From: Mytilus galloprovincialis
Lineage: Eukaryota; Mollusca; Bivalvia; Mytilida; Mytilidae
Direction: 5' to 3'
Assembly (NCBI RefSeq): GCF_965363235.1
Contig: NC_134849.1
Span: 66,855,122-66,919,121 of the forward strand
DNA length: 64,000 nucleotides
The notes below the pieces were generated by a model. It was not told the DNA's origin, searched no databases, and worked only from the letters and a program-made list of their open reading frames with translations. A program made the position numbers and the translations under genes. Below, one piece after another: positions 1 to 64,000 of the stretch (within the stretch, counting starts at the first letter, position 1; each line of letters starts with the position of its first letter).

Positions 1-138
1 TGCGATTCTTCTAAATATTATCTCGAAAGATGTTATTGTTGGAGCTAGTTTATACAATAAAAATAAATAAAAATGTAGATACTGTTGACATATATGGATC
101 ACCTAGGTCATATGTATAATGTTACCTCATTTGTATTT

Positions 139-445
139 AAGGAATAACTGTAATATATTTTCTGTCTATTCGAAATAACATCAAAAATGTGGTGCAATCT
201 GAATAGCCCGCAAAGCGGGTTATTTTAAAGTGTGCACCTCATTTTGTATGTTGTTTTGAATAGACAAATAAAAGACTATAGTTATTTCTTATAATTTAAT
301 TCTAAATTCCATTTGAAACTGGAGTTAACCATAAAAAAATGTTGATGACGTCACGGTTACATGACTTGACTATGAGCTGATAAACAAAACAACATCAGCA
401 AATCAGAAGACGTGTTAAATCCAAAATTAAATTATTTTCTAATGC
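139..445. repeat. Foldback (inverted-repeat) element, copy 1
   Basis: Two imperfect inverted arms of about 60 bp (139-200 and 231-290) read AAGGAATAACTGTA... and its complement. They enclose a small hairpin, AGCCCGC-aaa-GCGGGTTA. A further ~150 bp (291-445), containing TTGATGACGTCA and a CAGCAAATCA-type block, is shared with the copy at 1172-1445. The family also occurs at 18675-18800 and, in reverse, at 45605-45912. No coding sequence is seen. It is probably a non-autonomous foldback DNA element; the family name is unknown. Confidence 0.7.
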
Positions 446-1057
446 ACTGAAATACTTCTGTAACCAATTAATTACTAACAATGAATAAATCAAACCAGAT
501 AGTGTTAAGATTATGTCAGCATTCGTTGATGCCAATGGGGAACATTGATGGATGTTGTATGATATATGCATGTGCACGTAGTTACGGTTACGATATTATA
601 AAACAGCTGGCAAAGTTTAACGTCTTCATCTCCCATTAAAAAAAGAAGTCACTGAAAAAACACGAGCTCAGATCAAACTGCAATCTCAGAAAGTCACTGC
701 GCTGCCAGTTGATTGTTCCGCCCAAACTGAGTAATTATTAGGGGACACATTTGAAAGTTATATTAGCTAAAAAAAAAAGCATTGACAATATATATTATGA
801 TCTAATTACGGATTGCTGGTAAATGCAAATTCCCAAAAGATACCAGGTTTAACATTTGATATATAAAATGGGGTATACATGTAATCAAAGCAGTTACTTT
901 TCGAAACCAAATCCAAATCAAAAAATGCTGGAAGCCAATAATTTAAAGAGATATGTCGAATCTGCCTAGTTTCAGTGACCCTAGCGTTTGGGATAATTTC
1001 ATGCAGATTTGTAAATGCAATTGGCTTGATATATTTTTTTATGTTTTTATGTTTCAG
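446..1057. other. No gene recognised; probable intron of the chitin synthase
   Basis: AT-rich sequence ending in a pyrimidine-rich stretch and TTTCAG at 1052-1057, which serves as acceptor for the first visible chitin synthase exon. The CATMWHE-type segment expected in the preceding exon was looked for and not found, so earlier exons lie outside the window. Confidence 0.5.
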
Positions 1058-1137
1058 AATAGACATCGAAGAAAATAACCTGCAGGGATATGTACCTCGG
1101 CATCCAGAATCCGAAATGTATGAATTTGACTTTGAAG
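1058..1137 (+). CDS. Chitin synthase exon a (first visible)
   Basis: Acceptor TTTCAG precedes 1058. The frame reads IDIEENNLQG ... YEFDFE and must be completed by two bases of an upstream exon. It ends in one base (G) of a Val codon. The only donor that gives the family's FEVHLFFDDA junction is GC (AAG|GCATGT), so this intron appears to be GC-AG. The alternative GT at 1142 breaks the frame. Confidence 0.7.
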
Positions 1138-4100
1138 GCATGTAATGTTTTTATTTGCCTTTTAACTCAATTAAGGAATGGCTTTAATATTTTTTCTGTC
1201 TATAAAGAAATAACATAGATAATTTGGTGCACACTGAATAACGCGTGTAGCGGGTTATTTAACAGTGTGCACCGCATTTTTAATGTTATTTCGATATTCC
1301 ATTTTAAAATGTAGAAAACCATGAAAAAAGGTTGATGACGTCATGGTCACATGGCTAAATGATTTGTATGGGCTGATAACAAAACTACGTCAGCAGCCAA
1401 TCAAAATACGCGTTACATCCAAAATTGAATTATGTAAAATATTAAACATGTATATGAGTGAAAAAAACGTTGACATATTATTAGTTCATACGTGTCATAG
1501 ATCATTTGTTAGGTTATATATGAATTTAGCTCTTCTGTTTCAGTTTTCTGTCTATCGGTTGGTCTTTTATTAACTTATATCACCTATATTATCTAATTCA
1601 TCAAATTACAAAGATTAACGAATGGTGCTTACAAAGGATAAATTAATTTGATTTTACTTCTTATAAAGTCGTTTTATTTTATTTAAACAGCAACTATTAG
1701 ATTTTGAATATCGAGTTTATTATTCGACATCTTACATTTAGTCGGTCGGTGGTTATATTTTATGTAGAAAATGTTCAAAATAGGCCAGAGTATAACTAGA
1801 TCTAAGCGAACATAAAACCTTTTAGTTACAAAAAGACATTTATCCAGTGAGTGCAAAAAGGTTAATTGTTGTGCATCACTTTTTACAGTACATTTATTCT
1901 TCGATGACGCTGTAATTCGGTCAGATAGTTCAACTTTAGTTGTCAACAAATATGTTAAGAAGTTTTTACAATCTATAAAAAAGCAAGAAGGTAAGCAACT
2001 AAGAATCATTTTTTAAGTTTAATCAAGAATTCAAATATCTAATGGAGAGTTATGAATCTTCTACTTTTTACACTTCACTTTCACAATCGTATCAAGAAAA
2101 ATTTTTCTTCCTTAATCATTGTTAATTAAATGGTCTTTTGAAAACTCGATCGTTTAAAGACTTTTCTGGTACACAAATGGATAGTTTGCTACATCCAGTT
2201 AGTAATTTTGGATCACAATGCTCTTCAACTTCGTACTTTATTTAGCCTTTTTTGTTTTCTTTTTTTTTTTAAATTTTTTTGGAATTGAGCGTCACTGATG
2301 AGTCTTTTATAGACGAAACGCGCGTCTGACGTATATATTAAATTTAGTCCTGGTATCTATATATATATATACAACTCCTCTAAACATCAACCCAACAATG
2401 TTAGATCTGTAAATTTGCTTTTGCAAATTTTTTGTTCTTCCCTCGTTGGGATTCGAATCCATGCTACTGAGATATCGTGACACTGAATCGCCTACACTGT
2501 AGCCGTCCCGCTAGACCACACGACCACCTGGGCTTCACAATAATAAAGCCTTCGGTGACACTAAATCGCCTACACTGTAGCCGTCCCGCTAGACCACACG
2601 ACCACCTGGGCTTCACAATAATAAAGCCTTCGGTGGCCTTGTGTTACTTTTTTAGAATCGATCGTCACTTATGAGTCTTTTATAGACGAAACGCGCGTCT
2701 GACGTATATATTAAATTTAGTCCTGGTATCTATATATATATACAACTCGTCTAAACATCAACCCAACAATGTTAGATCTGTAAATTTGCTTTTGCAAATT
2801 TTTTGTTCTTCCCTCGCTGGGATTCGAATCCATGCTACTGAGATATCGTGACACTAAATCGCCTACACTGTAGCCGTCCCGCTAGACCACACGCCCACCT
2901 GGGCTTCACAATAATAAAGCCTTCGGTGGCCGTGTGTTACCTTTCCTCGTCAGTTTTAATCTAGCGGCGTACTTCAGTACATGATATACAAGGCATGGAG
3001 ATGTTATTGGTACAGATCAGCTCAATTATCTATAGTAAAGGATCCTACAAATTAATGCAAGACACAGTCGAAGAAAATAATTATATTAATAAGTACGTCT
3101 GAGTCAGTGACAACTCTACAACATATATATATATATATATATACGTTTCGGCGGTTAACACTAGGCATTCATTTGGGCAATAACTATGCTCCTTTACTAA
3201 CAGATTTATTCATGTAGTGCTATGAATCTCAATTCATGACCAATCACTTTGTGAATAATGTAAACTCATCGATCCTTTAAACAAACTTATAAGAAAAAGT
3301 TATCTTACCAATGTTGTAATTTGATCTTTGAATATAGTTTACATTGGTAAAAAAAAAACGATTTAGTCATGAACAAATTAAAAGATAACTAAATTTATAT
3401 TCTTTTCTTTCACGTTCATTTCTATATAGATGTTAACTCTTAACCATCCTACCATGCCTACTGCCTGTCTAAACATTTTAAGTTTTGTATTGGACAATTT
3501 ATGTCTTCTTTGACTATCCATGACGTTTAATACTAAATCCCTGGGATGTGTTCTAGTTGATTTTAGTCACTCACTAATGCATTATTTACTATTATTAATT
3601 AATTTTTGCTTTTAACTAGCTTTCAGTAGATGTAAGTTTTCTCAAATCCTACTTTCAAGTTAATTTGTACTGTTGAAACAAAATGTTTACTTTTTTCTTT
3701 AGTTATGTCGTCTCTCAATTTTTGATATATACCAGTATATATATTTTTGGTATCACTATAAATGTTCATTTCTGTTCTCGTACTATGGACAACAAAATTA
3801 TTTATTTTGTAAAAAAAATTCATGTTATCATTTACAGTAACATGAGTAATACATTATTATATTTTGTTTAATATTATAGTTGTCTTTCTAAAATTGAATT
3901 ATTTTTTTATTATATATGTGTCATACATCAAAGTGATTTGTTCAGTATATACTAGTATTGACTTGTTATGTGCTGATATGCAGTTGATTGAGTTAAGCAA
4001 TTTCAATTGATATTATATAGTGTGTTTTTCTATGTTGTGATGAAACACTATTCTTTTATGTAAGGGTGAAGGTTAGAACCTATTAAACCGTTTACACCCA

Positions 4101-7100
4101 CTGCAGTCGTTAGCACTTGAAACCAGGAACCCGATGTTCATTAGTTGTCGATCGTTTTTGATGTCTTTGAGCTTTCGTTTTTTTCATTAGGGACTTTCTG
4201 ATTTAAATTTTCCTCGGAGTTCGGTATGTTTGCGGTTTTAACTTTTTGCTTGTATTTTTAAGGAAAATTTATCCTTCGACAGTGATGGAAGAAACACCTC
4301 AATGCTCCCATACTCCATATGGTGGACAAATGACGCTAGTTTTACCAGGAAAAACAAAAGTTTGTATTCACCTAAAAGACAGTACAAAGATTCGTAAGAA
4401 GAAACGTTGGAGTCAGGTATTTATACATAATTATGAACATATTTAAGAGGTCTAGCCATGAGAATGATTTAAACCGTACTTATATATATATGTAGTATAT
4501 GTAATTTGATAACGTAAAGACCGTAAGTTTCCTGATACTCAATCCAGTGAATATACTCTACAGTTGGCTGCGGACCACAATATCATAACGTAAACGCAGT
4601 GTGTACATTGTTTAGTCATTACTTAAAGGGACTGTGTGACTGTTATACAAATTGGAGGTTTGGCAAGCTATAAAACGAGGTATTGTTCACCATGTACCGT
4701 TGCACATAATGATATTGATGTACCATAAAAGAAAAATGACAGTGGTGTATAATATGTTGAGTGTTTTTTGGCTTTTCATTTTGATCAATTTTCCTTGGAG
4801 TTTTTTACATTTACTTCAAATTGTACATCTTTAGATTTTTTTATTTTATTCACTATCATGGTAGATATGACCAACCAATACTTTAAAACTTATAATAAAA
4901 ACAGACAACTTAATATGATCTATCAAAAGTGGTTTACATACTATTCATTTATTTCAAAATATAACTTTATGGTACAATTTATCTAAAAAAGTGTTTATCG
5001 ACCTGCCCATTAATGCAGACCACATGATTTGCAAAAATGTCAAACAATTCATCCTTAGGTATGAACAGAGAGTGTATAAGGCTATTGATAGCTTTTATTA
5101 AATACAAAAAGACTTATTTGGGTTGTTTTTGTTGTCAAGAAAGACTCACAGAAATCTAAAAGAGAAGGTACATTACGGCCGGGTTTTGCCGAAAAAAACA
5201 AAATGTTGTACAGCTATTTAATTTCTGCACATAATGTATGGAATGCATATGGTCAAGAAATAAAAAAAAAAAATATGAAACTGATTATCTCATGACAATA
5301 ATACAAATTACGTCAATCGATATATCGTCTTTATAAAAACAATGACAAATACAGAATGTATGCATTTGTCTATCTACTATCTATTGTGGAAACATAATAC
5401 GCAGTCAAGAAACAACAAAACAATTTAAGAAAAGCTTTAATCTTGGAATTGTCCATTAAATAGAATTGTTTCTAAGGGTGCACACATTTTGCCAATAAAT
5501 ATATACTTAAGAATTGACGTCAAAAAGGAAAATCAAGAAATTCGACAAAATACACAAATGTTCTTCAGGATTGTTGCCATTGTCACTCGTTGAAGGTAAA
5601 ACTTGTTTCTGTTTTCTGAATACCTTGAACCTAAGTCTTGTTTTGACAAAGTAAGAATATGAATGATAACTTTTAAATTCGCAGTTGTATCAATTTTAGT
5701 AAAGTTTGTTAAATCATGTCAGTATCGAAGCACTGACTACTGAGCTGATTATACCCTCGAGGACTGATAGACCACCAGCAGAGGTATCGACCGAAAGATC
5801 TTAATTTCAATGGCAAAACATAGTAATCCAGAAACAGGGAAATATTGGAACCTTTTGTTGATAATGGCAATAATCCAACTTCATGTATGAAAAATACTAA
5901 TTTATCAAAGCAGCATATCAATTTTTAAAAGAATAAATAGTGTCACTCTTAAATATTATCAACTTATAAACGTGTAACCAATAACTTATACAGCTCTCAA
6001 TTTGTGTGAAGATATGCATCCTAAGGAACACGTACAAAATAAAGGAAACCAGTAGTTTACCTCTGTTCAAACGTCATACAATCGATTGAGTGAAAACAAA
6101 TCCGGGTTACAAACTAAAACCGAAGGAAACACATGAACAATAAGAGGAAAACAACGAAACAACAGAACAATTAAGTTAAAAAAAATATCAAACAACAATG
6201 CAGCATACATAGAAACAAACTATAAGGAAACAACTGTCATAATGCTGACTTGGTAAGGGACATTTTAAGAAACAAGTGGTGAACCTGGTTTTGTGGCTAG
6301 TCAAACTTCTTGCTGTATGACAATGTTAAATATATCGCTAAAATAGCATCATTAAATGACAGTAATACAGTACACATGAATGCAAGGACACTTCAGACAG
6401 TTAAACACACAAAAATGAAAAATATAATCATTATAGTACTTTCCGACATGTAATCTACAGTCCTTTTGAGTACCCTTATATCTTAGCTCATCTTATGCAG
6501 GTAATGTATATGCATTATCTACTTGACCACTGTTCTAAAGTAAACACAAACATGTCAAAAGAGGGGCGAACCATACCGGAGGAAAATAAAAAGTACACAT
6601 ACAAACTGGAAAATACTTTTATAATGGCATTAGATGGAGATGTTGAGTTTCAACCAGAAGCTGTGCCGCATCTCCTCCAACGAATGAGGAAATACCCTGA
6701 TGTCGGTGCAGCATGCGGAAGAATTCATCCAGCAGGAAAAGGTATTAGTAAAATAGTCTACTTATATTCAACATATTCACTACACTATTTTGCAATCTGA
6801 CAGAATTTACAGAATTATCAAATGTATAAAAAAAGTATCAACTTTTATAGTTTAAGAAAAAAGTGCATTAGTATTCAATAAAACATATAAACACACACCG
6901 AAAAGGTAGGGGAAAATAATAACAATATAGAGGCACTTTTAAGCTTTCCCTTCTCTCGATGTTACAGATTGACAAAACCCCTATAACAAAGTACAAATAC
7001 TACTCTAGCGTAGTAAAGATTAAACGATAAAGATTAAGTTATTTTCTTGATAATGTGCAACCGCGAACATTATGTTATGTTTGTTTTTCAGATAATCTCG

Positions 7101-10100
7101 GATATATTATGTTTGTACTTGCAACACTCATATCCAATTATCTAATCCAACTTAATATAAAAGAAATATTACATATTAACACGTCAAGATTAATACAAGG
7201 TACAATTTTTATAAGAACGCATTGTAGTCAGTCCATTGCATTGATTAATGTGTTGTGTTTAGTCAACTTTGTTTGTCTTTCCTCTTTTTCGTTTACGTTT
7301 TTGATTTTTCTTAACAGTATTTTTCAATGTTTAAGAACTGTGTGTCTTTAAAATTGTATCCTTTTGTACACTTAAATTTGTATGCATTATTATGTGTGTG
7401 CAGGTCCAATAGTGTGGTACCAGAAATTTGAATATGCTGTCAGTCATTGGTTACAAAAAGCTACAGAACATGTTATTGGATGTGTGTTGTGTAGTCCTGG
7501 GTGTTTCAGTTTATTTAGAGGGTCTGACTTAAAAGAAATATTAGAGGACTATTCCAATCAGCCAACGGAGGCACTAGATGTACTTCAGTATGATCAAGGT
7601 AACATTGTATTAAAAAAAGATTAACTATTAACACGGTATTCAATGTCATTTGAGTGAACTATCACTTACGGGAATCGATTTTGAAAATATTACATAGTAC
7701 ATGCATAATCTTTTACATTCGTGCATGCTTCTTTACTTATATACACGAACCTTTCTTAAGCAAGCTTAAAAGAGGGACGACAGATTCCAAAGGGACAGTC
7801 AAACTGACAACGTCATGGCTAAAAATGAAAAAAAGACAAACAGAAAAACAATAGTACACATGACACAAAATGGAAAACTAAAGAAAAAAACACAAACCCC
7901 ACCAAAAACTAGGGGTGATCTCAGGTGCTTCGGAAGGGAAGCAGATCCTGCTCCACATGCGGCACCCGTCTTGTTGCTTATGTGATTACTTATCCGTTAA
8001 TAGTCTAATTTGGTAGGTCAAATTCATGAAAGGGAAGGGGATTGTAGTTACGACGTAAAGGAACATATCCGATATCATTTGTGAAACGGTTATTCCATAA
8101 CGGTCAACCAACTCGTGATGGCGTCCGTAAACTTTTCGAAGGGATGATTTCAACGATTTGAAACTCTTGGTTTAATAGCTTCTTTGTGAGCATATTATTA
8201 TATTGATACCTCTATCAAGAAAATCATGATAGGAAATGCAAGCACGGGAATATGGTATCAATTGGGAGATATATACCCCGTATGCAGGTGCTGCTGGAAT
8301 GTTGCTACTTAGAAATGGAAAGTTCACAATGGGAAAGCTGAAATCATCTCTTTTGTCGTAAAGTTTTGTCTTCAAACGACCCGCATTGTCAATTTCTTGA
8401 TGTAAGTCAAGATATGAAGCCGACTTAACTATATCTGTAGTATCCTGTATCCCTAATTCGATGGGATAGATGCGTTCCACATAGTCACCAAATTTTGAAT
8501 TGTTTACTGACAGAACGTCATCTATATAGCGGAAAGTAGAGTTAAAGGATATTGCTAACTTCTGATCTTTCTTAAGAGTGTACCAATGTTTTTGCATATA
8601 ATTGTATATGTGATGTTGTCCTTTTAATCTTAAATTTAACACCGCCATAAAAGCGCAAAGTTTGGCTAGCCACAAAACCAGGTTTAACCCACATTAATTT
8701 TCAAATGCAACAAATCAGGAAAATAGCAGGTGTTTTCTTATACATGTTACAATTCGTGTCATTGTGTGTAACATTGTCTTTTTTTTTGTTGTCGTTTCTG
8801 TTGTGTCGTTGTTTTCCTCTTGTGTTTGATGTCTTTCCATCGCATATAGTTTGTAACCCGGTTTTAGTTTCACTCCATTTGTTTATGTTGTTAGAACAGT
8901 TGTATACTACTCTAGCCTTTATGTATTACATTATAAGTCTAGACATTCACCTCTAAACTCGTTATTCTGACCTTACTGAAAGATGCCACGTTGTTGTCAT
9001 AAGATATCACGTTCATCGACGTATAAATTTTGTTTGAGGAAGGGACGAATGATTCTTATTTGAAAACATTATGATTCAAACAAAGTATTAAAATAATAAC
9101 GTTGCATTTACCAAGCACTAATTTCTGACAGAGACATTTCGATCAAATGGGTTCCTGTGTTTAGCAACTTAAGGTTAAATCTCATCAATAATGCAGAAAC
9201 AAACCATTTGCTAATTGAAAAGTGCAAGTTTTGGTATTATTTGTTGCAATTTTACTCAGATCGGTAATACCATTTACAATTATGAACGTTGAATGATAGT
9301 ACATACGGAGTATACCGACTATGCTAGTGTCAAACGTTAAATTATATAAATACACCACTTCTCTTACCAGTTCCTGACACATTTACTTATGAATTATTTT
9401 AGGTGAAGACCGATGGCTATGTACGTTACTTCTTAAAGCAGGAAAGAGAATAGAATACTGTGCAGAATCCGATGCAAAAACATTTGTTCCAGAAACGTTT
9501 GAAGAATTCTTTAAACAAAGACGTCGTTGGATACCTTCAACTTTAGCAAATATATTCTACCTTATTATGAACATGGAGACTGTCTGTAAAAAAAATAATA
9601 AAATAACACGGTTGTACATAATTTACCAAGTTCTGTATTGTATTTCATCTCTTCTTACACCCGGTACTATTATAATGATGATGTATGGTGCCCTGGTCCT
9701 CGTATTAGGGCATAATGGAGAAGGAATAACAGGCTTCATTTTACTATTTGTAATTCTACTTCCAGTAACAGTATTTGTCTGTATTTCTCTTTTTAAGAAA
9801 GACATTCAGGTGAGTTTTATAAAGATACCTGTTAGGAGTGTTTTCAAACTGTGTGTGTCTGTCCTTACTGGTTTTTTTAGAGTCTTTTGCAGCCGAAACG
9901 CGTGTCGGCACAAATACAGCATTTCTATGCTGGTATGTATAATGTTTAGCTATATATAATAAAAAGTAAAATCATAAAAAATACTGAACTCTGAGAAAAA
10001 TTCAAATTTGGAAGTCCCTATCAAACGGCAAAATCAAATGCCAAAGCACATCAAACGAATGGGCAACAACTGTCATATCCATGACTTGTACAGGCATTTT

Positions 10101-13100
10101 TAAGTTTAGAAAATGGTGGATTGAACCTGGTTTTATAATACCTCTAACTTGTATGTCAATCGCATCATTTTTTTTATTTACAACGATGCGTGAACAAAAT
10201 AGTCACAATATGTACAATAATATACAGAGTACTGCTTAAAGAGACTGACGAGTTCTGAAACATTTAAATTAATAAATGATGTATGTTTTTCTTTGAGATA
10301 TCAGATTGTTGTTCTGAACATGACCAAGCACGTTTATATTATCATCAATTTGCCTACATTTCGTGAATATTTATTTTCATTTGAAACATGTGAAATATAC
10401 ATTTGAAAGCTTCAAGTAAAAAATGAATATGATATTTTTTCCCTCATTACTAATATATGTTCACAATTATATTTCAGAATATGCTGCAAGATGATAAATT
10501 ATCAAAATTCATCATTTTTCTGTTTTCAGATGATGTGTGCTCAAATTGTATCGTTCATTCTTTTTGTGTTGATGGTTTTAGTTATTGCTGGAGTAATTCG
10601 TTCAGCTGTTGAAGAAACCTTATGCTCAACGTCCATTATATTTGTTTGCTTTATAGCGGGGATATTTGTTATAGCCACAATACTACATCCTAAGGTAAGG
10701 ATAAGGTAAAAATATTCAATAAAATTATCAATACGTAGATCAAGGGTCTTTATTAAAATCAATATAATTATTAGTTAAGTAATTTACCTGAATATAGTAA
10801 ATATTATGATTTTTCTAACAAATGTTATTAAGCATGGACACTTAGTCTTAGTTTAAGGTTACAACTTAAATTAATTATAAAATTTGATATACATTATACA
10901 TTAATATTTGATTTTAATGTAGAGGAAACCATAGAATTTTAAAATTCTAGATGCTAATATCATTTGTATAAAATTCTAGAACAATGATCAACACTAAAGT
11001 TTAGCTAAATACTTCAAACAACATTGTGTCGGAAGTTGTCAGGGAAGAAGTTAAATCACAAATATATTGAACGCTGTAAGAATTCAATACAAAAAACTCC
11101 TAATGAAATGTCAAAACTAAAGGCTGAAACATGTCAATGGATAACAGCTGTCATATTTTGACTTGGTGCAAGCATTTTCTTATGAAGAAAATGGTGGGTT
11201 TAACCTGGTTTTATAGAAAGTCAAACCTCTTAGTTGCATGATAGTCGCATAACATACAAATACTAAGTATATTAACGAATTTTGTCAAGCCAACGAACAT
11301 TAACAAAAAATGTTTTTTTGTTAATAAGTCAAGTTTGGTGTACTTCACCTAACTTCTTTATTAAGAGTAGACATACATACCAAAAATTTCGCAATAGTTA
11401 TCAAAGGTACAAGACGTATAATTTACATTAGACTCATCAGTAACGTTCAAATCAAAATAATTATAAAACCAAACAAGTACGTACCTAATAGACTTTCAAT
11501 CAAGATGTTTACGTTTAAACTTATTGATAACTCTCTACCTTTTTCATATGTTTTAGGAATGTCACTGTGTTAAACATAGTTTATTGTACTTTCTTGCTAT
11601 TCCCTGTACATCTATAGTTCTGTTCTTGTACTCCATCGCAAACATGGATGACGTTAACTGGGGAACCAGGGAAAGAGAGAAACCAAGGTAATACCAATCA
11701 TACTTATATATATTATATGTTAATTTGTTAAGAACAATAACTGAATCGTAGATGATATATGGACATTTCTTTTGTGTATTGTACATTATATCCAAGATGA
11801 CAATTTGAAACTAAGTTTATTTTTCTATCCATGCATCATTCCAATGAAAACTATATATTCCTCAAGTAACAATTCATCGATAAGGAAATGAAAATAACCT
11901 TGAATTACTTAATCCGTTAAGGTTTTATAGTAGTAATCAAACACATTTGTTGGTGTAATTCATCCAATCAGTGTATAGGTTTCGACCAGGAAAACCCCAA
12001 TTCTAAAAATCAAATAATTGAACACTAATAGTATATTTTTAATACAAACCTTTTCGTGGCGATAGGTTAGCTTGATATAACTGTAAAGCGTTGTGTAATT
12101 GACAAAAAAACTATCTTTGCAAATTTCAATGCCTTGCCACATAAGTTGCAGCCATAACACACATATATAAATTAAATTAAATTCCAAATGTTATGAAATA
12201 TAGTGTATTAAATAGCTGGAATATAGAAATGCCATTTGTATTGACAGATCGGATGGAATAACAATGTTATTAATGAAGCATGTACATGTCACAACCTGCT
12301 TAACCATGCTAATATATAATCAACTAAGATCTAAAGCTAGCAACAGGAAACAGTTTAGATTTGCAAAGCTTCGGAAAAGTTTTTGAAGTCTTTACTAAAC
12401 ACGCATAAATAATGTTTATTTGAAAGAAAAAAAGCACAAAAGTAAAGTATCTATACTTGATATCCAACAACGTTATGATTTGTTCTTTTAAACACATAAA
12501 CAAGAAAATTTGCGTAAAACCTTGCATTCCGTTTCCTGAACACTTCTTGACAATGAATTGGCGTTGATTAATTAAATAAATCCAATAGCGACTAAAGTTC
12601 CGATTGAAAAAAGGGTCTACCATTAGAATTTTAGATTTGTAAACATCTGTAAAAAAACTTTTTGTTTTATATTCTATTTTTTAGCAACAGTTCTGAGGGC
12701 GGAAAAAAGGAAAAAGGTGCGTTTAATAAGGAACAACCCCATATAGCATTGAAGAGAGAGAAAAACACTAGAAAAACTAAAAAAATAGTCGAATAAACAT
12801 GATAAACGGGTTCTCATACCTTACGCTATCATATTGTTTTATTTACAACTATAATTGAAGAAAGCATACACACACAAGAAAATAATGTTATAATATGTTG
12901 ATAAGCCAACTTGACTTACACAGTTTGTTCAAAACTATGAGCAGAAATAAGTTTTGATATTTGAGGACCGATTAGTATAGTGGATAACACCTGGTTTTAT
13001 AGCTAGCTAAATCTCTCACTTGTATGACAGTCGTATACAATTCCGGTATATTGACAGAGATGTGGAAACAAAACAAACAAGGAAAATAGGAGCAAACGTC

Positions 13101-13721
13101 AAAAAGAGGGGGAAGAATATAATTTTTTTATTTAATTTTATTAAATTGAATGATTCTTCTTCAAAAGGAGAAATCAGAATATTAAACACTATGTTCTATA
13201 AGAAAACTAATCAAAGATACATTAAAAGACAAAAGCTATAGCTATCATTATATGTGTATTGAATTAGCTGACTAATTAGTATCTGTATAAATTTATTTCA
13301 TTTTTATAAAGAAACAACTAAACTCTGCACTGTACAGCTGCCACATGAGGAGAAGATATTCTGGGAGGAGACATTACGTGGATGCTTAAAGCCAACCTCT
13401 GACAACGAGGATACAGAAATGGTGACCAAACTACATGTTCTTCGAAACCATTCGTTAATTCTTGTTCTGATCTTAAATACATTAGCTGTTATACTTATGT
13501 TCAGCCTTGAATATACCAGTTCGATTAGCAATACCTTATCTGTCCAAATTCCATGCAAATCAAACTATATCATCATAAAACCAATATCCTTCATGTTTTC
13601 AATTGTGTTTGGAATACTACTTTGTATACAGTTTATTATGATGCTATTTCATCGATGGACAACTATGTTGCACGTACTTTCAACAACTGATATATTTACA
13701 ATGAAGAAAGATACCAACTAA
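1058..13721 (+). CDS. Chitin synthase (GT2 family), 3' part, ten exons
   Basis: Membrane glycosyltransferase that polymerises UDP-GlcNAc into chitin and extrudes it; in molluscs it serves shell matrix and cuticle. Exons: 1058-1137, 1889-1990, 4283-4416, 6501-6741, 7404-7598, 9403-9809, 10530-10694, 11557-11687, 12685-12716, 13312-13721. Exon phases agree throughout and give about 632 residues with no stop before TAA at 13719. Motifs in order are HLFFDDA, TPYGG, LPGKTK, KRWSQ, ALDGDVEFQPEA, GAACGRIHP, WYQKFEYA, EDRW, QRRRW and WGTRE, followed by FW and further membrane spans. About seven hydrophobic spans follow QRRRW. The N-terminal membrane part (and any myosin head, as in some mollusc enzymes) lies upstream of the window. 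All catalytic motifs look intact. Identity as chitin synthase is firm; which paralogue is not known. Confidence 0.93.
1172..1445. repeat. Foldback element, copy 2, inside a chitin synthase intron
   Basis: Same inverted arms as copy 1 (AATTTGGTGCACACTG ... CAGTGTGCACCGCAT) around a loop with TAGCGGGTTATT, followed by the shared TTGATGACGTCA block. It lies in the intron between 1137 and 1889. Confidence 0.7.
1889..1990 (+). CDS. Chitin synthase exon b (FFDDA motif)
   Basis: Acceptor TTTTTACAG, donor GAAG|GTAAGC. It encodes (V)HLFFDDAVIRSD ... QSIKKQE. The acidic FFDDA pair belongs to the conserved catalytic region of metazoan chitin synthases. The ending phase (one base) fits the next exon. 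Confidence 0.85.
2205..2365 (+). repeat. Hammerhead-bearing dispersed repeat, copy 1
   Basis: Has the family layout: a CTCTTCAACTTCGTA block, a T-rich stretch, the hammerhead motif, then CCTGGTATCTAT. Related copies occur at 11395-11480, 15124-15330, 20885-21067, 24405-24470, 36245-36400, 48990-49210 and 59400-59530. Hammerhead ribozymes of this minimal type are known from Penelope-like retroelements and animal retrozymes. Confidence 0.75.
2289..2332 (+). ncRNA. Hammerhead ribozyme motif (type I, minimal stem III), intact core
   Basis: Reads GCGTCA-CTGATGA-GTC-TTTTATA-GAC-GAAA-CGCGCG-TC-TGACGT. Stem I is GCGTCA with TGACGT (six pairs, one G.U). Stem II is GTC/GAC with a 7-nt loop. The CUGAUGA and GAAA core is complete, and cleavage would follow the UC. 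Stem III is very short, as in PLE and retrozyme hammerheads, which are thought to act as dimers. Activity is inferred, not shown. Confidence 0.8.
2440..2525 (-). repeat. tRNA-like SINE head, copy 1
   Basis: Read on the minus strand it has an A-box-like TGGTCTAGCGGG (2507-2518) and a B-box-like GGATTCGAATCC (2449-2460), spaced as in a tRNA-type pol III promoter. The acceptor stem does not pair, so this is a tRNA-derived repeat head and not a tRNA gene. Confidence 0.65.
2556..2637 (-). repeat. tRNA-like SINE head, partial duplicate
   Basis: Near-identical repeat of 2485-2560 that keeps the A-box side and the flanking CTTTATTATTGTGAAGCCC but lacks the B box. Confidence 0.65.
2662..2705 (+). ncRNA. 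Hammerhead motif, second array copy (diverged core)
   Basis: Same layout as the motif at 2289 with stem II GTC/GAC and the CGCGCG stem III, but the conserved core is altered. It is probably not self-cleaving. Confidence 0.6.
2810..2897 (-). repeat. tRNA-like SINE head, copy 2
   Basis: Minus strand: TGGTCTAGCGGG (2878-2889) and GGATTCGAATCC (2819-2830) with the same spacer as copy 1. Confidence 0.65.
3122..3142. repeat. (AT)n microsatellite
   Basis: About ten AT dinucleotides in a row. Confidence 0.9.
3460..4240 (+). repeat. Dispersed repeat, also at 31470-32290
   Basis: Shares ordered blocks with 31470-32290: CCCTGG.ATGTGTT, TAACTAGCTTTCAGTA, GACAACAAAATTATTTATTTT-like sequence, GGGTGAAGGTT and GGAACCCGATGTTCA-like sequence. 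The last part (4100-4250) resembles the tail after the PLE at 48.6 kb and the dispersed repeat at 62.3 kb. Probably a retroelement 3' region; no open frame remains. Confidence 0.5.
4283..4416 (+). CDS. Chitin synthase exon c (TPYGG, LPGKTK, KRWSQ)
   Basis: Acceptor TTCGACAG|TG, donor AGTCAG|GTATTT. It encodes (V)MEETPQCSHTPYGG ... LPGKTKV ... KKRWSQ. The open frame extends further 5', but only this acceptor matches the one-base phase left by the preceding exon. Confidence 0.88.
4417..6500. other. Chitin synthase intron with decayed repeats
   Basis: No coding signal. 5700-5790 carries a remnant of the GAAGTGCTGACTACTGGG-type mussel repeat (also near 15.4 and 42.1 kb). 6060-6240 carries the AACTAAAACCGAAGGAAAC block seen at 22070-22150 and, reversed, at 8750-8900. 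6235-6360 resembles the dispersed repeat at 62.3 kb. Confidence 0.55.
6501..6741 (+). CDS. Chitin synthase exon d (ALDGD motif)
   Basis: Acceptor TTATGCAG, donor AAAAG|GTATTA. It encodes VMYMHYLLDH ... FIMALDGDVEFQPEAV ... GAACGRIHPAGKG. DGD is the metal/nucleotide-binding part of the GT2 fold. It joins KRWSQ in frame. Confidence 0.93.
7404..7598 (+). CDS. Chitin synthase exon e (WYQKFEYA, CSPGCFS)
   Basis: Acceptor TGTGCAG, donor TCAAG|GTAACA. It encodes PIVWYQKFEYAVSHWLQKA ... GCVLCSPGCFSLFRGS ... QYDQG, strongly family-typical. Confidence 0.95.
7765..8575 (-). mobile_element. Penelope-like element fossil (family 1), 3' fragment
   Basis: Within a chitin synthase intron. The minus strand encodes the C-terminal half of a PLE reverse transcriptase with motif C (RYIDDVLS) and the YISQLI / YHDFLDRG blocks, followed by the family tail (GGTGGGGTTTGTG-like, TTTGACTGTCCC). 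It is a fragment and is broken. The same family occurs at 15700-16450, 42985-43510 and 52690-55025. Confidence 0.8.
8700..8900 (+). repeat. Dispersed repeat (GTTTGTAACCCGGTTTTAG family)
   Basis: Opposite orientation to 6060-6230 and 22070-22150: TTGTTGTCGTTTC, CTCTTGTGTTTGATG, TTTGTAACCCGG. No gene. Confidence 0.5.
9403..9809 (+). CDS. Chitin synthase exon f (EDRW, QRRRW)
   Basis: Acceptor TTATTTTAG, donor ATTCAG|GTGAGT. It encodes (G)EDRWLCTLLLKAGKR ... ETFEEFFKQRRRWIPSTL and then two membrane spans (YCISSLLTPGTIIMMMYGAL and a second near GFILLFVILL). EDR is the proposed catalytic-base motif and QRRRW (9516-9530) the product-binding signature. Both are intact. Confidence 0.95.
9955..10200 (+). 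repeat. Dispersed repeat (AATACTGAACTC ... ATGGTGGATTGAACCTGG)
   Basis: Shares blocks with copies at 11095-11270, 12960-13060, 25805-25920, 40340-40500 (reverse) and 62290-62515 (reverse). About 220 bp when whole; no open frame. Class not known to me. Confidence 0.6.
10530..10694 (+). CDS. Chitin synthase exon g (membrane spans)
   Basis: Acceptor TGTTTTCAG, donor CCTAAG|GTAAGG. Codes for two hydrophobic spans (QIVSFILFVLMVLVIAGV and IIFVCFIAGIFVIATIL) ending in HPK. 165 bp, phase 0 at both ends. Confidence 0.9.
11095..11270 (+). repeat. Dispersed repeat, same family as 9955
   Basis: Carries GAAAATGGTGGGTTTAACC, TTTTATAG and TCAAACCTCTTAGTTG. Confidence 0.55.
11395..11480 (-). repeat. Hammerhead-family repeat, decayed
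   Basis: Contains the reverse of the family block AGACTCATCAGTAACG and the AACCAAACAAGTAC spacer, but no foldable ribozyme. Confidence 0.5.
11557..11687 (+). CDS. Chitin synthase exon h (WGTRE)
   Basis: Acceptor ATGTTTTAG, donor CCAAG|GTAATA. Encodes ECHCVKHSLLYFLAIPC ... YSIANMDDVNWGTREREKP. WGTRE is the conserved motif at the end of the metazoan chitin synthase core. Confidence 0.93.
11688..12684. other. Chitin synthase intron, no feature seen
   Basis: AT-rich, open frames short and without family resemblance. Confidence 0.5.
12685..12716 (+). CDS. Chitin synthase micro-exon i
   Basis: 32-bp exon: acceptor ATTTTTTAG, donor AAAAAG|GTGCGT. Codes for (S)NSSEGGKKEK. It fits the phase gap between WGTRE (two bases over) and the last exon (one base in), which supports it despite its size. 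Confidence 0.75.
12960..13060 (+). repeat. Dispersed repeat fragment, same family as 9955
   Basis: GTGGATAACACCTGGTTTTA then TAGCTAGCTAAA and CTCACTTGTATGACAG. Confidence 0.55.
13312..13721 (+). CDS. Chitin synthase last exon
   Basis: Acceptor TTTATAAAG. Codes for ETTKLCTVQLPHEEKIFWEE ... ELRN-like VLRNHS, two membrane spans, and ends LFHRWTTMLHVLSTTD ... KKDTN-stop. The FW..L and MLFHR..T..H pattern is typical of chitin synthase C-termini. Confidence 0.9.
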
Positions 13722-13964
13722 CCAAAACAATTGAACGCATAAAAATGACATGGGAAATTGAGAAAAAGAACGTTGATGATAAATGTAAACGAAAAACCTC
13801 TGTATGTTAAACAGGAGATTTCAGAGTGCCTTGTGAGACGGTGGTGATAAAATTAATGCCGGACAGAGAAAAAGAGGAATATTTGAAAGACTATAGCAAT
13901 TTTTTATTCTTGATATATATATCAAGCTGTGTAATGTTTCCATATTGATCGATTTTTTTCTTCT

Positions 13965-13970
13965 AATAAA
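13965..13970 (+). terminator. Poly(A) signal of chitin synthase
   Basis: AATAAA about 245 bases after the stop codon; the only canonical signal nearby in this orientation. Confidence 0.6.
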
Positions 13971-13989
13971 ATTGATTTATTCGGGTTTT

Positions 13990-15123
13990 GTTTTCAAAGT
14001 ATATTCATGATTTTTTTATCAACCTTTGTTGTACAGCATTGGATTAAAACAAAATGCATACGGTCTGTAATCATTTTTTTTTTTAATTATTTATACCAAA
14101 TTAAATATGTATCATTTTCATAAAAAAAAGTAGTAAGAGTACAATCGACACAGAAAAAAAAATAACATAAATAATGGAAAATTACTAACACTGAAGAAAA
14201 AAAAATTCAGAAAATTCATAATTCAGAAATACGGACTCCCCACCATACAATGTGATTCCTACGCGAACAAATGTGTCCAAAAAATGCTCAGGTACAACTG
14301 AACCCGTTTTAGATAACGATACACATTATTGACCTACGTGTTATCTAGGTAATTGATGGGTTCTTGGATTATGTTTTGATCCCATCTTTTTGTTGTATAA
14401 TAATGGTATAATCTATGTAAGAAATCACAATGTATTTAGGTTTAATGTAAAATTACATTTTCATCTTACATAGTACTAACATAAACGATATGTACCCGTA
14501 CGCTATCAACTACACATGTAAGACACGCATTAGCCTTTTAAAAGAGCTACTCATTTACTTGTAATATACGTGTCACGGGTTATCCAAACCAGTGTATTAT
14601 ATTGTTATTGTTATTATTATTATTGAGAATTATAAATGAATCGCTGTTTGCAGCTCATTTGACCAAAAAATTAATAAAAAAATTGTAAACATTTCTTTTG
14701 ATAATTTCATGCGTTTCGAAGCGCTATTATGGGTTCAATTTTATCAAGAAAGCTCAAAGCCAAACATTAAAAAGAGGCACACAACAACCTTTGTGCAAAC
14801 TTTTTTTATCTATCCTGTTGTTAGATTCAGATTTTAAGATTTCGAATATTAGTACGAGGCAAACACCTGTTATTACATTATATGAGGGAATAACTCTGTT
14901 CTGTTGACTGATGACCAGATTGCAGTTGTATTCATAATAATTGAAGTAGGTCATTGTTTTATTTTGAATGTGTTTTGTTTTCAAACAATCGATATTCTAT
15001 TAAAAATGTTAATTAAGCAAGATTCAAATTAACTCGTAGAATTAATCACATTTGAAATGGAACAATATAAAAGAATAGTTGAATGCAAGATAGCGGTAAA
15101 CCAAATAAACTCATAGTAGATAC
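13990..15123. other. Intergenic, nothing recognised
   Basis: AT-rich sequence with A/T runs and a TTATTATTATTATTG microsatellite near 14605. No coding resemblance. Confidence 0.5.
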
Positions 15124-15330
15124 AAGGATTATATTTTATGTCCACGCCAGACGCGCGTGTCGTCTACGAAAGACTCATCAGTGTCGCTCCATTCCCCCCC
15201 CCCAAAAAAAAAAATAATAAAAAAATAAAAAAAAAATAAAGGGCCAAATAAAAAACGAAGTGGAAGAGCATTGAGGACCAAAATATATATTTTGTTTGCC
15301 GTATACAGCTAAGGTAATTTATTCCTGAGG
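15124..15330 (-). repeat. Hammerhead-family repeat, full length
   Basis: Reverse orientation. From right to left: CCTCAGGAATAAATTACCTT, AGCTGTATAC, GGTCCTCAATGCTCTTCC, GGCCCTTT, an A-rich expansion, then the hammerhead block. The ribozyme part (15144-15187) keeps stem I, stem II GTC/GAC and CGCGCG, but the core is diverged. Confidence 0.7.
15144..15187 (-). ncRNA. Hammerhead motif, diverged core
   Basis: Layout GCGACA-CTGATGA-GTC-loop-GAC ... CGCGCG-TC-TGGCGT on the minus strand. The second core block departs from consensus, so it is probably inactive. Confidence 0.55.
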
Positions 15331-15699
15331 CTTAGTAAATCACAAGTTCAAAGGTGGTGTTAACAGTTAATTTATAATTATTGCCAATTCAATGATAATT
15401 CATATCAGCATATAAGTGCTGACTACTGGGCTGGTGATGCTTGAACAATTGAAAATATTATACCTGAAAAATATATTCCACTCCTGGAAGTAAAACTATT
15501 TTATATACTAGACAAAAAAGCTTTAAAAGACAACTTTATTAATGTAGATTTCAAATTCCTGCATACGTTTTTCTATTGTCAAGACATATTTGATTAATCT
15601 TCGAATTTTGAAATCGGGTTGATAGGTCAACGTTTTTCTTCTTTTATGGAGAGAATACTAGTAAAAGGAAGTTAAACCCGAAACCGTATGGAATTGAGT
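15331..15699. other. Intergenic with one repeat remnant
   Basis: 15410-15440 carries AAGTGCTGACTACTGGGCTG of a mussel dispersed repeat; nothing else recognised. Confidence 0.45.
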
Positions 15700-16450
15700 C
15701 AGTAAAGGAGTGGCGACAGATACCAGAGGGACAGTCAAACTCATAGATTAAAAAAAATGACAACGCTTTGGCCACAAAAGAAAAAGACAAACAGACAAAT
15801 AGAAATTCATAAAATACAACAGGGAAAACTAAAGACTAAGCAACACAAACACCATCAAACATCGGGGTGAGCTCATGTGCTCAGGAAGGGTAGTTAGATC
15901 CTGATCCACATGTCGCACCCATCGTGTTTATCATATTACTACAAATTCGACAAGATTGTTAACATAAGGAACATATCAGATAGCATCTGTGAAAAGGATA
16001 TTCCATAACGGTCAAACAACTAGTGATGGCGTTCGTAAAAATAACGAAGGGATGATTTCAACTTTTCCATTTGGAACTTCGGTTTAATAGCTTCCATTTG
16101 ATCAGCAACCCTCTAAGAAGGAAAGCATGCTAGGAAAAAACAAGCCCTGGCTATCATATTAATTGGGAGATATATCCTCCGTATGCATGCGCTGCTGATA
16201 TGTTGCTAAAAACCAATGGAAACTTTACGAGTGTGAAGCTTAAATCATCTCTTGTGTCTAAAGTTTTGTTTTCAATTGGCCCTCATTGTCAATTGCTAGA
16301 TGTTAATCAAGATATGAGGCAGACTTAACTGCATCTGTTGTTTCCTTAATCTTTATTTCGATTGGATAAATACGGTCAACATAGTCACTAAATTTCGAAT
16401 TATTTAGTGAGAGGACATCATCTATATAATTTATAGTAATATCTTCAAAT
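15700..16450 (-). mobile_element. Penelope-like element fossil (family 1), shared by both blocks
   Basis: Tail (15715-15930) then heavily decayed reverse-transcriptase 3' region on the minus strand. The sequence to its right (from about 16440) continues into unique sequence that is duplicated at 43.5 kb. The partner fossil at 42985-43510 sits at the same position, so this insertion predates the block duplication. Confidence 0.7.
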
Positions 16451-16912
16451 CAGTCGACATTAATCATTCGATCCGACGACTAAACTCTTACTTCAGACAC
16501 ATTTTGTAGAAGTCGGAGATATGGTTACATAATCCGTTTTTTATGGTTTATCTGGTCCGGGACTATATTAGATTTACAGTTGTAGATTTTCGAGAAAGGG
16601 CGGTAATGATTGAAAAATCATTCTAAAGCTATTTATTAAGTAACTTTTTTAATCATGTCAATAACTTCTGGAACAAAAAGAAAAGAAAAAGTTAACATTT
16701 CTACAGAGAAAAAAAAAACACAAAAAACACAAAAAAAAGCAAACGAAATTGAAACACAAACACAATTTTGTCAATGTAGTTTTTTTTAAGATATTACTGT
16801 GTAAGATAAAACAAATAGTCAGAGAGGGGAAAATTAACATTACAATTAGTTACATCTTCTGAGATGACACAACGCTACGCAATGTAATGTTCTCTCTTTT
16901 TTCTCAGCTTTA

Positions 16913-16925
16913 ATTGTAGTCCAAC
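16913..16925 (-). CDS. Lectin A probable terminal exon
   Basis: Acceptor TTGCAG|GTTGGA is conserved in block B (44031) although flanks have drifted. Spliced to AAAAGCA| at 18259 it adds LDYN then stop (LE then stop in block B). Alternatively the gene simply ends at TAA directly after EKQ. Confidence 0.4.
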
Positions 16926-19900
16926 CTGCAACATACATAAAAAGTGAGTTTGATTTCAGAAGTATATGGGAAAATTGTTGACATTGAAAATGTCACGAAT
17001 GATCTTGATATCAATTTTGTAAAATATATGTACAATATTTCAACCGCCCACTCGACCATGGAATTTTAAATCTAATGTGTGTTTTCTAACATATTTAGAT
17101 GCATATTATAGTCAGCTGCACAAACAATATTTTTGTTTGCTTTACATATTTTCCTTTTGTGGTTTTCTCAGAAAGAGAATAGTATTCGATCCATTGCACA
17201 GCAGCGTTTGAAAATTGCAGTCAATACGTTATGCCAGTTAACAATTACACTATACGGACTTCCTGCGAAACTTTGTTCCTGCCACAATAGTTGCCTTCTA
17301 ATCATGTTTGACTTAGACTGACTACATAAGTTAAACCACACGGTTTGGTTGACATATATGTTGTGTCTGTGTCTCAAGTGTGTAAGACTGCGTTTGTATT
17401 CACATTGAAGGTGGTTCATGGAAAACAGGACACGTTTGATAAGGTGTATTGAAAACAATCTTTACCTAAAGAGTTAAACAGCAAGTCTATTTTGTTTTAT
17501 ATTTCCACTTGCATATTCGCGACGATTTATATTCGCGTTCATTTTCTTCTCGCGAAAGTCGCGAAAATAAATCGCTCGCGAAAATAAGTTGGTTTACAGT
17601 ATTTAATTTATGAAATGGTAGTTTTCTGTAAGTTTCGATTAATTAAACATAAAACAGACATGAAATCCTGTGATTGTATAAAGAACTTGATTATGATATG
17701 TAAGATAGAAATTGTTTAATATTTAATAAAAGGCTAAATAACTAATAAGGTTATCATCAGCTCAGTAGTCAGTACTTCGATATTGACATGATTTATAACA
17801 AACCTGTCTAAAATTTTCTGTTTATAAATTTTGAAATTAAATGGAAACTAAGGTTTCAATCCCTCAGGCAAAGTTGTCCTTAGATGAATTTGGCTGTTGG
17901 TTTTATGTATATTTTTGCCAAATAGCTCTTCAACTGTTTCGGTACTTATTCATCCCTCGAATTTCAAATGTTTACGTTTCTGGTGGAGGCAAATCCAGAA
18001 AAAGCTCTTCAGACGTATAGAATTATAAAACGTAAATATAAAAAAGAAGATGTGGTATGATTGCCAATGAGACAACTATCCACAAAAGACCAAAATGACA
18101 CAAACATTAACAATTATAGGTCACCGTACGTCCTTCAACAATGAGCAAAGTCCATACCGCATATAGTCAGCTATAAAAGGCCCCGATAAGAGAATGTAAA
18201 ACAATTAAAACGAGAAAACTAACAGCCTTATTTATGTAAAAAAATGGATGTAACTTACTGCTTTTCACATATGTATGAACGTTTGGTTTGACAATTTCCA
18301 TCGTTCCATTTATATGGAAAGTTTTTCATCATTAGAATGCAATCTTCACCTGTGGTGTTTCCAAAGTTGTCTGGTTGTCCCGGATGCCAATCGTTAAAAG
18401 TAACTATCATCTTGCTGTTTATCCATATCCAAATTCCTTCGGTAACACTATCTGTCCCGCCTAGCCAGTAATCTGGACACCAAAATTGAAATGTATATTA
18501 ATATTGAATAAATAATGAATAATGAATAATGTTTATTTAATTTAGGAGTTTATTCGATAAAGCCTTTATATGGCAAACCTTTTAGTTAAAATTTCAATTT
18601 AGAAATTTTTGCCATTTTCGCGATTTGCTCCTGCCTAAAATGGAGTTTATAATCAATATTTAAATATTTGAAAGGGAATAAAAATGTGATGGACACTCTA
18701 AATTATGTGCCACGAGGACTATTCAGTGTGCACAACATTGTTAATGTTATTTATTCATAGACAGACAAAATCTTCCTTGCTTATATTTTTTAAGCGTTTT
18801 GCTTTCCTTTTTTTACTATTGGTCTGTCATTAAATATTGTTTTTGTTAAATGTATCAATTCAAGGAAAAACAACAATAAAATGAAACAGGGGTGCAAGCG
18901 TGTGATATATATGCGACCGTTTATAACATTCGTAAGATTTATACTATATACTTTTCTGATATGTCTTGACCACGGTCTTTATGCAGCTCCTCTGCGTAGT
19001 ATTTCTCACTTCTGCAAGCATGGAATTTTCACTTTCACAAAACGCCTACAACATGTAATACATTGTGTATCCCAAAGGTATGAAAATTTGAACATTTATT
19101 GCCCTAAAAAAAATGAAAACTAAGTCTTATCGGGGCCTTTTATAGCTGAATATATGCGGTATGGGCTTTGCTCTTTGTTGAAGGCCGTACGGTGACCTAT
19201 AATTGGTAATGTTTGTGTCATTTTGGTCTTTTGTGGATAGTTGTCTCATTGGCAATCATACCACATCTTCTTTTTTTTAGTCAATATCGATTATGTATAT
19301 CAACAATTTAACCACTAAAATAATCGAATCAGATATATTTATTGTCGTTAGATTTTGTTTCATTTACACGATGTTGGTCTGATGTTATAGCGTATAAGTA
19401 TACAACTAAACAGGCATATATTTATTTTTGAAAAAAGAGATGCTGTGCTCACATTGACATCAATATTAGATAAAATTAACAAAATATAGCATTAGGAAAA
19501 ACATATGAATAATACGTTAATCTAAAGTTAAAACGAAACATTTGTGTATAATTAGGAGTTTAGTATGACGTCCATTATCACTGTACTATTATGCATATTT
19601 AAGGGGCCAGCTAAAGGACACCTACGGGTGCGGGAATTTTCGCTTCATTGAAGACCCATTGGTTGCCTTCGGCTGTTGTTTGCTCTATGGTCGGGTGGTT
19701 GTCGCTTTGACATATTCACCATTTCCTTTCTCAATTTTAAATATAGTAACCCAAGACAATACATTTTGATAAGCAAATGCAGTTTTCTAATGCGATAAAG
19801 GCATTGCAATAGAAGAAGTGAACATTCAAGTGCGGAATATGACAATTCTTGTCCATTCGTTTTTGATGCGTTTTGTAATTCGAATTTGCCATGTGATTAT

Positions 19901-22900
19901 GGACTTTCCGAATTGATTTTCCTCTAAGTGCAGGATTTGTGTGATTTTACTTTTTGCATATTGTATTTTTGACTGACCTGCAAGTGATAGTCAATGTTTT
20001 CTTTGTAAAATTATTCAAAGATTTAATTTTCTATACAATTGTTGAGGTGTTTAATGGTAGCGAGGATTTCTTTTAAATTTGTCTATTTCAATTTGCACCC
20101 ATGTTCAGGTATTTAAATGCTAGCTAAAATCTATATGGGTTTTAATCTATGATCAGAAAAACCAAATAATTCAATCAATTAAAGATTGAATAAAATATCG
20201 TAGCAAAGGAACATAATATTTATGTTAAGTAATGTCTTTACATGCTTTTGTATAATTGTTGCTTCATTAAATATTGTTAAACCTCTAAAAGAAAAGTGAA
20301 ATATACCAAAGGTAAATTTAAGTACATACTTAGAAAACCAACTGACAATATCATGGCAAAATACTACAACGACGTAAAGACAAACAACAGCCGAGAACAA
20401 AATAGAGACAGAAAAACACGAACCCATCCAAAATAATGAAATTGCATGTGTTCCGAAAGATTGAGCAGATGCTGCTTCATAAATGCACCTCGACAAATCA
20501 CATAAAATGAGGGAGATTTTTTATTCATGATGAATGCACAAAAGGTTGGTTTTGAGATTTAAAAATAATCTTCATACATATACATGTATCAGATATCAGA
20601 TATCAGAATGCATTTTATTATAGCGCTATTGTCATAGTCGTATGATTTGCAATAATAAAAACACACTTTTTTTCTTAATTTACAGTAATCAAAAACAAAT
20701 CGTACCTTTGCATCGTGCCATGTTTTAGTATCAGCACTGAAATAGTAACAGTTACTTCCTAATCTCAACCAATTCACTGGACATGTTTGATGGACTGGAA
20801 AATATAAGTTAAAAATTTCTCAGCAAAGTCAATTAGTAATCTCACAAACCACATGCTAGAATCAGGAGACATTTTCTACCTGAGGAATAGATTACCTTAG
20901 CTGTATTTGGCATTACTTTTAGGAATGTTGGTCCTCAATGCTCTTCAACTTCATTCTTTATTTGGCCTTTTACGCTTTTTTGGATTCAAGCGTCACTGGT
21001 GAGTTTTGTGAAAACGAAACGCGCGTCTGGCGTAGATATAAAATTCAATCCTGGTATCTATGATAGGTTGATTATTACAAACATTTATTGGTTGTGTTAG
21101 AATTGAAGAGAAACCTGTTATCATTAACTATCTGGGATATCTTGACGTTATTGCAGTATACATAATGTTTTTGGATTATTAGAAGCAAATTTGGAGAAAA
21201 TTAATATAAAATAATACGAGTTACTACCAAAATGAATCGTATATTACGCCTGATAGAAATACAAAAGTAAAATTTTAATAATGAAAGCTAGCTCCAGCCG
21301 TGAAGGTATACAACTTTGATTAGTGCTCGAAGCACAAAAGTCATGCTTGAAACACGTAATCCAACAGTTTGATTGGTTGATTTTGGAGTACGAGCACAAA
21401 AAACTAATTCGAAAGTTTTATGACTTCAGGGACTGTAGTCAGTACTTCTGTACTTTCAAAATTTATTACCAACATATTTTTTTAGTATTCTTGCTCTATC
21501 TTGTCATTTACTTCAAGTGCATGTCAATTGTCAGAAACCTGTAGTTCAGTGGTGTTTTATGCTGATATCCGTCATTTATGTTTCGTTAATTTGTTCAGCT
21601 TTAAATACGACTGTCGATTTTCTCTTTTCATTTTTTTGACAAATTGTCATTTCAATGTCTTTTATAGCAAACTATACAGTGACCTAATCTCAAATGGCGT
21701 CTGGTTAAAAAGGCTTTCTGAGCGATGAATTTACAACGTGTGCGGATTCAGTTAGTTTGAAAGGGTGCTTGTATCCCCAGTAATATCATTTAATCGTTCA
21801 CATCATTAAATAAATCAACAAAAGATCAATAATTTTATGTTTACCGGTTTTGTTCTGGAAAAATGGATGACATATATGGCTTTGTGCTTTTGGAATACAT
21901 ATTTCTTCCAGACTGCAGTTATGCTCCTGACATACAGAGGCTAAGTTCTAAAACACACATGTTTCAAAGTATGTAGCATTACAGCATTACAATGACACAA
22001 AGTAATTTACAAGCAATAAATAAAGGCAACAGTAGTATACCGCGGTTCAAAACTCATAAATCCATGGACAAAAAAAAAATAGGGATAAAAAACTAAAACC
22101 GAGGGAAACGCATTAAATATAAGAGGAGAACAACGACACAACACCGTTGACAAATAACCTTGTCCTGTGTCATTACTTTGTCATCGTATTTATTTGTAAA
22201 GTTTTGTGGAAACATGGCCAACTTGTTTAACATTGTATTCTTCAAATAGACAAGGCTCCGTGTTGAAGGGAGTACCTTGACATATAATGGTTTACTTTTA
22301 TAAATTGCTACTTGGATGGAGATTTGTCTCATCGGAACTAATACAACATTCAGTTTGTTTTAGATTTATGAGTTTGACTGTCCCTTTGGTATCTTTCGTC
22401 CCTCTTTTAAATTGAATAACAATAATTGATTTCAAGCGACAATCAATTAAAATTAGTTATTGATATAAAAAAAAAAGATGTGGTATGATTCCGAATGAGA
22501 TAACTATCAACAAAAGACTAAAATGACACAGACATTAACAATCATAGGTCACCATACGGCCTTCAAAAATGAGCAAAGCCCACTTCTCTTAGTCAACACC
22601 CTAATTGAGTAAATACAAAAACTTCACAACCTAACACAAGACGTTTTGAACGTTTTAAAATGTAAAAAAATGTGACAAAATATTATTTCAAGATGAAAAA
22701 CATTGTACATTATTGAATGAGGAACATACATGCGTGTTCATTGTCATGGAATCATCTTTGACATAACGATAATCAAAAAGGAGCCAGTAATTCAGTGGTT
22801 TTCGTTTGTTTATGTGTTACATATTTGTTTTTCGTTCATTTTTTTTTACATGAATAAGGCCGTTAGTTTTCTCGTTTGAATTGTTTTACATTGTCTTATC

Positions 22901-23554
22901 GGGACATTTTATAGCTGACTATGCTGTATGGGTTTTGTTCATTGTTGAAGGCCGTACGGTGACCTATAATTGTTAATGTCTGTGTCATTTTGTTCTTTTG
23001 TGGATAGTTGTCTCATTTGCGATCATACCACATCATCTTTTTAATATAATAGCGTCTCATCATGAGTGGTTTGCTTGTAAAAGTAACAGATTGTTTGCCT
23101 CACATTTTACACCACACTCAGTACAGTAACAGGTCGCAACCATGAAAGTCATAACGTTGAAAATCGTCTTCGTGGTAAAAATAACATAACAAAAATATTG
23201 AACTCCGAGGAAAATTAAAACGAATGAACATATAGAACAACTTACTGGTGGAAATGTCGATGCTGCAACAAAACTATCACCATAGCTATCTATTAAGAGT
23301 GCAGTGTATCCCTCTGGCTCAGCATTATTAATCTGACACGTTTTATTGTGTTGTATAAAGTTTATAGATCTACAGATTTTCATCCTTGAGCAAAGCTGAG
23401 CACATAATGACCACATACTAACAACTTGTGTCTCAAACACAACATTTCCGACATATATTTTATGTGGTGTTTGACTAAGTACCACGATATCACCAACACA
23501 ATAATTTGAAAACGTTCCTATAGCGATTAGCAGAAATTCGATGAATCTTGTCAT
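16925..23554 (-). CDS. Secreted PAN-EGF-CTLD lectin A
   Basis: Likely secreted C-type-lectin-like recognition protein. Exons on the minus strand: 23554-23246 (signal peptide plus PAN/apple-like domain), 21947-21845 (EGF-like), 20794-20706 (start of the CTLD), 18472-18259 (end of the CTLD), and a probable short last exon at 16925. Phases fit, except that one exon is missing: the CTLD breaks off at TWHDAK and resumes at (D)YWLGGTD, so the ~30-residue middle piece (first helix, one Cys) was not found between 20705 and 18473. The last CTLD exon carries QPD (galactose-type) and WND motifs and the closing Cys pair. No stops or frameshifts occur in the exons seen. Function by family only. Confidence 0.75.
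17510..17605. repeat. Small foldback repeat (TCGCGAAAATAAATCGC)
   Basis: Inverted arms TCGCGACGATTTATATTCGCG and CGCGAAAATAAATCGCTCGCG. At the corresponding place block B has a different small element (44513-44626), so both are private insertions. Confidence 0.55.
18040..18250 (-). repeat. Dispersed repeat (GAAGGCCGTACGGTGACC family)
   Basis: Reverse copy with GAAGGACGTACGGTGACCTA, TTTTATAGCTGACTA and GATGTGGTATGATTGCC (reversed). Other copies: 19125-19285 (+), 22466-22590 (-), 22795-23045 (+), 60880-61290 (-). Confidence 0.65.
18259..18472 (-). CDS. Lectin A exon: C-terminal CTLD (QPD, WND)
   Basis: Acceptor GTCCAG, donor AAAGCA|GTAAGT or stop TAA. Encodes YWLGGTDSVTEGIWIW ... DWHPGQPDNFG ... 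EDCIL ... KWNDGNC ... YICEKQ. This is the carbohydrate-binding half of a C-type lectin domain. QPD suggests galactose-type preference by family rule. Confidence 0.88.
18675..18800. repeat. Foldback element copy 3 (block A)
   Basis: GTGATGGACACT ... TCAGTGTGCACAACATTGTTAATGTTATTT, degenerate. The block B counterpart is 45605-45912. Confidence 0.55.
18870..19110 (+). repeat. Repeat shared with 46010-46240
   Basis: About 200 bp with CAGCTCCTCTGCGTAG and GCATGGAATTTTCACTTTC blocks. Open frame of 80 codons but it looks like repeat DNA. Position is conserved between the two blocks. Confidence 0.45.
19125..19285 (+). repeat. Dispersed repeat (GAAGGCCGTACGGTGACC family)
   Basis: CTTATCGGGGCCTTTTATAG ... 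GAAGGCCGTACGGTGACC ... GTCTCATTGGCAATCATACC. Confidence 0.65.
19545..19745 (+). mobile_element. Solo tail of PLE-associated family 2
   Basis: GTTTAGTATGACGTCCATTA ... AGGGGCCAGCTAAAGGAC ... ATTTCCTTTCTCAATTTTA matches the tail after the PLE at 48660-48890. Block B lacks it at the matching site (about 46535), so it inserted after the duplication. Confidence 0.65.
20330..20480 (-). mobile_element. PLE family 1 tail, decayed
   Basis: Reverse of the GGTTCGTGTT / TTTGTCTTT / CCATGGCGTTGTC-like tail. Fragment only. Confidence 0.45.
20706..20794 (-). CDS. Lectin A exon: N-terminal CTLD
   Basis: Acceptor TTTTCCAG, donor GCAAAG|GTACG. Encodes (V)HQTCPVNWLRLGSNCYYF then SADTKTWHDAK, the standard start of a CTLD (CP..W...G..CY.F....TW..A). 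Phase matches the EGF exon. Confidence 0.85.
20885..21067 (+). repeat. Hammerhead-family repeat, full length
   Basis: GAGGAATAGATTACCTTAGC ... GTCCTCAATGCTCTTCAAC ... hammerhead ... TCAATCCTGGTATCTATGAT. Absent from the matching place in block B, which has its own copy elsewhere (48990-49210). Confidence 0.75.
20990..21033 (+). ncRNA. Hammerhead motif with lengthened stem II
   Basis: GCGTCA-CTG.TGA core, stem II GTTTT/AAAAC (five pairs, loop GTG), GAAA, CGCGCG, TC, TGGCGT. Stem II differs from the GTC/GAC of the sister copies on both sides, so pairing is kept. One core position differs from consensus. Confidence 0.65.
21845..21947 (-). CDS. Lectin A exon: EGF-like module
   Basis: Acceptor GTGTTTTAG, donor AACCG|GTAAAC. 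Encodes NLASVCQEHNCSLEEICIP ... HICHPFFQNKT with cysteine spacing C-x5-C-x5-C-x9-C, as in EGF-like modules (the last Cys pair is not in this exon). Confidence 0.75.
22020..22155 (-). repeat. Dispersed repeat (AACTAAAACCGAGGGAAAC family), private to block A
   Basis: Related to 6060-6230. Block B is continuous across this point (about 50650). Confidence 0.5.
22466..22590 (-). repeat. Dispersed repeat insertion private to block A
   Basis: GATGTGGTATGATTCCG ... GGTCACCATACGGCC. Block B reads straight through (TAGTTATTGAG ... TTCTCTTATAGTCAAC near 51065). Confidence 0.6.
22795..23045 (+). repeat. Dispersed repeat insertion private to block A
   Basis: GTTTGTTTATGTGTTACATA ... GAAGGCCGTACGGTGACC ... 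TCATACCACATCATC. Opposite orientation to 22466-22590 and not present in block B. Confidence 0.6.
23246..23554 (-). CDS. Lectin A exon 1: signal peptide and PAN/apple-like domain
   Basis: Starts at ATG 23554: MTRFIEFLLIAIGTFSNYC is a signal peptide. Then YVGNVVFETQ, MWSLCAQLCSRMKICRSINF and CQINNAEPEG, a PAN/apple-like pattern. Donor CCACCA|GTAAGT leaves phase 0, matching the EGF exon. 103 codons, the same length as in block B. Confidence 0.82.
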
Positions 23555-24404
23555 ACTTAGTACATACAGTTTAATATTCTAATGATAATGATACATTTAC
23601 CTGTGTAATGTTGGAAGGAGTAGCAACATCACTAAAAAGTAAAACCACAAAAATACTGAACTCAGAGGAAAATCAATACGGAAAGTCCATAATCACATGG
23701 CAAAATCAAATGTTATTACCAATGAGTGTAATCAATCATGTATCAGTGTTGAGAATACAAAAGATTCTGTGTTAAATTAGAAGAAGGAGAAATTCCACAA
23801 ATGTTCTTAGCTATGAGTATAAATAAATATTTAATATTTTACAAAAACAAACACTTCATTTAATGAATTTATATGGATTAATCTACATTTTACGTGCACA
23901 GTCATCCAATTTAACATGTCAACAATAACACGATTAGAAAAATATAATTATAAAATAAAAGTCTTAAGAAGTATCGATACTGTAGTTTGTTTTTGTTTTA
24001 TAAAGTAACCAAGATGTTATTGATGTAATGTCAGAGTTTGTTAATTATCTGGAATAGTGCATATTACAATAATTGACCAATATTATTGAAAATATATTGT
24101 AAAAAACCAATAATGATGTTCTTGACATAACAAAAATAATCATCAGATTCGACACCAATTAGAAGCCAAACGATAGTATTACTTGATTTATTTCATTTGA
24201 CTGGGTAGGGTTTAACTGGTGTACTTATCTAAGACCAGTAGATCTATAGACAGGTGTGTCGGGATGAACTCATCAATGAAGGGTCCAGTTATTCGTCCAT
24301 TATCATACACTCAGTTCATTTATTTGTCCGTTTGGTGACACTAATAGGTGATTAGAAATCAATTTTAATTATAACGGCCATCATCCTTACTCACATATAT
24401 TACA

Positions 24405-24470
24405 GATGGGTCTTTTGTAGACGAAACGTGCGTCTGACGTATATTTAAAATTAAGTCCTGGTATCTAAGA
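24405..24470 (+). repeat. Hammerhead-family repeat, 3' part
   Basis: GGGTCTTTTGTAGACGAAAC ... GCGTCTGACGT ... AGTCCTGGTATCTAAGATG. The 5' strand of stem I and the first core block are not recognisable. Confidence 0.6.
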
Positions 24471-25804
24471 TGAGTTTATTTATTCAAATAGACTGTCCTT
24501 ATGCCAGTTACAACATAAGCTCCGCCCGATCAGTTGAAATAACATTGGTAATTTAACGAGTACCAAAAAAGTATTTGCAATAAATTGATATAACCCAGCA
24601 TCCTTTTATATGAATATCAATGCAAGTAAATAATTTTATTATGAATAAAAATTTAATAGTCATTTAATACGCTTTAAGAATAATGCAGGTATGTCTAAAA
24701 TTGCTCTGCCCTTTGAGTTTTTAAATTATCATTTTGCTGAGATGACATGGTATATAATGGTCATTACATTTATTAACAAAACATTGCCCATATACATGAT
24801 TTACACATCTTTTTGAAAACAGTTACATATATAAAAAAAACTATCGTCGCAATGATATATTAGGGTCTGGAATGGGGGTTAACAATGGTGGTATTCATTT
24901 GGATGTTCTGTAATTCTTTTGGCCATTTTTTCTCTGTTCAGTGAGAAACATGTTGATTCTATTAATTTACTGTGATCAGTTTGTCTATATGGACGACATT
25001 TGGATGGCGAACACCACCAAGTATCCAACCCACCAACTGGAATCTGTCACTGCTATGTATCAACTTTATTACTTTCTGTTTTAAACTAAACATAAAAAAT
25101 ATATATGTTTTAATATCTTTGTAATTGTTTGGATATCTTTATTTTTAAACAATAGGTAAGATAACATATGGCATTGTTGACCATATTTGGTATGTGCTAT
25201 GAGGTAACAGTATTGAGAAGCTGAACATTCAGTTTCATAACAGAGACAGTACCAGTATAAAGAGAAATCTGGAATCTGGAGTAAAAATTATATCACCTGA
25301 ATTAGATTTTACACTAGATATTTCAACTGTCCAACAAAAAATAAAACATTGCCTTTCAATCATTTGTTTTGGAGAATATTGAAAAATATATTTGACATTC
25401 ATTGGTAGAAAAAAAAACTTGCCATACGACCAAAAAAATTAAAGAAATATCTTATCCATCCTCGAGCATTAGTCATCCAGTCCTTTAATACCAATATATT
25501 TGTGTTTTAAATTGTAATATATCATGGGTTTTTCAAATAGGAAACTTAAGACGTAGGAATCTTGCCGGAGAAACAAACGTTTTGATTCTGCAATCTTCTT
25601 CAATTGTTTATTTACAATATGACTAATGCGTTTTAATTTCGTCTATAAAACACTTCACTTGAGTATATATCAAACAAAATTAGCCAACCACAGGTATTCT
25701 AAAAGATATGACCTATAAATAGATTTTTACGCATGAGCAAAATTCACCGTTAAAATACTAGCGTATTTCAAATGCGTACTGAGTTCGTAAGTAATATTTA
25801 TGAA

Positions 25805-25920
25805 AAGTAAAATCACAAAAATACTGAACTCCGAGGAAAATTCAAAAAGGAAAGTCTCTAATCAAATGGCAAAATCAAAAGTTCAAACACATCAAACGAG
25901 TGAATAACAACTGTACGAAA
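25805..25920 (+). repeat. Dispersed repeat (AATACTGAACTCCGAGG family)
   Basis: AAAGTAAAATCACAAAAATA, then GAACTCCGAGGAAAATTC and CAAATGGCAAAATCAAA. Block B lacks it near 56040. Confidence 0.6.
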
Positions 25921-26746
25921 TAGGTACAGGATGTGAACGAATTTCGTGTCTTATGGGATGAAGGTAATTTCAAAGTTAATTTAAAACTTGTGTTTAAAAG
26001 AGCAAAACAGTTAATGCAATACATTAGTTAGATATCAGAGTTACATAACACAATTATTATGCATTAACTCGGAACAGACTATAAAATCCGAATTATTAAT
26101 AAAAAAAAAATATTATTTAATTTAAGATTCAGATGCCATTATATACGCACTATATTAACCCTTTGCAATCTTTTAAGAATTCTTTGTGCAGCAGAGGAAT
26201 CTTTAGTAAAAATAATCATTCAGTTGCAGGGTCCAAGCATTCATTCGTCTGTAAATAAATATTCAAAACAATTTTAAAAGTGCAGTTGGAAGATGTTTAA
26301 ATAGTTTTCTTAGAATTACAATAATTGCGGCTGCCCAAAACAGATTCTCGACGACACCAGTTTAAGATCGTACACTAGAACCACTGTTTAAAAGGGCTCT
26401 TAGTTGATAAGTCATGTGCTTGGAGTCTATAGTCTGCAACACTATGAAAAGGAATCATCCATACCTTCTACGTCGCTCCTGGATAGCGTCAACTTCCCAT
26501 TGACACCACTCACTTTTCGCAAACTCATTAGATAATATAACAACAACTTTCCATGATTTCTCAAAATATTTGGTGATGTTTGCAGTATTTGATTCTCCTA
26601 CTTCAAAATTTCTATGGTGAATACATATCTTGATACCTTCATTTTTTTTTATTTTTTGGGGCAAAAATGTTAAACGAACCCATTTGCGGTCTGCGTCACA
26701 ATAAACGACAAAGCGTGATATTCGAAATCATCTGCATTTGTTAATA

Positions 26747-29550
26747 GTACTGCAACCAGAGTTCTTTTTTTAAAACTTTGATGTTCCGGAAGAACACATA
26801 CCTAAATTATGTATCGATGGAAACAGGAAAATGTGTACAATAAGAATAGTTTGGTCGTAAAAATCCAGACCGGTCACATCTTTGTGAAATTGAGGACAAG
26901 GTCAGACCTAAAAAAAACAACTATTTCAACCGCAAGGACAAAAAGGAGAAAGTTTCAGATAGTTATTCAATAGAATGCTACAAAAACGGTTCAATCATTA
27001 GCATATGCTATAAACGATGTTAAAACGACAACTTGACTACTTGTATGAAGAGATGTCATTACAAAATGACGATAATCTGGAACCTTCTGATTTTTCTCCA
27101 TTTATGACATAGCACAAGAAGAGATAGCCTTGACCTATTCACATCCGTAAACTTTCATTTTGCTTATATTTTTTTACTACAGTATATTACAGATTTTTTT
27201 CTGAACTTTAAAACACTAGCTTATCAATTTAGTTTTTATCTTTGAAAAAAAAAATTCAGGCACTGAAACAGCATTTTTAATTTTGCATCTTAAAGGTTGT
27301 GTATTTTGTGGAAATTAATATGTAGTCATACATAAATGCATATTGTGTTTTTTCAAAGTCTGGACAGATCAGTTGAACACAAAAAATACCATAGTCAACC
27401 GAGGCGAATGCGAGGTTTAAAAAAAAACTCATAATTGTGACTTGCATTGATTTAGCGTTTGGTTGAGTGTAAAACGAAGTCAGTTTACTGCATGAACATT
27501 GTCCTAGTGGGATTATCCTGGTAAAAAAGTGTAAACTCATCATTTGTTTAGGGAAGTGATGGAAAGTAATGCTAGTTTACTAATGTTATAATTTCAAATC
27601 TGTCATGACCCTTATATAACTTGTCTTTTAAAAACGACATACAATAGCTCAAGTATTCATTAAATATGTTTATGAATCAATCTCTTCGTCAGCATATGCG
27701 GATTCAGAACGCGTATAAGCATTACAACACACTTCCCGTTTGACACGAAGAAAAAGGCACAGAACAGAGTTTGTTCAAATCAAACACAGCTTTTGAGGAA
27801 AAAGATATACGTTTGCAGGTAAAAAATGTATCTTGTAAGTAATATGGTGACATTTATCTCATAAACAATGTTGGGGTTCATCCATTTCGTCTTCCCGGTC
27901 GCATTTAAAAAAAAATCGGAACTGAAACAGCCGCTAACAATGATGCACTGTCAGTCAATTGAAAAGTGTTATCTTGACCACTCTTTATTTTCATCTAACG
28001 CATTCTGGAATCAATTGTGGATTGATCATAAAATTAAGATTGGCAAAGAGACAACAACCCGACCATATAGCAGACAGCAACCGAAGACCACCAATGGGTT
28101 TTCAATGCAGCGAGAAATCTGAAAGTCTGCTCGTGCCATTGAATGAAACGTTCCTTACTATCAATTGAATTCGTGTTAGTGACTATATTGTCGGCACCTT
28201 TTTGTATCAAACATCCCCCTTGGTGTTTTAAAGTTTTGAAACAATGCCATCTGGAGCGCCAATACAATCTTGATTCGGTCAAACTCGGGTATGGCAATAC
28301 CTGTCAGATATAGTCTTACCTCTGCATAGGAAACACAAAAAAGCCTTGAAAGTACAAAGTTTTCTTCTATGTTCTTGACCAATATTCCCATATTCAAGAT
28401 ATAAATGCACGGTCAATTCCACATGTAATAGGGCGAATGTTGCTACAGAAAAGATTTATTTTGTAATAGCCATACATTTACGAGTTTTTGGGACAATAAA
28501 CGGTTCAGAAGCGCCTTGTTGGATTTTTCATCAATTTAAAACTAACAAACTAACTTCAGAAGTGATGCGGGTAGCATCTTTTTAATAAAACACACAAAGA
28601 GGATATAGCTCATAAGAGTTATGGCGACAGAGTGAAGTAATTGTTCTTCTTTTAATAAATCATTGATATCTTTAGACACACCTTGGTGTAATACTGAAAG
28701 TCTTAACATAGACTTCAACTTTCCAGCAGCAGATATGGCATCCCTTATATTAAGTTCAGAGCTGAACTCTATATTTGATATCCCTTGACCTCGCTGTGTC
28801 TGAATTGTAAGGTGTCATCATATCTATTTAGTTTGTTCTGGAGTTTGGCAGTTTGGTAAGCATCAGAGTCAATCTTGGGCAAAAGAGATCGGTATATGTT
28901 GAGGATGTGCTACATACAATGGCCTTTTTTTATGAAAAAAACCAGATCATCACTTACCATCGTTATTAATGAATTAACAGCAAAATCAAATTCGATTTTT
29001 TCTACATATACAAATGACGTTTTTTTTTTTAGATTTTGACTAAATTGTTTGGAATTTGCCCAACAAAAATGACATGCAGTATTGCAATAATATAGTTTGT
29101 CTTCTCAAAAATCAAATAATGTTTTTTGAAGCATATGTTATCTCGTTTAAAAAAAAAAACGTGTTATTTTTCCAGCTGAAAAACAGCCAACTTTAAGTTT
29201 GAAAGTTTTACTCGAGGATGGTATTATATTTATGTCTTCATCATTCCGATGATCCTTGATGATATGTGCATCGGAAATATTTACGAAAATAGCAGGAAGT
29301 TCAATGAAAACATTTAGCTTTTGGATTTTAAAGTGACTACCCAAAACCGTTAATTGAGGGGTACCCCATTAAAGGGCTAAAATACAAAAATGTGACCATA
29401 GAAACTATTTTCCGACCAGTCGGAAATTAAGGTTTTAACAACCTTAATAAATAAATATTATTCTATCATTTAAAATAATTTCTAGCCGTGTGTTATTCCG
29501 GAACATTTAACTTGTTAACTTAGCGTATTTTACGAGGTTAGTTGCAGTAC
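26747..29550. mobile_element. 2.8-kb DNA-transposon-like insertion in the TLR A TIR exon
   Basis: Ends are an inverted repeat GTACTGCAAC / GTTGCAGTAC and it is flanked by TA on both sides (26745-26746 and 29551-29552). The receptor sequence resumes on both sides and aligns to uninterrupted copy B. Inside are coding-like but interrupted stretches on the minus strand (about 28555-28920 and 28176-28397) that I cannot assign. TA duplication suggests a Tc1/mariner-like mechanism. Confidence 0.75.
28030..28110 (-). repeat. Fragment of the family 2 tail inside the 2.8-kb insertion
   Basis: TTGGCAAAGAGACAACAACC, CGACCATATAGCAGACAGCA and CCAATGGGTT match the reverse of the tail at 48790-48860. It is a nested piece. 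Confidence 0.5.
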
Positions 29551-31469
29551 TATAAAGGCAAATAACCTTTCCTTCTATTGTATTGTATTCGCCATAGGTA
29601 TATATAATTCTTAAAATTGGTTTAACATTTCAAAGTTATAGTTATAAAGGTTACTAATAATCATCCTGTACAAGATAGTACTATTGCCATGCTGTATAAC
29701 GGATTCCAAGGAAGACACTGCATTTGAGATTCAGCATATTTTTTGTAGCACCATATTGTCAAGTTGGGGAGGCTGCCGACACCTATAAAATAACGGATAC
29801 TTGATTAGCTTGACTGTTGTAGTTTTTATCCATTCGGTGAACCAGAGTTGGTCACAAGAACAAGCATACGGGTTTCGACTAAGATCCAACTCTTTTAATG
29901 AATTCAGTACTTCGAACGGAAAAGTTGTTTCGTTGATTATTCTTATATAATTGTTTGACAAGTACAGCTTTCTAAGTGAAGTCATATTACGAAAAACAGC
30001 ATTTCCATCGTTCCAGCTGGACAATCTATTTGCAGTTAAACTTAATGTATCCAAAGATTTTAAGTTTGGAAAGACGTTTTTGGGAAGAAACGCAAGACTC
30101 CCAGAAGAAAGACTTAAAACCTTTAGTTTGATCAAAGATGAAAATATTTGCTGCATCCGTATTTCGGTTTTTGGAAGATAAGACTGATCCAGGTAAAGGA
30201 ATGTCAGATTTGGAGAAAGAGACAAAATAGACGTGGGATTAAAGTTCCCCAGATCAAAATGCAAGTTTGTTTCTTGCATATTAAGATTAGACAACGATGA
30301 ACTGTTGAATGCAAAGTCGTCAATTGTTCTCAACGGATAACCTATTTAAGACATCCGAACGGTATATAGAATTGGATTGTTCGTAAATATGTTATTATAA
30401 ATTCTGACAATTGGATTCCCATTTAGCACAAGCATTTCTAATTTCGGCAAACAACCCAATGAATCATCCTTAATATATCCAATGCTATTGTAACTTAGAT
30501 CAAGATATGCAAGGTATTGGACGGCGCTTGTATTTCGTTTTGCTTGAACACACCAGTCAGGAACTGTTGGTAGCAGATTGTTATCAAGATGTAGCTTTCT
30601 TATAGCACCTGGTATTCCAGTCATATCTAATCTTTCTATGAGATTTTCAGACAGAGACATATCGAACAAATTGTTCAGGGGAGAAAACGTATTGCATTTT
30701 ACTTCAGGAAATGTGTTACCTTTGATTCGCAGTTTTGCCACATGATTGCGTGTAAAATAAGAAAACATATCTAATGGCAAATAAGACCAACTGTTATAAT
30801 CAAATATCAAATCTGTAAGTTTTTCTTTTGTCGAAAATCCGAGTCCTGTTTTTAGAATATCAACATTTAATCTTTTTTCATCGGAAATGTATATCTTACC
30901 TAGATATATCAATTTAGTAAACGAATGTGAATGAATGTATAAAATCAAATTATCATTTAAATACAACTTTTTGAGAGTAATCTTTGTCAAATTATCAAAA
31001 CCATTTTCACCTATGTACGACAGGTTTGTTCCATTCATTATAACGTCGTGATGTTTTCAGGGAATAATGGAATATAATGCAAGTCACGACCAGTGCAAAC
31101 GGCCTCGTTATTTTTTGACTGATTTAAGGAACATTTGCAACTCTCTGGACAGTCAATACTCTTTGAAAATCCTCCAGCTGATAGCAGAACAAGTATACAA
31201 CTGCAACCGGTGTACATATGCATTGTTGGTGTATTTTTCCTGCAACCACAATAACAAAGGATGAATTAATACTTTTGTGTTACAGATGCGATACCTGAAA
31301 TAAAATTCCAGTATAAGCGATAGTAATATGCCTTTTCAACATATTGTTCAAAAGTACAATCAGGAATACATGGTAATATGCTCAGATAAATGTGCTAGAA
31401 TAATACGTATTGGACAGTTTAACTATCTTCAGGTTGAAACAGAATAGAAAACATTAAACATATTTATTC

Positions 31470-32290
31470 AAAGGTTGACTCCTAATTATTCTACTTTCAA
31501 TCAATACTTTAATTATGGCATTGCACAAGTCATGTCTTCATTAACTGTCCATGAGGTTAAAACAATACATCCCTGGATTGTGTTATATTTAATTTCGTTC
31601 TCTGGTCATGATTGTTTATCATTAATTGTGTTTGGCTTTTTAACTAGCTTTCAGTAACTGCGATTATTCTAAAATCGTACGTACGTGTAAATTTGACCTG
31701 TTGATACAATTGTAACGCATTTGTTTGTTACTTGACATTTACTTATTTAGTGTTGTATTACGTCTGACTATTTTTAACATTACCACCTTTGATACATGTT
31801 TGGTATGACAATAAATTTTCACTTCTGTTTTCGTACAATGAACAGCAAAATTATTTATTTTAAAAACATATTTCCGTACTTCATGTAAACCTAACAACAA
31901 AATTATTTGTATTTATCTATGTACGTTTTATTATTTGGCGATATTTTGTCCAATGTTATTTTTGTCTTTCTGATATGGATTCTATATATCTCACCCTTTT
32001 TTATAAGTTTTGTATATACAATGTATTATAGATCAAATTCATTCGTTTAGTGTATTATCACTTGTTTTTGTTAATATGTCTCTTGGTTAAGTTTAGCCAT
32101 TTTAAGTGAATTCTATAGTGTGTCATTATATGGTATGATGTTACATTAATAATTCAGGTTAGGGTGAAGGTTGGCGCCTATTAAAACGTTAAAACCCGGT
32201 TGTTTGCACCTGTCCTAAGTGAGAAACCTGATATTCAATTGTTGTCGTTTGTTTTTCTGGTTAATAAGTTTATTTCGTTTCTCACTTTTT
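31470..32290 (+). repeat. Dispersed repeat, partner of 3460-4240
   Basis: Shares the ordered blocks CCCTGGATTGTGTT, TAACTAGCTTTCAGTA, TTTCGTACAATGAACAGC, GGGTGAAGGTTGGCGCC and GAGAAACCTGATATTC. Confidence 0.5.
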
Positions 32291-33810
32291 TATTTAGATT
32301 ATACTATTGGTTTTCCTGTTTGAACGGTTTTAAACTAAACATTTTAGGGACCTTTATAGCTTGATGTTCTATGTAAACCAATACTCTGTGGTGTAGGCCG
32401 TACTTTAACCTATCATGGTTTACTTTTAATTTTTACAAAATTTGACTTGGATGGAGAGTTGGCACTCATCTCTTTTCTATTTGCCTAGCTATAAAATGAA
32501 TGCAAATTTACAAAATCTTTTGTACGGTGGATATTAATAACTTACCCCAACCTGACGACTCTTTAACCAATTGATATGAAGTGTTCAAAATATATTATCA
32601 TAAACACAGTGACTTTAAAGTAGTCATTTTGATTTTAACATGACTATTAGTAACTAAATCTTATTGGTAGCCGTTTGCAGCTATTTTCAACTATCCCATT
32701 TTGAATCTGTTTGTTGCGTCGACATCTTCGTAAACATATCTATTTCTTTTAGGTCCCATGTCTTTAGTACAATTTAAAAAAAGTTCAAACTTGAAATTGA
32801 TCATATGAACTTTTTACAAAAGGTACTGTTGTATAAAGCTATAAGTAATTAGAACAAATGTCAAATGTTATGAACTCATAAACGTATAGGGAATAATTGA
32901 TTTCCTTAAAAAGACAATATTAATTATATGCATTCATAAATTTGATAGTAAAAATCAACGAATTCGTTGATCATAGAATGAATTTTCCCAAATGAACCTC
33001 ATGAATATAAAAGGTTTTATAAGTTTTGTTTAACTTATCAAAAGAAACAAACCATATATTAAATAACCATGTAAAACGTCCTTATTTTGAATTTAAACGA
33101 GATAACATTTAAAAAATGCATTGAAGCCATAGAGAGATAGAATGTATAGAATACGAACAATTATTTAAAAATTAAGTTAAACGCATGTGTACCTGTATAC
33201 TATGTTTACTTTAAATGTACATTATTGATGATAATCAGAAAAACAGGGTATTATGAAGCCATCGTATGGCCCTAAATAGTATAGTAAAGAATACACAAAA
33301 TCAAGGTGCAAAATAGCTACTTTCAGATATCAATAAAAAATCGAATTTTGTCTTGCATACGTTTGAAATCTTGAAATGATACATTTAGAGAAAACTTATT
33401 AACTTAACCAAACAATGTTATATTACATATGCGTTCCTCATCAAATGAAATGTAAGGTCAATGTGAAAGCGTAAATGAGTATATCTCACATAATTACTAG
33501 ATATATGTATATCATATGTTTGTGCTAAATAAAATATGATACATTTGTTGGAACTTGATTAGTGGTTTTGACAGTGCATTAAATGCTCGTGGTGTTCGTT
33601 GTTAATTTATTCTATGGTACTGTTTAGTCGGTTTTTGAGCAATTTTGTGGACTTTTTGGTTTAAAATACTTTTAAACTGATTAAGTTATTTTAACTGTTG
33701 TAATATTAACAACACTAATGAACCATTCAGACGAAATATCAGTCTTAACAAGTGAGATGTTTAGCTTGCTATAAAACCAGGTTTTATCCACCATTTTCTA
33801 CAAAGGACAT

Positions 33811-34224
33811 GGTCCGAGACCACAATTATTTCGTAGTGCATATCTTTTAGAACATAAATGAAAGTAAAAAAAAACCCAACTGCGCTTTTTCAATGAAATT
33901 TTTAAAGTGTGTTGTTCTACTTTTGGAACAAATTATATCCAAATTGTAGAAAACTTCATCGGCTCTAAATCAAAATATGGACAATTCTATGTTAAGGGCG
34001 TCTTGAAATTTTTTGACAGCTTACGAAGTGCTAGTTTTTAACCTTTTTCATCTGGACCAAATCCTTACTTTCCTTTAAAATGCTGGACCCAAATTTGTTT
34101 ACAGTGTAATGTCACCCCCTACTTGCAATTTGAGGCAATTTAATGGCGAGTAACCCACTGTCAACACTAGGGACTATATTTGTGGACAACGAAAATCAAG
34201 GGACGACAATTGTGGTCTCGGACC
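33811..34224. mobile_element. 414-bp MITE with 19-bp terminal inverted repeats
   Basis: Left end GGTCCGAGACCACAATTAT, right end its complement with one mismatch. Flanked by AT on both sides. It sits inside a copy of the ATTTTCTACA...TAAGTCAGGA dispersed repeat, which resumes on either side. No coding capacity. Confidence 0.8.
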
Positions 34225-35269
34225 ATATGCCTGTTTTAAGTCAGGAGTATGACCTTTTGTTTTCCATTCGTGTGATGTGTGTAAGCTTTTGATTTTCACA
34301 TTTGAAAAAGAACTGTACGATTTGAATTTTCATTGTTGTTCGGCATTTTTCTTATTTTACTTTTAATGGATATAGATCCAAAGTTGAACAAATCTTTTTA
34401 CAGTTTTCCGTTCATAGGTTTAGACCAACTAAGATCTCCTTCGGGCACAGTTGACTTTTGGTGATTTCCTTTTTTCATACAGCTATCTAAATATTTCTGG
34501 TCTTATTCACCCTCAAGGATTGAACTTTGAGCATTCCTGATCATACAAATCAAGAAAAAGCCCTTCAGACGCATGACACTTATAAAGTCTTGTTTTATTT
34601 ATTTATTATCATTTAGTTACAATCTAATCCGATTTAATCCAATGCTTTATTAAGTATTCCCCATATTCAAACAAGGATTTCTAACAACTGACATAACATA
34701 TTGTTCCAATTTAGTCACCTAAGTCGTGAATTCTGTTTATATCATCTTATTGTCTAGATCTGCTCTTTATTAGTCGTTCCTAGCAATACGTATAACTTTT
34801 GTCTACACCAATCTTTATTTACATCTCTCCAAAAAGTAGTCAAAATAACATATACCTCATGTTTTTATCTTCAAATAAATATTCATATACAAAGCAACAA
34901 AAAGACACTATATACATATATTTATTTTGTAATACAATTATAATATATATGCTTATGTTGTAAGTCAAGTCAATTTTCACCGAAATCTGTGCCTAAAATT
35001 GCAAAGTTGCTGTTTATATATACATAGGTACGACGTCTCCCAGACATCAAACAAGACTTAAATATACTCCAATTTCCCAGAATATGTCATCCGAATAATG
35101 TACGATGAACAAAATATATTAGAACAGATTAAGGAATAACGATATTTTAGTCGTTTCAGTTATCAACTAAACACGTAAAAAACATTTCGTAACATTTTGA
35201 AATATTTTTTGCACGCCGGTTTTTGAATATAAAAGTAGTTTTTCATACACAAAATTATGAGATGCAATC

Positions 35270-36235
35270 GTTTACAAGAATGTTTCAAATATTCTTATAA
35301 AAGAGCAGTTGTAACCTGTTCTAATGGTTTCCTTAAAGTCTCAATTGCAGTTTGACATTAACGAGAGTCACATTACATTTTTAGACGTGACCGTTTTCAA
35401 AGGAGAGAAATTTAAGAAAGAGAGGACTTTAGATTTTCAAATATACAGAAAACCAACAGAAAATTATCAATATTTGCATCGAAGTTCATCGCACCCCAAA
35501 TCAGTTTTCAAGGGACTGGTTATAGGCGAAACTGTTAGAATAATTAGATGCACCAGTGATGAGTCAAAAACTAAGGCTGAAATTAATTTCTTCAAACAGA
35601 AATTAATAGAAAGAGGTTATAAAAGCAAAGAATTGAATAACTGGATAGCGAAGGCAACAACAATTAAAAGACCAGAAGCTTTAAAATATAAACAACGCTC
35701 CAATAACAAAACTGCTCCCTTGGTATTTTGTACAAAATACAACCCAATGTTTAAACAATTGAACAGAGTAATTAGAAAACATTGGAATATTATCGAAAGA
35801 GATGCAACCGCTAAGAGTCTTTATGAGAGACCCCCAATGATTGTATACAAAAAACACAAAAATCTCAAAGAATATCTGACATCTGCTAAACTGAAAAAAG
35901 AGAAATAACTCTAAAAAGTTATAACAAATGCATAACATCATTTCTGATATGTATATAAGACCACCTAGTGTCCGACTCCTTATACCTCGCCGTGTAATAA
36001 CAATTGATTACTTTATTTCTGCATATAGGAAGAACAATAAAACCTATATACAAGGCTTGAGTCGCTGATGAGGGTACGGCCTCGATCAAATTAAAAAAAT
36101 ATATAATTGATCTTAATAGGTACCCGAAACACTTTGGCTGGTCGAATATATTGGAACGGATTGGGAGTGATCTCATTTCAATAATACTGCAGATCAGAGC
36201 TAATTTTCTTTTAAAAATCAAATATGAATTAGCAT
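35270..36235 (+). mobile_element. Penelope-like element fossil (third lineage), 3' part
   Basis: A 194-codon frame (35324-35908) resembles the region after the PLE RT catalytic core: ITFLDVTVF, IYRKPTENYQYLHRSSSHP, FFKQKLIERGYKSKEL, and the LVFCTKYNP ... VIRKHWNII linker block. The N-terminal RT motifs are absent. It is a broken fragment, distinct in sequence from families 1 and 2. Confidence 0.7.
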
Positions 36236-36244
36236 ATTAGTTAT

Positions 36245-36400
36245 CAAAGGTACCTGGATTATAATTTAGTACGCCAGAAGCGCGTTTCGTCTTCATTAGA
36301 CTCATCAGTGACGCTCATATCAAAATATTTATAATTCAAACAAGTACAAAGTTGAAGACCATTGCCGTTCAATGTTTGAATACAGTGTGTAGACCTCATC
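36245..36400 (-). repeat. Hammerhead-family repeat
   Basis: Reverse copy: TACCTGGATTATAATTTAG, ribozyme block, CATATCAAAATATTTATAAT, CAAGTACAAAGTTGAAGACC. Confidence 0.75.
36271..36314 (-). ncRNA. Hammerhead ribozyme motif, intact core
   Basis: Minus strand: GCGTCA-CTGATGA-GTCT-loop-AGAC-GAAA-CGCGCT-TC-TGGCGT. Stem I has six pairs (two G.U), stem II four pairs, and both core blocks match consensus. With 2289-2332 it is the best candidate for activity here. Confidence 0.75.
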
Positions 36401-37320
36401 ATCCACGACATACTTGTTAATTAAAAAAAAAAACCAATACATTAACAAAAGCAAAATACAAGCTTACTATATTTTTTGTGAGTCAGCATTGACATTAGAT
36501 TTATTACGACTGCAAATTAACATGCAACAGAAATAGACGTCCTGGTATCATTATCTAAAAATTTTAAAATCAACAAAAAAACTGAACTCCGAGGAAAACT
36601 AAAAACATAATAAAATGTTAAAATCAAAATCTCAATTTCTTTCATAAAACGCTCCACTTTATAAATTAAAAAAAATGCAGAACTTTTTTAAGAACACACT
36701 AAAAGTGACACAAAATCCTATGAAAATAATTAAGAAAAATCACGTTTCGTAACTATAATAGTCACTGGCACATTCCAATATATCATGATATATGTTAAAC
36801 TTAATCTCTATATGCCAGATAGTCTAGTAAAATATATGTAGGTTATTACTTGAAAAAGTTCATATTATTTTTGAAAAGTCTGCTTTGATTGTGAAAGATC
36901 GTTCAACGCAATATTTGGACCGTGAAAGTGAAAGAGTTAGTGATAAAAAATAGCATTTGTTCCCAATTGATATACGTGTTATTGGTTAAAGTGTACAATT
37001 CATTTCTAAGAACATACATTTAATTCTTGTTCGTGATAAAGATATATATATTAATACTTGTGATCCGATGGAAAAACCTGTTATAGAGTTGTCTCTGGTT
37101 CATGATTGGTTACTACATGTGGTGACTGTATATTTGGGTGTCCTGCAAAAATATAGGGTTAATTACCATACATGGTTAGTTACCATATGGCTTAGTAAGC
37201 CGTTACGTTCCTTTTAAAAACAAAAATTTTATCGGTTCAGTGTATATGTCAAAATGAGTGAAGACCATTACGGAGCCCCATAAAGTGCCAAGTAAATACA
37301 TTTTTTGTTTGTTTGCCGGA
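36401..37320. other. Intergenic, nothing recognised apart from a short repeat piece
   Basis: 36560-36620 carries the CTGAACTCCGAGGAAAACTA repeat piece. The rest is AT-rich and without coding signal. Confidence 0.45.
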
Positions 37321-37624
37321 TATTTAAACTAGTGCGCAATAGTTTGAAAAGTCGTGCATACGTCAACTTAAACACTCGTGTGCAGCAATTTAAAAGTTGT
37401 GTGTGCCAGTTAGAATGTCATGCAAACCATTTTGAATGTCATGCAAACCAGTTTGAAAGTCATGCATAAGATTGAGAGTCATACAAAAAAGTTTTAAAGT
37501 CATGCAAACGAGTTTAAAAGTTGTATGCGCAGTTCTTGAATGTCTTTTACACCATCTTTGAAAGTCGTTTGCAAAAGATTAAAAGTTATGCAAAACATTT
37601 CCATAGTCAATCACAACAGTATAA

Positions 37625-40130
37625 GGGCCATTTTAAAAAAAAGTGTGACATGGGGGTCCAATTTCAAACTCAATATTTTGTATTTCTTTTTGTCTTACCC
37701 TATTACCGATACTTTAAATTTTATAATTCCAAAGTTTCAGGCAGAATGAAACAGGCACATTGAATAATCTTAAATTTTAATAACATACATCTCAAAAAAT
37801 TTGAACAGAAACCATACTAATTATAAACAAGTTTGGTAATAAAACAGTTAAGAAAACATTGTTCAAACCTTTTCCAAATGAAAGTCAAAAGAAAAAAGAA
37901 AAATTTTAAAACCAAAATTTCCATCTTTTCTGCTAAATCATATAATAACAATCAAATTGAATAGCTTAATTTGAAAAAAAATAATAATAACTAGTGATTG
38001 AAGTTTTTGCCAATAAAAAGAATCTTAATATATTTCAGTCAAAATAGTAAACTTTGAAAGCCCTGAGTTTTTGTGATCATTTGCCAAAAAAAAAATGTCA
38101 TTTCATTGTACCATTTTTATGTAATTGTATGTAGAAAAAGCCTTCTATTTTCAGTATTTTGTCACACTCCTGACATATGTTACAAAGATTGAAAAATGCT
38201 TTAAACTTTCACAAAAATTCACTAAACACATTGCTATATCATTGCTTTCAATTACTGATATCTTTTGCCATAGAACAGGACTTTCTTTTTAGGGCCATTT
38301 AAAAAAAATACAAAGAGAGGCACCCAAAAATGTCAGGAGTGTGACAACTGTCTTTAAACATCAACCAAAGAATACATAGGACTTGAATGTTTTCTTCTTC
38401 TTTATTTTTCAGAAGTGGCTATTCCAAAGAGAAGGAAAAAAATTATTACAACTGTGATATGTTTATATCATAGATGTGGTAGTGCATTATATATGTCAGG
38501 AGTGTGACGCTTTTTTAAGACATTTTCTGTCAATTCATAATTTCACAAGGACAAGTCCCACAAGTTTCTTTGTATTAGAAATGTTTAAACCAAGTTATAT
38601 TCCTATCATTTACCTCTTAAATGTGTTATTAATCATGATTGTTTTGACACAATGAGTTTTAATTAGTAATTTTTCTATTTTTTGTGCACAGTAATGCAAA
38701 TTTATGAAAGGAAATAAGTGTGTACAACTATAACATCATATAGGAAAGTGAGGAAATGAATTTTGTACAAAATAGAACAATTATTTTGATTTAAAATGGT
38801 ATATTTAAAGATGTTTCAAGAATTAACCATTCAGATGTAATTCGTCACACTCCTGACATGAATTTAACAATTTCAGAAAAATATGAAAATTAGCTTTATT
38901 TTTCGGACAGATAGTTGAAAGACAGCAAGTAAAATGAAGAAACTTTTGGTAAAACTTCCATTCCTTAAAACATCTACTAGATTTGCTGAAATAAGCAGGG
39001 CAAAATTCTCCTAGAAGAAATCAATCAAAGAAAGAGACTTGGAAAGAGAGAAATACTGGCTGAATCTGAAATTAAAAGATGATCAAAATAAGTTGGACCA
39101 TCTTTAACAAAATAAAAACCTATAAAACCAAGCTAACAAAAAAAGGCTTAAAGAAAGAAGAACTTTGAATTCCAAATTTTATAACCAATATAAAGAAAAA
39201 CAAAGGCAGTGGCAGAGAAACAGTAGAAAAAAGGAAGAAAGATAAAAAAGAAGTTGGGTTGAATAAGGACTTAGAATCGAACAAAAACAGCTTAACAATT
39301 CAAATAAGAACAGATCTGTGACTGTGTCAGATTCCAGATCTACAGTGAGAAAACCTGCGCAACACAAAAGAAAACAACTGCCACAAAACCCAAATGCTTA
39401 TGAATGATCTCGTCTAGAAGGCCCTTTCTTCTTGGTGTAGCATTTTTTATGATGTGTTTCAAAGTACTCGTCCAAGCATTTGGGTTTTGTGGCAGTTGTT
39501 TTTTCTTGTGTGTTGTGCAGGTTTTCTCACTGTAGATCTGGAATCTGACACAGTCACAGATCTGTTCTCATTTGAATTTTTTAGCTGTTTTTGTTCGATT
39601 CTAAGTCCTTATTCGACCCAACTTCTTTTTTATCTTTCTCTTTGAATCATTTTTTCCAGAGAATTTTGCCTGGCTTATGTCAGCATGTCTAGTGGATGTT
39701 TTAAGGAATGGAAGATTTTAAAAGTGTCATTTTTTGAAAGACTTTATTTTTTGTACATACCTTCACAAAAAAGGTCAGTGTTTACTTATTTTAAAATTTT
39801 ATTGGACAAAATTATAAAAATATTTAAGACTAATAATGTAGCAACTACCAGAAATATTTCAGTATAGCATAAAAACGATCCACTTTTTTCAATACTACTT
39901 TGAAAATTTCTTATTTTTTAAATGTCACGCTGAAAGCGTCACACTCCTGACAAAAATGGCCTGTTTTTAAAACATTTCTCTGAAGTGGTTTGAGATATCT
40001 TCATGAAACTTGGCAGCAAGCTAGCCCTGACTATCCTGCATTTTATAACACCTTTGTTATAATTCTAAACTTAACTAATATAAAAATATACCACAAAAAG
40101 TAAAAATCCTCATTGTTTTTGAAATGGCCC
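37625..40130. mobile_element. 2.5-kb inverted-repeat element with TSD ATAA
   Basis: Ends are GGGCCATTTTAAAA and its near complement TTTTTGAAATGGCCC. ATAA flanks both ends (37621-37624, 40131-40134) and the minisatellite resumes outside. Inside are a large palindrome (38935-39395 against 39475-39745) and five copies of GTCACACTCCTGACA in alternating orientation. No transposase recognised. It is a non-autonomous DNA element of unknown family. Confidence 0.72.
38935..39745. repeat. Large imperfect palindrome inside the 2.5-kb element
   Basis: Left arm blocks CTTCCATTCCTTAAAACAT, GCAGGGCAAAATTCTCC, GTTGGGTTGAATAAGGACTT and CCACAAAACCCAAATGC recur in reverse order on the right. The right arm lacks about 180 bp of the middle. 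Loop about 75 bp. Confidence 0.8.
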
Positions 40131-40339
40131 ATAAAACACATGCACTCTAGTTTCAAAGTCATGCTCACCAGATATTAAAGGTTGTGAACACCATGTTTTG
40201 CAGTCGTTTTACAGATATGACTACCCATAAATATTAACGAGCATCAGATGAGACAATTTCAACTTTTCAAAAATAATAAAACTAATGCAAGGCGGACAGA
40301 CACCCTTATAATGTTGAAATAAGCAGGGCAAAATTCTCC

Positions 40340-40505
40340 TCACCATTTTCTACATTTGAAAATGCCTGTACCAAGTCAGGAATATGACAGTTCTTGTTCT
40401 TTCGTTTTTGATGTGTTTTGTCATTTGATTTTGCCATGTGATTATGGACTTTCCGATTGTATTTTCCTCTGAGTTCAGTATTTTTGTGATTTTACTTTTT
40501 ACTTT
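40340..40505 (-). repeat. Dispersed repeat (AATACTGAACTC family), reverse
   Basis: CACCATTTTCTACATTTGAA, CTGTACCAAGTCAGGAATAT, TTTCCTCTGAGTTCAGTATT. Confidence 0.65.
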
Positions 40506-40544
40506 AATATTTTAAAAATCCGCCGGTGTCAAAATTGCAGGATT

Positions 40545-40730
40545 TTTTTCCTTTCCGGAACATCTGAGATAATCCCTGGTTTTGTTGGGTTATGTTTTTA
40601 GTTTTCTATGTTATTTTGACTGCTGTTTGTCTTCTCGTCAGTTACCGCTTTTTGATATGGCTATGTCGGTTTGTTTTCGACCTTTGAGTTTGATTGTTCC
40701 TTTGGTGTATTTTGCCTCTCTTTTAAAATG
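40545..40730 (+). mobile_element. PLE family 1 tail, decayed solo copy
   Basis: CCGGAACATCTGAGATAATC, then GTTGGGTTATG, TTTGTCTTC, TTGAGTTTGATTGTTCC and GCCTCTCTTTTAAA follow the tail order seen after the PLE at 54.8 kb. Confidence 0.55.
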
Positions 40731-40829
40731 TTACCTCTTCTTGCAAAAGTAAAGACAAGTACTGTTATTCGAGGATTTGTACAGTTGAAAATAATGTTGC
40801 AAACATATTTTTGCGGAAGCAGAGTTTTG

Positions 40830-41370
40830 AGAGTTGATCCGATCTGAGCACACTTTAAGAGAATCGTGTAGCAGTCTTGTGTTCTCGTGTATGGCCGAGT
40901 AGAGATCGAAGAGTGGTCGAATGTGGTCGCGAAGGTATCGGGTATTGGTCGAGTTGGTCTGGGATAAAATAAATATACAAGTCGCAGTGATGTGGCAGCG
41001 ATCAGAGATTGGTCGAGTTAATCTTGAAATGATCGGACCTTAGTCGAGCAAGGTCGAAATGATTGAGTTCTGATCGGTAATTTTTTTGTATTCCGACCAA
41101 ACTCGATCTCTTCACGATCCTTTCCCGATCATTTCGACCGCTACTCGACGAATTCTCGATCTCTTCACAAGTGACTTGCTCCTCGATCCTTACTCGAATG
41201 TTTTTGACATGTCAAAAACTCTCGGGTAGAAAGTCAGATCAAGTCAGAACAAGGTAGACTATCCCGAACATTCTTGTCAATTGAACCAGACCAGTCTCCC
41301 GATCGATCACGTAATTTGGCTTGATCGGGCTTGATCGAGTTGATCTGATCGGCAGTATGAACTTAGCGTT
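40830..41370. repeat. Foldback region rich in TCGAG / GATCG words
   Basis: The left half (40830-41080) is rich in GGTCGAG, AGATCGAA and GATCGG. The right half (41090-41370) is rich in the reverse forms (CTCGATC, CGATC, CCGACC). GTTGATCCGATCTGAG at the left end and GAGTTGATCTGATCGG at the right end are similar. Its base content is clearly less AT-rich than its surroundings. No gene. Confidence 0.55.
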
Positions 41371-41823
41371 ATTGATAAATTATTATTCACCAGACCTTTT
41401 ACGATCTGATCGCAATGCTTGACCACCGTTAGTATTCTTTTACGATAATTTCTCTCGATAAACCTTGTAAATGGTCTAACAAGGAACGTTCTTGAATAAT
41501 TTGTCGTTAGGGGAAATAGATATAAAAAGATTGTGAAACATTAAACGACAGAGATGTAAGATAATTATCCCATATCAAAGTAAAAGTAAATTCCCTAGTG
41601 GAAAATTTTTAGTGAAAGAGTGTAGATCTTTTTATGTGAATTGATGAAGCCGAACAGACATAGGATATATTTGATACGCTGGAAAAACCAACATTGATTA
41701 AGATGAAGTAGTTTATATCACACTCCGATCAAAATATTTTAACAGACAAACACAAAATTAGTATTGTTATCTTTACGTATCGTGTTTGACGTGTCGTTAT
41801 CATATCTCGTACGATAAAATAAT

Positions 41824-41958
41824 ATGTTGAGACGGATATGTTTACCCTTCCTGTGGGTGATGTCAACTTGTGTTGTGAGTGCTCATCCTTTCCAGGTTAT
41901 TTTCGTAAAAGCAACATCATTTCAAGGTGAAATTGGTGATTTAAAGAATGGTAATTAG
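41824..41958 (+). CDS. Possible signal-peptide first exon or 44-residue secreted peptide
   Basis: ATG at 41824 opens MLRRICLPFLWVMSTCVVSA, which has basic residues, a hydrophobic stretch and a small-residue cleavage site (VSA-HP), followed by HPFQVIFVKATSFQG ... to TAG at 41956. A GT at 41951 (GAATG|GTAATT) could instead be a donor. No partner exon was recognised downstream. It may equally be a chance frame. Confidence 0.25.
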   Translation: MLRRICLPFLWVMSTCVVSAHPFQVIFVKATSFQGEIGDLKNGN

Positions 41959-41959
41959 G

Positions 41960-42984
41960 CCAAATACTTCCCCAAAGTTATAAATTTTAGCTACATTTGT
42001 CGTCAATATGATACTCGTTCATTCGAGAAATAAAAATCCGTAGTATCTTGAATAATTTTTTTATGAACATCAATTAACAACAAAATTAATGCATCATTTA
42101 TATCTATGAATATCAGAAGTGCTGACTACCATACTAGTGATATCCTTGGGAGCGAGAAGTACAATGGCATCGATCCTGTAAACATTTTAAATCACAGAGA
42201 CAATGATGCATTAGACATATCAGTGGTGTCGAATGAAAACATACAACAACAATATGAAGACGAACAATTCTTTTTTTCAAACACGTAAATACTCTTTGAT
42301 ATGATGTCTTTCGAACATAAATAAATAACTCACCTGAAACTTGATCACTATTAAAATATTTGATGTGGTAGTACTGCGTACCGATGCTTTTGTAAACACT
42401 TTTAAAACTATTCTATTTAATATGTCATTCTGTCATGATCATATCCTTTTTTAAAATAAAGAGTAATACTACCGTGATATTTTCAACAACAGGTGTTTCC
42501 ATTTATTATATATTTCAACAACAAAATGTCGACTTCCGCATGGCATAATAACTTTTATATTCTTCATATCTATTCTCAATTTCATATGAGGCCAACAAGT
42601 TTAAATTGTATACAACTACATTTAAATAAAAAAAAATCATTTTTATAGGAACACAACAAGATAAATTAGCATTGTACAGTTAAGATCAAGGCATTAGACC
42701 ACTTTGATATAGTTTTCCCAAATGAGACCTCATTATATTAATAAAAACATAAATAATTCTTAAGACTAATCGAATAACATATAACTTAATACGACAGTTA
42801 TAGAACTGCAACTTACGATCAAATTACATTGAATATAATTAACAACCATTTACCTTTTAAAAAGGAAGAATTTCAGAAATTTTATATTGTATGATTCTTT
42901 TGTTTTATAACGAGAATGACTGTCGTTTACATGTTTGAAAGGATTAATCAACGTAAAAATCACTATTTTGCATTTTATTTTAGA
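41960..42984. other. Intergenic, repeat remnant only
   Basis: 42105-42200 carries TCAGAAGTGCTGACTACC and GCATCGATCC of the dispersed repeat also seen near 5.7 and 15.4 kb. The open frame over it is repeat DNA. Confidence 0.45.
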
Positions 42985-43510
42985 CTTTAAAAGAGGGACA
43001 CAAGATACCAGAAGGGGGGGGGGGTCAAACTCTTAGATTGAAAATAACCTGACAACGCCATGGCTAAAACTGAAAAAGACAAATATTGTAGCTACGTCAT
43101 AAGGTGCATATCCGATATTATCTGTGAAACGGTTATGCCATAACGGTCAACCAACTCCTGATGGCGTTAGTAAAATTTACAAAGGGATGATTTCAACTTC
43201 ACCATTTGGAACTTTTGGTTTAATAACTTCCTTGTGACGTATCAATTGGGAGATATATACTACGTATGCAGGCGCAGCTGGAATTTTCATAAATAGAAAT
43301 GGGAAGTTCACAATTGAGAAATTGAAATCATTTCTTCTGTCGTAAAGTTTTGTTTTCAACCGACCCTCATTGTCAATGTCTAGATGTAAGTCAAGATATG
43401 AGGCCGACTTAACTGTATCTGTTGTATTCGTTATCTCTATACCAATAGGATAGATGCGTTAAACATAGTCACCAAATTTTGAATTGTTTAGTAAGAGAAT
43501 ATTATCTTTA
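42985..43510 (-). mobile_element. Penelope-like element fossil (family 1), block B partner
   Basis: Minus strand with TKLYDRRNDF, FSIVNFPFL, IPAAPAYVVYISQLI. Same position as 15700-16450 in block A but with a shorter tail. Broken fragment. Confidence 0.7.
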
Positions 43511-44030
43511 TAATATATATACATACAATGTATATATTAATATCTTCCAATCAGGTGGCATTAATCATTCAATCCGACGACTTAACTGTAACTTCCGAAG
43601 CTGATATATGGTTACAAAATTCGTGTCTTTTTTACTGATTAACCCGGTCTGAAACTAAATAAGATATACTGTTGTAGATACGGATTTTCAAGAAAGGGCG
43701 GTAATGATTGAAAAATCATTCTAGAGACATTTACTAAGTAACTTTTTTAATCATGTCAATAAACCATGGAATAAAAAGTAAAACATTTGAATTAGTTTAT
43801 ACTGCATTAAGCCTTTAACAAAAAAAAAAAAAAAAAAAAAACACAAACAAAGAATAAATAAAACACAACACATATTGTCAATGTATTTTTCTGATATGAC
43901 TGTGTTAGATAACACCAATAGAGAGGGGAAAATAACATTACAATTAGTTACAGATTTTGAGATGACATAACGCTACGCAATGTAAAGTTCTCTGTTGTCA
44001 GCTATTGTAGTCCGAGATTTTTCACTCCAA

Positions 44031-47000
44031 CCTGCAAAAAATATAAAAAGTGAATTTGATTTCAAAAGATTATGCGGAAACTGTTGTTTAGTATAATGTC
44101 ATGAAAGATCTTGATATCAATTTTGTAAAATGTATGTACAATATTTCATCCTACCACTCGATGACGGAATTAGGAATGTATTGCGTGTTATCTAACATAT
44201 TTAGATACATAATATAGGCAGCTGAATAAAACGCTAGTTACATTTCACACCATACGGACTTCATTTGTAAGAATGCCCCGTTCACAAAAGCTTCTTCAAA
44301 AGAATTTTACCGAAGAATGACTACATAAGTTTTACAATAGAGTTGGTTGACCAATACTATGTGCCTGTGTCTTAATTGTGGGAGACTGAGTTTTTTTCAC
44401 ATTGAAAGTGATTCATACAAAGCAGGAGACGTTCAATATTAATGTTGTTTTGTTTCATTATTTATTTTTCAACAAAACGCAGCAGCGAGCGATGATTTCG
44501 TTTTACGGTTTACTACTGACCCCGTACGGACCATCGAGGCTGAAATAAATTTATAGAGGATAAGGCCTCCAGCCTCACCCCCTATGGATGTTTATAACCT
44601 TATATGGATCTGTAGGGGGTCAGTAGCGACCATATAACTTTTAATGTAAGATATGAATTGTTAGATATTTAAAAAAAGGCAAAATAAAAAATGAAGCTTA
44701 CTGCTTTTCACATATGTATGAAAGTTCTGTGTCACAATGTCCATCGTTCCATTTATATTGATAGTCTTTCATCATCAGAATGCAATCTTCACCTGTGGTG
44801 TTACCAAAGTTGTCTGGTTGTCCTGGATACCAATCGTTTATAGTAATTACCACCTTGCTATTTATCCATATCCATATTCCTTCGGTAACGATATCTGTCC
44901 CGCCTAGCCAGTAATCTCGAAACCAAAATTAAATGTATAATAATATTGAATGAATAATGAATAATTGATAATATTTTCTTTGGAAAGGCCTACATTCTGG
45001 TAAGCTCTAAAATGCCAAACTTTTTTCGCTAAAATTTCAATTTCGAATTTATTGGCCATTATCACAATAAAGTATAGCTAAAACAATGACTAGAAGGGAA
45101 ACAATTTTTTTGTGGAAAATTTACGATCCTACATTTTATTCATGACATCATAAAATTACTGATTTTTGAAACTTTTTACAAGTGGAAATAAAATTCTAAT
45201 TGTTATGGTGATGTTATTTATAAAGCCAATACAACTCAAAATGATGGATCGTTTGAATAATTTGTTTTAAAGGATATCAATTTATCAAAGCTTATATATA
45301 TATTTGAGCATGCCTTCAAATGTTTGTCTAAGACACTTAACAACGTATTTGTTCTAATATCAAATGATATAATTATACTGATTAAAATTATGTTCTCAAA
45401 CACAAAACTATTTTTTATTTATAACTATATTTAAGAAATGTCGACTTCTCTGATATCGTGAGGGGGTGTCTAAAGTCCTTTTTATAGACATGTTTTTTTT
45501 CAGGTTTATATGTAATGATTTGTTGATTTGGAAGTTACTTAGCTGACAATGGTTATGATTAAAAAAATTTAAATCAAGAATAATGATCTTACTAACACTC
45601 TTCTTTACTTATTTCACATAAAATTAGTTTTGGATGTAACGCATCTTCTGATTGGCTGATATTGTTTTGTCTATCAGTTCAAAATACATAATTTTGACAA
45701 GTGACCGTGGCGTCATCAACGTCTGTTCACGACTTACTCCGGCTTAAAATGGCATTAAGAATCAATATATAATTAATCGAAAGAACATAAAAATGTGGTG
45801 TGCACATTAACGAACCCGCTACTCTGATTACTCAATGTGCACCACATTTGTAATGTTATTTCTTAATATAAACAGAAAAAAATATTACAGTCATTCCTTC
45901 TTTATACTGGTTAAGCTTTTTGCTTTATTTGTTCTAATATTTGTCTGTCATTGAACATTGTTTTCGTTATATGTATCAATTCAAATGTATCAATACAGGG
46001 AACAATAACAATGACATGAAAGAGGGGTGCAGGCCTGTGATATATGCAACATTCTTTAACATTCATAAGATATATATTATATACTTTTCTGATATGTTTT
46101 GGCCACGGTCTTTATACAGCTCCTCTGCATAGTAGTTCTCACTTCAGCAAGCATGGAATTTTCACTTTCACAAGACGCCTACAACATGTAACACATTGTA
46201 TATCCCAAATGTATGAACACTTTAAGTATTTATTGGCTATTGAAAAAATACACTATAAAACTAAGTCAATATTGCATTTTTTTTATCAACAATTTAACCA
46301 CTCAACATAAACGGATTATATATATTTACTGTCGTTAGATTTTGTATCACGTTATTAGTTGTGATGTTAAAGCGTATACGAATACCACCACAAAGACTTA
46401 CAGCTAATTTGGAAAGAAAAGATGAAATTGTTCATCAATATTCATGATATTAGATAAAATTGAAAAAATATTGCATCAGGAAAAAAAGTAATAAAGCAAT
46501 CAGTTGATGTTAGATTAAAACTTGACTGGAGATTGGATATAGTTACCCAAGACAATACACATTGATGGACAAATGCATGCGTGTTATACGATAAAGCAAT
46601 GCAATAGAACAATGTATATAGTTGATACACGTATTCAACATTTTAAAGAACATTTTACTCTTAACAATAACCACAATAAACCTATTTCTCGTATCAAACA
46701 TAAACTAAAAGAACTAGTTAAGGAATTTGTTTTTGTCCCGGCCGATAAAGCTGCTAATAATATTATTATTGTTTGACGTAAATTTTACATTGAGGTTTTA
46801 CAAAAAGAAATCACCAATTCACCTACATTTCAACTGACTCTATTTTCAGAAAACGACATCTGTAACAAATATAAACTTTTAGCTACCGCTTTGCAAGCAG
46901 AACCAAAACAATGAAAGTCCCAACTATGGATTGGCTTCTGAAGCTACACAAAACACCTTACAAATACAGATTTATTTCGTCTTCAAACCATTGTTCCACT

Positions 47001-50000
47001 ACTAAATTATCTATTCTTCTTACTAGTACACTTGGTACAATCAAAAACCTGATAATATATTGTTCAAATAAGGCCTTCGAAAATATTGGAATTAATTACT
47101 TTTGGAGTGTCAAAAACTTGTTGGAAGTACTTGATAAATTGCATGCTTTTATTGGTGATTTTGAATCTGTTCAAAGATTTGATTTTTCTACCCTATATAG
47201 CACATTTCCTCACATTCTCATTAAGAAAAAATTCACACACCTAATTAAATGGGCATTTAAAAAGTCAGAATGTGAATATATATGTTCAAACTCTTTTAGG
47301 TCATTTTTTAGTAGCAATAAACAAAAAAACTATGCCAATTGGACATGCTTTGATACTATACATGTATCTGCCCTTAAATTTTTACTAGATAACTTTTTTG
47401 TTCGCTTTGGAGATTCCGTATATCGTCAGATTATCGGAATTCCAACGGGGACTAACTGTGCACCACTTATTGCAGACCTGTTTCTGTATTGCTATGAGTT
47501 ACAATTGATGACAAAAATCAGCAAAGACCCATCAAAACAACATCTGATACACAAATTTAATAATACTTTTAGATATTTGGATAATATTTTGGCTCTCAAT
47601 AATGACGACTTCAGTATGTATACTACAGAAATTTATCCTGTTGAACTTACTTTAAATAAAGCTAGCACTAACAATGACCACTGCCCTTTCCTCGATCTTG
47701 ATATCTATATCATTAACGGAAAGCTTAATACTAAAATTTATGATAAAAGAGATGATTTTTCATTTCCTATCGTTAATTATCCATTTTTAGATGGTGACGT
47801 TCCCTTGTCGCCATCTTACGGTGTTTATATATCTCAACTTGTACGATTCGCTCGTGTATGTAACAACGTTTAGATTTTAACAAAAGAAATTTATGTTTTA
47901 CTGAAAAATTATTACAACAAGGGTTTTCAATATCACAAACTAGTCAAAACATTTACTAAATTTTATCATCGGTATACATGGTATAAGGACATCATTCGTA
48001 AATAAAGCTAAACATACAGACTTCTTATACGTTCAGGTATTTCACATACAATATTTTATGGAAATATTCTTTATCAAGCACAAAAATGTCAGTATTCACC
48101 TCAGAAGCTAACAAAACCCTTAAATAGACTTATTAAGAAGGGATATACTAGTAGTTACAATACTGTTGTCAGGTCATTAAAGATTGCATATTTTGGCGTT
48201 AATATTGATTCACTTATAGGGTCTTTGCATCGGAACTAAACAGATTTATTTAAAAACCAGTTGTTGGCATGACATGGGTTATGTTCTTCTCATATATGTT
48301 ATGATGGTATGATACTAAACCCCTCACGGGGAGGATTGTGCCTGATATTCATATGATGAAGACATAATTTTTCAATCAGTTTAATTTAAGTCTGGAGCTG
48401 GCATGTCAGTTAACTGCTAGATGTCTGATGTTATTTATTTATTATTGTCATTTTGTTTATTTTCTTTGGTTACATCTTCTGACATCAGACTCGGACTTCT
48501 CTTGAACTGAATTTTAATGTGCGTATTTTTATGCGTTTACTTTTCTGCATTGGCTAGAGGTATAGCTATATAGGGGGAGGGTTGAGATCTCACAAACATG
48601 TTTAACCCCACCGCATTTTTGCGCCTGTCCCAAGTCAGGAACCTCTGGCCTTTGTTAGTCTTGCATTATTTTAACTTTTAGTTGCTTTTGTACAATTTGG
48701 AGTTTAGTATGGCGTTCATTATCACTGAACTAGTATATATTTATTTAGGGGCCAGCTGAAGGACGCCTCCGGATGCGGGAATTTCTCGTTGCATTGAAGA
48801 CCTGTTAGTAACCTTCTGCTGTTGTCTGCTCTATGGTCGGGTTGTTGTCTCTTTGGCACATTCCCCATTTCCATTCTCAATTTTACATTTGTATATATTT
48901 CTTTTTTTTACTGACGTTAGTCTGTGCAGACATGATTTATCATTGATATGGTCATATCTATAAATTTACTGTTTACAAAAAATATTGTATTTTGGAAATA
49001 TTAAGACTTTTCTACACCAGGAATAGATTACATTAGCTATATTTGGCAAACATTTTAGGAATTTAATTCCTCAATTCTTTTTAAGTTCGTATTTTATTTG
49101 GCCTTTTCTTTTAACTTTTTTTGGATTCGAGCGTCACTGATGAGTCTTTAGTAGACGTAACGCGCGTCTGGCGTAAATAAAAAAAATAATCCTGGTATCC
49201 AGATGAGGTTATTTAACCTATAATCAGAAATACCAATTTAATTAATTAAAGATCAAGTCAAATATCGTAGATAAAAAAACAGAAGACTTTTGTTTAGTAA
49301 TCTCTTTACATGCTATTGCGATTTAAGAATACTCTGCATACAGATATATGTATCAGAAATCATTGCCATTTATTGTTCAGCTATTCACACAGTCATGATT
49401 TGCAATAATAAAAACCACACACTAATTTCCTAATTTACAGTAATCTAAAACTAAACTTACCTTTGCGTGGTGCCATGTTTTTATGTCAGTACTAAAATAA
49501 TAACAGTTACTTCCTAATCTGAACCAATTCAGTGGGCATGTGTTCTGTGCTGGAAAATATAAAGTTAAGATTCCTCAAAAAAGTCAGTTAGTCCGCTGAC
49601 TAACCACATGATATATTCCGGAGACAATGTAAACAAATTATTATTTGTGTTGGAATTTAAGATCAACGTTGTATCTGTTTATCCTGCCGGAGCCACTGAG
49701 ATCATCCCCAGCTTTTAGTGGGTTTCGTGTTGCTCAGTCTTTAGTTTTCCATGTTGTTTCATGTATACTATTATTTGTCTGTTTGTCTTTTTTAATTTTT
49801 AGCCTTGGCGTTGTCAGTTTATTTTCGATTTATGAGTTTGACTGTACCTCTGGTGTCTTTCGCTCCTCTTTTATCATTGCCTGTCTGAGATATTTTGACG
49901 TTATTGCAGTATACATCATTTTGGAATATTGTTAGAAGCTAATCTGAAGAAAAGTAATATAAAGTGATATACGTTACTGACAAAGCAAAAAATATATATG

Positions 50001-51851
50001 ACACCTGATAGAAATAGAAATGTATGGCCTTTAAAGATGAAAGTTAGCTCAGTAGTAAGTAATTCTGTACTTTGACGGTTTGTTACAATCCTTTTTTTCA
50101 AATTGTAGTCTTGAGAAAAAGTTGAGGTCACGAAAAACATGCTTAATCATTCCATTTACTCAAAGTACAAGTGCAAAGTCAGAAACCTGTAATTCAGTGT
50201 TGTTTTATGCTGATACCCGTCATTTATTTTTCGTCAATTGATTCAATCTTAAATAAGACCATTTATTTCCTTTTTTGAATTTGTTTACATATTGTCATTT
50301 CGAGGTCTTTTATAGCAAACTATACAGTTGACTAATCTTGAATAGTGTCTCGTTATATGCGTACTAGCGATATGTTAACCACACGCGCGGATTCGGTTTG
50401 TTTGAACGGGTGCTCGTATCCCCAGGAACATCATTAATCGTTCAAATAATAAAATAAATCAACCAAAAAATCAGTAAGTTCATGTTTTACCTTTTTGGTT
50501 CTGGAAAAATGGCTGACATATATGACTGTGTGCTTTCGGAATACATATTTCGTCCAGACTGCAGTTATGATCTTGACATACAGAGGCTAAGTTCTAAAAC
50601 ACACATTTCACAAAGTATGTGGCATTTCAATGGAAAAAGTTATAGACAAGCAATAATCTTCTCCTGTTTCACTACTAAGTCATCTTATTTACTTGTAAGT
50701 TTTATGGTAGCATGACCAACTCGTAAAACCTTTTTTTCTGTTTAACATTGTAATATACAAATTGCAAATAGATATAGAACAAATAATAATAACGTATTTG
50801 ATGATTTTTTTTCTTTCCTAAAAAAATTTAAGCCTTGTAACATGAAACATTTATAATCAGAAAGGATGTGTATGTGATAACACTAAAACGTTTGTATACA
50901 ATGAAACATTGGTATGATATAAAACGTTTTTTGTGAACTAAAACGTTCAAATTTGCGTGAGATGTGTAGATTTCATAACAAGTAAGAATTGAATGATGTC
51001 GCTTGATATCATGACAGTATAATAATGCAATTTCATTTTAAAAGCAATATGCAATTAAAACTAGTTATTGAGAATATTTCTCTTATAGTCAACACCCTAA
51101 TTGGGTAAATAAAAAACTCCACGAAGTGTTCATCATTTCTGTTTAGAATTATAAAGTCATATGTCCTGTTCCGGCGTAATTTTTTCAACTTAACACAAGA
51201 CATTTGAAACTTTTTGAACGTTTTAAAATGTAATAAAATGGGACAAAACTTTATTTCCAGATGAAAAGTGCGAGAGTGTTGTACATTATTGAATAAAGAA
51301 CATACATGACTGTTCGTTGCCATGGAATCATCGTTGACCTTACGATAATTTAAATGTTGTAATATCGTTTCATCGTGATGGATTCGCCTATAAAAATAAC
51401 ATATTTTTGGCATCACTCAGTGCAGTAAGAGGTCGCAACCTTGAAATTCATAACGTTAACATTCGTAAGCGGAAAAAAGTAATAAAACAAAAATACTGAA
51501 CTCAGAGGAAAATTTAAACGAATTTCATATAGAACAACTTACGGGTGGAAAGGTTGACGCTGCAACAAAACTATCACCATAGCTATCTATTAAGAAAGCA
51601 GTACACCGCTCTGGTTCAGCATCATTAATCTGACACGTTTTATTGTGTTGTATAAAATTAATGGATCTACAGATCTTCATCCTTGAGCAAAGATGAGCAC
51701 ATAATGACCACATGCTAACTGCTTGTGTCTCAAACACCACATTTCCTACGAATATTTTATGTGGTGTTTGTCTTAGTACCACGATATCACCAACACGACA
51801 ATTTGAAAACGTTCCTATTGCGATTAACAGTATTTCGATGAATTTTGACAT
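44031..51851 (-). CDS. Secreted PAN-EGF-CTLD lectin B
   Basis: Paralogue of lectin A with identical exon lengths: 51851-51543 (signal plus PAN/apple-like), 50593-50491 (EGF-like), 49549-49461 (CTLD start), 44915-44702 (CTLD end), possible last exon at 44031. All exons are open and splice sites are kept. QPD and WND motifs are kept (PGQPDNFG, KWNDGHC). As in A, the middle CTLD exon was not found between 49460 and 44916, a 4.5-kb stretch that also holds a PLE insertion. Intact exons in both copies suggest the genes were used after duplication. Confidence 0.75.
44513..44626. mobile_element. 114-bp MITE with 11-bp TIRs (CTACTGACCCC)
   Basis: CTACTGACCCC at the left and GGGGTCAGTAG at the right; interior holds AAGGCCTCCAGCCTCACCCC. 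Absent from block A. Confidence 0.65.
44702..44915 (-). CDS. Lectin B exon: C-terminal CTLD (QPD, WND)
   Basis: Acceptor TTTCGAG, donor AAAGCA|GTAAGC or stop TAA. Encodes YWLGGTDIVTEGIWIW ... DWYPGQPDNFG ... EDCIL ... KWNDGHC ... YICEKQ. Same length as in A; substitutions cluster outside the sugar-binding loop. Confidence 0.88.
45605..45912. repeat. Foldback element copy 4 (block B)
   Basis: Reverse orientation relative to copies 1-2: TTTTGGATGTAACGCATCTT, GGCGTCATCAACG, then AATGTGGTGTGCACATT ... AATGTGCACCACATTTGTAA. The best-preserved palindrome of the family. Confidence 0.7.
46640..48890 (+). mobile_element. Penelope-like element fossil (family 2) with tail
   Basis: Coding remnant from EFVFVPADKAANN (about 46725) through a 320-codon RT frame (46911-47873) with KLHKTPYKYRF, motif A region FDFSTLYSTFPH, motif B region GIPTGTNCAPLIADLFL, the motif C region at RYLDN and the YGVYISQLVRFARVC block. 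The family 2 tail follows (48590-48890). It is broken in several places and no GIY-YIG domain was recognised. Block A lacks it, so it inserted after the duplication. Confidence 0.8.
48990..49210 (+). repeat. Hammerhead-family repeat, full length, private to block B
   Basis: CACCAGGAATAGATTACATT ... TTTGGCAAACATTTTAGG ... ribozyme block ... AATCCTGGTATCCAGATGAG. The ribozyme part lies at 49131-49174 with stem I, stem II GTC/GAC and CGCGCG kept but a diverged second core block. Confidence 0.75.
49131..49174 (+). ncRNA. Hammerhead motif, diverged core
   Basis: GCGTCA-CTGATGA-GTC-loop-GAC, then a diverged GAAA block, CGCGCG-TC-TGGCGT. Probably inactive. Confidence 0.55.
49461..49549 (-). CDS. 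Lectin B exon: N-terminal CTLD
   Basis: Acceptor TTTTCCAG, donor GCAAAG|GTAAGT. Encodes (A)QNTCPLNWFRLGSNCYYF then STDIKTWHHAK. Confidence 0.85.
49675..49885 (+). mobile_element. PLE family 1 tail, solo copy
   Basis: CTGCCGGAGCCACTGAGATC ... GTGGGTTTCGTGTTGCTCAG ... TTATGAGTTTGACTGTACC ... CTCCTCTTTT. Absent in block A. Confidence 0.6.
50491..50593 (-). CDS. Lectin B exon: EGF-like module
   Basis: Acceptor GTGTTTTAG, donor AAAAAG|GTAAAA. Encodes NLASVCQDHNCSLDEICIP ... HICQPFFQNQK; cysteine spacing as in A. Confidence 0.75.
51543..51851 (-). CDS. Lectin B exon 1: signal peptide and PAN/apple-like domain
   Basis: ATG at 51851: MSKFIEILLIAIGTFSNCR, then YKI-like KIFVGNVVFETQ, MWSLCAHLCSRMKICRSINF, CQINDAEPE. 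103 codons, donor CCACCC|GTAAGT. Confidence 0.82.
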
Positions 51852-51869
51852 ACTTAGTTCTCTCAGCTA

Positions 51870-52689
51870 AATATTCTTATGATAGTGCTTGCTAAGATTT
51901 TGTGTAATATTGGAAGAAGTAGCAACATCACTTATGTTGTTAGCAAGGAGTGTAATTAAATATTAATCATTGTTGCATATACAAACACTTCATTTAATGA
52001 ATAATATGGATTAATCTTACATTTTACGTGCACAATCATCCAATATAACATGTCAACAATGACACGATTGTAAAAATGTAATTGCAAAATAAAAGTCTTA
52101 AGAGGTATCGATAATGTAGTTGTCTTTGTTTGATAAAGTAACCACGATGTGTTATTGATGTCATTTTCGAGTCTGTTTATTATCTGGAATATTGCATATT
52201 AAAAGGATTGACCAATATTTTGAAAATAGATTGTTACAACCAATAATGATGCACTTGATACAATATCTCATTTTTTAACAAAAATAATCATCTAATTCGA
52301 CTAGATTGAGAAACCAAACGATGGTAACGAGTGCCAAAAACGTATTTGCATTAAGAAATGAATTAAACCAAGCATATTGTTATATGCATGTCAATTCAAG
52401 TAAATAATTCAAAACCGATTTCAATATTCAAAATATGAAACTTTTATTATAAATGGAAATTTAATTCAGAATTTTTTCGATTTAATAATAATGCAAGTAT
52501 GTCTTAAATTGCTCTGCCTAATGAGTTTTTAAAATATCATATTGCACAGAAAGAGCAGCTTTTGAATAACTGCTTTCGTTAAAATGAAATTACGACGTCG
52601 GCTGAGAGAGCATGGTATATATTGTCCGTTATATTTATTAACAACACCTTGTACATGTACACATTATCTTTTTGAAAATAAAATCAGAA
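51870..52689. other. Intergenic, duplicate of 23.6-24.8 kb
   Basis: Unique-looking sequence shared with block A up to TTTTTGAAAA at about 52670, where the PLE begins. No gene. Confidence 0.55.
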
Positions 52690-55025
52690 ACTTTATTCAT
52701 TACCGCTTTCAAAACTTCATTCTTTATTCAATTTATGTTTGGAAACCACAGACTTTTTAAACCAGTTCGCATTGAAAAATATGAAAAAGAGAGAAGATTT
52801 TTTCTTAATCTGCCCTTTGCCAACAAAGGTCTCGATGGCGTCAACTAAGGCAATATCCTTCATCGTAAATTAGTTCAGTCGAAAATACCTCCTTATTTTA
52901 AAGATCAGTCTGTACCAATCATTTCTTATACCTATACCAAACCAATTGCACCTAAAATGTTCAATTAGAAACACGTTTTTCAGGATTTCAATATTGACGA
53001 CTTCAATTCTAAACCTCCTGGTTGCACTTGTACAAGTTTCCAATTTACATATAATCGGGCTTACCACGTTATTACCGGTGACCTCAACATTGTCAATAAC
53101 ACTTCCCAAAGGTCCGAAATATCGTGAGCCTAAATCCATCAATTTGAAATGCATCTTCAAAATATTGATGAATTCAGTCGAGGATTATGACAGGCAATGG
53201 GCTAAGCGCGAGAAGGAAGACGTAGATACCCTTTCCGAAAGGATTAAGACAGTGAGGTCGTTGATACAAATCAGAATTAAGAAACTGAATGGGTCTATCA
53301 ATCCCCATGCTACGTCAAAAGACCCAAAATGTTGCAAAACACTTGTACTACCTCCATGACAAATATGTTGTTGTCCCCGCAGAATAAGCCCCAAACAATA
53401 TCGTTTTTGTGTGTAAAACTCATTACATTAACATGATTAACTGCTTGATAAATGAATTAGGTATTGACAATTCACTTGGAAACTCAACATATACCCTCAC
53501 GACACTTACCAAAGAGGAAATCCTGGATAATCATACGTCTTTTCTATATTCCTTTGGAATTTCAACCAAAGATGAAGAACTGGATCTTCCATCACTGTAT
53601 TGGATACCGAAACTACATAAGAGTCCTTACAAACAACGGTATAATGCTGGGTCTTTCAAGTGCTCAACGAAACCTCTTTCTAAATTATTAACATCTATTT
53701 TATCAGCAATCAAAGCCGGGCTTCAGAGTTATTTTGAAACTGCCTATTCTAGAAGTGGCGTGAATTAAATCTGGATATTAAAAAGTTCCAAAGATCTTTT
53801 ACAGTACATACAATTTAACTATCTTTCATTTTGCCATAGTATTAAAACTTATGACTTTTTTACACTTTACACAAGTATTCCACATTCCAAATTAAAAGAC
53901 AAATTGAAAGAGTTGGTATTGCTTTGTTTCATTAAAAATAATGGCCAACGTAGATACAAGTATCTTGTTTTAGGGAGGGATAAATCTAACGTTGTAAAGG
54001 ATTCAAACAAAAAATTCTCTAAAACTGACATTATCAAGATGATTGATTTCTTGATTGACAACATATGTGTTACGTTTGGAGGACGTGTTTTTCAACAGAC
54101 TGTCAGCATTCCAATGGGAACCAATTGTGCCCTTCTTCTTGCCGAGTTGTTTCCTTATAATTATGAGGCTGACTTCATACAGGAACTTCTTATGAAGAAA
54201 GATCAGAAGTTAGCAATATCCTTTAACTTTACTTTCCGCTATATAGATGGTGTTCTCTCACCAAATAATTCAAAATTTGGTGACTATGTTGAACGCATCT
54301 ATCCCATCGAACTAGAGATAATGGATACAACAAAGTACAGTTAATTCGGCCTTATATCTTGACTTACATCTAGAAATTGACAATGAGGGTAAGTTGAAAA
54401 CAACACTTTACGACAAAAGAGATGATTTCAGCTTGGCAATTGTGAACTTTCCATATCTAAGTAGCAACATTACAGCATCACCTGTATACGGGATATATAT
54501 CTCCCAATTGATAAGATATTCCCGTGCTTGTATTTCCTATCATGATTTTCTTGATAGAGGGTTGCTGCTCACAAGGAAGCTATTAAACCAAGAGTTCTAA
54601 ATGGTGAAGTTGAAATCATCCCTTCGTAAATTTTATGAATGCCGTCACGAGTTGGTTGATCGTTATGGAATAACTGTTTCACAGATGATATCGGATATGT
54701 TCCTAACGTCGTTACTACAATCCCCTTCCCTTTCATGAATGTGACCTAACGAATTAAACTATTTACTGGGTTTGTAATAACTTGAGCAACACGACGGGTG
54801 CCACATGTGGAGCAGCATCTGCTTTGCCTTCCGGAGCACCTGAGATCACCCCCTGTTTTTGGTGGGGTTCGTGTTGCTTAGTCTTTAGTTTTCTGTACAT
54901 GTGTTGTGTCATGTGTTCTATTATTTGTCTGTTTGTCTTTTTCATTTTGACCATGGCGTTGTCCGTTTATTTTCGATTTATGAGTTTGACTGTCCCTCTG
55001 GTATCTTCCACCCCTCTTTTAAATA
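52690..55025 (+). mobile_element. Penelope-like element fossil (family 1), longest copy
   Basis: Coding remnants run from about 52740 to 54720: an N-terminal part with GPKYREPKSIN and RQWAKREKEDVDTLSE, LYWIPKLHKSPYKQRY, TVSIPMGTNCALLLAEL (motif B region), RYIDG (motif C region) and YHDFLDRGLLLTRKLLN, then the family tail (54780-55025). It is broken in several places. Block A reads TTTTTGAAAACAGTTACATA ... straight across the site, so this is an insertion private to block B. Confidence 0.85.
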
Positions 55026-56379
55026 TATAAAATAAAACTATCGTCGCAATGATATGTGAGTGTCTGGAGTGGGGACAAAAAGTGAGGTATTCATTTGTAT
55101 GATCTGTAATGCGATTGAACATTTGTCTTCATTCAGTGAGAAACATGCTTATTCTGTAAAATTCTTGAGTTCAGATCCTGCATATGAAAATTTCATTATT
55201 TTGACATGATAGATCAGTTTGTCTATATTGACGACACATGAATGACGAACACTACCCCGTATCCAACCCACCCACTGTAATCTGTCACTGCACAGTAGAA
55301 ATGATACCATTTATCAATTTTATTACTATATGATTTAAACTAAACACAGCATCTTAATTTCTTTGTAATAATTTGAATATCTTTGATAATAAACAGTAGA
55401 TAAGATGACATTAGGCATATTTGATCATATTTGGTATGTGATATGAAGTAATAGTATTGAGAAGCTGAACATTCAATTTTATAACAGAGACAGTACCATT
55501 ATAGTTAACGAATTAAATTCGACACTTGATATCTAAACTGTCCAACAAAATATAAAATATTGCCTATCAATCATTTGTTTTAGATAATATTGAAATATAT
55601 TTAACATTTATTGTAAGTAAAAACAAATTAGCTATACCCCACCCCCACCCCAAGGAAATTCAAGGAAATGTCATCCGTCCTCGAGCAGTAGTCTTCCAGC
55701 CCTTAATACCAATACATTTTTGTTTTAAATTGTAATAAATTATTGGTCCTTCAAATATGAAATTAAAGACGTAGGAATTATGCTTGCAAAAAAGACGTTT
55801 TGATACTGCAATCTCCTTCAATTGTTTACTTATAATATGACTAAAGCGTTTTAATTTCGACTATAACACACCTCATTTTTGTATATATCAAACTAAATTA
55901 GCCAACCACAGATGTACTAAATGATATGATTTATAAATAGATGTTTACGCATGAGCAAAATAATCCGCTAAAAAAAAACAAAAAAAAAACTAGCGTATTA
56001 CAAATTGCAAAAAAATTAATGAGTTCGTAAGTAATATAAATGAAAAAGTACAGTATTTTAACGAAATTTAGTATCTTATTTGATGAAGATAATTTCAAAG
56101 TTGTTTAAAAACTTGTGTCTACAAATGCAAAATTGTAAATGCAAAATCAGGGTTAGACATCTGAGTTAATAAGACAACTCATCTGCATTAACACGACACA
56201 TATAATCCGAATCATTAGTAAAAAAAAAACTATTACCTAAATTTAGATTCAAATGCCATTATTTACAGTTCACATTTAACAAACTTTTAAGAATCATATA
56301 AATTTTACACTCATTAATAAAGTCAATCTTTCATTTGCTGGATCGTGGAATTCATTTTACAGATAAATTCTGAAAATGT
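55026..56379. other. Intergenic, duplicate of 24.84-26.27 kb
   Basis: Collinear with block A (ACTATCGTCGCAATGATATG ... ). No coding signal. Confidence 0.6.
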
Positions 56380-58551
56380 TTATAAAAGTGCTGTTAGAAG
56401 ATGATTTAACGGTTTCCGTAAAGTCTCAATTGCGGCTGCCCAAAACAGATCCTCGCCGACACCAGTTTGATACCGTAGACTTGGACCACTATCTAATAGG
56501 GCTCTTAGCTGATTAGTCATATGCTTAGAGTCTATAGTCTTCAGCATTATTAAAAGGAAAACGTCTCTTCCATAACGTCTGCGTCTTTCCTGGACAACAT
56601 CAACTTCCCATTGACACCATTGACTTTTCGCAAACTCATTAGATAATATTACAACAACTTTCCATGATTTCTCTAAATATTTATTTATGTTTGCAGTAAT
56701 TGATTCTCCTACTTCAAAATTTCTATGGTGAATACATAGCTTGATACCTTCGTTTTGTTCTATTTTTGGCAAAAACGTTTGATGCACCCATTTGCGGTCT
56801 GCGTCACAATAAACGACAAAAGCGTGATATTCGAAATCATCTGCTTCTGGTAATTCGAAATATCCTTCACGTCTTTTGTGTTTAATTCTCTGTAGGTATA
56901 TACAATTCTTAATATTTGTATGACATTTCATACCTAGAGTTATCATTGTTATTAACAAAAATCCTGTACATGATAATACAATTGCAAAAGTATGTAATTG
57001 ATTCCAAGGCGGACACTCCTTTTTAGATTCAGCATATTTCTGAAGCCTTTCATTGTCAAGTTCGTTAGGTTGCCGACAGGTATAAAACAACGGATACTTG
57101 ATTAGCTTGACTGTTGTAGTTTTTATCCATTCGGTGAACCAGAGTTGGTCACAAGTACAAGCATACGGGTTTCGACTAAGATCTAATTCTTCTAATGAAT
57201 TAAATACTTTTAGCGGAAAAGATGTTTCATCGATTATTCTTTTAAAGTTGTTTGCCATGTGAAGCTTTTTAAGCGAAGTCATATTACGAAACACGGCATT
57301 TCAATCATTCCAACTAGAAAATTTGTTTGCATCCAACCTTAATATTTCCAAAGATTTTAAGTATGGAAAGACATTTTTGGGTAGAAAATTAAGTCTCCCA
57401 GAGGAAAGACTTAAAACTTTAAGTTTAATCAAGGATGAAAACATTTGCTGCATCCTAATTTCTGTTTTTTGGAAGGTAACTATTTTCAAGATAGAGGAAT
57501 GTTAGATTTGTAGAAAAAGAAAATATAGTGTTAGGGTTAAAGTTGTCCTGATCAAAATGAAAATTAGTCTCTTGCAAATTAAGACTGGACAACGATGAAC
57601 TGTTGAATGCAAAGTCGTCTATCTTTTTCAAATTATTGCCAAGTTTAGAAAGCTGAACTGAATACAGAAATGGATTGTTTACAAATATGTTATTATTGAT
57701 GCGGCCGATTGGATTTCCGTTTAAGACTAGTTTTTTTAATTTTGGTAAACATACAAAAGAAGTATTTAGAATGGATCCAATATTATTATAACTCAGATCA
57801 AGATATTTCAAGTATTCAACGACGCTTGTATCTTCTTTTCCATGATCACACCAGTCAGGGATTGTTTGAAACATATTGTTATCTAGATGTAGCCTCCTTA
57901 TAGTACTTGGTATTCCAAAGATATTTATGTTTTCTATCCGATTATTGGATAGAGACAATTCGAACAATTTTGTGAGTGGTGAAAACAAAAAAACATTTAA
58001 TGTCAGCAAATGTATTACCCGTCATCCGCACCTTCATCACCTTATTACTTGAAAAATTTGAAAACATATCAATGGGCAAATCACACCAACTGTTTTGTTC
58101 AAATATTAATCGTTTTAGCTTTTGTTTGGTGGAAAAGCTGAGTACCTTTTTCAAAACATCCACATTCAATCTTGTTTCGTCTGAAATATACAGCTGAGCA
58201 AGGAATTTCAATTTGGCTAGCGACATTGGGTGAATATACGATATTAAATTGTCATTTAAATATAACTTTTTGAGAATGATCTTTGTCAAATTATCAAAGC
58301 TATGTTCATCGATGTACGTCAGATTTGTGCCGTTCATTCTAACGTCGTGTATATTTTCAGGAAATAATGGAATGTATCGCAAGTCACGTCCAGTGCAAAC
58401 GACTTCATGATTATTTGAATGTTTCGGCGGACATTTGCAATTGTTTGGACATTTTATACTCTTTGCAAATGTAATAGTAATTAGAACATATAGAAGAACA
58501 AGTATATAACTGCAATTGGTATACACGTGCATTGTTGGAGTTATATTCCTG
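56380..58551 (-). pseudogene. Toll-like receptor B, near-complete with three disruptions
   Basis: From ATG 58532: signal peptide, LRRNT (CPNNCKCPP), LRR array, LRRCT (NPYACTCDQLWFTEW, 57150-57190), membrane span (LHTFAIVLSCTGFLLITMIT), TIR domain with box 1 YHAFVVY, NFEVGESI in the BB loop, SNEFAKSQWCQWE, and box 3 DLFWAAA. About 717 codons, usual for the family. Disruptions: an extra T in a T run near 57985, an extra A in an A run near 57470, and GGA to TGA at 57300 (Gly in copy A). The two indels lie in homopolymers, so sequencing error is possible; the nonsense change is a substitution. An acceptor TTGCAG lies about 20 bases before the ATG, as in copy A, so an untranslated 5' exon is likely. 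Confidence 0.88.
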
Positions 58552-58599
58552 CAACAACAAAAACAAAGTAATTATTACATTTTACTAATGTCTCAGTGC

Positions 58600-58800
58600 A
58601 AGATTATCTAACATCACCCCTTGTTTTTTGGTAGGTTCGTGTTATTCAGTCTGTTGATTTTAATATGCATCATGTGTACTGTTTTTTTTTGTTTTTTTTT
58701 TTAGTTTTGTTTTATTGTTTGTTACGTTTTTTGCCCTGGTTATGTCATTTTTTTAAGACTTATAAGTTTGAATGTTCAATTTACATTTTCACCTCTCTTT
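58600..58800 (+). mobile_element. PLE family 1 tail, decayed
   Basis: ACATCACCCCTTGTTTTTTG, GGTTCGTGTTATTCAGTC, then CACCTCTCTTTACATTTA. Lies just beyond the end of block B. Confidence 0.5.
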
Positions 58801-59399
58801 ACATTTATTCGTATACTGTCACCAAGAATTATATGTTTTATACAAAGGATTTCAAATTAAAAACTGAATCATATAAACTGTTACAATTTACATGTTAAGA
58901 TTTTAAAGGAGTAGGTCTAATTTGACCTTGAATTTCAGATTCATCTGATGAAAAATTGTGGACACTATTAAAAACATTAAGTGTCTACTTCACTCGAATC
59001 AATTTAAACTGATTTTGTCACCAAAGACGCTCAGATTCAAACTAAAATATGAACAAATAATGTCAAATATGGCATTACATGTGCCTTTTTATTTATCTAT
59101 TTTTGTCAAACACGAAAGTGGCCGCATCCATGTGGACTCTCAACCTGAGTTATGTTATGTATCATTATCAAAAACAACTTATATTTAAATATTAAGAATA
59201 AACACAAATGAGGGCACTTCCCTTTAAGACGGAAACTGTCTAAAATTGAACTCAAATGCTAATATTGTAAAGATTTCAGTAATGTTGCATGACTTATTGA
59301 TGCTAGTACCCAATACAAGTGCATTGTATTGTAGAAACAGCCCATATTTATGTAACAGAAGTATTCTACTTTCCAACGAATAGCTAAAAGTTTTACAAA
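58801..59399. other. Intergenic, nothing recognised
   Basis: Short open frames without family resemblance. Confidence 0.4.
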
Positions 59400-59530
59400 T
59401 TTTGAGACTCATCAGTGACGATCAGATCAAAATAGTTTTTAAACCAAACAAGTACAAAGTTGAAGAGCATCGAGGACCCAAAATTTCAAACGAGTTGTGC
59501 CAAATACAGCGAAGGTAATCTATGCCTGGG
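59400..59530 (-). repeat. Hammerhead-family repeat, 5' part only
   Basis: GAGACTCATCAGTGACG, AAACCAAACAAGTACAAAG, TTGAAGAGCATCGAGGACC, ACAGCGAAGGTAATCTATGC. The ribozyme 3' half is missing. Confidence 0.65.
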
Positions 59531-59689
59531 ATAAGAAATCAGGACATTTATAAATGACCACATGCTTGATATTCAAAAAGTGATCTTAATGGACCTTCTC
59601 CATTAAAAAAGCATTAATATAACGAAAAGGATCGATCAACACTAAAACTTTTCAAGAGTTTTATCAGTTTACTTTGTTCTTTTAATTTT

Positions 59690-60250
59690 CTTTTGGCAGC
59701 GATACTCTTTTAATGAAAAATGTAAATATGACAGATATTGAAGAGAACGAAGCTGTTAATTTTCTCTTTGATAATGTTTATGTAGTTTTCAGCAATAAAG
59801 TTTGTTAACAGATTGTAGGCATGTTTATGGCCACAAATTGCGCCCTTTAAAAAAATCATCATAGCCCTGTAATAGCAGACTTGTTCTATATGTACTGTTG
59901 TGGATTACAGCTTATGACCAAACTCAGTAAAATACTCGTTTACATTGCATTTATTTTGTAAATTCAGTAACACTTAACTTCTTACCGTTATTTTGATGAT
60001 ACTTTTCTGTTATATAACCAACAGTTTTATAGAAATACTATTGCAAATAACCGAAAGAAAAATATTGTAAATCAATAAAATAGAAACAATAATAACTGTC
60101 TTTTTCTAGATTTAAACATTTCAGTTTTACACCGGAAATTGTTCACTTAAATTACTACAAAATACAAGTAGACGATTGCTAAATATAAGGTACCCTGATA
60201 TTGTTAACATGGTTTATGTAAATAGATACATATGCTCATTGATTTTTCTA
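59690..60250 (+). mobile_element. Penelope-like element fossil (family 2), very decayed
   Basis: Weak but ordered similarity to the family 2 RT: FDNVYVVF, ATNCAL-like region, LFYMYCCGLQLMTKLSK. Strongly broken; older than the 46.6-kb copy. Confidence 0.55.
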
Positions 60251-60879
60251 TAATCTTGACTTAGTGTCTCCTTTGTTATTTATCAAACTTTGGATAATAC
60301 CGCATTGAAAGGATTTTAATTAGGTCTTCTTTCATTTTCTCTCTAATTTCTCCATTCGCACATTTATGTTTTTTACCATTTCAGCAATAAAATTTAGATT
60401 TATAAGAAATAAATACATTTTTCTATACGCTATTAATGAAATAATTGATGCAATCCATATATGAATTTAAAGCCGTCACTTACAGCGAGTAAAATGGAAC
60501 AGCTGCATCAACGACATACTTATCTTCTCTTTTTTTTTTAAATCATCGTATACGTGGTATAGGAATCAAAATAATGCATGCTCGCAATTTTTTTTTAACA
60601 TTTCAGGAATAAATCATCACTGATATATTTGGCAAATCGTTTTGAATGGCGTGTCCTGAATGCTGTTCAACTCTGTTCTGTCTTTAGACATTTTGTGTTT
60701 TATGAAGTGAGCATCACTAATGAGTATTTTGCTCAAACGAATTGTCATTTGTTCGTGCACAGGTATTACCTTTCAAAATCCAAATTAACGCAAATGTATG
60801 TTGTTTCTTAAACAAACTGTTTCAGTTAGGTAATTTGATGTTTCAGCAATTTAGTTTTAAATAAGATACAGAAACAGAT

Positions 60880-61290
60880 AGGTAAATATAACTTATAAAC
60901 CTTGGGAAATCAACAGCTATAGATCACCGTTCGGCCTTCAACAATGAGCAAAGATCATACCGCATAGTCAGCTATAAAAGGCCACAAAATGACAATGTAA
61001 AATAATTCAAACGAGAAAACTAACGGCCTTACTTATCTTTAAAAATGAACGAAAAACAAATATGTAACACATAAACAAACGACAACCAATGAATAACAGG
61101 CTCCTGACTTGGGACAGACACATACATAAATAATGTAACAGTTTAAATTTGTTAGCGGGATCCCAATCATCCCCCTAATCTGGGACAGTGGTATAACAGT
61201 ACAACATAAGAACGAACTATAAAGCATCCGACAAATAAAAATACATTGACACATGTTTCTAACTCTAAATGCATGCATAAGTACATTGCA
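60880..61290 (-). repeat. Dispersed repeat (GAAGGCCGTACGGTGACC family), longest copy
   Basis: ATAGATCACCGTTCGGCCTT ... AACGAGAAAACTAACGGCC ... TAACACATAAACAAACGACA ... GGCTCCTGACTTGGGACAG ... CCCCTAATCTGGGACAG. Confidence 0.6.
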
Positions 61291-62289
61291 GTATAAACTA
61301 TAAAAGGTGCTTTAAACCTTCATGTATATCAAAAACACACCTTGAATTTAACATCTTTACATAACATTGACAATAGAAATATTATAGATGAACTTACAAA
61401 TGAATTGAAATCAATTATCAAATTAATTGTCGATGGACTTAATTAAATATTTACCGTACTAAGTAGCTTAGGTCCTGCAATAGATAAATCACTATTAAAC
61501 GCTTGAATAGGTCTAGCCACATTTAAACTAAGAAGAAATATACAAAAAGCCCAGTACTCATATGCTATTTGACATCTGGCATCCATATTTGGGACACATT
61601 CATTGGTCATATAACAAGTATAACACTTACTTTTTTAAAAATAAATTGACTTTGTGATACGTTCTAACATTTTAAAATCAATCGATTTATAACTTTAACA
61701 ATTTTGTAAATCTTCACACGGTATAACATTGTATATACTAAATATAGAACTTAGATTCTTCCTTGTGTGGACGAATTGTAGGATAGATTCCCATATCACA
61801 TAATAATACCTATGGCGTAGCTTTCTCCTGTTGGTCTCTCGTTGGGTAGTTCGATCACGTGTTGTTTGTATCCGAAGCCTTGTTTCTATTGTTAAGTTAT
61901 ATTGATGCTATATTTAATTTTCATGTTTATTGACGGTCAATATAAAACAATTTTGCTAAATTTAGATATATGACGTCATAAAGTCACACGAGGTCACACA
62001 TCATTCACATAACAACCACGGAGGAGCGACACAGCAGACGAAAGTTTATACCCTCATTCTCATTTTTTTGAAAATTATTTGAGCGACACAATTTACTTCT
62101 ATGTGGCGTTTGCATTTTCTGATGTCAGAAACGCGAAGCAATGAATGTCGTTTTAGGATTCTTTAGATGCTTTTTGTGTTTTTTGTTAGATATTCGTGTT
62201 TGTTCTGAGATTATGACACAGTGATGACTGCTGTAACAATAGTGTGACTATTTTACCTAGTATGTCTGTTTAGTTCACGCATCGTTGTA
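61291..62289. other. Intergenic, nothing recognised
   Basis: AT-rich; no coding or repeat signal that I can name. Confidence 0.4.
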
Positions 62290-62515
62290 GCTATGACGGA
62301 ATGTGTTGCGACTGTCATACAAGTGAGAGGTTTAGCGTTATAAAACCAGTTCAATCCACCATTTTCTACATTTGAAAATGCCTGTACCAAGTCAGGAATA
62401 TGACAGTTGTTGTCCATTCGTGTTTTGTTATTTGGTTTTGTCATTTGATAAGGGACTTTCCGTTTTGCATTTTCCTCGGAGTTCAGTATTGTTGTGATCT
62501 TACTTTTTTATTAGA
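62290..62515 (-). repeat. Dispersed repeat (AATACTGAACTC family), full reverse copy
   Basis: GCGACTGTCATACAAGTGAG, TATAAAACCAGTTCAATCC, ACCATTTTCTACATTTG, GTACCAAGTCAGGAATATGA, TTCCTCGGAGTTCAGTATTG. About 220 bp. Confidence 0.7.
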
Positions 62516-63725
62516 AAGTATGAAAAGATGATATCAAGATTTTTTATGTTAAATGCAGACACTAAAAATCATGAAAACTTTCGCAACCAGCTATGAAGTT
62601 TATAAAATAAAAATTTAAAAAAAAATACACAAAAAGAAATATAGAAAGGATGATATCCATATAAGTATTCAAACTACTCCGCAATGATAGTCTTCATGTT
62701 TTGTAAAGTTCAAGAGGAAGACAGGCTATCTAAAATTTAGATTATATGAACATTTCAATTGCCGTTTCCTCATCATTATCATTGTCTCTCTAATAATAAG
62801 TGAACACTTCCGTCATTAGTCAATATCACAGGCCTTTGTGAACACGTGTGTATTAAAATAGATTGTTTGTACTAATCCAGATCTGAACTTAAGATGTGAT
62901 GGCCACAATATGTAACAAAACTTCATAAATTAAACATATATCGAGCAGCAATTCAGCCACCCAATTAAACGAAATCGTCTGTGTAACACGATGAAGATAT
63001 TGAACTTGAAGTATACTGTACAATTTTCCATTTTTTGTTTTGTGTGCTACATATTTTTATTGGTACTTATGGGATCCAAAAATACATGATAAAAATACGC
63101 AATTTAAGTTCCGACAGGATGAAAATAAACAGCAGAAATATCGATATGTTTACTTGACCTTAAAGCGCATTAAATAATAAGCTTGCGTTAAAAAGATAGT
63201 TTGTTAGTAAAATATAATTTTGAAAAAACTATAGATATTTATATATATAGGAGTTCATTTGTGAATCCCAAAATCACTCTTTTGTTATTTGTTGGGTTTT
63301 TTAACGAATAACTGGGCTGTTATCATGATTATATACCAATTGTATCTAAACAATTGCAGATATACATTTACAGGGAAAATTAAAAACTGTATTAACCAAG
63401 TGTTATCATGTAGGTCACTTTGTACCTTGTAGAAAAGTTATATCTCTACATTTTCGAACATTACGGTAGATTTATATGTTAAAGTTAAATTTAAAAGGTG
63501 ATCATAAAAAACATACACACACAAATTCATTAAGTTAAATTCAGAATACGAGATACCATTGCTCATAATTACCTTTAACTTATAAATTTTTTTTTATAGT
63601 AATTCGGCAAAATAAATCTCAAATCAGTACACTTGTATTGAGTAGATACAACACAAACAAATGCAATTTATTTTGATATGAATGTAAAAACAAATCCAAA
63701 TAAAATAATTCGTGTTTATTTTTTA
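62516..63725. other. Intergenic / 3' flank of the NHL gene
   Basis: No coding signal. Probable 3' UTR and downstream sequence of the gene at the right edge. Confidence 0.4.
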
Positions 63726-64000
63726 TCATTTCTTCTTCACGTCAAAAAGAAAAACCTTTCCGTCATCATAATTACAAACAAGTAGCATATTTTCTTTTTT
63801 GTCAAAATCAATTCCCCACGGCTCATCCAGTCCATCTGATTTAGTAAGAAGTTCTTTATAATGGTGATCATTATCTGATACTACTACCACTGTGTTGGTC
63901 CTGTAATCAGTCACATACACATTCTCCTCCTCATCTGTTGTCAAACGGTGTAAATCCTTAAATTTATCATTTATAAACTTCCACATTAATGTTCCATCTA
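63726..64000 (-). CDS. NHL-repeat protein, C-terminal end (partial)
   Basis: The frame is open to the window edge and ends at a stop at 63726-63728. It reads DGTLMWKFIND ... LTTDEEENVYVTDYRTNTVV ... GLDEPWGIDFDKKENMLLVC ... VFLFDVKKK. The pattern P.GI..D.. ... L.V.......V..F is that of NHL/beta-propeller blades, as in TRIM-NHL proteins, which are expanded in bivalves. Only about the last two blades are visible, so the N-terminal RING/B-box part, if any, is outside the window. Confidence 0.75.
   Translation of the reverse strand, partial: DGTLMWKFINDKFKDLHRLTTDEEENVYVTDYRTNTVVVVSDNDHHYKELLTKSDGLDEPWGIDFDKKENMLLVCNYDDGKVFLFDVKKK

What the first reader, a model, noticed from the sequence alone, without database searches (positions are those of the whole stretch)
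2281..2940. Tandem unit that joins a hammerhead ribozyme with an antisense tRNA-like head
A ~373-bp unit repeats once. It holds a core-intact hammerhead on the plus strand and an A-box/B-box tRNA-like segment on the minus strand. Tandem hammerhead units of a few hundred bases are the hallmark of retrozymes, and tRNA-like heads the hallmark of SINEs; the two together on opposite strands would be a mosaic I do not know as a described family. Transcripts from the two promoters would be antisense to each other.
Basis: partly seen in the sequence, partly recalled or inferred. Interest (0 to 1): 0.85.

Follow-up and report, generated by a model that had tools for sequence, protein, structure and literature searches.

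The report
Ribozyme and tRNA-like repeats, chance neighbours
Two unrelated, very common repeats of this genome, one with a self-cutting RNA and one with a tRNA-like promoter, lie next to each other at a single spot and were copied once together, so this looks like ordinary repeat debris and not a new kind of mobile element.

Summary
The repeat is real: two copies 371-373 bp apart, 96.5% identical over 283 columns. Copy 1 holds a type I hammerhead with intact core; copy 2 has a changed core. Pol III-like boxes lie on the minus strand, but no tRNA model accepts them.

The genome shows two separate families. Family A is a retrozyme, unit about 364 bp, like the published mussel one; it supplies only about 90 bp here. 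Family B is a tRNA-box repeat, unit about 441 bp. They meet tail to tail at a (TA)n tract. Exact probes find 5,634 B ends and 15,585 A-type hammerhead cores, so about one such adjacency is expected by chance (rough). Outer flanks continue A and B, and the copies share rare variants: one junction was duplicated in place.

Hammerheads in SINE-like elements are already described in schistosomes. Family B deserves a separate look.

The parts
2221..2360 (+). Family A (retrozyme) fragment, copy 1: 5' part 2221-2252 and HHR part 2272-2360
   Evidence: matches the 364-bp unit of the C11 array at unit positions 333-364 and 1-89
2289..2332 (+). Type I hammerhead, copy 1, core intact (CTGATGA / GAAA)
   Evidence: Rfam RF00163, 33.4 bits against gathering 34, E 2.3e-6
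2358..2371 (.). (TA)n tract at the A/B junction, copy 1
2366..2651 (-). Family B (tRNA-box repeat), copy 1, cut short at 2651 and carrying an internal 78-bp duplication
2477..2635 (.). 78-bp tandem duplication (2 copies, 98% matches) that doubles the A box
2449..2518 (-). B box (2449-2460) and A box (2508-2518) of copy 1; extra A box at 2586-2596
2635..2659 (+). B-to-A junction of the duplication; B matches to 2651 and A from 2646, the overlap is part of a T run
   Evidence: this junction pattern occurs once in the genome
2646..2733 (+). Family A fragment, copy 2
2662..2705 (+). Hammerhead copy 2, core changed (CTTATGA, change at 2670)
   Evidence: 21.7 bits, below gathering
2731..2742 (.). 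(TA)n tract at the A/B junction, copy 2
2737..3123 (-). Family B body, copy 2, full length (A box 2879-2889, B box 2820-2831)
   Evidence: 94% identical to a unit of the B array L009 over positions 3-388
3124..3143 (.). (TA)10 on the far side of B

Best explanation
This is a nested-repeat locus, not an element. A 5'-truncated retrozyme copy (family A, plus strand) carried or abutted a (TA)n tract. A member of the tRNA-box family B (minus strand), whose sampled copies mostly sit in (TA)n, inserted there, tail to tail with A. Later, one in-place DNA duplication with a short T-run match copied the stretch from just upstream of the hammerhead to the middle of B, giving two units 371-373 bp apart; a further 78-bp duplication doubled the A box in copy 1. 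Shown here: two separate families, the (TA)n at the junction, uniqueness of the junction patterns, natural flanks on both sides, shared rare variants. Inferred: the order of events and target priming of B in (TA)n.
For: Search with the 373-bp unit: 59 matches listed from 40 scored of 4,113 candidates; apart from the two window copies none begins before query base 73, so none includes the hammerhead. Aligning the unit to all loci then held: matches of hammerhead-type loci end at 2373 or earlier on the hammerhead side, and matches of B-type loci begin at 2353 or later. Search across the junction: 45 matches listed from 40 scored of 1,970 candidates; only the two window copies span query 1-140; one other (C8, 88%) reaches back to query base 32 through AT-rich sequence but not to the GAAA core, and its locus shows B tails only (L090). 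HHR-to-spacer pattern: 2 in the genome, both here. B-to-A junction pattern: 1 in the genome, here. Exact-probe counts: B end 5,634, intact HHR core 15,585; expected adjacencies in the tested slot about 0.98, observed one independent locus. Left flank continues A and right flank continues B. The two copies share variants that are rare in up to 92 B copies (1/92, 2/92, 2/92, 1/92, 0/77) and in A copies (2/29), so one junction was duplicated. Six other loci show (TA)n at the same place in what looks like family A, none of the 6 with a B tail within 300 bp.
Against: The short 3' end normal for family A (unit positions about 90 to 101-107) is missing on both sides of B, so the insertion was not clean or A lost its end otherwise; unexplained. 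Hammerhead and B sequences do come near each other elsewhere: L105 (a different hammerhead element inside a B copy, with an apparent 6-bp direct repeat read by eye), L006 (hammerhead match about 900 bp from B) and L055 (weak, 75-82% B-like matches several hundred bases from an A hammerhead). None shares this junction. The patterns allow no mismatch outside their gaps and ambiguity letters, so decayed copies would be missed; the similarity searches score only 40 candidates each. The chance estimate assumes even placement and uses a longer B probe. Assembly error at the tandem repeat was not tested.
Confidence: 0.93

Rival explanations
1. A true mosaic mobile element: plus-strand RNA of the composite unit cleaves at its hammerheads, circularises, is reverse transcribed and inserted as a dimer, while the minus-strand boxes drive an antisense RNA.
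For: Tandem spacing 371-373 lies in the 350-390 bp range reported for mussel retrozymes (PMC7229834 section 14); hammerhead 1 has an intact core.
Against: Junction patterns present only here and no other match spans the junction among those scored. Second hammerhead core is changed. Outer flanks are leftover A and B sequence rather than a new target site. The unit ends at arbitrary points inside A and B.
Confidence: 0.02
2. The pair arose in one step by template switching between an A RNA and a B RNA during reverse transcription.
For: A and B share a short TACAAC stretch near the junction (alignment); missing 3' end of A.
Against: A and B lie on opposite strands, tail to tail, which a simple switch within one cDNA does not give; (TA)n on both sides of B fits an insertion into (TA)n.
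Confidence: 0.05

Closest known systems
Metazoan non-LTR retrozymes of Mytilus galloprovincialis (PMC7229834; abstract, passages and sections 13, 14, 17 seen)
   Same: Family A: type I hammerhead, tandem units of 358-365 bp in the array examined against about 350-390 bp reported, thousands of copies.
[quoted passage not shown]
   Same: Hammerhead inside SINE-like, high-copy repeats; Sm-alpha-like repeats were first predicted as tRNA-Gln genes.
   Different: There it is an amplified family; here one locus, with hammerhead and Pol III-like boxes on opposite strands.
Helenus, tRNA-bearing TRIM LTR elements (PMC10886601; abstract, passages, part 1 of the results and the discussion seen), listed for Mytilus
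   Same: Family B has A and B boxes inside a repeated block of about 390 bp with a short spacer, and forms tandem arrays.
   Different: B has one fixed end, mostly in (TA)n in the biased sample, and scattered ends on the other side, not two fixed LTR ends.
tRNA-derived SINEs
   Same: Internal Pol III-like boxes, fixed 3' end, variable 5' ends, high copy number.
   Different: Units also occur in multimers and 5' ends fall all round the unit; no tRNA model accepts the head; no partner LINE identified.

Membership tests
Metazoan retrozyme | type I hammerhead with intact core | tested here: met
   copy 1 only: 33.4 bits, just under gathering 34; copy 2 not, core changed
Metazoan retrozyme | hammerhead-bearing retrozyme unit repeated in tandem | tested here: not met
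   met for family A at C11 (358-365 bp units; 7 hammerhead matches in L031); in the window only about 90 bp of each 371-373 bp period is retrozyme
Metazoan retrozyme | circular RNA of unit length | not testable with these tools
   no RNA data
tRNA-derived SINE (family B) | internal A and B boxes | tested here: met
   both strings in the window; A-box consensus, recalled, at 8 regularly spaced places in the B array L009, though the motif alone is not above chance there (9 found, 5.25 expected)
tRNA-derived SINE (family B) | recognisable tRNA fold | tested here: not met
   ARAGORN default none; Rfam none
tRNA-derived SINE (family B) | fixed 3' end, 5' ends at the Pol III start or truncated | tested here: inconclusive
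   3' end fixed in the sampled copies; 5' ends scattered, 5 of 38 at unit positions 262-272 (P 0.0024 under even placement), but that stretch was chosen after seeing the ends and two of the five (L100, L101) look like one duplicated locus
tRNA-derived SINE (family B) | 3' tail shared with a partner LINE | not tested
   no partner sought
Helenus (TRIMp3) | two LTRs with fixed outer ends | tested here: not met
   one end scattered
Helenus (TRIMp3) | 4-bp target duplications | tested here: inconclusive
   flanks printed; in (TA)n a duplication cannot be read
Helenus (TRIMp3) | primer-binding site and polypurine tract | not tested
   53-bp spacer seen but not matched to tRNA ends
Hammerhead-bearing SINE (Sm-alpha type) | both modules amplified together as one family | tested here: not met
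   junction patterns only in this window

The most novel reading that the evidence does not exclude
The composite is chance, but family B may be a retrozyme-like retroelement without a hammerhead: a tRNA-box repeat whose insertions are partial or multiple turns of one 441-bp unit, all starting at the same 3' point in (TA)n, as if copied from a circular or multimeric RNA primed in TA microsatellites. A similar fixed-3'-end, turn-around anatomy is seen in family A.
Probability: 0.2. Interest if true: 0.5.

Novelty: new member of a known kind. Interest (0 to 1): 0.15.

Why it matters
As reported, the locus matters little: nested repeats plus one local duplication are ordinary in repeat-rich genomes. 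Its use is as a caution that two very common repeats will make convincing mosaics by chance. If family B does copy itself from circular or multimeric RNA without a ribozyme, that would bear on how retrozymes and SINEs prime and insert, but this is not shown here.

Tried and rejected
Considered and rejected: (1) mosaic family: junction found only here. (2) Family B as a Helenus LTR element: I first cut the array unit into a 388-bp 'LTR' and a 53-bp spacer, but the ends did not behave as LTR ends. (3) Other Rfam RNAs: AgvB, MIR1878, LSU_trypano_mito and Plastid-psbl-rps4 matches are far below their gathering scores and are taken as chance. (4) Folding of the 51-nt hammerheads alone: the minimum-energy folds are not the hammerhead form and are no more stable than shuffles (z -0.86 and 0.79); the covariance model is the evidence used. 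(5) Literature: no paper of the held library contains any of five short strings of A and B; searches for a (TA)n-inserting molluscan SINE showed nothing relevant in the listings (20 of 40 papers listed; 1 of 1). Only listings were seen, and only the open library is covered, so B may be named in Repbase or in closed papers.

Badly made patterns that carry no weight: required an intact core, which copy 2 lacks, so it could not match the window itself; one T too many. One search is the corrected form. One search failed with a script error after writing a scratch file and was redone. Coordinates of minus-strand window matches printed are counted from the other end.

Full report
Observation. The region holds a direct repeat with copies 371-373 bp apart, identical at 96.5% of 283 columns, with 8 mismatches and one 2-nt gap. 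A 78-bp duplication lies inside the first copy at 2477-2635. The first hammerhead (2289-2332) fits Rfam Hammerhead_1 with 33.4 bits, just under the gathering score of 34, E 2.3e-6 in an 850-base search and 1.7e-4 in the whole window. The second (2662-2705) scores 21.7 bits, is not listed at E up to 1 in the whole window, and has a G-to-T change in the CTGATGA core at 2670. At gathering thresholds the window has no Rfam match. The minus strand has A-box strings at 2508, 2586 and 2879 and B-box strings at 2449 and 2820. ARAGORN finds no tRNA with default settings.

Two families. The whole genome that holds the window (1.38 Gb, 331 contigs, unnamed) could be searched. With the 373-bp unit, 59 matches were listed from 40 scored of 4,113 candidates; apart from the two window copies none begins before query base 73, that is window 2353, so none holds the hammerhead. 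A search with the hammerhead part alone (2270-2350) listed 40 matches from 40 scored of 2,016 candidates, 30 of them cut out as loci. When the unit was aligned to the loci held at that point, hammerhead-side matches ended at 2373 or earlier, most near 2360, and matches of the B loci began at 2353 or later. Two loci showed both kinds of match hundreds of bases apart: L006, and L055 with weak B-like matches. Family A forms an array of 358-365 bp units on contig C11 with 7 hammerhead matches of 32.5 bits in L031, also just under gathering. This fits the description of the Mytilus galloprovincialis retrozyme: about 5,000 type I hammerheads, repeats of about 350-390 bp, abundant circular RNA (PMC7229834; abstract, passages and sections 13, 14, 17 seen). 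No published sequence was compared. Family B forms an array of 441-449 bp units, without any Rfam ribozyme match at E up to 0.5 in L009.

Junction. The pattern hammerhead core, 45-75 bases, ACATCAACCCAACAATG occurs twice in the genome, both in this window. A similarity search across the junction lists 45 matches from 40 scored of 1,970 candidates; only the two window copies cover the whole query, and one other on C8 reaches back through AT-rich sequence without reaching the GAAA core. A relaxed pattern finds copy 2 and one other place, L105, where a different hammerhead element lies inside a B copy, with B sequence on both sides (printed): an independent event with another junction. The B-to-A junction pattern between the units occurs once, here. 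Exact probes give 5,634 B ends and 15,585 intact A-type hammerhead cores. Placing them evenly gives about 0.98 expected adjacencies of this orientation and distance; one independent locus is seen. The estimate is rough, since the B probe is longer than the spacer. In 60 B loci of 130,460 bases, a strict hammerhead pattern is found 0 times.

How it formed. Left of copy 1 the sequence continues as family A (2221-2252), and right of copy 2 it continues as family B to 3123, followed by (TA)10. Nothing marks a new insertion site of the composite. The two copies share 10 departures from the majority base of other copies: six rare (1/92, 2/92, 2/92, 1/92 and 0/77 in B; 2/29 in A) and four more common (39/92, 43/92, 4/37, 8/37). 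One junction was therefore duplicated. At the unit boundary the B match runs to 2651 and the A match starts at 2646, an overlap in a T run, as in an in-place duplication by short homology. The A/B contact itself is a (TA)n tract. The string TCCTGGTATCTATATATATA occurs 8 times in the genome, 2 of them here; at the other 6 a GATGAGTTT sequence typical of family A resumes after the (TA)n, and none of the 6 has a B tail within 300 bp. Three of these six (L110, L111, L114) have a decayed or no hammerhead upstream, and two (L108, L109) lie about 2 kb apart and resemble each other. Family B in our sample sits mostly in (TA)n: of 38 elements with both ends inside 37 loci, 33 have (TA)n at the 3' side and 17 at the 5' side. 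This sample is biased, because the query that chose it contained the (TA)n tract. Unexplained: the last 12-18 bases of family A (most copies end at unit positions 101-107) are missing here.

Mechanism at this locus. No mobile mechanism is needed for the composite. Plus-strand RNA, if made, could be cut at the first hammerhead only, since the second has a changed core residue. That such a change abolishes cleavage is recalled from general hammerhead biochemistry, not tested. Minus-strand Pol III transcription is possible from the boxes but not shown.

Family B. In B sense, the sampled insertions end at one 3' point, GTTGTATATA. The 5' ends fall all round the 441-bp unit. Of 38 elements, 14 have more than one aligned segment (10 with two, 1 with three, 3 with four), which I read as multimers or rearranged copies. 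Five of 38 5' ends fall in an 11-base stretch about 16 bases upstream of the A box (P 0.0024 under even placement), but the stretch was chosen after seeing earlier ends and two of the five appear to be one duplicated locus (L100, L101 share flanks), so the cluster is suggestive only. B fails the Helenus picture of two fixed LTR ends (PMC10886601; abstract, passages, part 1 of the results and the discussion seen). It may be an undescribed SINE-like family or one named in databases that I could not search.

Known comparisons. Hammerheads in SINE-like elements are described in schistosomes (PMC2770079, passages seen). A review says that metazoan retrozymes could be regarded as a novel family of SINEs (PMC7761336, passages seen).

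Verdict. The sequence features are real. The composite element is not supported: it is chance adjacency at a TA microsatellite followed by one local duplication.

Noticed in passing
L009:1743-5504: Nine tandem units of family B (441-449 bp) on contig C1; units resemble each other in groups (for example units 2 and 6, 3 and 7), as after local re-duplication.
   Followed up: partly
L105, centre of locus: A different hammerhead element inserted inside a family B copy, with an apparent 6-bp direct repeat (TTTGTA) on both sides, read by eye.
   Followed up: partly
window 9892, 15150, 21013, 24420, 36277, 49154: Six further hammerhead-like GACGAAACGCGCGTC sites with 1-2 mismatches; with the two of the finding, 8 in 64 kb against 0.19 expected.
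   Followed up: no
genome G000: 15,585 exact intact hammerhead cores of this type, about three times the roughly 5,000 type I hammerheads reported for Mytilus galloprovincialis in PMC7229834; assembly and species may differ.
   Followed up: no
flanks of L019, L020, L025, L070, L071, L072, L089, L093: Several family B copies lie beside short recurring sequences resembling TTTAGACTCGT or TCTAGGCACT next to (TA)n, perhaps tails of other elements using the same target; seen by eye.
   Followed up: no
window 48291-48355 (+): SECIS_1 match of 33.8 bits, just under its gathering score of 35.
   Followed up: no
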